Shown in pieces: positions 1 to 28,246 of a stretch of 28,246 nt of DNA. Within the stretch, counting starts at the first letter, position 1, and each line of letters starts with the position of its first letter. This DNA comes from Gemmatimonadota bacterium (GTDB taxonomy: Bacteria; ARS69): the NCBI GenBank assembly GCA_030747075.1, contig JASLLL010000032.1, positions 1 to 28,246 of the forward strand, written 5' to 3'. The notes under the pieces were generated by a model. The model was not told the origin of the DNA and ran no database searches. It was given only the letters and a program-made list of their open reading frames with translations. The translations under genes and the position numbers were made by a program.

Positions 1-836
1 GTGAACCGTTCCACCGCCAGCCGGAAAAGGGCGACCCTTTCGTCGGGCGTCGGCATTCGCGCTTCTTCCAGCTTCGCCTGCATGGGGCGCACCCAGGGAA
101 CATGGGCGTAGCCGTAACAGGCCACGCGGTCGGGCGCGAGGTCCAGAATGCCGTCCAGCGTGGCGCCAAAGGAGTCGAGCGTCTGATTCGGGAGCCCATA
201 CACGAGATCCAGATTCACGCTGTCAAACCCCACCCCCCGGCATGAGGCGTAGAGTGCCCGCGTCCTGGACTCCCGCTGGAGGCGCCCGATGGCTTGCTGC
301 ACATCCCGATTGAAGTCCTGAACGCCCAGACTCACGCGATTGAATCCGGCACTGCGGAGGTGCTCCATCTGGTGCGCCGTTCCGATTCTGGGATCAATCT
401 CGATCGAAACTTCCGCACGCGGAGCCACCTCGAACGCACGCCGAAAGATGGACATCGCGCGGCGAATCTGTCCGTCGCGGAGGAAGTTCGGTGTCCCTCC
501 GCCCCAGTGAAGCTGGGTCACGCGCCGCCCGCGGCCCAGAACGGCCGTGACTCGCTCCACCTCCCGCTCCACCCGGTCCAGATACGCGTCCCGAGCTCCG
601 TCCTCCCGCGAGACCAGCGCATTGCATCCGCAGTAGTCGCAGTGGCTCGCGCAGAACGGCACATGAAAATAGATCGACAGGTCGTCCGCCGGGCGGTCCG
701 CCACCTCCGCCAGCGCGTCCCGGTACTCCTCCTCGCCGAAGCGATCCGTCCACACGGGTGCGGTGGGATAACTCGTGTAGCGTGGGCCGGGGCGGTCGTA
801 CTTTCGAAGCAGCGCGGCGGGGATGTCGCCGATCAC
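1..836 (-). CDS. hemN: Oxygen-independent coproporphyrinogen III oxidase, C-terminus cut by window edge
   Basis: This radical SAM enzyme converts coproporphyrinogen III to protoporphyrinogen IX without oxygen. The first 278 residues are present; the family is about 455 residues long, so roughly the last 180 lie outside the window. The N-terminal motif YTSYPTA (residues 20-26) marks true HemN rather than HemW-like relatives. The 4Fe-4S motif CxxxCxxCxC sits at C62, C66, C69 and C71, followed by the glycine-rich HWGGGTPNFL stretch. I choose the GTG start at 836 because it overlaps the hemE stop as GTGA, has GGAGG six bases upstream, and no ATG precedes the YTSYP motif. It is the last visible gene of the hem operon. 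The function is clear from the motifs. Confidence 0.95.
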   Translation of the reverse strand, partial: MIGDIPAALLRKYDRPGPRYTSYPTAPVWTDRFGEEEYRDALAEVADRPADDLSIYFHVPFCASHCDYCGCNALVSREDGARDAYLDRVEREVERVTAVLGRGRRVTQLHWGGGTPNFLRDGQIRRAMSIFRRAFEVAPRAEVSIEIDPRIGTAHQMEHLRSAGFNRVSLGVQDFNRDVQQAIGRLQRESRTRALYASCRGVGFDSVNLDLVYGLPNQTLDSFGATLDGILDLAPDRVACYGYAHVPWVRPMQAKLEEARMPTPDERVALFRLAVERF

Positions 837-1876
837 GATACGCCTCCGGGAACATGCGCGTGGACCGTCTCCACCACCGTCTCCACCGCTTCGATCGGCG
901 CCGTCGGGAAGATGCCGTGCCCCAGGTTGAACACATGCCCGGGGGCCGCATCGCCCTCCCGGCAGATCTCCGCCACGCGACGCGCCAGTTCCTTCTTCGG
1001 AGCAAAGAGCGCGTGCGGATCCAGATTCCCCTGCACGGGAAGGGCTCCCGTGCGTTTCAGCGCATCCGGAATGGGCGTCAGCCAGTCGAGACCCAGCGCG
1101 TCGGCTCCGGCCGTCGCCAGGGCTGGAAGGAAGGGACCGCCCCCCTTCGTGAAGAGAATCTTCGGCACGCCGAGTCCGGCCAGCGCGTCGAAGATGCGCC
1201 GGTGACGCGGCAGAATGAAGCGCTCGTGATCGGCCGGAGAGAGAATGCCCCCCCAGGTGTCGAACAGCTGTACCGCGTCCGCCCCGGCCTCCACCTGCAT
1301 CTTCAGGTGGTCGGCCACTTGATCCGCAAGAAGATCCAGCAGCCGCTCCAGAAGATCCGGCCGCCGGAAGAGCATCCGCTTCAAGTGCAGGAAGTCCCGG
1401 CTGCCGCCGCCCTCCACGAGGTAGGCCGCCAGCGTGAACGGTGCTCCCGCAAACCCGATCAGCGGCGTATCGCCCAGTTCCCGCTTGAGGAGGCGAACGG
1501 CATCGGCAACGAACGGAATCTCCTCGCGCGGGTCCACCACGCGAAGGTTCTGCACATCCGCGTCGGTGCGAATCGGGTGCGGCGTCTTCGGCCCGCCCTC
1601 CTCGATGACGAACGGCGCGCCCATCGGCGCCAGCGGAACCAGGATGTCGCTGAAGAGAATGGCCGCGTCCAGATCGAACCGGCGAAGCGGCTGAAGCGTG
1701 GCTTCACACGCAAGCTCCGGTGTCGTGCAGAGTTCCTCAAAGGTGGCCGAGCGGCGGAGTTCCTGATACTCGGGAAGATACCGGCCCGCCTGCCGCATGA
1801 TCCAGACAGGCCGGCGCGACGGCCGCTCACCGCGCAGCGCCGCCAGAAACGGGGCGGTCCCCGTGGCGGCCTTCAT
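833..1876 (-). CDS. hemE: Uroporphyrinogen decarboxylase
   Basis: HemE decarboxylates the four acetate side chains of uroporphyrinogen III to give coproporphyrinogen III in the cytoplasm, with no cofactor. The protein is 347 residues, the usual length. The signature WIMRQAGRYLPEY is at residues 25-37, the catalytic aspartate is in FSDIL (D77), and the C-terminal GNLDP and GHGIFP motifs are present. The ATG start overlaps the hemL stop as ATGA, and the stop overlaps the hemN GTG as GTGA. Translation is therefore probably coupled on both sides. The product is the substrate of the next gene, hemN. Confidence 0.97.
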   Translation of the reverse strand: MKAATGTAPFLAALRGERPSRRPVWIMRQAGRYLPEYQELRRSATFEELCTTPELACEATLQPLRRFDLDAAILFSDILVPLAPMGAPFVIEEGGPKTPHPIRTDADVQNLRVVDPREEIPFVADAVRLLKRELGDTPLIGFAGAPFTLAAYLVEGGGSRDFLHLKRMLFRRPDLLERLLDLLADQVADHLKMQVEAGADAVQLFDTWGGILSPADHERFILPRHRRIFDALAGLGVPKILFTKGGGPFLPALATAGADALGLDWLTPIPDALKRTGALPVQGNLDPHALFAPKKELARRVAEICREGDAAPGHVFNLGHGIFPTAPIEAVETVVETVHAHVPGGVS

Positions 1877-3177
1877 CGTTCCGCTCCGGCCGAGACGGCC
1901 TCCAGCGAGCGACGCGCGGCCCGGGCGGTGCGCGCAATGTCCTCTTCCGAATGCGCGGCGGAGAGGAAGCCCACCTCATAACCGGACGGCGCGAGATACA
2001 CGCCTTCGCCCAGCATCTCCCGGTGGAAGTCCGCGTACGCGCGAATCCCGTCTTTCCCGATCTGGGCGAACGCGCGCGGCGGGTGCTCCTGAAACGCGAT
2101 CCAGAAGAGTGACCCCACGCGCACCACGCTGGCTGCCGTCCCGGTATCCCGGATTGCCTCCGCAAGCCCTGCTTCCAGAAGCGCGCCTTTCCGCTCCAGT
2201 TCCGCGTGGAACCCGTCGGATTCCATGCGGCGGAGCGTGGCAAGGCCCGCCGCCATCGCCACGGGGTTTCCACTCAGCGTTCCGGCCTGATAGACCGGCC
2301 CTTCCGGCGCCAGTTGCGCCATGATCTCCGCCTTCCCCGCGAAGGCGCCAACCGGCATTCCGCCCCCGATCACCTTCCCGTAAGTGCAAAGGTCCGGGGT
2401 GATCCCCAAGAGTTCCGCCGCCCCCCCGGGCGCGACACGGAAGCCGGTGATCACTTCGTCGAAGAGGAGAAGCGTGCCGTGCCGCTCCGTCAACTCCCGG
2501 CAGAGACGCAGGAACTCCGGCCGCTGCGGGAGAAGGCCGGCGTTCGCCGGGATCGGTTCGATGACGAGCGCGGCCACTTCATCCCCGTGCTCGCAAAAGA
2601 ACTCCGCGAGGCGCTCGGGATGGTCCAGCGGAAGCACCGTGGTGTGTCGCGTGAAGTCCTCGGGAACCCCCGCGCTGGATGGCGTTCCGAAAGTCGCCAG
2701 CCCGCTTCCCGCTTCCACGAGGAGCGCGTCGGAGTGCCCGTGATAGCATCCCTCGAACTTGACGATCCGATCCCGCCCGGTGAACCCGCGCGCCACGCGA
2801 ATGGCGCTCATGACCGCTTCCGTCCCGGAACTCGTGAAACGCACGCGGTCAAAGAACGGCAGCTTCTGAAGCACCGCCTCCGCCAGTTCCACTTCCCGGC
2901 GCCCCGGCGCTCCGAAGCTCATGCCTTCCGCGGCAGCCTCCGCGACAGCCTCCAGAACATCCGGGTGGGCGTGCCCCAGAATGAGCGGCCCCCAGCTCTG
3001 GCACCAGTCCAGGTATTCGCTCCCGTCTTCGGAGGTGAAGCGGCTCCCCTTGGCGCTCGCGAAGAAGATCGGGTCGCCGTGGACAGACCCGAACGAGCGC
3101 ACGGGACTGCTCACGCCGCCGGGAATGACACGCCGGGCTCGCTCCCACCAGGTGGCGTTGTTCATCGCGTCGTTCAC
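1873..3177 (-). CDS. hemL: Glutamate-1-semialdehyde 2,1-aminomutase
   Basis: This PLP enzyme converts glutamate-1-semialdehyde to 5-aminolevulinate, the last step of the C5 route. From the GTG start the protein is 434 residues, normal for the family. The PLP lysine is K268 in TYGKVIGGG, and D240 in LLFDEVITGFR is the residue expected to contact the pyridine nitrogen. The conserved SWGPLILGHAHP segment is near residues 61-72. The GTG at 3177 overlaps the hemB stop as GTGA and has a GGGAGGG site seven bases upstream. An ATG at 3165 is a weaker alternative, with its ribosome site too far away. The open frame continues upstream without a stop, but that part is only the antisense-free shadow of hemB. 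Confidence 0.96.
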   Translation of the reverse strand: MNDAMNNATWWERARRVIPGGVSSPVRSFGSVHGDPIFFASAKGSRFTSEDGSEYLDWCQSWGPLILGHAHPDVLEAVAEAAAEGMSFGAPGRREVELAEAVLQKLPFFDRVRFTSSGTEAVMSAIRVARGFTGRDRIVKFEGCYHGHSDALLVEAGSGLATFGTPSSAGVPEDFTRHTTVLPLDHPERLAEFFCEHGDEVAALVIEPIPANAGLLPQRPEFLRLCRELTERHGTLLLFDEVITGFRVAPGGAAELLGITPDLCTYGKVIGGGMPVGAFAGKAEIMAQLAPEGPVYQAGTLSGNPVAMAAGLATLRRMESDGFHAELERKGALLEAGLAEAIRDTGTAASVVRVGSLFWIAFQEHPPRAFAQIGKDGIRAYADFHREMLGEGVYLAPSGYEVGFLSAAHSEEDIARTARAARRSLEAVSAGAER

Positions 3178-4148
3178 AGCCAGCCCTCCCGAATCGCTTC
3201 CCGCCCGTGATAAGTGACGATCAGGTCCGCACCCGCACGACGCATGGCCAGCAGGTTCTCTCGAACCAGCGCGGCTTCCTCCACCAGCCCGGCCGCGGCG
3301 GCCGCCTTCACCATGGAGTACTCGCCGCTGACATTGTACACAGCCACCGGTTTCAGGCTCTCGGCCCGGACGGCCGCCACGACATCCAGATAGGCCAGCG
3401 CCGGCTTCACCATGACGATGTCCGCACCCTCCTCGATATCCAGCATCGTCTCGGTAAGCGCCTCCCGCGCATTGCGGCAGTCCATCTGGTAGGTCTTCCG
3501 GTCGCCGGCAGGCGCGCTGTCGCAAGCGTCCCGGAACGGCCCGTAGTACGCGCTCGCGAACTTGGCGGAGTACGCGAGGATGCCCGTGTCCGTGTGCCCG
3601 GCATGGTCCAGCACTTCGCGAATCCGCCCGACTCGTCCGTCCATCATGTCGCTGGGACTCACCAGGTCCGCTCCCGCGTCGGCATGAACCCGCGCCATCC
3701 CGGCCAGTCGCTCCACGCTGGAGTCGTTGTCGACCGTGCCGTCCTCCGCAAGGAGCCCGCAGTGCCCGTGAGTGGTGTACGCACACAGGCACACATCGGT
3801 GATCACCACGGTCTCCTCCGCGAATGCGTCCTTCAACGCGCGGACGGCCCGCGGCACGAGGTCATCCGGGTCCACGGCGGCGCTGGCCGCTTCGTCCCTG
3901 GACTCCGGCACGCCGAAGAGAAGGTGCGACTTCAGCCCCAGCGACACATCGCTTCGCACTTCTTCCACCAGCCGATCGACCGACACATGACGCACGCCCG
4001 GCATCGACGCGATCTCCTCGTCCACGCCTTCGCCGGGGACGACAAAGTGCGGCGTCACGAGACGGCGCGGGTGGGTTTCCGTTTCCGCCATCATTTCTCG
4101 AAGAAGCGGCGTTCGGCGAAGTCTCCGGGGACGGTGCGTGAGATTCAT
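3174..4148 (-). CDS. hemB: Delta-aminolevulinic acid dehydratase (porphobilinogen synthase), zinc type
   Basis: HemB condenses two 5-aminolevulinate molecules into porphobilinogen. The protein is 324 residues. The active-site zinc ligands are three cysteines, C120, C122 and C130 in DVCLCAYTTHGHC, so this is the zinc-dependent form and not the aspartate-rich magnesium form. The two Schiff-base lysines are K196 (LAYSAKFASAYYG) and K248 (VMVKPALAYLD). The ATG overlaps the hemD stop as ATGA, and its own stop overlaps hemL as GTGA. The gene order puts it next to hemL, which makes its substrate. Confidence 0.97.
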   Translation of the reverse strand: MNLTHRPRRLRRTPLLREMMAETETHPRRLVTPHFVVPGEGVDEEIASMPGVRHVSVDRLVEEVRSDVSLGLKSHLLFGVPESRDEAASAAVDPDDLVPRAVRALKDAFAEETVVITDVCLCAYTTHGHCGLLAEDGTVDNDSSVERLAGMARVHADAGADLVSPSDMMDGRVGRIREVLDHAGHTDTGILAYSAKFASAYYGPFRDACDSAPAGDRKTYQMDCRNAREALTETMLDIEEGADIVMVKPALAYLDVVAAVRAESLKPVAVYNVSGEYSMVKAAAAAGLVEEAALVRENLLAMRRAGADLIVTYHGREAIREGWL

Positions 4149-4879
4149 CGTGTGGCCTCCGGCTCGGGTCGCGGACTTCCGAATGGAAGCCCGGCGGCCG
4201 CCATGAGTGACTCCAGATCAGGCCGCTCCGCAACGGCCGGGTCCAACCCGGCCTCCTTCGCGGCGGCGGCGGTCGTCGCTCCGATGGCGACACACGGGAC
4301 AGCGTGCGGTCCATACGCGGCACAAAACGCACGAACCGCGGACGGGCTTGCGAAGAAGACCCGGTCTCCTTCGCGAAAGGGATCTTCCGGGGTGTCGGGC
4401 GGACGGCATGCGACGGTTCGATACAGCGCCAACTCGACGACCTGATGCCCGGCAGCTCGAAGTCCGGAGGCAAGCTCCGGTAGGGGATCCTTCGGGCCGG
4501 GCACCAGGACGGCGGTCGGCGCGGGGACGGTGTCCGTGAAGGCTTGCGCAAACTCGGCTCCGTCGCGTGTCCGAACCCGGAGATCGTCCACGCCGCCGTG
4601 GCGGGCGAGTTCGGCGCCGGTGCCGGGGCCGAGAACGCCCATGCGCGTGCCGTCTTCACTCACGACGGCATCCAGTCCTGCGCGGAAGAACGCACGGACC
4701 GATTCAGGAGACGCAAAGAGAATCCAGTCGAACGGGCGACCGGGGAGTGGCTGCGGAATGGAGAGCGGCTCGTGCGCGATCAGGGGGAGCACGAGAACCC
4801 CCACGCCCGCGCCTTCGAGCCGCCGCCTCCACTCCTCCGAAGCTTCCCGGCTTCGTGTGAGAACGACGCGCGGCTTCAT
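4145..4879 (-). CDS. hemD: Uroporphyrinogen-III synthase
   Basis: HemD closes hydroxymethylbilane into uroporphyrinogen III with inversion of ring D. The family is weakly conserved. The call rests on the 244-residue length, the VVLTRSRE-type N-terminus, two FASP-x-AVRAFF-like elements (FASPESVRAFF and FFASPSAVRAFC), the late CVAIGATTAAAAKEAG segment, and the position between hemC and hemB. The ATG overlaps the hemC stop as ATGA at 4876-4879. The frame stays open farther upstream inside hemC, but that part looks like a shadow of hemC, not an N-terminal extension. Confidence 0.9.
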   Translation of the reverse strand: MKPRVVLTRSREASEEWRRRLEGAGVGVLVLPLIAHEPLSIPQPLPGRPFDWILFASPESVRAFFRAGLDAVVSEDGTRMGVLGPGTGAELARHGGVDDLRVRTRDGAEFAQAFTDTVPAPTAVLVPGPKDPLPELASGLRAAGHQVVELALYRTVACRPPDTPEDPFREGDRVFFASPSAVRAFCAAYGPHAVPCVAIGATTAAAAKEAGLDPAVAERPDLESLMAAAGLPFGSPRPEPEATR

Positions 4880-5814
4880 GCGCCCGCCTCCCGGGCAGCC
4901 GCCTGAATGCGGTCCCGCGCTTCCGTCGCCAGTTGCGCGGGGTCGGCTCCGTCCAGCGTGAACCGAAGGGCTTCGCCATCGGGCGTCCCCCAGAAGACGG
5001 TGAGGAGCGCGCCCTTTGGCCCCGGACCGGCAGACGCTCCCAGCGGAAGCTGGCAACCGCCGCCCAGAAGCCCCAGAAGGCTCCGCTCCGCCTCAACGAA
5101 GCGTGCCTCTTCCGCGCAGTGCAGCCTGGAGAGGATCTCCCGAACCGCCCCCTCTTCCCGGCATTGCACGGCCAGCATCCCCTGCCCCGGCGCGGGGACG
5201 AAGGCCGCATCGTCCAGAACAAACGGGCTGAGCCCGGCAAGGTCCAGATCCAGCCGGTCCACTCCGGCACTCGCAATGAGGATGGCGTCGTAGCCGCCCT
5301 CCCGCAGCTTTCGAACCCGCGTCGGCACATTCCCGCGCAGTTCGGCGACCGGCAGATCCGCCCGGTGCGCACGGATCTGCGCTTTCCGCCGAACGGCACT
5401 CGTTCCGACGACAGCCCCCGCGGTGAGCGGCAGAAGCTCCCCGGCTGCGACCCTCTCCGGATCCACCGCACCCGGCGTTGCGAGGAGAAGATCCCGGCGG
5501 TTGGCACGCCCCACGAGCGCACCGGTCACCAGCCCGTCTGGCATCTCGGTGGGAAGATCCTTCAGCGAATGCACCACAAGATCCACGCGATCTTCCAGAA
5601 GCGCGTCTTCCAGTTCGCGCGTGAAGAACCCCTTCCCTTCCATCCTGGCGAAGGGGAGGTCGTCGATCCGGTCGCCCCGAGTCGTGAGGACAACCCGCTC
5701 CGAGGCATGCCCCGATGCCGCGAGCAATCCCTCAATGTGGCGCGCCTGCCAGAGCGCGAGGTCGCTTCCCCGGGTCCCCACCCGCAGCACCTTCTTCGAA
5801 GCCTCCGGCACCAT
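4876..5814 (-). CDS. hemC: Porphobilinogen deaminase (hydroxymethylbilane synthase)
   Basis: HemC polymerises four porphobilinogens on a covalently bound dipyrromethane cofactor. The protein is 312 residues. The N-terminal VGTRGSDLALWQA motif, the catalytic aspartate in VHSLKDLP (D86), the GTSAVRRKAQ segment and the cofactor cysteine C254 in LLGGGCQLPLG are all present. The start is supported by a long GGAGGGAGG ribosome site six bases upstream. It is the first gene of the hem operon; 139 bp separate it from the response-regulator gene. hemA, which often precedes hemC, is not here. Confidence 0.97.
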   Translation of the reverse strand: MVPEASKKVLRVGTRGSDLALWQARHIEGLLAASGHASERVVLTTRGDRIDDLPFARMEGKGFFTRELEDALLEDRVDLVVHSLKDLPTEMPDGLVTGALVGRANRRDLLLATPGAVDPERVAAGELLPLTAGAVVGTSAVRRKAQIRAHRADLPVAELRGNVPTRVRKLREGGYDAILIASAGVDRLDLDLAGLSPFVLDDAAFVPAPGQGMLAVQCREEGAVREILSRLHCAEEARFVEAERSLLGLLGGGCQLPLGASAGPGPKGALLTVFWGTPDGEALRFTLDGADPAQLATEARDRIQAAAREAGA

Positions 5815-5831
5815 GGCAGACCTCCCTCCGA

Positions 5832-5845
5832 TTGAACTGGATCAA
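5832..5845 (-). promoter_or_regulatory. FNR/CRP-like palindrome ahead of hemC
   Basis: The minus strand reads TTGATCCAGTTCAA, which matches the FNR consensus TTGAT-N4-ATCAA at 9 of 10 positions. It lies about 17 bases before the hemC start and overlaps a weak -10-like TATCTT. If functional at this position it would more likely repress than activate. It precedes an operon that ends in the anaerobic enzyme HemN, but the site is only a sequence match. Confidence 0.35.
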
Positions 5846-5854
5846 GATACCCGG

Positions 5855-5927
5855 CCGGAAGAGTCCATCGTCATGGAAGTGTCACGGGAGTGAAAAAGGC
5901 GCTGAGTGCACGCCGACACTCTTCCGG
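5855..5927. repeat. 10-bp perfect inverted repeat in the hemC leader
   Basis: CCGGAAGAGT at 5855-5864 and ACTCTTCCGG at 5918-5927 are exact reverse complements, 53 bp apart. They fill most of the 139-bp gap between the response-regulator gene and hemC. They could be paired operator half-sites or the base of an RNA stem. I see no T-tract that would make this a terminator. Confidence 0.6.
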
Positions 5928-5953
5928 GAGCGGTCCCGCGCTCGGCGGGGGCG

Positions 5954-6643
5954 TCACCCCTGCAGCCGGTACCCCACGCCGCGCACCGTGAGGATATGCA
6001 CGGGGTTCGCGGGATCCGGCTCCAGCACCTTCCGCAGGCGCACGACGAAGTTGTCGACGGTGCGCGTGGACGGGGACGCGTCAAAGCCCCAGACGCGGTC
6101 GATCAGGTCGTGACGCAGGACCGCCTCGCCCCGGGTTTCCGCCAGTACGCGCAGAATCCCGAGTTCCTTCTCTCCCAGCCGCTCCGTCCCCCGGGGGGAG
6201 GTGACCTCGCCGGAGCGGAGATCCGCCCGGCGGTCGCCGAGATCCAGCAACCGGGGCGAAACCGCGGCCTGCGTCCAGTCGGATCGGCGGAGTGCGCTCT
6301 TGATGCGGGCGCGAAGCTCGCGCAGCTCGAACGGCTTGGCGATGTAATCGTCCCCGCCGCTCTCCAGACCACGAATGCGGTCGTCCTTGTGGCCGCGTGC
6401 GGTCAGGAAGAGAATCGGGACACGCCCGCCTTTGGCACGGATGCGGCGGCACAGGTCGAACCCGTCCGCGCCGGGCAGCATCACATCGAGCAGAATGAGA
6501 TCCACGCCCCCGCGCTCCCAGTAGCGAAGCCCTTCTTCCGCGGACTGCGCCACGATCGGCTCGTAACCGTCCAGTTCCAGATTGAGGCGCAGCCCGTCGG
6601 CCAGGCGGTCGTCGTCTTCCACGAGAAGGATGCGCTTCTTCAC
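5954..6643 (-). CDS. OmpR/PhoB-family response regulator
   Basis: A two-component regulator of 229 residues. The receiver domain spans about residues 3-115, with acidic residues 9-12, phospho-acceptor D53 (LILLDVMLPG), T81 and K103 (IAKPF). A winged-helix DNA-binding domain follows at about 130-228, ending in the typical TVRGVGYRLQG. I choose the GTG start at 6643 because it overlaps the kinase stop as GTGA, has GGAGGAG upstream, and places the KKRILLVEDD strand at the N-terminus. The kinase gene directly upstream is its likely partner. The target genes are unknown. The hem operon is the next set of genes downstream, with no clear terminator between. Confidence 0.95.
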   Translation of the reverse strand: MKKRILLVEDDDRLADGLRLNLELDGYEPIVAQSAEEGLRYWERGGVDLILLDVMLPGADGFDLCRRIRAKGGRVPILFLTARGHKDDRIRGLESGGDDYIAKPFELRELRARIKSALRRSDWTQAAVSPRLLDLGDRRADLRSGEVTSPRGTERLGEKELGILRVLAETRGEAVLRHDLIDRVWGFDASPSTRTVDNFVVRLRKVLEPDPANPVHILTVRGVGYRLQG

Positions 6644-7752
6644 AACGCCTCTCCTCCGAAGTACGCCGGGAGCACCAGCGTGAAGACGGACCCGCCGTCC
6701 GACCCGCTGCGAACCTCCACGCGACCCCCGAGCGCCTCCGCGTTTCGCTTCACGAGATAAAGTCCGAGCCCGGTGCCGCGGGCGCCTCGTGAAGAGGATG
6801 CGTCCTCTGCTTCGATTCGAAAGAACCCGCGAAAGATGCTTCGACGGTGGCGACGCGGAATCCCGGGTCCGCGGTCCCGAACGGAAACCCGGTGCCACGC
6901 GCTCTCCGATGACAGCGTCACGCGAACCTCAGCGGGTTGCGGGGAATGCAGCACCGCGTTTTCCACGAGATTCCGAAGCGCGATCGAAAAAGCGGCCCGT
7001 TCACCCTTGACCGAGCGGCCTCGCGGCAACTCCGTGACAAGGCGCGCACTCTCCCGCGTCAGGAACCCCTCCATCCCGCGCAGCACGGCCTCCGCTTCCT
7101 CGGAAAGGTCAAAGGGTTCCCGCAAGTGCGCCCGGGACGGCCGGTCGCGCGCGGCCGTCAGAACCTGCCCCACCAGACGCTCCATACGCTGCACATCTCT
7201 TACGAGAAGCCCGCGGATTCGGCCGCGCTCCTCATCGCCGAGGTCCGGGCGATCCAGCGTCTCGGTGTAGAGGCGAAGGCTCGCCAGCGGTGTCTTGAAC
7301 TCGTGCGTGACACCCGCGAGGAAGAGCTCCCGCGCGCGGCGGTAGTCGTTCTCCCGGAGCCGGGCGCGCACCAGAACCGCGCTCCCCCCCACCAGCACGA
7401 GAAGGAAGAACGCCCCCTCGTAAAGGAACATCCGGCGCTCGCGGTAGGCCTCGTGGCGTGCCGCGGCCCGGGCCGTCTCGGAGACAAACGCACGGGGGAA
7501 CTCACCGGAGATTTCGAAGCCGACGCCCGGAAAGCGCTCACGAAGATCGGCCGCCACCGGGTCCGAGCCGGACACGGCCAGCGAGTCCAGCACGGCCTCC
7601 GCGCGATCCGCTTCCCGTGCAAGCGCGGCAAGGCGGCGCTCCTCCTCGACGGCGGCCTGCCGGTGCAGGAAGAGCGCCCACCAGCTTCCCTGCGCGATCA
7701 TGAACGCGGCGAGCAAACCGTAGAGCACTCCGGACGCGTGCCGAACCCGCAT
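6640..7752 (-). CDS. Sensor histidine kinase, membrane-bound
   Basis: A 370-residue transmitter with two membrane segments (about 8-29 and 109-129) that bracket an extracytoplasmic domain of about 80 residues with no motif I recognise. The phospho-acceptor is H150 in FLAGVTHEFKTPL. The catalytic domain has the N box (RNLVENAV, around N265), the G1 box DRGPGIP (293-299) and the G2 box GTGLGLYLVK (326-335). The ATG has a GGAGGAAGAC ribosome site. It overlaps the response regulator by 4 nt. What it senses is not visible from the sequence. Confidence 0.95.
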   Translation of the reverse strand: MRVRHASGVLYGLLAAFMIAQGSWWALFLHRQAAVEEERRLAALAREADRAEAVLDSLAVSGSDPVAADLRERFPGVGFEISGEFPRAFVSETARAAARHEAYRERRMFLYEGAFFLLVLVGGSAVLVRARLRENDYRRARELFLAGVTHEFKTPLASLRLYTETLDRPDLGDEERGRIRGLLVRDVQRMERLVGQVLTAARDRPSRAHLREPFDLSEEAEAVLRGMEGFLTRESARLVTELPRGRSVKGERAAFSIALRNLVENAVLHSPQPAEVRVTLSSESAWHRVSVRDRGPGIPRRHRRSIFRGFFRIEAEDASSSRGARGTGLGLYLVKRNAEALGGRVEVRSGSDGGSVFTLVLPAYFGGEAL

Positions 7753-7840
7753 GTCTTCCTCCGCCAGGGGGCGCGAGACCCCGCCACCGGGAGCGTACCC
7801 GAGCGCACCCGGATGCGGAAGGAATCGCGGAGGGGGTCGG

Positions 7841-7876
7841 ATACAGAAAGCCCCGGCGGGTCTCCCCGCCGGGGCT
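7841..7876 (-). terminator. Intrinsic terminator after the beta-helix lipoprotein gene
   Basis: A perfect 12-bp GC-rich stem (7849-7860 paired with 7865-7876) has a GAGA tetraloop on the minus strand, followed by TTCTGTAT. It begins 38 bp after the stop codon at 7914. It should separate the lipoprotein gene from the kinase gene. Confidence 0.8.
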
Positions 7877-7913
7877 CAAACTGCGCCGGGGAGAACCCCG
7901 GAGAGGGCACCCT

Positions 7914-10211
7914 CTACGGACAGGAGTCGAAGAAAGTGCTCGTGCTGTCTCCGACAAAACCGGCCGGACCGATGTGGTTCGTCAACGAGTCAGCGTCCGC
8001 CACATTCCCGCAGAAGAAGGAGGCGGTGAGCGTCACCGAGGAGGTGCCATTCCAGATATCCATCCCGCCGCCTTCATACCTCGCGTGGTTGCCACCGAAG
8101 GTGGAACCGCTCACGGAGAGGGTTCCCTGGCTGTGCTTAATCGCGCCGCCATCGTCTCCCGTGTTCCGGGTGAAGACGCAGTCCTGCACAATCAGATGGT
8201 CACCTTCCGAATTGATGGCGCCTCCGTCATCGTCTGTTGTGTTGGAATCGAACTCGCAGGAGAAGAACGACACCGAGTTGCTCCAGATGCAGACTGCGCC
8301 GCCGTCGTCATCGGGAGCGTAGTTGCCCCGGAAGACGCAGTTCGTGAAGGTGATGGGGGGGGAATCACTACCGCCGCCCTCGAAGTGGACGGCGCCGCCC
8401 GCATCGTCGGACTCGTTGTTCTCGAACAGGCAGTCCGTGAAATGAACGACCTGAGCGGGGTCATCCAGATCGTCGACGATCACCGCTCCACCGTCGTCGT
8501 AGCCGAAGCTCCCCGTGAAGGCGCAGTTGGTCACCGTGCCACTGCTGGCGTAAAAGCGCAGCGCCCCGCCCTCATCGTCGGACTCGTTATCCGAGAAGGT
8601 GCACCCGATGAGTACTGCGGAAGAGGAGCCGCCGTCGTTGTCTACATCCAGGGCGCCTGCGTCGTCGTCGGCGTAGTTGTCGTCAAACACGCAATTCTGG
8701 AAGGTCGACTGGGAACCACCTTCCACGACCACGGCGCCGCCGTCATAGTCGGAGTAGTTGCCACCAAGATACGAGTCCGACATGACGAGGTTGGAGCTGT
8801 TGTTGACAAACACCGCGCCGCCGTTACTGTCGGCGTAGTTGTCTCGGAACTCGCAGTTCGTCACCGTGAGCGCGGAGCTGTCCTCCACCAGGAGTGCGCC
8901 CCCGTTGCCCTCACGGCCGTTGGTGAAGCTCATTCCCTCCAGAATGGTATCGAGCGTCTCACCACTGTTTGCGTTCACGACGCGTTCCGCGTCGCCGCCG
9001 TCCACGATCACGCTGTCGCGGGGGCCGACGCCGACGATTTGGATCGACTTGCCCAGAAGATCCAGACTCTCGTAGTAAGTGCCCGGGTGGACCGAGATCT
9101 TCCAGTTGGTGGCGGGAGCCGCGTCAATGGCGGCCTGAATGGTGCTGAATTCATACCCCGGACCCACTTGGGAACTCCGTGATACGACATCGACATATCC
9201 GTCAGCCTGGGCAGTCCCGGCCGCATTCGTGATCCGGAACAGCACATGGTAAGTACCCGTGTCCTCGTACTGGTGAAGCTTGTGCACCGGCATGTTGTCC
9301 TGGAAATCCTCGACCACACCATCTCCCCAGTTGATGTGGATATCGAGCATGTTGTGGACCTGATCCGTGTAGGTCACCGCAAGGTTCGCGGTGTCTCCGC
9401 CCGGAACAGCCGGAGCCAGATGGAACGTCCCGATCAGCGGCGTGTACTCCCCGGTCCGAAGACGCGGCGAAAGCGTGGCGGGATAGTCCGCGGCAGCCGC
9501 CCAGGACGCCAGGACACCTGACGACACCCGTGTCACCCCCGAGCCCGTGGACGATGCGCTCAGCATCCCCCAGGAAGCCTCCGCTCGGGATGCGTCGGCA
9601 GCGGACGGAAGACCCATGTGGAACACCGTCTCGCCGGCGCTCCGGAACGAGATGAAGTTCACTGCCGCCGTCCGAGCCGGGGACACGGCATTCTCGTCCG
9701 CGAACGCGGTCCATGCCGGGTCGTGCTCCACGACGGTCTCCACCTCCAGCGTCACGGCCGAAGCCGGGAGTCCCGGGTCAGAGGAGAAACTCACGGAAGG
9801 CGAAAGATCCCGATGCACCATGGGAATCTTCAGATCCACTCCGGAACCGTACATCCCGGGGAAGACCGTAGCCCGACCGGTCGCCTCGGGAGAGACCGTT
9901 GCCGGAGAGATGCTCCACACCACACTCCCGAACTCATCACGCGCAACCAGATCGCCGGGGCGAAGCACCACGGAGTACTCTCCACTGGTGACTTCCACGA
10001 ACGAGCCGCTTGCGTCCACGCCGGAGTCCCAGTCCATGGAACCGCTGGCCGCGGTCGCGGGACCGTCCTCCTGAAGGACAGGAATGCCCGTGGGCGTTTC
10101 ATCGGACTGCCGCGCATCCCGGGCACATCCCGAGAGCAGGGCCAGCGTGGAGAGTGAGACGACCGCAAGCCGCAAAAGGCGCGATCGAGTGGGGGGAGAG
10201 AGTCGAAACAC
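7914..10211 (-). CDS. Lipoprotein with PKD-like domain and right-handed beta-helix of GGA repeats
   Basis: A 765-residue exported lipoprotein of unknown specific function. A basic N-terminus and hydrophobic stretch lead to the lipobox LLSGC, with C29 as the lipidation site. Residues 60-270 are unassigned beta-rich sequence. Residues 275-343 look like a PKD domain (INWGDG and YEDTGTYHVLFRI). From about 350 (FSTIQAAIDAA, as in pectin-lyase folds) to 740 runs a parallel beta-helix. It has 11 GGA-type turns at about 27-residue spacing, each with an acidic run before GGA and most with a Cys-x-Phe strand such as NCVF. The pattern resembles the repeats of polymorphic outer-membrane proteins, but I see no autotransporter barrel and no sorting tail. 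The GTG start is chosen because AGAGG lies 6 bases upstream and it begins a proper signal peptide; the open frame continues upstream. It is a monocistronic unit with its own promoter and terminator. Confidence 0.88.
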   Translation of the reverse strand: MFRLSPPTRSRLLRLAVVSLSTLALLSGCARDARQSDETPTGIPVLQEDGPATAASGSMDWDSGVDASGSFVEVTSGEYSVVLRPGDLVARDEFGSVVWSISPATVSPEATGRATVFPGMYGSGVDLKIPMVHRDLSPSVSFSSDPGLPASAVTLEVETVVEHDPAWTAFADENAVSPARTAAVNFISFRSAGETVFHMGLPSAADASRAEASWGMLSASSTGSGVTRVSSGVLASWAAAADYPATLSPRLRTGEYTPLIGTFHLAPAVPGGDTANLAVTYTDQVHNMLDIHINWGDGVVEDFQDNMPVHKLHQYEDTGTYHVLFRITNAAGTAQADGYVDVVSRSSQVGPGYEFSTIQAAIDAAPATNWKISVHPGTYYESLDLLGKSIQIVGVGPRDSVIVDGGDAERVVNANSGETLDTILEGMSFTNGREGNGGALLVEDSSALTVTNCEFRDNYADSNGGAVFVNNSSNLVMSDSYLGGNYSDYDGGAVVVEGGSQSTFQNCVFDDNYADDDAGALDVDNDGGSSSAVLIGCTFSDNESDDEGGALRFYASSGTVTNCAFTGSFGYDDGGAVIVDDLDDPAQVVHFTDCLFENNESDDAGGAVHFEGGGSDSPPITFTNCVFRGNYAPDDDGGAVCIWSNSVSFFSCEFDSNTTDDDGGAINSEGDHLIVQDCVFTRNTGDDGGAIKHSQGTLSVSGSTFGGNHARYEGGGMDIWNGTSSVTLTASFFCGNVADADSLTNHIGPAGFVGDSTSTFFDSCP
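8038..8903 (-). repeat. Coding tandem repeats, 11 beta-helix turns
   Basis: The repeats encode residues 437-716 of the lipoprotein. GGA-type triplets begin at residues 437, 464, 491, 518, 548, 574, 605, 637, 663, 688 and 714, so the spacing is 25 to 32 residues, mostly 26-27. The consensus is roughly N-x-x-D-D-D-G-G-A-hydrophobic, then about 12 residues, then C-x-F. The repeats are diverged at DNA level, so they are structural and not recent duplications. Coordinates are approximate. Confidence 0.8.
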
Positions 10212-10293
10212 GGTGCACCTCTTCGTTGAAGGATATGGCTGGTCGATAGAGCACCGCACGCCACGAGCTAGAGACTCACCGCGCAGATGGGAT

Positions 10294-10323
10294 ATTCTAC
10301 CGTGCGCTATACTTTCGGGTCAA
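10294..10323 (-). promoter_or_regulatory. Sigma70-type promoter for the beta-helix lipoprotein gene
   Basis: The -35 element TTGACC (10318-10323) and the -10 element TAGAAT (10294-10299) each match the consensus at 5 of 6 positions and are 18 bp apart. Transcription would start near 10287, leaving a 5' leader of about 75 nt before the GTG at 10211. Confidence 0.72.
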
Positions 10324-10364
10324 GCGATATTCCGCCCCGGGGGGGGGAATCACGGGGGTGCTGT

Positions 10365-10378
10365 GGACTCTTGAGTCC
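10365..10378. repeat. Short inverted repeat upstream of the lipoprotein promoter
   Basis: GGACTC and GAGTCC flank a 2-bp centre, about 42 bp upstream of the -35 element at 10318-10323. It may be a regulator site, or may have no function. A run of nine G lies between it and the promoter. Confidence 0.3.
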
Positions 10379-10408
10379 GCTTCCCGCCTCGGAACGGAAG
10401 TGGAGCAA

Positions 10409-10421
10409 GCCGCACTGCGGC
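10409..10421 (-). terminator. Possible weak terminator hairpin after the selenoprotein candidate gene
   Basis: A 5-bp stem GCCGC/GCGGC with a 3-nt loop lies 8 bp after the TAG stop at 10429-10431. It is followed only by TTGCTCC, so the T-tract is poor and the call is tentative. Confidence 0.3.
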
Positions 10422-10428
10422 AGGAGTG

Positions 10429-10980
10429 CTAGCGGCCCGCTACTGCCCACAGGAGGGCCTTCAGAGAGTCGTAGTGGGCCGGATTCCCCAGATCCCCCGT
10501 CGTCAGATTGAAGACGGCCACCGGGACATTCTCCTCGTCAAGGACGACCACATCCCGGTAGGTCACGCTCCAGACGCCCCAGACATTCTGGTCTGCTACA
10601 TCCTGAAGCCAGGGAAGATCCCTTCCGTTGCAGATCTCTTCATTGCCGCCCGCGCTGTCCATCCGGTTCACGCCGACGAGGGCAATCTCCAAGGGCGTTC
10701 CTTCTCCGTCCAGTTCCCGCTGCATTCTGTCCAGGTGCCCAAACTGGGCGCGACAGTAGCCTCAGGTGGCCGAGCCGAAATACCAACCGGAGACGCGGTC
10801 CAGGTGGTCCCGGGGGGATACAGCCTCTCCGGCGGTGGATGAAGTGGGGTTCTGATCCGCCAGGGCAAAGTCGGGGGCGGGGTGGGCGGAGCCTCCCGGC
10901 CCGGTGCCGGTTTCCTTGCCACAGGCGGCCAGCACAAGCAGCAAGGCCAGCCCTGCTCTTCCGGGGCCGAAAGACCGCAT
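10429..10980 (-). CDS. Thioredoxin-like lipoprotein, predicted selenoprotein (in-frame TGA as Sec in UxxC)
   Basis: I read this as one 183-residue gene with a TGA at 10762-10764 decoded as selenocysteine. The N-terminus is a signal peptide ending in the lipobox LVLAAC (C20). A PDFAL segment typical of redoxin/TlpA-like proteins follows at about residues 36-40. Next comes GWYFGSAT-U73-G-Y-C76-RAQFGHLD, where the TGA replaces the first cysteine of the CxxC active site. The frame then stays open for 110 more residues, with plausible thioredoxin-fold strands (IALVGVN, VVVLDEENVPVAVFNL), to a TAG. A SECIS-like hairpin starts 5 nt after the TGA. The start has GGGAG five bases upstream and lies 22 bp after the YigZ-family gene, so the two are probably cotranscribed. 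The likely role is an extracytoplasmic thiol/selenol redox reaction; the partner is unknown. A sequencing error of TGC or TGT is the main alternative and would give an ordinary CxxC protein. Confidence 0.8.
10727..10756 (-). promoter_or_regulatory. Predicted bacterial SECIS hairpin
   Basis: Counting from the base after the TGA, an outer stem CUGUC/GACAG (nt 6-10 with 31-35) encloses an inner stem GCCCA/UGGGC (nt 13-17 with 21-25) capped by the loop GUU (nt 18-20). The apical loop starts 18 nt after the TGA with a G in first position. Bacterial SECIS elements such as that of E. coli fdhF place a small G-containing apical loop at about this distance. Hand folding only. Confidence 0.65.
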
Positions 10981-11002
10981 GGTTTCTCCCTTTTCCGTTC
11001 CC

Positions 11003-11650
11003 TCAATCAGCGCATTCCGGACGGACCACCCGGGCGCGACCCGCCGTGGCCTGCGTCAGCGCACTCTCCAGAGGGGACGCGTCGCCACGAAGCACCGTCA
11101 CGCAAAAGCGCGCGCCATCCTCCGCGAACTCCCGCTCCGTCCCGCGAACCCGCGCAGCCTCCCGGGCAAGGACCGCCTCCACCGCCCCAACATCTCCGAA
11201 GGGACACTCGATGGCAAGGCGGGTCTCCCGGAAGACCTCTCGCCGGGGTGCGGCCGCGACCGCCTGCCGGGCCGCCTCCGCATAAGCGCGGGCCAATCCC
11301 CCTCGACCCAGTTTCGTGCCCCCGTAGTAGCGCGTCACGACCAACAGAACGCCGTAGATGTTCGCCCCCGCGAGAACCGTCAGGAGCGGCGCCCCCGCCG
11401 TCCCGGATGGCTCCCCGTCGTCATCAAATCTCTCCTGCACCGCCTCCGGCACCCCCAGTCGGCGAGCCCAGCAGTGGTGTGTGGCCGCATGGTGAGTGCG
11501 CCGGACGGCGGCCAGCGCGTCAGCGGCGGCGCACTCGTCTCCGACACGAAAGACCTGCCCCAGAAAGCGCGATGCCTTCTCGCGCAGTTCCATCTCCGGG
11601 CCCGACTCTACGGAAGGGTACCAGTCCGCCCCCAAGTCCGACTGTGCCAC
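11003..11650 (-). CDS. yigZ: YigZ/IMPACT-family protein
   Basis: A 215-residue member of the YigZ/IMPACT family (UPF0029), whose biochemical role is not settled. The family hallmarks are KASRFLG near residue 26, FDDDGEPSGTAGAPLL at 75-90 and VVTRYYGGTKLGRGGLARAY at 104-123, followed by the smaller C-terminal domain. The start is GTG with GGAGG five bases upstream. The gene lies just after a hairpin that follows the cold-shock gene and has no evident promoter of its own. It is followed after 22 bp by the selenoprotein candidate. Confidence 0.92.
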   Translation of the reverse strand: MAQSDLGADWYPSVESGPEMELREKASRFLGQVFRVGDECAAADALAAVRRTHHAATHHCWARRLGVPEAVQERFDDDGEPSGTAGAPLLTVLAGANIYGVLLVVTRYYGGTKLGRGGLARAYAEAARQAVAAAPRREVFRETRLAIECPFGDVGAVEAVLAREAARVRGTEREFAEDGARFCVTVLRGDASPLESALTQATAGRARVVRPECAD

Positions 11651-11673
11651 CGGTTCCTCCTCAAACGCAGTGA

Positions 11674-11699
11674 GCCCCGCCGGCTCTCGCCAGCGGGGC
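11674..11699 (-). terminator. GC-rich hairpin after the cold-shock gene, no T-tract
   Basis: An 11-bp stem (11674-11684 with 11689-11699, one G-U pair) has a GAGA tetraloop on the minus strand. The downstream bases are TCACTGCG, so there is no U-run. It may act as a partial terminator or an RNA 3' end, letting some transcription continue into the YigZ-family gene. Confidence 0.5.
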
Positions 11700-11729
11700 C
11701 CTCCTTCGCGCGATGAACACCAACCGAGG

Positions 11730-11936
11730 TTAGAGCCTCACCACATTCTCAGCCGCCGGGCCCTTCTGCCCTTCGACCACATCGAACTCAACCTGCTGGC
11801 CTTCCTGGAGAGTCTTGAAGCCCTCGCCCTGGATGGCGCTGTGGTGACAGAAGACATCCTTCTCCCCGTCGCCACGGGACAGGAAGCCAAAGCCCTTCTC
11901 ATCGCTGAACCACTTCACGGTTCCGGTCGTACGCAT
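11730..11936 (-). CDS. csp: Cold-shock domain protein (CspA family)
   Basis: A 68-residue single cold-shock domain, the normal length, which binds single-stranded RNA and DNA and acts as an RNA chaperone. The RNP1 motif KGFGFL is at residues 14-19. The RNP2 strand reads DVFCHHSAI, where many homologues have VFVHFS, so a Cys and a His replace the usual Val and Phe. The ATG has GGAG seven bases upstream. A possible promoter lies about 47 bp upstream, and a tRNA-Asn gene precedes it. Confidence 0.96.
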
Positions 11937-11982
11937 TGCCGTACTCCTACTTGTTCTCGAGCTTTCGGACTGCGGCGCTGCG

Positions 11983-11988
11983 ATTGTA
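11983..11988 (-). promoter_or_regulatory. Possible -10 element for the cold-shock gene
   Basis: TACAAT on the minus strand, 46 bp before the ATG. No good -35 element is found at 16-18 bp, so the promoter assignment is weak. Confidence 0.35.
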
Positions 11989-12032
11989 CTGCATCATCCG
12001 TTCCATCCCGATCACTCGTCTTCGCGGGAAAC

Positions 12033-12068
12033 CCTCCCGCAAGGGAGGCGGCCCATCGTGGGTCCGCC
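12033..12068 (-). terminator. Tandem hairpins after tRNA-Asn, probable terminator
   Basis: On the minus strand the first hairpin (12068 to 12047) pairs GGCGG with CCGCC and CCCA with TGGG, with one bulged A. The second (12048 to 12033) is CCTCCC-TTGC-GGGAGG followed by GTTTCCC. The two share two bases. They start 5 nt after the CCA end and probably define the tRNA transcript end. Confidence 0.5.
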
Positions 12069-12072
12069 AAAC

Positions 12073-12147
12073 TGGCTCCTCGGGCAGGACTTGAACCTGC
12101 AACAAACCGGTTAACAGCCGGTTGCTCTACCATTGAGCTACCGAGGA
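12073..12147 (-). tRNA. trnN: tRNA-Asn (anticodon GTT), CCA encoded
   Basis: The cloverleaf folds fully: acceptor TCCTCGG with CCGAGGA, D stem GCTC/GAGC, anticodon stem ACCGG/CCGGT with loop CTGTTAA (anticodon GTT), and T stem GCAGG/CCTGC with loop TTCAAGT. The discriminator is G, and the 3' CCA is encoded in the DNA. A promoter lies about 60 bp upstream. Confidence 0.97.
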
Positions 12148-12212
12148 TCGAAACACCCTTTGTGAATCGAGATTCCCGCTCGATTCCCCCGATTCGTCAG
12201 CCCGAGGCCGAT

Positions 12213-12241
12213 ACATTAGCCCCTCGTCCCGTGGCAGTCAA
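12213..12241 (-). promoter_or_regulatory. Probable promoter of tRNA-Asn
   Basis: The -35 element TTGACT (12236-12241, 5 of 6) and the -10 element TAATGT (12213-12218, keeping the T, A and final T of the consensus) are exactly 17 bp apart. The predicted start is near 12206, giving a leader of about 59 nt before the tRNA. It lies just after the rplQ stop. Confidence 0.55.
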
Positions 12242-12267
12242 CCCACACCTGCGCCGGGGCCGGGGGT

Positions 12268-12810
12268 TTACTCGTCCTTCGGAGCCTCCGGTTCTTCGTC
12301 CGGGGAAGCCTCCTCTCCGGAGTCCTCCTCTTCCGCCTGAGTCGCCTCAGAAGCCTCTTCCTGGGCCTCTGGAGCGGTTTCTACCGCAGGAGGAGGCGCA
12401 ACCGCCGCCTTCTCAGCGGGTTTCCGCTTCGGGCGCGCCGGTGCCTTCACCGTATCTTCGGTGAGGATCTCCAGAATCGACATGGGGGCATTGTCCCCGT
12501 TTCGAAACCCCGTCTTCAGGACGCGGGTGTACCCGCCCTGCCGGTTCGCAAAACGGGGCCCGATTTCGTCAAACAGCTTGGCAACCACTTTCGGATCTCG
12601 AACGACCCGGAGCACCTGCCGACGCGCGTGAAGATCTCCGCGCTTGGCAAAGGTGATCATCCGTTCGGCGACACGACGCGCTTCCTTCGCCTTCGGGATG
12701 GTTGTCTTGATCCGCCCCTCTTCCAGAAGGGAGGTCACCATGTTTCGCAGCATGGCCTTGCGGTGGGCCGCCGTGCGTCCCAGCTTGGCCGTCGTGCGAC
12801 GATGTCTCAT
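12268..12810 (-). CDS. rplQ: 50S ribosomal protein L17 with long acidic C-terminal tail
   Basis: L17 sits near the exit-tunnel side of the large subunit. The core ([23 protein letters not shown], here residues 2-24, through MSILEIL) is standard. The protein is 180 residues against about 120-130 usually. From about residue 118 it continues as a low-complexity tail, first Lys/Pro/Ala-rich and then dominated by Glu, Asp, Ala and Pro to the end. The gene is last in the ribosomal-protein locus, 33 bp after rpoA. Confidence 0.97.
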
Positions 12811-12843
12811 CTTACACTCTCCACTTGGATCGCCGCGCTCCGA

Positions 12844-13875
12844 CTATACGGAAGCCCCGGTTCCCGTCTCCTGAGTTTCTTCCACCGCCTCGATTCCGGC
12901 GCCCGCCTCGACCCATGTCGAAACATCCATTCCGAATCCAAGGTTCATGCCGCCCAGGATCTCCTGGATTTCCTTGAGGGACTTCCGTCCGAAGTTCCTC
13001 TGCTTCAGCATTTCGCCTTCCGTCTTCTGGACGAGTTCGCCAATCGTGCGAATGCTCGCCGAGGTCAAACAGTTGCTGGAGCGCACGCTCAACTCCAGCT
13101 CATCGACGGACCGCCGCAGGAGTTCCTTCATCCGCTCGAACTCCTCGTCGACTTCCTCTTCCTGCACGAGTTGCGGCTCTTCGTCGAAGTTGATGAAGAT
13201 CATGAGGTGATCCTTCATGATCTTCGCGGCGTGGGCCACGGCATCCACGGGATTGATGGAGCCGTCCGTCCAGACCTCCATGTTGAGGCTGTCGTAGTCC
13301 GTTCGCTGGCCGACGCGCGTATTCTCCACTTCGTACCGAACCTTGACGACCGGCGTATAGAGCGCATCCACCAGGATGGTCCCCAGAGGCTGCTCCCCGA
13401 GGTCGTGGCTCTCGGCCTGTTCGTAGCCGCGCCCGCACCCCACACCAATCTCCAGGCAGAGCTTCGCGCCCTTGTTCACGGTCGCGATGTACTGCTCCGG
13501 ATTCAGCAGCTCCACATCCGGCTGGAGAACCAGGTCGGCGCCGGTTACGCGCTGTTCGCCCGTTACCTCAATGCGTCCCTTGCGGATCTCGTCCTGTCCG
13601 AAGCGGAAGCGGAGGCTCTTCAGGTTGAGCACGATCTCCGTCACATCCTCACGGACGCCTTCCACCGTGGAGAACTCGTGCTCCACCCCGTCGATTCGGG
13701 TGAACACAACGGACGCACCCTGCAGGCTCGACAGCAGCACACGCCGCAGCGCGTTCCCGACTGTCGTTCCAAACCCCTTTTCCAGGGGCTGGATGGTCAT
13801 CTTCCCATAGGTCTCGGTCAGGGTAGACTCGTCGAAGTCCACTTTCCTGGGCATTGTCAGAGGTCTCCACTTCAT
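12844..13875 (-). CDS. rpoA: DNA-directed RNA polymerase alpha subunit
   Basis: A 343-residue alpha subunit. The N-terminal assembly domain (about residues 15-235) includes [21 protein letters not shown], of which the [17 protein letters not shown] stretch is the classic signature. The C-terminal domain (about 255-320) has the DNA and activator contact segment [18 protein letters not shown]. The ATG has AAGGAG seven bases upstream. A structured 120-nt gap separates it from rpsD. Confidence 0.98.
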
Positions 13876-13910
13876 GGTGGATCTCCTTTCGTTGGGCCGC
13901 TCTGAGCACG

Positions 13911-13971
13911 GGTTCCCCGGTCCTCGACGGGACCTTCTTCCCGAACCACGGCGCTCCGCCCCCGAAGCGCC
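13911..13971 (-). promoter_or_regulatory. Structured leader between rpsD and rpoA
   Basis: On the minus strand a 6-bp stem GGCGCT/AGCGCC with a 10-nt loop (13971 to 13950) is followed by a nested pair, GGTTC/GAACC (13943-13947 with 13911-13915) around GGTCC/GGACC (13930-13934 with 13919-13923). It ends 36 nt before the rpoA start. It could control translation or RNA processing; the function is inferred only from structure and place. Confidence 0.4.
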
Positions 13972-13995
13972 TCTGATGCGGCCGCGTGAACTGCT

Positions 13996-14625
13996 CTACT
14001 TCGAGTAAAGCTCGATGATCAACTGCTCGTTGACAGGCGCCGGGATCTCTTCCCGGCCCGGCACCGAAACCACGGTACCCGTCATGCTGTCCTTTTCGAG
14101 ATTCAGCCACGACACCATGGACGCCAGGTCCTTGGCCTCCAGCGCGCCGACAATGACATCCACCTTGCGGCTGCCCTCGCGCACCGTGATCCGATCTCCG
14201 GCCTTGCACTGATACGATGGAATCGTCACGGTCCGACCGTTGACGGCCATGTGACGATGCCGAATCAGCTGCCGCGCCTGACAGCGCGACGCGGCCATTC
14301 CCATCCGGTAGACCAGGTTGTCCAGCCGGAGTTCCAGGAGCCGGAGAAGGTTCTCGCCGGTGACTCCCTTGAGCTGTGCCGCCTTCTTGTAGTAGTTGCG
14401 GAACTGCCGCTCCAGGACGCCGTACATCCGGCGGGTCTTCTGCTTCTCGCGGAGCTGGAGACCGTACTCGGTGACCTTCCTTCTCTGGTCCCGTCCGTGA
14501 TCGCCCGGGGCGTAGTTGCGCCGCTCGATCGCGCACTTGAGCGTCAGGCAACGGTCGCCCTTCAGAAAGAGCTTCACGCCTTCCCGACGGCACTGCCTGC
14601 ACTTCGGGTCCAAGTTCCTTGCCAT
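13996..14625 (-). CDS. rpsD: 30S ribosomal protein S4, four-cysteine zinc type
   Basis: S4 nucleates small-subunit assembly and in many bacteria represses its own operon. The protein is 209 residues. Cysteines C9, C12, C26 and C31 form the zinc-binding N-terminal knuckle found in the C+ form. The S4 RNA-binding domain lies around residues 95-160 (RLDNLVYRMGMAASRCQARQ and HMAVNGRTVTIPSY). The ATG at 14625 gives the family N-terminus MARNLDPKCRQCR. The frame is open upstream, but that part has no S4 character. It is flanked by unusually long gaps on both sides. Confidence 0.97.
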   Translation of the reverse strand: MARNLDPKCRQCRREGVKLFLKGDRCLTLKCAIERRNYAPGDHGRDQRRKVTEYGLQLREKQKTRRMYGVLERQFRNYYKKAAQLKGVTGENLLRLLELRLDNLVYRMGMAASRCQARQLIRHRHMAVNGRTVTIPSYQCKAGDRITVREGSRKVDVIVGALEAKDLASMVSWLNLEKDSMTGTVVSVPGREEIPAPVNEQLIIELYSK

Positions 14626-14734
14626 GTTCCATCCTCTGGGCCGGACATCCCTCTCCAGGCCCCGCCGGTGGAGCGCGGTGACTCCGCGTCTCCCGTTCCC
14701 GGTCCGCACGCCGGAAGGCGAACGGACGCTTCCG

Positions 14735-15133
14735 TCAGATTCTCCGTCGCTTCGGAGGGCGACAGCCGTTGTGCGGGATCGGGGTGACGTCACGAATCGA
14801 GGAGACATCCAACCCCGCGGCCTGCAGCGACCGAATGGCCGCCTCTCTGCCGGAGCCGGGTCCCCGCACGCGGACCTCGACCCTCTTCATTCCCAGTTCC
14901 AGAGCCTCCTTCGCCGAGTTCTCGCCGGCGAGCTGGGCTGCAAACGGAGTGCTCTTCCGCGACCCCTTGAAGCCCACCTTCCCGCAGGAAGACCATGAAA
15001 CGACATTCCCCTTCGTGTCCGTAATGGTCACGATGGTGTTGTTGAAAGTGCTCTGAATGTGAGCGACACCCACGGCCTCGACCTTGCGGTCCTTGCGCCG
15101 TCTGGCTTTCTTCGCTTTGCCCTTGTCTGCCAA
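14735..15133 (-). CDS. rpsK: 30S ribosomal protein S11
   Basis: S11 lines the platform of the small subunit near the E site. The protein is 132 residues, with [15 protein letters not shown], the [14 protein letters not shown] segment and the C-terminal [15 protein letters not shown] tail. The start is TTG at 15133, with GGAGG five bases upstream; no ATG or GTG fits the family N-terminus. It lies 15 bp after rpsM. Confidence 0.97.
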
Positions 15134-15148
15134 CTGTTCCTCCTCCGA

Positions 15149-15526
15149 CTACGTCTTCTTCGGGCGGGACACTCCGCTGCCCTTCTTCGGACCCTTGCGA
15201 GTCCTGGCGTTCGTGGAGGTCCGCTGCCCGTGAACCGGAAGCGAGCGACGATGCCGCAGCCCCCGATAGCACCCGATGTCCATCAATCGCTTGATGTTCA
15301 TCGTGACCTCACTCCGGAGCGTACCCTCCACATTGTGGTTGTTCTCGATCGCGGCCCGGATCTTGGCTGTATCCTCTTCGCGCAGATCCTTCGCCTTCTG
15401 GGAAGGGTCCACTTTGGTCTCCGAGAGGATCTGCTTCGCGGTGGAAAGCCCGATCCCATAGATATATGTCAGCGCAATCTCCATGCGCTTCTCGGGCGGA
15501 AGATCTACTCCGGCAATGCGCGGCAT
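15149..15526 (-). CDS. rpsM: 30S ribosomal protein S13
   Basis: S13 contacts the large subunit and the P-site tRNA from the head of the 30S subunit. The protein is 125 residues, starting [12 protein letters not shown], with the helix-hairpin-helix segment [14 protein letters not shown] and a basic tail [14 protein letters not shown]. The ATG has GGAGG eight bases upstream and lies 17 bp after the rpmJ stop. Confidence 0.98.
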
Positions 15527-15543
15527 TCCTTAGTCCTCCAGAA

Positions 15544-15669
15544 CTACTTGCGTACCAGCTGTCGCTGCTTGTGCCGGGGATTCGCCTTGCAAATCACACG
15601 AACGACCCCGTGACGCTTCACGACATAGCACTGATTGCAGATTTTCTTTACCGATGTACGAGACTTCAT
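15544..15669 (-). CDS. rpmJ: 50S ribosomal protein L36, zinc (C+) type
   Basis: A 41-residue L36, slightly longer than the usual 37-38. The zinc ligands are in the pattern KICNQC, then [13 protein letters not shown]. It therefore has CxxC, a third Cys and the His, as in zinc-bound forms. The extra residues are an Ala-Asn pair before PRHK and a short LVRK tail. It lies between infA and rpsM as in most bacteria. Confidence 0.95.
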
Positions 15670-15694
15670 GGGTTCCTCCCAGGCCTTTCCCGGG

Positions 15695-15913
15695 TCATTT
15701 GTACCGGTAGACGATGCGTCCCCGGGTCAGATCATAGGGCGAAAGCTCTACAGTCACTTTGTCTCCGGGGAGAATCTTGATGAAGTGCATCCTCATCTTC
15801 CCCGAAATGTGTGCGAGGACCTTGTGGCCATTCTCCAGCTCCACGCGGAAGCTGGCGTTCGGCAACGGCTCTACCACCGTGCCCTCCACCTGGATCCCCT
15901 GTTCCTTGGCCAT
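15695..15913 (-). CDS. infA: Translation initiation factor IF-1
   Basis: A 72-residue single OB-fold protein that occupies the 30S A site during initiation. It has the standard sequence from [15 protein letters not shown] through [16 protein letters not shown] to a [15 protein letters not shown] end. The ATG is 11 bp after the map stop. Confidence 0.98.
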
Positions 15914-15924
15914 TCCCGGCCCCC

Positions 15925-16683
15925 TTACTCTGCGACGGCGCCACGGGTGAGGATCTCAGGACCCTCATCTGTGATCGCCACACTATGCTCGAAGTGGGCA
16001 GACAGCCCGCCATCTCCGGTCACGACAGTCCACTGGTCATCGAGCATTCTGACCTCGTGTCCGCCTGCGTTCACCATCGGCTCGATGGCCACTACCATGC
16101 CGGAGCGAATCTTCGGCCCGGAGCCCGGATTCCCGAAGTTCGGAACCTGCGGATCTTCGTGCATCGAGCGGCCGATCCCGTGGCCGACCATCGTGCGCAC
16201 GACAGAGCACCCCGCAGCCTCCACAAGCTCCTGAACCGCGTGGGAGATGTCCCCCACGCAATTCCCTGCCTGAGCCCGTTTGATCCCGGCATAGAGCGCA
16301 TCCCGCGTGACACGGAGGAGCTGCTCCGCCTCCGGCGAGATGCTCCCGACGCCGATCGTCTGGGCCGCATCCCCGTAGAATCCCCCGAATTGCACCCCGA
16401 TGTCCACCCCGATGATGTCCCCTTCTTCCAGAACCCTGGATCCGGGGATTCCGTGGACGACCTCGTCGTTCACGGAGGCGCAGATCGAAGCCGGAAAACC
16501 CCGATAACCCTTGAATGCCGGCGTTCCGTCGGACTTCACAATGTGCTCCTCCACGACTCGATCAATCTCCCGGGTGGTCACCCCCGGGCGGACCAGCTCT
16601 CGCACCTTCTCGTGGGCTTCCGCGACGATTCTCCCGGGGGCCTTCATGGCCTCCACTTCCGCACGGGACTTCAGGAGAATCAC
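15925..16683 (-). CDS. map: Methionine aminopeptidase, type I
   Basis: MetAP removes the N-terminal methionine from new proteins in the cytoplasm. The protein is 252 residues and has all five metal ligands: D94, D105, H168, E201 and E232. It also has the substrate histidine in VVHGIPG (H77). It lacks a zinc-finger extension, so it is the short bacterial form. The GTG start overlaps the adk stop as GTGA, and its stop is 11 bp before infA. Confidence 0.97.
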
Positions 16684-17252
16684 GACGCCGCCGCCACAGC
16701 ACTCCGAACCGCGGCGCGAACCTCTTCCACGCCCGGCTCGCCATCCACATCCAGGAGCAACCCGCGCGACCGGTAGTGGACCACCAGGGGCGCCGTCTGC
16801 TCCTCGTAGACTCGCATTCGGTTCCTCACGGTTTCTGCTGCGTCATCCACGCGGCTTTCGTCCGAACGCCGACCGGCGATCCGACCCACCAGCGTCTCTT
16901 CGGACACGGACAGGTTCAGAACCCCCACGATTCCCGCCCCCAGTTCCCGCAACATCTCATCGAGACTCTCCGCCTGGGCGAGATTCCTGGGGTAGCCGTC
17001 CAGCACGCATCCCCCGGCGGCGTCGTCCGAGGTGAGCCGCCCCCGAACGAGATCCAGAAGCACCTCGTCGGGAACCAGATCCCCCGCGTCCATGAATGAC
17101 TTCGCCCGAATACCCACTTCCGTTCCTTCCCGCAACGCTCTTCGGAGGAGATCCCCCGTGGAGACATGGGGCATCCCCAGGTCTCCGGCCATCGTGACCG
17201 CCTGCGTTCCCTTGCCCGCTCCCGGGGGCCCCAGAAACACCCAGATATTCAC
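16680..17252 (-). CDS. adk: Adenylate kinase, short-LID form
   Basis: Adk interconverts ATP, AMP and ADP. The protein is 190 residues with the P-loop GPPGAGKGT (8-16), STGDLLR (31-37) and DGYPRN (85-90). The LID is short: after RIAGRRSDESR (124-134) the sequence goes directly to the core, without the roughly 27-residue LID and four zinc-binding residues of the long bacterial form. The GTG start has GGAGGG upstream and is 19 bp after the secY stop. Confidence 0.96.
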   Translation of the reverse strand: MNIWVFLGPPGAGKGTQAVTMAGDLGMPHVSTGDLLRRALREGTEVGIRAKSFMDAGDLVPDEVLLDLVRGRLTSDDAAGGCVLDGYPRNLAQAESLDEMLRELGAGIVGVLNLSVSEETLVGRIAGRRSDESRVDDAAETVRNRMRVYEEQTAPLVVHYRSRGLLLDVDGEPGVEEVRAAVRSAVAAAS

Positions 17253-17271
17253 CGCCAGCGCCCTCCGCGCT

Positions 17272-18585
17272 CTATCGTCGCCCGCGCAGACGACCCTTCT
17301 TCAGGAAGCCGTCATAATGGCGCATGAGCAGGTGGGACTCGATCTGCTGGAGCGTGTCCAGACCCACACCGACCACGATGAGAAGCCCCGTGCCTCCGAA
17401 GAAGAACGGAATGTCAAACCAGTTGATCATGAGGAACGGGATGATCGCGATCGCGGCCAGAAAGCACGCCCCGGGGAGCGTGACTCGGGTCAGGATCCTG
17501 TCGATGTACTCCGCCGTCCTCTTGCCGGGACGAATCCCGGGAATGAAGCCACCCTGCTTCTTCATGTTGTCCGCGAGATCCGCCGGATTGAAGATGATGG
17601 CCGTATAGAAATAGGTGAAGAAGATGATGATCGTGGCGTAGAGAACCGAGTGAACAGGACTCCCGAACCGGAGGTTCGCGGCGATCGACTGCACGATCTC
17701 GTTCCCCTGCCAGTACATGGCCAGCGTGCTCGGGAACATGATGATCGACTGCGCAAAGATAATGGGGATCACGCCCGCAGTGTTCACCCGCAGCGGAATG
17801 TGCGTATTCTGCCCGCCATAGACCTTGCGGCCCACCACGCGACGCGCGTACTGAACCGGGATCCGCCGCTGCCCTTGAGTGATCAGGATGACCGATGCGG
17901 TAATGGCCACCATCAGCCCGAGAACGAAGATCATCATGACCGGATTCAGCGCACCGCTCATGACGGAGCGGACGGTATTGACGGTGTCCTGCGGATAGCT
18001 GGCCACAATCCCTATGAAGATAATGAGCGAGATCCCGTTCCCGATCCCGCGCTCCGAGATCTGTTCGCCCAGCCACATCACGAAGACCGTCCCGCCAATC
18101 AGCGTGACGACCGTGGTGAACTCAAACAGAAGCCCCGGATTCGGAATCACCGGGGCTCCACCCGGCGAAGCGAGACCCTCCAGGAACTTCGCGACACCGA
18201 ATCCCTGCACGAAAGACAGAAGAACCGTGCCGTACCTCGTGTACTGGGTAATCTTCTTGCGACCGGACTCCCCCTCCTTCTGGAGGCGCTCGAAGAACGG
18301 CACCACTGCCGTCAGGAGCTGGAAGATGATGGACGCGCTGATGTACGGCATGATGCCCAGCGCGAAGATGGTCGCCTGGGAGAGGTTCCCTCCGACAAAC
18401 ATGTCGTACAGCCCGAACAGAGAGTCCTTCTGGCCCGCGAAGAACTCGCCGAGGGCCGCGCCATCCACTCCCGGAGTCGGAACATGCCCGCCCAGCCGGT
18501 AGATGCAGAGCATCGCCAGTGTAAACAGAACACGCCTCTTGAGTTCCGGAATCCGGAAGATCGCCGCAACCTTGTCGAGGATCAT
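17272..18585 (-). CDS. secY: Protein translocase subunit SecY
   Basis: SecY is the channel of the Sec translocon in the inner membrane. The protein is 437 residues with ten hydrophobic segments. The plug and TM2 region is recognisable (FVGGNLSQATIFALGIMPYI around residues 63-82), as are the cytoplasmic loop with GQRRIPVQYARR and the C-terminal HLLMRHYDGFLKKGRLRGR. The ATG overlaps the rplO stop as ATGA. Confidence 0.98.
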   Translation of the reverse strand: MILDKVAAIFRIPELKRRVLFTLAMLCIYRLGGHVPTPGVDGAALGEFFAGQKDSLFGLYDMFVGGNLSQATIFALGIMPYISASIIFQLLTAVVPFFERLQKEGESGRKKITQYTRYGTVLLSFVQGFGVAKFLEGLASPGGAPVIPNPGLLFEFTTVVTLIGGTVFVMWLGEQISERGIGNGISLIIFIGIVASYPQDTVNTVRSVMSGALNPVMMIFVLGLMVAITASVILITQGQRRIPVQYARRVVGRKVYGGQNTHIPLRVNTAGVIPIIFAQSIIMFPSTLAMYWQGNEIVQSIAANLRFGSPVHSVLYATIIIFFTYFYTAIIFNPADLADNMKKQGGFIPGIRPGKRTAEYIDRILTRVTLPGACFLAAIAIIPFLMINWFDIPFFFGGTGLLIVVGVGLDTLQQIESHLLMRHYDGFLKKGRLRGRR

Positions 18586-19061
18586 GAGTCTTTGTCCCCG
18601 GACTTCGTGTTGCCGTAGGGCACAAGTTCCACACTGCCGCCCTTCTCTTCAATCTTCTTTCGCGCGGACTCGCTCACTGCATGGACCTTGATGTGATAGG
18701 CACCACCCGGATCTCCGTTGCCGAGAATCTTCACCCGCGGCGCGGGGCCGCTGACAATCTTCAACTCGCGGAGGTATTCCACGGTGATGTCGCGGGAGGG
18801 ATCCAGCCGTTCCAGGTCCACCAGATTCAGGATCTGGTTCTCCACGCGATTGCGATTGAAGAAGCCCCGCTTCGGGACTCTCCTGTAGAGAGGCATCTGC
18901 CCGCCTTCGAACCACGGGTGCGGCTTCCCGCCGGACCGCGAACGAAGCCCGTTGCTGCCCCGACCCGCCGTGGTCCCGTGTCCGGAACCCGGGCCTCTCC
19001 CGATGCGCTTACGCTTCTTCCGCGCCCCGCGCGCTGGCTTGAGATTGTTCAACTGGAACAT
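18582..19061 (-). CDS. rplO: 50S ribosomal protein L15
   Basis: L15 is a late-assembly protein of the large subunit. The protein is 159 residues from the ATG at 19061, with the Gly/Arg-rich N-terminus RIGRGPGSGHGTTAGRG and the L18e-fold C-terminal half with VKILGNGDPGGAYHIKVHAV. A TTG directly before the ATG is possible but too close to the ribosome site. The stop overlaps the secY start. Confidence 0.97.
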   Translation of the reverse strand: MFQLNNLKPARGARKKRKRIGRGPGSGHGTTAGRGSNGLRSRSGGKPHPWFEGGQMPLYRRVPKRGFFNRNRVENQILNLVDLERLDPSRDITVEYLRELKIVSGPAPRVKILGNGDPGGAYHIKVHAVSESARKKIEEKGGSVELVPYGNTKSGDKDS

Positions 19062-19097
19062 CAAAGTCCCCCGCCCCGGAATCCGGGGCCGAATAAG

Positions 19098-19283
19098 TCA
19101 GCCCTTGATCTCCTCGACACGAAGGAGATGGCCCACCTTGACGATCATCCCGCGAATGGCCGGGCTGTCGTCGTGCTCGACGGTCTGATGGAGGCGCTTC
19201 AGCCCCAGCGACCGGATTGTGTCCTTCTGGTTCTGCGGGCGCCCGATGGCACTCCGAACCTGTGTTACACGCACCCTGTCCAT
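19098..19283 (-). CDS. rpmD: 50S ribosomal protein L30
   Basis: A 61-residue L30 with VRVTQVRSAIGRPQNQKDTI and LKRLHQTVEHDDSPAIRGMI, the common bacterial length. The ATG lies 5 bp after the rpsE stop, so the ribosome site (GGAAGAG) is inside the end of rpsE. Confidence 0.96.
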   Translation of the reverse strand: MDRVRVTQVRSAIGRPQNQKDTIRSLGLKRLHQTVEHDDSPAIRGMIVKVGHLLRVEEIKG

Positions 19284-19288
19284 AACCG

Positions 19289-19933
19289 TTACTCTTCCTC
19301 TCGACCGAACAGGTGGGAGATGCTCACGCCCCTTCGGGCTGCGACATCCCGTGCCATCTCCAGACTCTTCAGACCCCGGATGGTGGCCTTGACCACATTG
19401 TGCGGATTGTTCGATCTCTGACACTTCGTGAGAATGTTCTTGTACCCGGCCGCCTCCAGAATGGGCCGAACCGCGCCTCCGGCGATCACGCCCGTACCGG
19501 GACTGGCCGGCTTCAGAAGCACATGGCCCGCACCGTATTTCCCGATCACCTTGTGCGGGATGGTGCCCTTGACCATGGCGACCTGGAACATGGACTTCTT
19601 CGCGTTCTCGGTGGCTTTCCGAATGGACTCCGCCACTTCGTTCGCCTTTCCGAGCCCCACGCCGACGCGTCCCTTTTCATCTCCGACCGCAACGAGCGCG
19701 TTGAAGCTGAACCTTCGTCCACCCTTCACGACCTTCGCGACACGATTGATGTTGATCACCTTCTCGGTGAACTCCTTCTGCTCGTCGCGACCCCGGTCAC
19801 GACCGCGTCCACGACGACGATCTCCGGGCTTTCCGCGTCCACGGCGGGCTCCCCGTTTTGGGTCTGCGTCGCCTCCGAACGAGGCCGTCTGCGGTTCCGG
19901 CACCCCTGCGGGCCGATCTACTTGACCACTCAA
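19289..19933 (-). CDS. rpsE: 30S ribosomal protein S5 with Arg/Gly-rich N-terminal extension
   Basis: S5 helps keep decoding accuracy. The core begins near residue 53 ([21 protein letters not shown]) and includes [10 protein letters not shown] and [13 protein letters not shown]. In front of it is an extension of about 40 residues rich in Arg, Gly and Asp, so the protein is 214 residues against about 165. The start is TTG, overlapping the rplR stop as TTGA with GGAGG nine bases upstream. No ATG or GTG is available before the core, so the TTG is likely but not certain. Confidence 0.95.
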
Positions 19934-20304
19934 AACTCCAGGCCTCCTTTCCGGGCGGCTTCCGCGACCGCTTTCACGCGGCCATGGAAAAGGCGTCCGG
20001 CTCGATCGAACACGACCCGGGTTGCGCCAACATCCTGTGCCTTCCGCGCGATCTCCGTTCCTACCGCCACGGCGCGGTTCATCTTGACCGAATCTCCTTC
20101 GCCATCCACAGCGAGAGACCGGGCCGTGCTGCTCACATGGGCCAGCGTCTTTTGGCTGTCATCGTCCACCAGCTGCGCGGCGATATGCTTCAGGCTCCGC
20201 GTAACGACCAGCCGGGGACGCTCCGCCGTGCCCCGAACCTTGCGCCGGATCCTGCGATGACGCCGTTTCCGCTGTTCTCCAAGTACCCGTCTCTTGTCCT
20301 TCAT
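19930..20304 (-). CDS. rplR: 50S ribosomal protein L18
   Basis: L18 binds 5S rRNA with L5. The protein is 124 residues, with the basic N-terminus [21 protein letters not shown], of which [11 protein letters not shown]-like sequence is the signature, and the C-terminal [28 protein letters not shown] pattern ending in FDR-x-G-x-x-x-HGRVKA. It sits between rplF and rpsE with a 4-nt overlap onto rpsE. Confidence 0.97.
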
Positions 20305-20318
20305 CTCATTCCCCGTCC

Positions 20319-20861
20319 TTAGGCTGCTGCGGCGGACTTGCCGGCCTTCCGCCGGATGATCTCGCCCTGATACTTGACGCCCTTGCCCTTGTACGGCTCG
20401 GGCGGGCGCAGCTTGCGGATCTCTGCCGCCACCTGCCCCACGGCCTGCTTGTCGATTCCCTGAATGATGATCTCGGTCTGCTTCGGAGTGGAGAACTGGA
20501 CTCCCTCCGGCGGCTTGACGAGAACGGGGTGCGAGAAGCCGAGGTTCAGGAGCAAATCCTTCCCCTTCAGTTCCGCGCGGTAACCCACGCCCACAATCTC
20601 CAGCGTCTTCGAGAAACCCTGTGACACTCCGACGACCGCCGAGTTCACCAGGCTCCGCGTCAGTCCGTGGAGCGAGCGGTGGGTCTTGCTGTCAGAAGGC
20701 CGCGTGACCAGAACTTCCGCGCCCTCGATGGCGACCGTCATGTCCCGCACGATCTTCACTTTCATTTCGCCGAGCTTCCCCTTCGCGGTGAAAACCCCGG
20801 CGTCCACCGACACCTTGACCCCATCCGGGACGGGAACAGGCATTCTGCCGACTCTTGACAT
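20319..20861 (-). CDS. rplF: 50S ribosomal protein L6
   Basis: L6 lies near the GTPase-associated centre. The protein is 180 residues starting MSRVGRMPVPVPDGV, with the two L6 repeats and the C-terminal signature PEPYKGKGVKYQGE. The ATG at 20861 has GGGGAG four bases before it and is 13 bp after rpsH. The frame is open farther upstream but without L6 sequence. Confidence 0.97.
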   Translation of the reverse strand: MSRVGRMPVPVPDGVKVSVDAGVFTAKGKLGEMKVKIVRDMTVAIEGAEVLVTRPSDSKTHRSLHGLTRSLVNSAVVGVSQGFSKTLEIVGVGYRAELKGKDLLLNLGFSHPVLVKPPEGVQFSTPKQTEIIIQGIDKQAVGQVAAEIRKLRPPEPYKGKGVKYQGEIIRRKAGKSAAAA

Positions 20862-20874
20862 GGTCTCCCCCCGC

Positions 20875-21276
20875 CTACCAGACGCTACAGAGAATCTCGC
20901 CACCAACCCCGACACGCTGGGCTTCCCGCCCGGTCATAATGCCGCGGGAAGTGGAGAGAATGGTGATTCCCATGCCCCCGAACACGCGCGGGACATCCGA
21001 TGCCGGGCAGTACCTGCGAAGCCCGGGCCGGGAGACCCGCTGAAGCCCGTTGATCACGAACTCCTCGCCAGGGGTGTACTTCAGATAGACGCGGATGATC
21101 CCCTGCGGGCCGTCTCCAGCCACGAACTTGTAGTTCGAGATGAAACGCTCCTTCTGGAGAACCCGGGCGATCTCCAGCTTCAACTTGGAAGCCGGAATAT
21201 CCGTCCGCTTTTGCCCAACCTGGCCCGCATTGCGAATCCGGGTCAGCATGTCCGCGACGGGATCTGACATCGCCAT
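20875..21276 (-). CDS. rpsH: 30S ribosomal protein S8
   Basis: S8 binds the central domain of 16S rRNA and is the spc-operon repressor in E. coli. The protein is 133 residues, starting MSDPVADMLTRIRNA after a Met-Ala pair, with the conserved C-terminal GITILSTSRGIMTGREAQ. The first ATG has AAGGAG nine bases upstream; a second ATG two codons later would also give a full protein. Confidence 0.97.
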   Translation of the reverse strand: MAMSDPVADMLTRIRNAGQVGQKRTDIPASKLKLEIARVLQKERFISNYKFVAGDGPQGIIRVYLKYTPGEEFVINGLQRVSRPGLRRYCPASDVPRVFGGMGITILSTSRGIMTGREAQRVGVGGEILCSVW

Positions 21277-21352
21277 CTTGAACGACTCCTTCCGGCCGGT
21301 GGTCTCGCCAGAGGCGACTCGCCGACTCGTAATCTGTAAGGCAGCCTGCTGG

Positions 21353-21538
21353 CTACCAGCTCGACTTCACGATTCCAGGAATCTGGCCCAGGTGCGCCAG
21401 CTCCCTGAAGCAGATCCGGCAGATTCCAAAGTCCCGCATGAAGGCACGAGGCCTTCCGCAACGCCGGCAGCGGTTGTACGCCCGCACCCGGAACTTGGGG
21501 CTTCGCTTCGCCTTCTCAATCAGGGCTTTCTTCGCCAC
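21353..21538 (-). CDS. rpsN: 30S ribosomal protein S14, type Z
   Basis: A 61-residue zinc-binding S14. The four cysteines are in [10 protein letters not shown] and ICRICFREL, giving two CxxC pairs, and the C-terminus [11 protein letters not shown] is typical of the short form. The start is GTG with AGGAAGG upstream. It sits between rplE and rpsH as usual; 76 bp follow before rpsH. Confidence 0.97.
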
Positions 21539-21569
21539 GAATCCTTCCTCTCGGGGGAACAGTTCCCCG

Positions 21570-22115
21570 CTAGTTCCTGCGGAACGGGAACTTGAGCAGC
21601 CGGAGAAACTCCAGCCCTTCCTCGTCCGTCCCCGCCGTGGTCACAAGGGTGATGTTCATCCCCCGAATCACGGACAGGCGGTCCATGTTTACCTCCGGGA
21701 AGGCAATCTGCTCCCGGAGGCCCAGCGTGTAGTTTCCCCTGCCGTCAAAGCAGGTGGTCGGCAATCCCCGGAAATCCCGGATTCGGGGAATAGCCATGCT
21801 CACAAGACGATCGTAAAACTCCCACATCATGTCGCGGCGCAGCGTGACCATGGTCCCCACCTTCATGCCTTCGCGCAGCTTGAAGTTGGCGATCGACACC
21901 CTCGCCTTGCGAATCGTGGGCTGCTGTCCCGTGATCGTGCGGAGGGTCGCGGAAGCCTCCTCCAGAGCCTTCGGGTTCTGGAAAGCCTCGCCAACCCCCA
22001 TGTTGACGGTGATCTTCTCAAGACGCGGCACCATCATGATGTTCCCGTAAGAGAACTTCTTCATGAGCGCGGGCACCACATCCTGCGCGTATTCTTCTTT
22101 CATCCTCGGGACCAT
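21570..22115 (-). CDS. rplE: 50S ribosomal protein L5
   Basis: L5 binds 5S rRNA and contacts the P-site tRNA. The protein is 181 residues, with [38 protein letters not shown] and [20 protein letters not shown], all family hallmarks. The ATG has GGAGG and GGGGAG sites upstream. Confidence 0.98.
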
Positions 22116-22157
22116 GTTCTCCCCGTTCCTCCGATGATTCCGGCTCAGTCGAGCCTT

Positions 22158-22478
22158 CTACCGTTCCGCTTCCGGAGCGACTTCCCCGCTCTTCCTGGCA
22201 ATCCTCTGCTTCCGTCCATCCGCCAGCACCTGATGCCCGACGCGAGTCGGAGTTCCGTCCGCGGGGTCGAGAAGCATCACATTGGAGATGTGAATGGGAG
22301 CCTCGCGCTCGATAATCCCCGCCTGGCGGGTTGCCGACGCGCGTGTGTGACGCTTGATGAAGTTCACGCCCTCCACGATCACTCTCTCCGTATCGGGGAA
22401 TATCCGAAGGATCTTCCCCGTCTTTCCCCGGTCATCGCCGGAGATCACCACAACCTGGTCGAACCGTCTGATCTTCAT
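22158..22478 (-). CDS. rplX: 50S ribosomal protein L24
   Basis: A 106-residue KOW-domain protein that starts large-subunit assembly. The KOW motif is DQVVVISGDDRGKTGKIL, followed by VEGVNFIKRH and the EAPIHISNVML signature. I prefer the ATG at 22478 over the adjacent GTG because AGGAG is then six bases away. The rplN stop codon TAG is part of that ribosome site. Confidence 0.97.
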   Translation of the reverse strand: MKIRRFDQVVVISGDDRGKTGKILRIFPDTERVIVEGVNFIKRHTRASATRQAGIIEREAPIHISNVMLLDPADGTPTRVGHQVLADGRKQRIARKSGEVAPEAER

Positions 22479-22487
22479 CACGCTCTC

Positions 22488-22856
22488 CTAAACGACTTCC
22501 GGCGCGAGGGAAACAATCTTCATGAACTTCTTCTCCCTGAGCTCCCGCCCCACCGGGCCGAAGATGCGCGTACCACGCGGCTCCTTCTGGTCCGTGACCA
22601 GCACCGCCGCATTGTCATCGAACCGGATGTAGGATCCGTCTCGGCGACGGATCTCCTTCCGGGTGCGTACCACGACGCCGCGAACGACCTCGCCCTTCTT
22701 CACTCCCCCTCCGGGGATGGCATCCTTGACAGTCAGCACCACCATGTCCCCAATGGACGCGTAGCGTCGGCCGCTGCCTCCGAGAACGCGGATCACCAAG
22801 GCGCGACGGGCGCCCGAGTTGTCCGCAATGTCGACGATCGATTCCTGCTGGACCAT
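22488..22856 (-). CDS. rplN: 50S ribosomal protein L14
   Basis: A 122-residue L14 at the subunit interface. It begins [17 protein letters not shown] and contains [25 protein letters not shown] and the [16 protein letters not shown] signature. The ATG is 19 bp after rpsQ. Confidence 0.98.
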
Positions 22857-22875
22857 GATTCCGGTCTCCCGACTT

Positions 22876-23136
22876 CTACTTGACCTTGCGGACGGTTTCC
22901 AAGAACCGCCACCGCTTGTGCTTCGACAGCGGCCGCGTCTCCATCACTCGCACGACATCTCCCACGGCGCAGACATTGTCTTCATCGTGGACCATGACCT
23001 TGGAAGTCTTGTTGATGATCTTCCCGTAAAGCGGATGCTTGACGCGGCGGTGGATGGCCACGACAGCGGTCTTCTCCCCGCCGGCCGAGACCACTTCCCC
23101 GGTCCTTGTCTTTCGGACGCCTCTCGTAGTCTCCAT
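22876..23136 (-). CDS. rpsQ: 30S ribosomal protein S17
   Basis: An 86-residue OB-fold protein that binds 16S rRNA. The signature is [16 protein letters not shown], with KVMVHDEDN and [18 protein letters not shown] after it. The ATG at 23136 has GGAGG nine bases upstream and lies 4 bp after the rpmC stop. Confidence 0.97.
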
Positions 23137-23140
23137 TCGA

Positions 23141-23365
23141 TCAGCCCTCCCCGGGCGGTGTCTGCCCATGAGTGGCGGGCGTTGCCTTCTCGCGGATGAG
23201 TGTCTCGACCCGGGCGATGTCTCGCCGGACCCTGCGAATGTGCAGCGGGTTGTCCAGGGGCTGGGTGGTCAGACGGAACTTCAGGTTGAAGTACTCCGTC
23301 CGAAGATCCACGCGCTGCGCCTTCAGGTCGTCGAGGGTCAACTGCCGCATTTCCTGAATATTCAT
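23141..23365 (-). CDS. rpmC: 50S ribosomal protein L29
   Basis: A 74-residue L29 with the helical hairpin [12 protein letters not shown] and the signature [20 protein letters not shown], followed by [16 protein letters not shown]-terminal stretch of about 12 residues (Pro, Thr, Gly) makes it a little longer than usual. The ATG is 4 bp after the rplP stop. Confidence 0.96.
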
Positions 23366-23369
23366 GGTC

Positions 23370-23795
23370 TCAGGACTCCATGCTCTGGGTTCCTCTTGCG
23401 AGGAACCTCGTTCGGATCGGGAGCTTGTGCGCCGCAAGCTTCATGGCCTGCTGCGCCATCTCCACCGAAACCCCTTCCAGTTCGAAGATAATGCGTCCCG
23501 GCTTTACCACCGCGACCCAGAACTCCGGTGCTCCCTTGCCTTTGCCCATGCGGGTTTCCGCGGGCTTCTTCGAAATAGGCTTGTCCGGGAAAATCCGAAT
23601 CCAGATCTTCCCGCCTCTTTTCACTCTTCGAGTCAGCGCCACACGAGCGGATTCGAGCTGGCGGCTGGAGATCCAGCCCGGCTCCATTGCCTGAAGCGCG
23701 TATTCGCCAAAATCGATGTTGCAGCCTCTCCGGGCGGTTCCACGCATGCGTCCCTTCTGGATCCGCCGGAACTTGGTCTTCTTGGGAATGAGCAT
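23370..23795 (-). CDS. rplP: 50S ribosomal protein L16
   Basis: L16 lies near the A site and helps form the peptidyl-transferase environment. The protein is 141 residues, beginning [19 protein letters not shown], with [10 protein letters not shown]-like sequence ([19 protein letters not shown]). The ATG is 2 bp after the rpsC stop, with its ribosome site GGGAGG inside the end of rpsC. Confidence 0.98.
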
Positions 23796-23797
23796 GA

Positions 23798-24487
23798 CTA
23801 CCCGGCCCTCCCGGCTCCGGCACCCGCAGACACAATGCCCTGCGTGCGCTCCGAGGCCCGGCGTGCGAGAACCTCGCCCTTGAAAATCCAGACCTTCACG
23901 CCGATCGTCCCGTAGGTCGTCCGGCAGGTGATGGCCGCGTAGTCAATGTCCGCACGCAGCGTATGCAGCGGAACGCGTCCTTCGCGGTAGGTTTCCCGGC
24001 GGGCCATTTCCGAGCCGCCAAGACGACCACCACATGAGATTCGGATACCCAGCGCCCCACGCCGCATAGCGGAAAAGAGGGCACGCTTCATGGCGCGACG
24101 GAACCCGACGCGCTGCTGAAGCTGACGAGCAATGTTCTCGGCCACGAGCTGGGCATCGATCTCCGGCTTGCTAACTTCCTGGATCTCGATGTAGATCTCC
24201 CGGCCCGTGAGCGCCTGCAGCTCATCACGGATCTGGTCTACCTGTGCACCCTTCCTGCCGATCACGACACCAGGACGGGCCGTGTGGATGGAGAGAGTGA
24301 CCTTCTTGGCCTTCCGCTCGATCAGCACCTTCGAAATGCCGGCCTGCGCAAGTCTCTTCTCAAGATACCGACGGATCACCAAATCTTCTTCCAGCAGGTC
24401 CGGGTAGTCCTTCCCGGCGTACCACTGGGAGTCCCAGGTCTTCACGATCCCGAGACGGAGCCCGATCGGATGGGTCTTCTGTCCCAC
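23798..24487 (-). CDS. rpsC: 30S ribosomal protein S3
   Basis: S3 forms part of the mRNA entry channel. The protein is 229 residues, with the N-terminal [12 protein letters not shown], the KH domain ([18 protein letters not shown]) and the C-terminal domain with [17 protein letters not shown] and [14 protein letters not shown]. The start is GTG with AAGGAGG four bases before it. Confidence 0.98.
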
Positions 24488-24509
24488 GCTTCCTCCTTCG
24501 GGTTCCGGG

Positions 24510-24878
24510 TCAGGAACCGCGGGGGCCCTTGGGCCCCACGACGATGGTCAAGTGACTGCTTCGCTTGCGGATCCGGTTCGCCCGGCCCATCGAGCGAGGC
24601 CGGAAGCGGCGCTGGGTAGGGCCGCCGTCCACAAATACCGTCCGCACGAAAAGCTCATCTATGTTCACCCGCGAGGCCGTCTCATCATCCTCGGGGGTAT
24701 GGAGGGCGTTCGCCACGGCCGACCGCAAGGTCTTTTCCACCATGAGCGATGCCTTCTTGCGCGTGGACTGGAGAATCACAAATGCGTCCTCCACCTTTCG
24801 TCCACGAATCAGGTCCACCACAAGACGCATCTTGCGGGGGCTGATCTTCATGTGCCTGCCTTTTGCGAGAGCTTCCAT
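24510..24878 (-). CDS. rplV: 50S ribosomal protein L22
   Basis: A 122-residue L22, whose beta-hairpin lines the exit tunnel. The sequence includes [22 protein letters not shown] and the hairpin segment [20 protein letters not shown]. The ATG has GGAGG ten bases upstream and is 16 bp after rpsS. Confidence 0.97.
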
Positions 24879-24894
24879 TATCTATCGTCCTCCC

Positions 24895-25182
24895 CTACTT
24901 GAGACCCTTCCCGGCCTTGTCCGCTCTACCAGAGTGGCCGCGGAAGGTGCGCGTGGGGGCGAACTCGCCCAGCTTGTGCCCGACCATGTTCTCAGACACA
25001 TAGATCGGGATGAACTTGTTTCCGTTGTGGACCGCCATGGTGTGGCCGACGAAATCCGGAGTGATGGTGCATCGACGGGCCCAGGTCTTGATGACCTTCT
25101 TGTCTCCCGAACGATTCATCAGCTCCACTTTTCGCAGGAGGCTGTCCACCACATACGGACCCTTCTTGATGGACCGTGCCAT
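24895..25182 (-). CDS. rpsS: 30S ribosomal protein S19
   Basis: A 95-residue S19 in the head of the 30S subunit. It begins [19 protein letters not shown] and has the signature [21 protein letters not shown]. The ATG is 1 bp after the rplB stop, so the two are probably translated in a coupled manner. Confidence 0.98.
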
Positions 25183-25183
25183 G

Positions 25184-26008
25184 CTACTTCCTCCTCTTGA
25201 CGATCATCTTGTCCGATGCCTTCTTGCCGCGACGCGTGCGCAGCCCCTTGGACGGCTGTCCCCAGGGGGAACACGGATGGCGCCCGCCGGAAGACCGGCC
25301 TTCGCCACCGCCCATGGGATGATCATGCGGGTTCATCGCCACTCCCCGCACATGCGGGCGGCGGCCCAGCCAACGCGACCGACCCGCTTTCCCCAGCACG
25401 ATGTTCTGGGCCTCGACATTGCCGACCTGCCCCAATGTGGCGTAGCTGGAGGCGCGGACCTTGCGAACCTCTCCGCTCGGAAGCCGGAGAAGTGCCAGTC
25501 CGCCTTCCTTCGCCATGACCTGCGCAAAGGTGCCGGCACCACGAGCGATCTTCGCGCCCTGTCCCGGACGAAGCTCCACTGCGTGCACCGTAGTGCCCAG
25601 CGGAATCGCGGAAAGGGGCAGCGCATTCCCGGTCCGGAGTTCCGCATCCGGTCCGGAGACCACCGTATCTCCCACCGACAGTCCGACCGGCGCCAGAATG
25701 TAACGCTTCTCGCCATCTGCGTAGAACAGGAGCGCGATGCGTGCATTCCGATTCGGATCGTACTCGATGGTCGCGACACGCGCGGGAATCCCGTACTTGT
25801 CCCGCCGGAAGTCAATGCGACGCCAGGCACGCTTGTGCCCACCTCCACGATGACGGGAAGTCACGCGACCATGGTGGTTGCGCCCTCCCGACTTCTTCAA
25901 CGGCTCCGTCAGCGACTTCTCCGGTCGTGAGGCCGTGACCTCACTGAAGTCCGAGGACGTGTAATACCTGCGAGCAGGCGTAACCGGTTTATACTTCTTG
26001 ATCCCCAT
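25184..26008 (-). CDS. rplB: 50S ribosomal protein L2
   Basis: L2 is needed for subunit joining and peptidyl transfer. The protein is 274 residues, with [20 protein letters not shown], the SH3-like middle domain and the C-terminal signature [19 protein letters not shown]. The histidines of this loop are present. The start ATG follows AGGAAGGGACCG. A 175-bp structured gap separates it from rplW. Confidence 0.98.
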
Positions 26009-26105
26009 CGGTCCCTTCCTGTGTCCGCTTCTTCTCGCCGACGCCCCTCGGCTTAGAGCACCACCTTGTCAAAGCGCAGACACTCTCAACCGTTCCGGGT
26101 CACTC

Positions 26106-26150
26106 CCCCCGGGTCGGGGGCGATACCCTTCCCGGCGCGGACATCGCCCC
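26106..26150 (-). promoter_or_regulatory. Two mutually exclusive hairpins in the rplW-rplB gap
   Basis: On the minus strand GGGGCGAT (26150 to 26143) can pair with ATCGCCCC (26124 to 26117) across an 18-nt loop. A second hairpin, CCCCCG-ACC-CGGGGG (26120 to 26106), uses four of the same bases (26117-26120). Only one can form at a time. The layout is attenuator-like, but no T-tract follows either stem. Confidence 0.4.
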
Positions 26151-26183
26151 GGGCGCAACGAACTTCATCCTAAAAAACCAACG

Positions 26184-26474
26184 CTACAGCTCGTCAAACA
26201 GATCGATCGTCTTCCCTTCTTCGAGCGTGATCAGAGCCTTCTTCCAGTTCGGACGGCGACCCTGATGAACGCCCATTCTCTTGACCTTCCCGCGAACATT
26301 CACGGTCCGTACATTCTTCACCGTCACGGAGAAGAGATCTTCCACCGCATCACGGATCTGCAGCTTGTTGGCGCGACGGTCCACCTCAAAGGCGTACTCG
26401 TTGGCCGTCTCCCGCGCGATGGTTGCCTTTTCCGTCAGGAGTGGCCGTTTGAGGATCTGTCTTGATTCCATCAT
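26184..26474 (-). CDS. rplW: 50S ribosomal protein L23
   Basis: A 96-residue L23, which docks SRP and trigger factor at the tunnel exit. The sequence includes ILKRPLLTEKATI, YAFEVDRRANKLQIRDAVE and RPNWKKALITLEEG. The first of two adjacent ATGs shares its A with the rplD TGA stop, and GGAGG lies ten bases upstream. Confidence 0.97.
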   Translation of the reverse strand: MMESRQILKRPLLTEKATIARETANEYAFEVDRRANKLQIRDAVEDLFSVTVKNVRTVNVRGKVKRMGVHQGRRPNWKKALITLEEGKTIDLFDEL

Positions 26475-27100
26475 CAGACGAATACCTCCTCGAGTTTCTT
26501 CAGCGCGTCCCGGGTCATCACGACCCAGTTGGAAGCCACCACCGCGTAGGTGTAGGTCTCCCGCGCAGGCAGACACAGCACACGCGAAAGGTTCTGGGCG
26601 CTTCGGTTGACCTTCTCGTCGAAGCCTCCGGTCAGGAGAAGCACCTTCTCTCCACCAAGCCCCAACTTGTCCAGGAAGGTGGCCAGACTTTGCGTTCTGG
26701 CGTCTTCAAAGCCGAAGTCGTCCACGACGAGAATGCGCTCGGATGCGGCACGGTCTGAAAGCGCCGACTTGAGTGCCAGACGACGCGTCTTCTTCGGAAG
26801 ACGGTACCGGTAGTCACGCGGCTTCGGACCATGAACGGTTCCGCCGCCGACCCAGACCGGACTCCGGGCCGATCCAGCCCGCGCGCGCCCGGTGCCCTTC
26901 TGACGCCAGGGCTTGGCGTTGGAGAGGTTGACCTCTCCTCGGCTCTTGACCTTGGCCGTGCCCTTGCGCTGGTTTGCCTCGAAGTTCACAACGGCCTCCC
27001 ACACGACATGGGCGTTCGGCTCGATTCCGAAGAGCTGCTCCGGAAGGTCCACCGTGCCCGACTTCTCGCCGGAAGCGCCATAGGCTGTTGCAGTTGCCAT
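26474..27100 (-). CDS. rplD: 50S ribosomal protein L4
   Basis: L4 reaches into the exit tunnel and in E. coli also represses the S10 operon. The protein is 208 residues; its tunnel loop KPWRQKGTGRARAGSARSP and the following GGGTVHGPKPRDY are intact. The ATG at 27100 has GGAGG seven bases upstream; an ATG directly before it (27103) is the alternative. The gene is 19 bp after rplC. Confidence 0.97.
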   Translation of the reverse strand: MATATAYGASGEKSGTVDLPEQLFGIEPNAHVVWEAVVNFEANQRKGTAKVKSRGEVNLSNAKPWRQKGTGRARAGSARSPVWVGGGTVHGPKPRDYRYRLPKKTRRLALKSALSDRAASERILVVDDFGFEDARTQSLATFLDKLGLGGEKVLLLTGGFDEKVNRSAQNLSRVLCLPARETYTYAVVASNWVVMTRDALKKLEEVFV

Positions 27101-27119
27101 CATCAATCCTCCAGGGCCG

Positions 27120-27779
27120 TCAGCCATTCGCGCGTCCGGCCCCGCGGACGCCCTTCTTGGTCTTCCGGATCTCCACACGCCCGTTCAGCGCGCCCGGAAC
27201 GGCACCTTTGACCAGAAGCATGTTGTTCTCGACATCCACGCCGACAACCTCAAGATTCCGGATGGTGACCGTCTTGCCGCCCATGCGGCCCGCCATCTTA
27301 TGTCCCTTCAGTACCCGAGCCGGAGTGGCGCACATGCCAATGGCCCCGGGCCGACGCTTGCACATCCCGCCATGCGTCATGTCTCCCTGGGCGAAGTTGT
27401 GGCGCTTGATCGTCCCCGCAAATCCCCGGCCCTTCGAAGTGCCGCGAACATCGATGCGATCTCCTTCGGCCAGAACATCCCCGACCACAATCTGCTGCCC
27501 CGATTCCAGGTCCCCTACGGAATTCATGCGGAACTCAGACAGCCACCGGAAGAGGCCTGGGCCGTGCTTGCGGAAGTGCCCCGTGCGAGGCTTGCCGAGT
27601 CGCTTCTCCCGGATCTCTCCGAAACCGACCTGGACAGCCTCGTAACCATCTGTCTCCGTGGTCTTGACCTGGACGATCTGGCACGGACCCGCCTCAATCA
27701 CGGTGACGGGAATCACTTTCCCGTCCTCCGAAAAGATCTGGGTCATGCCCTTCTTCCGGCCGACCAATCCGTGAATCAT
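27120..27779 (-). CDS. rplC: 50S ribosomal protein L3
   Basis: A 219-residue L3 with the N-terminal [17 protein letters not shown] and the core loop [14 protein letters not shown]. The loop near the peptidyl-transferase centre reads [20 protein letters not shown] and so holds two cysteines in place of more common residues. The ATG has AAGGAG six bases upstream and lies 68 bp after rpsJ. Confidence 0.98.
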
Positions 27780-27847
27780 CTACCACTCCTTCGGGACCCC
27801 GTCGCCTGCATCCGCAGGGGGTCATCCCGTCCTTGAACGGTCTTGCG

Positions 27848-28162
27848 TCAGACCTTGATCTCGATGTCCACCCCTGCCGGCAGATCCAGTCTCTGCAGAG
27901 CATCCACCGTCTGGGGAGTCGAGTTGTGAATATCGATCAACCGCTTGTGAATCCGGCGTTCAAACTGCTCCCGCGACTTCTTGTTGACATGCGGGGACCG
28001 GTTCACCGTGAAGACCGTCTTGCGCGTCGGGAGAGGAATGGGGCCATGTACGCGAGCACCCGTTCTCTCCGCCGTCTCAACGATCTCCACCGCCGACTTG
28101 TCCAAAGAGGCGTGATCATACGCCTTCAGACGGATTCGGATCTTCTGGATTACCGCTGCCAT
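27848..28162 (-). CDS. rpsJ: 30S ribosomal protein S10
   Basis: A 104-residue S10, which in E. coli also acts with NusB in antitermination. It starts [17 protein letters not shown] and contains [21 protein letters not shown] prefer the ATG at 28162 because GGAG is then nine bases upstream; an ATG two codons earlier (28168) directly abuts the tuf stop and has only three bases of spacing. Confidence 0.98.
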
Positions 28163-28168
28163 CCGCAT

Positions 28169-28246
28169 CTACTCCGTAATATCCGTGACGACACCGGCAC
28201 CGACCGTCCGACCGCCCTCGCGAATGGCGAACCGAAGTTCCTTCTC
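28169..28246 (-). CDS. tuf: Elongation factor Tu, last 25 residues only
   Basis: The right edge of the window carries the C-terminus of EF-Tu: EKELRFAIREGGRTVGAGVV, then TDITE and a TAG stop. FAIREGGRTVGAGVV is the family signature in domain 3. The rest of the gene lies outside the window. The position just before rpsJ is the standard str-S10 junction. Confidence 0.96.
   Translation of the reverse strand, partial: EKELRFAIREGGRTVGAGVVTDITE

Follow-up and report, generated by a model that had tools for sequence, protein, structure and literature searches.

A gene on the minus strand of the window (the whole 28,246-nucleotide stretch of DNA analysed here) is predicted to encode a selenoprotein of the NCBIfam family NF053656, with the TGA at codon 73 read as selenocysteine (Sec). 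We put the probability of this reading at about 0.93. The product is most likely a Sec-dependent thiol oxidoreductase, predicted to act at the outer face of a membrane. The prediction draws on a TGA codon that is conserved across distant bacterial lineages, a covarying hairpin directly downstream of it, and a full set of Sec machinery genes in the source genome.

The gene and its family

The reading frame comprises 183 codons, and its sole internal stop is the TGA at codon 73, which is preceded by 72 open codons and followed by 110 (Table 1). The TGA takes the place of the first Cys in a CxxC-type motif (SATUGYC). An earlier note on this DNA had described this arrangement with correct coordinates and counts, leaving the strand unstated, and had placed the TGA at the first cysteine position, as found here. 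It had also recognised a lipobox signal peptide and a PDFAL segment ahead of the TGA. Both are present, with PDFAL at residues 36–40 and the lipobox and signal peptide judged by eye.

Table 1. Features of the TUGYCR-family gene, in window coordinates
Feature	Position	Strand	Remarks
TUGYCR-family selenoprotein gene (predicted), 183 aa with Sec73	10429..10980	-	ATG start 10980-10978; stop TAG 10431-10429 included
Shine-Dalgarno-like GGGAG	10986..10990	-	5 nt upstream of ATG; by eye
Lipobox LAAC, Cys20 = predicted lipid-anchored N-terminus	10921..10932	-	aligned Cys invariant in 19 members
In-frame TGA, predicted Sec, residue 73, UxxC motif	10762..10764	-	18 distinct members have TGA; L023 has TGT (Cys)
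Cys76 codon, resolving-type Cys of UxxC	10753..10755	-	invariant in 19 members
Bacterial SECIS hairpin: upper stem GCCCA/UGGGC (5 bp) 10749-10737, loop GUU 10744-10742, lower stem CUGUC/GACAG	10727..10756	-	fits published model
Arg142 codon, RDV motif, cis-Pro position of TlpA-type proteins	10555..10557	-	invariant in 19 members

The protein matches NF053656 (redoxin_TUGYCR, ‘TUGYCR motif thioredoxin fold (seleno)protein’) with 214.6 bits (E = 5.1e-64; curated cut-off 100) over nearly the full profile, positions 2–145 of 146. The motif that names the family, TUGYCR, is found letter for letter at residues 72–77. No difference from the family was found, and the window protein is a member. The gene had been put forward as a new candidate selenoprotein, which as a claim about the family does not hold, since NF053656 is already in NCBIfam (release of June 2026). 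A literature search found no paper naming the accession or the TUGYCR motif. Similarly, the accession is not among the 119 prokaryotic selenoprotein families and subfamilies tabulated in May 2026 (PMC13188914). That table lists a ‘Redoxin family protein’ with PF08534 and a UxxC motif (HEU0032618.1; PMC13188914), which could be the same group as the TUGYCR family.

Conservation of the TGA

With the protein and NF053656 as queries, we retrieved a family set of 19 members, all of which match the profile. These comprise 18 distinct Sec-type (U-form) sequences, including that of the window, and one cysteine form. The same TGA codon column is shared by all 18 U-form members, which represent four phylum-level groups. 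Besides the window, they are found in one genome of its own phylum (G001), 13 genomes of a second phylum (that of G029), two of a third (that of G318), and one Polyangia record. One sequence from the second phylum (G193) is the same as that of a Candidatus Latescibacterota record (L021), and the pair is counted once. The remaining member, a Myxococcales homologue (L023), carries TGT at the Sec site, giving CxxC. The comparison that the earlier note had proposed, for homologues with U or C aligned at this site, therefore comes out in favour of Sec, with 18 distinct U forms and one C form.

Conservation extends beyond the TGA. Identity between the window protein and the 18 homologues is 51–70% before the codon and 40–55% after it; the region behind the TGA is therefore coding. 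The earlier suggestion that the 110 downstream codons have thioredoxin-fold character agrees with the predicted fold. The distribution of the family is patchy, with members in 13 of 80 genomes in G029's phylum and in five of a spread of 386 genomes. A search of viral contigs found no relative.

Two other kinds of locus were seen. In a genome of the same taxonomic family as the source, a locus (L031; G004 C118:3080–3196) matches only the last 39 positions of the NF053656 profile, and is either a broken copy or cut by a contig end. TlpA-like frames in genomes G101 and G445 (L058, plus strand from 1279; L068, minus strand from 1285) each contain a single in-frame TGA, located where the first Cys of CxxC would stand (ATWUGIC). 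They are probably another UxxC selenoprotein, of a different lineage.

A covarying SECIS hairpin

Bacterial SECIS elements have been modelled as hairpins with a loop of 3–9 nt, a G in the first two loop positions, an upper stem of 4–16 bp, a distance of 16–37 nt from the UGA, and a minimum free energy of at most -7.5 kcal/mol (PMC13188914). The hairpin downstream of codon 73 agrees with this model throughout. In the window sequence, the spacing from UGA to loop is 17 nt, the first loop base is G, and the energy is -13.3 kcal/mol with the lower stem included. Conservation is seen for the upper stem, while the lower stem (CUGUC/GACAG) is a feature of the window sequence only.

Across 18 members, the upper stem is paired in 84.9% of cells, compared with 73.2% in shuffled controls (0/500 as high). 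Four of the seven stem pairs show changes on both sides, amounting to 13 double-change cells where shuffles give 3.8 (0/500), and stem covariation is 0.325 against 0.132 (0/500). When the partner strand is shifted by a single base, pairing falls to 42%. Two of the four shuffle-control measures, which count pairs or types, are not extreme (75/500 and 38/500). In one pair, the second base of codon 78 pairs with the silent third base of Gly81. Where the partner is C (three sequences), Gly81 is always GGG; where it is G (15 sequences), Gly81 is always GGC or GGT (Fisher p 0.0012, a guide only, as the sequences share ancestry). Protein-level constraint does not explain covariation at this silent base.

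In the window sequence, taken alone, the stability of the hairpin is nothing unusual against shuffles (z -0.89), and the case for it rests on covariation. Both stems appear in a 39-nt fold. The 60-nt fold after the UGA retains the upper hairpin alone and has no unusual stability (z 0.65). An Rfam search gave no family at the UGA, and the cysteine homologue (L023) lacks the hairpin.

Sec machinery of the source genome

The source assembly (2.67 Mb, rated 100% complete) contains all four of the genes whose presence the earlier note had wished to see checked. These are selC, encoding tRNA-Sec (73 bits; ARAGORN agrees, anticodon TCA), selB (357 bits, across two pieces of one frame), selA (535 bits), and selD (364 bits). 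The selD gene itself (G000 C4:62873–63799; L025 1501–2427, minus strand) has an in-frame TGA at the active-site Sec position (SHCAGUASKIG), and SelD of this genome is therefore a predicted selenoprotein.

Among the genomes with a U-form member, no selA match was found in G238 (90% complete) or G001 (67% complete), perhaps due to their fragmented draft state. Within G029's phylum, selA occurs in 78 of 80 genomes, and because it is near-universal there, its co-occurrence with the TUGYCR family adds little.

Could the TGA be read otherwise?

A lone TGA in an open frame would, in isolation, look the same if it were a true stop, whether because the gene is a pseudogene or because an ordinary CxxC redoxin gene had been missequenced. 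This is very improbable. The same codon recurs in 18 distinct members from four phylum-level groups, conservation runs on past it, and the stem that follows covaries. Sequencing error in particular is implausible because independent genomes carry the same TGA. Reassignment of UGA in this organism, or generic suppressor decoding independent of a Sec system, would likewise lead to read-through of the codon, and we regard it as the least credible reading of all. The full Sec machinery is present, and TGA serves as the stop codon of other window genes, among them the upstream UPF0029-family gene (11650–11003). Further, the SECIS-like hairpin is conserved, and the one homologue lacking the TGA carries Cys at the site.

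Predicted fold and relation to known proteins

An AlphaFold2 model built from the 19-row alignment, with Cys in place of Sec, has a mean pLDDT of 88.8. The nearest solved folds are those of ResA, DsbE-like proteins, and CcmG (Foldseek E about 2e-9). The best VIA-align match has Z 17.8 and 2.2 Å over 138 residues, and peroxiredoxins follow close behind (Z about 15.8). A sequence search of solved structures gave nothing significant, either for the single protein or for the family profile. Matches to Pfam are weak: AhpC-TSA (PF00578) is matched in 8 of the 19 members and Redoxin in 5, and the window protein scores 15.4 bits against PF00578, below the gathering cut-off of 26.

The family resembles the ResA/TlpA/CcmG (DsbE) group in predicted fold (Z 15–18), in predicted export and membrane anchoring, and in an active site placed where the first long helix of the thioredoxin fold begins. 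It differs from this group in having Sec for the first Cys, and in that no solved chain significantly matches its profile by sequence. It also differs at the cis-Pro: in a joint sequence alignment with TlpA-type proteins, all 19 members have Arg (in YRD, WRD, or IRD) aligned with the Pro of the PT/PS motifs. Among tabulated selenoproteins, the Prx-like thiol:disulfide oxidoreductase (PF00578, UxxC) and the Redoxin family protein share the UxxC motif and the weak AhpC-TSA/Redoxin similarity (PMC13188914, Table 1), although the window protein falls below the Pfam cut-off for the former.

Proposed function

The lipobox, the fold model, the full Sec machinery, and the conserved TGA all support the earlier prediction of an exported, lipid-anchored UxxC thioredoxin-fold selenoprotein. 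In such a protein, UGA73 would be decoded as Sec by SelB and tRNA-Sec, directed by the SECIS element directly downstream. The mature protein would be anchored via Cys20, with a thioredoxin domain that folds like TlpA/ResA. Sec73, where the first long helix begins, would serve as the selenol that attacks an oxidised substrate, Cys76 would resolve it as a selenenylsulfide, and a partner at the outer face of the membrane would re-reduce the enzyme. Plain thiol-disulfide exchange is, by a modest preference, the reaction that we favour.

Sec could also be retained in a protein of different function, such as a selenoperoxidase resembling peroxiredoxins or GPx, or some other enzyme acting on small substrates. 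The TUGYCR family has invariant Arg142 in place of the TlpA-type cis-Pro, and in peroxiredoxins a catalytic Arg lies in this region of the fold. Because of this exchange, a small-molecule or peroxide substrate is a serious rival. The weak Pfam matches and the nearly equal peroxiredoxin fold score point the same way, while the best fold matches are to ResA/DsbE/CcmG-type reductases, and the motif is UxxC rather than the TxxU given for Prx selenoproteins (PMC13188914). On balance, we judge a selenoperoxidase or similar enzyme to be a substantial minority possibility. More tentatively still, the invariant Arg might mark a distinct class of extracytoplasmic selenoenzyme, whose substrate is a small oxidant or some other non-protein compound and not a protein disulfide; we think this less likely than not.

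Gene neighbourhoods indicate no substrate or partner, because neighbouring genes are not conserved. No operon partner recurs across the family loci, and the neighbours vary, several of them encoding proteins that are exported or at the surface (beta-helix, lamin-tail, C25 peptidase, and calcineurin-like). In the window, the gene downstream (7914–10259, minus strand) encodes a 781-aa lipoprotein-like beta-helix protein that carries repeats of the Chlamydia-PMP type and weakly matches PKD. Near the selenoprotein gene, three genomes of a single genus encode a secreted protein of very large size (L079 9661–14496, minus strand; L086 1516–6561 and L092 1742–6673, plus strand); that of L079 combines a C25 peptidase domain with FG-GAP repeats and a FlgD_ig tail.

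Implications

The earlier remark that Sec-containing redoxins appear less common outside the cytoplasm is weak, given that several family names of extracytoplasmic type are already tabulated: DsbG-like, DsbA-like, thiol:disulfide interchange, BtuF, SaoB/SaoX, and TonB receptor (PMC13188914). What the gene does contribute, to a family already in NCBIfam, is a well-supported Sec example that has a covarying SECIS element and a naturally occurring Cys homologue. Where the TGA is taken as a stop, such a gene is split in two. The invariant Arg, finally, provides a testable lead on the function of the TUGYCR family.
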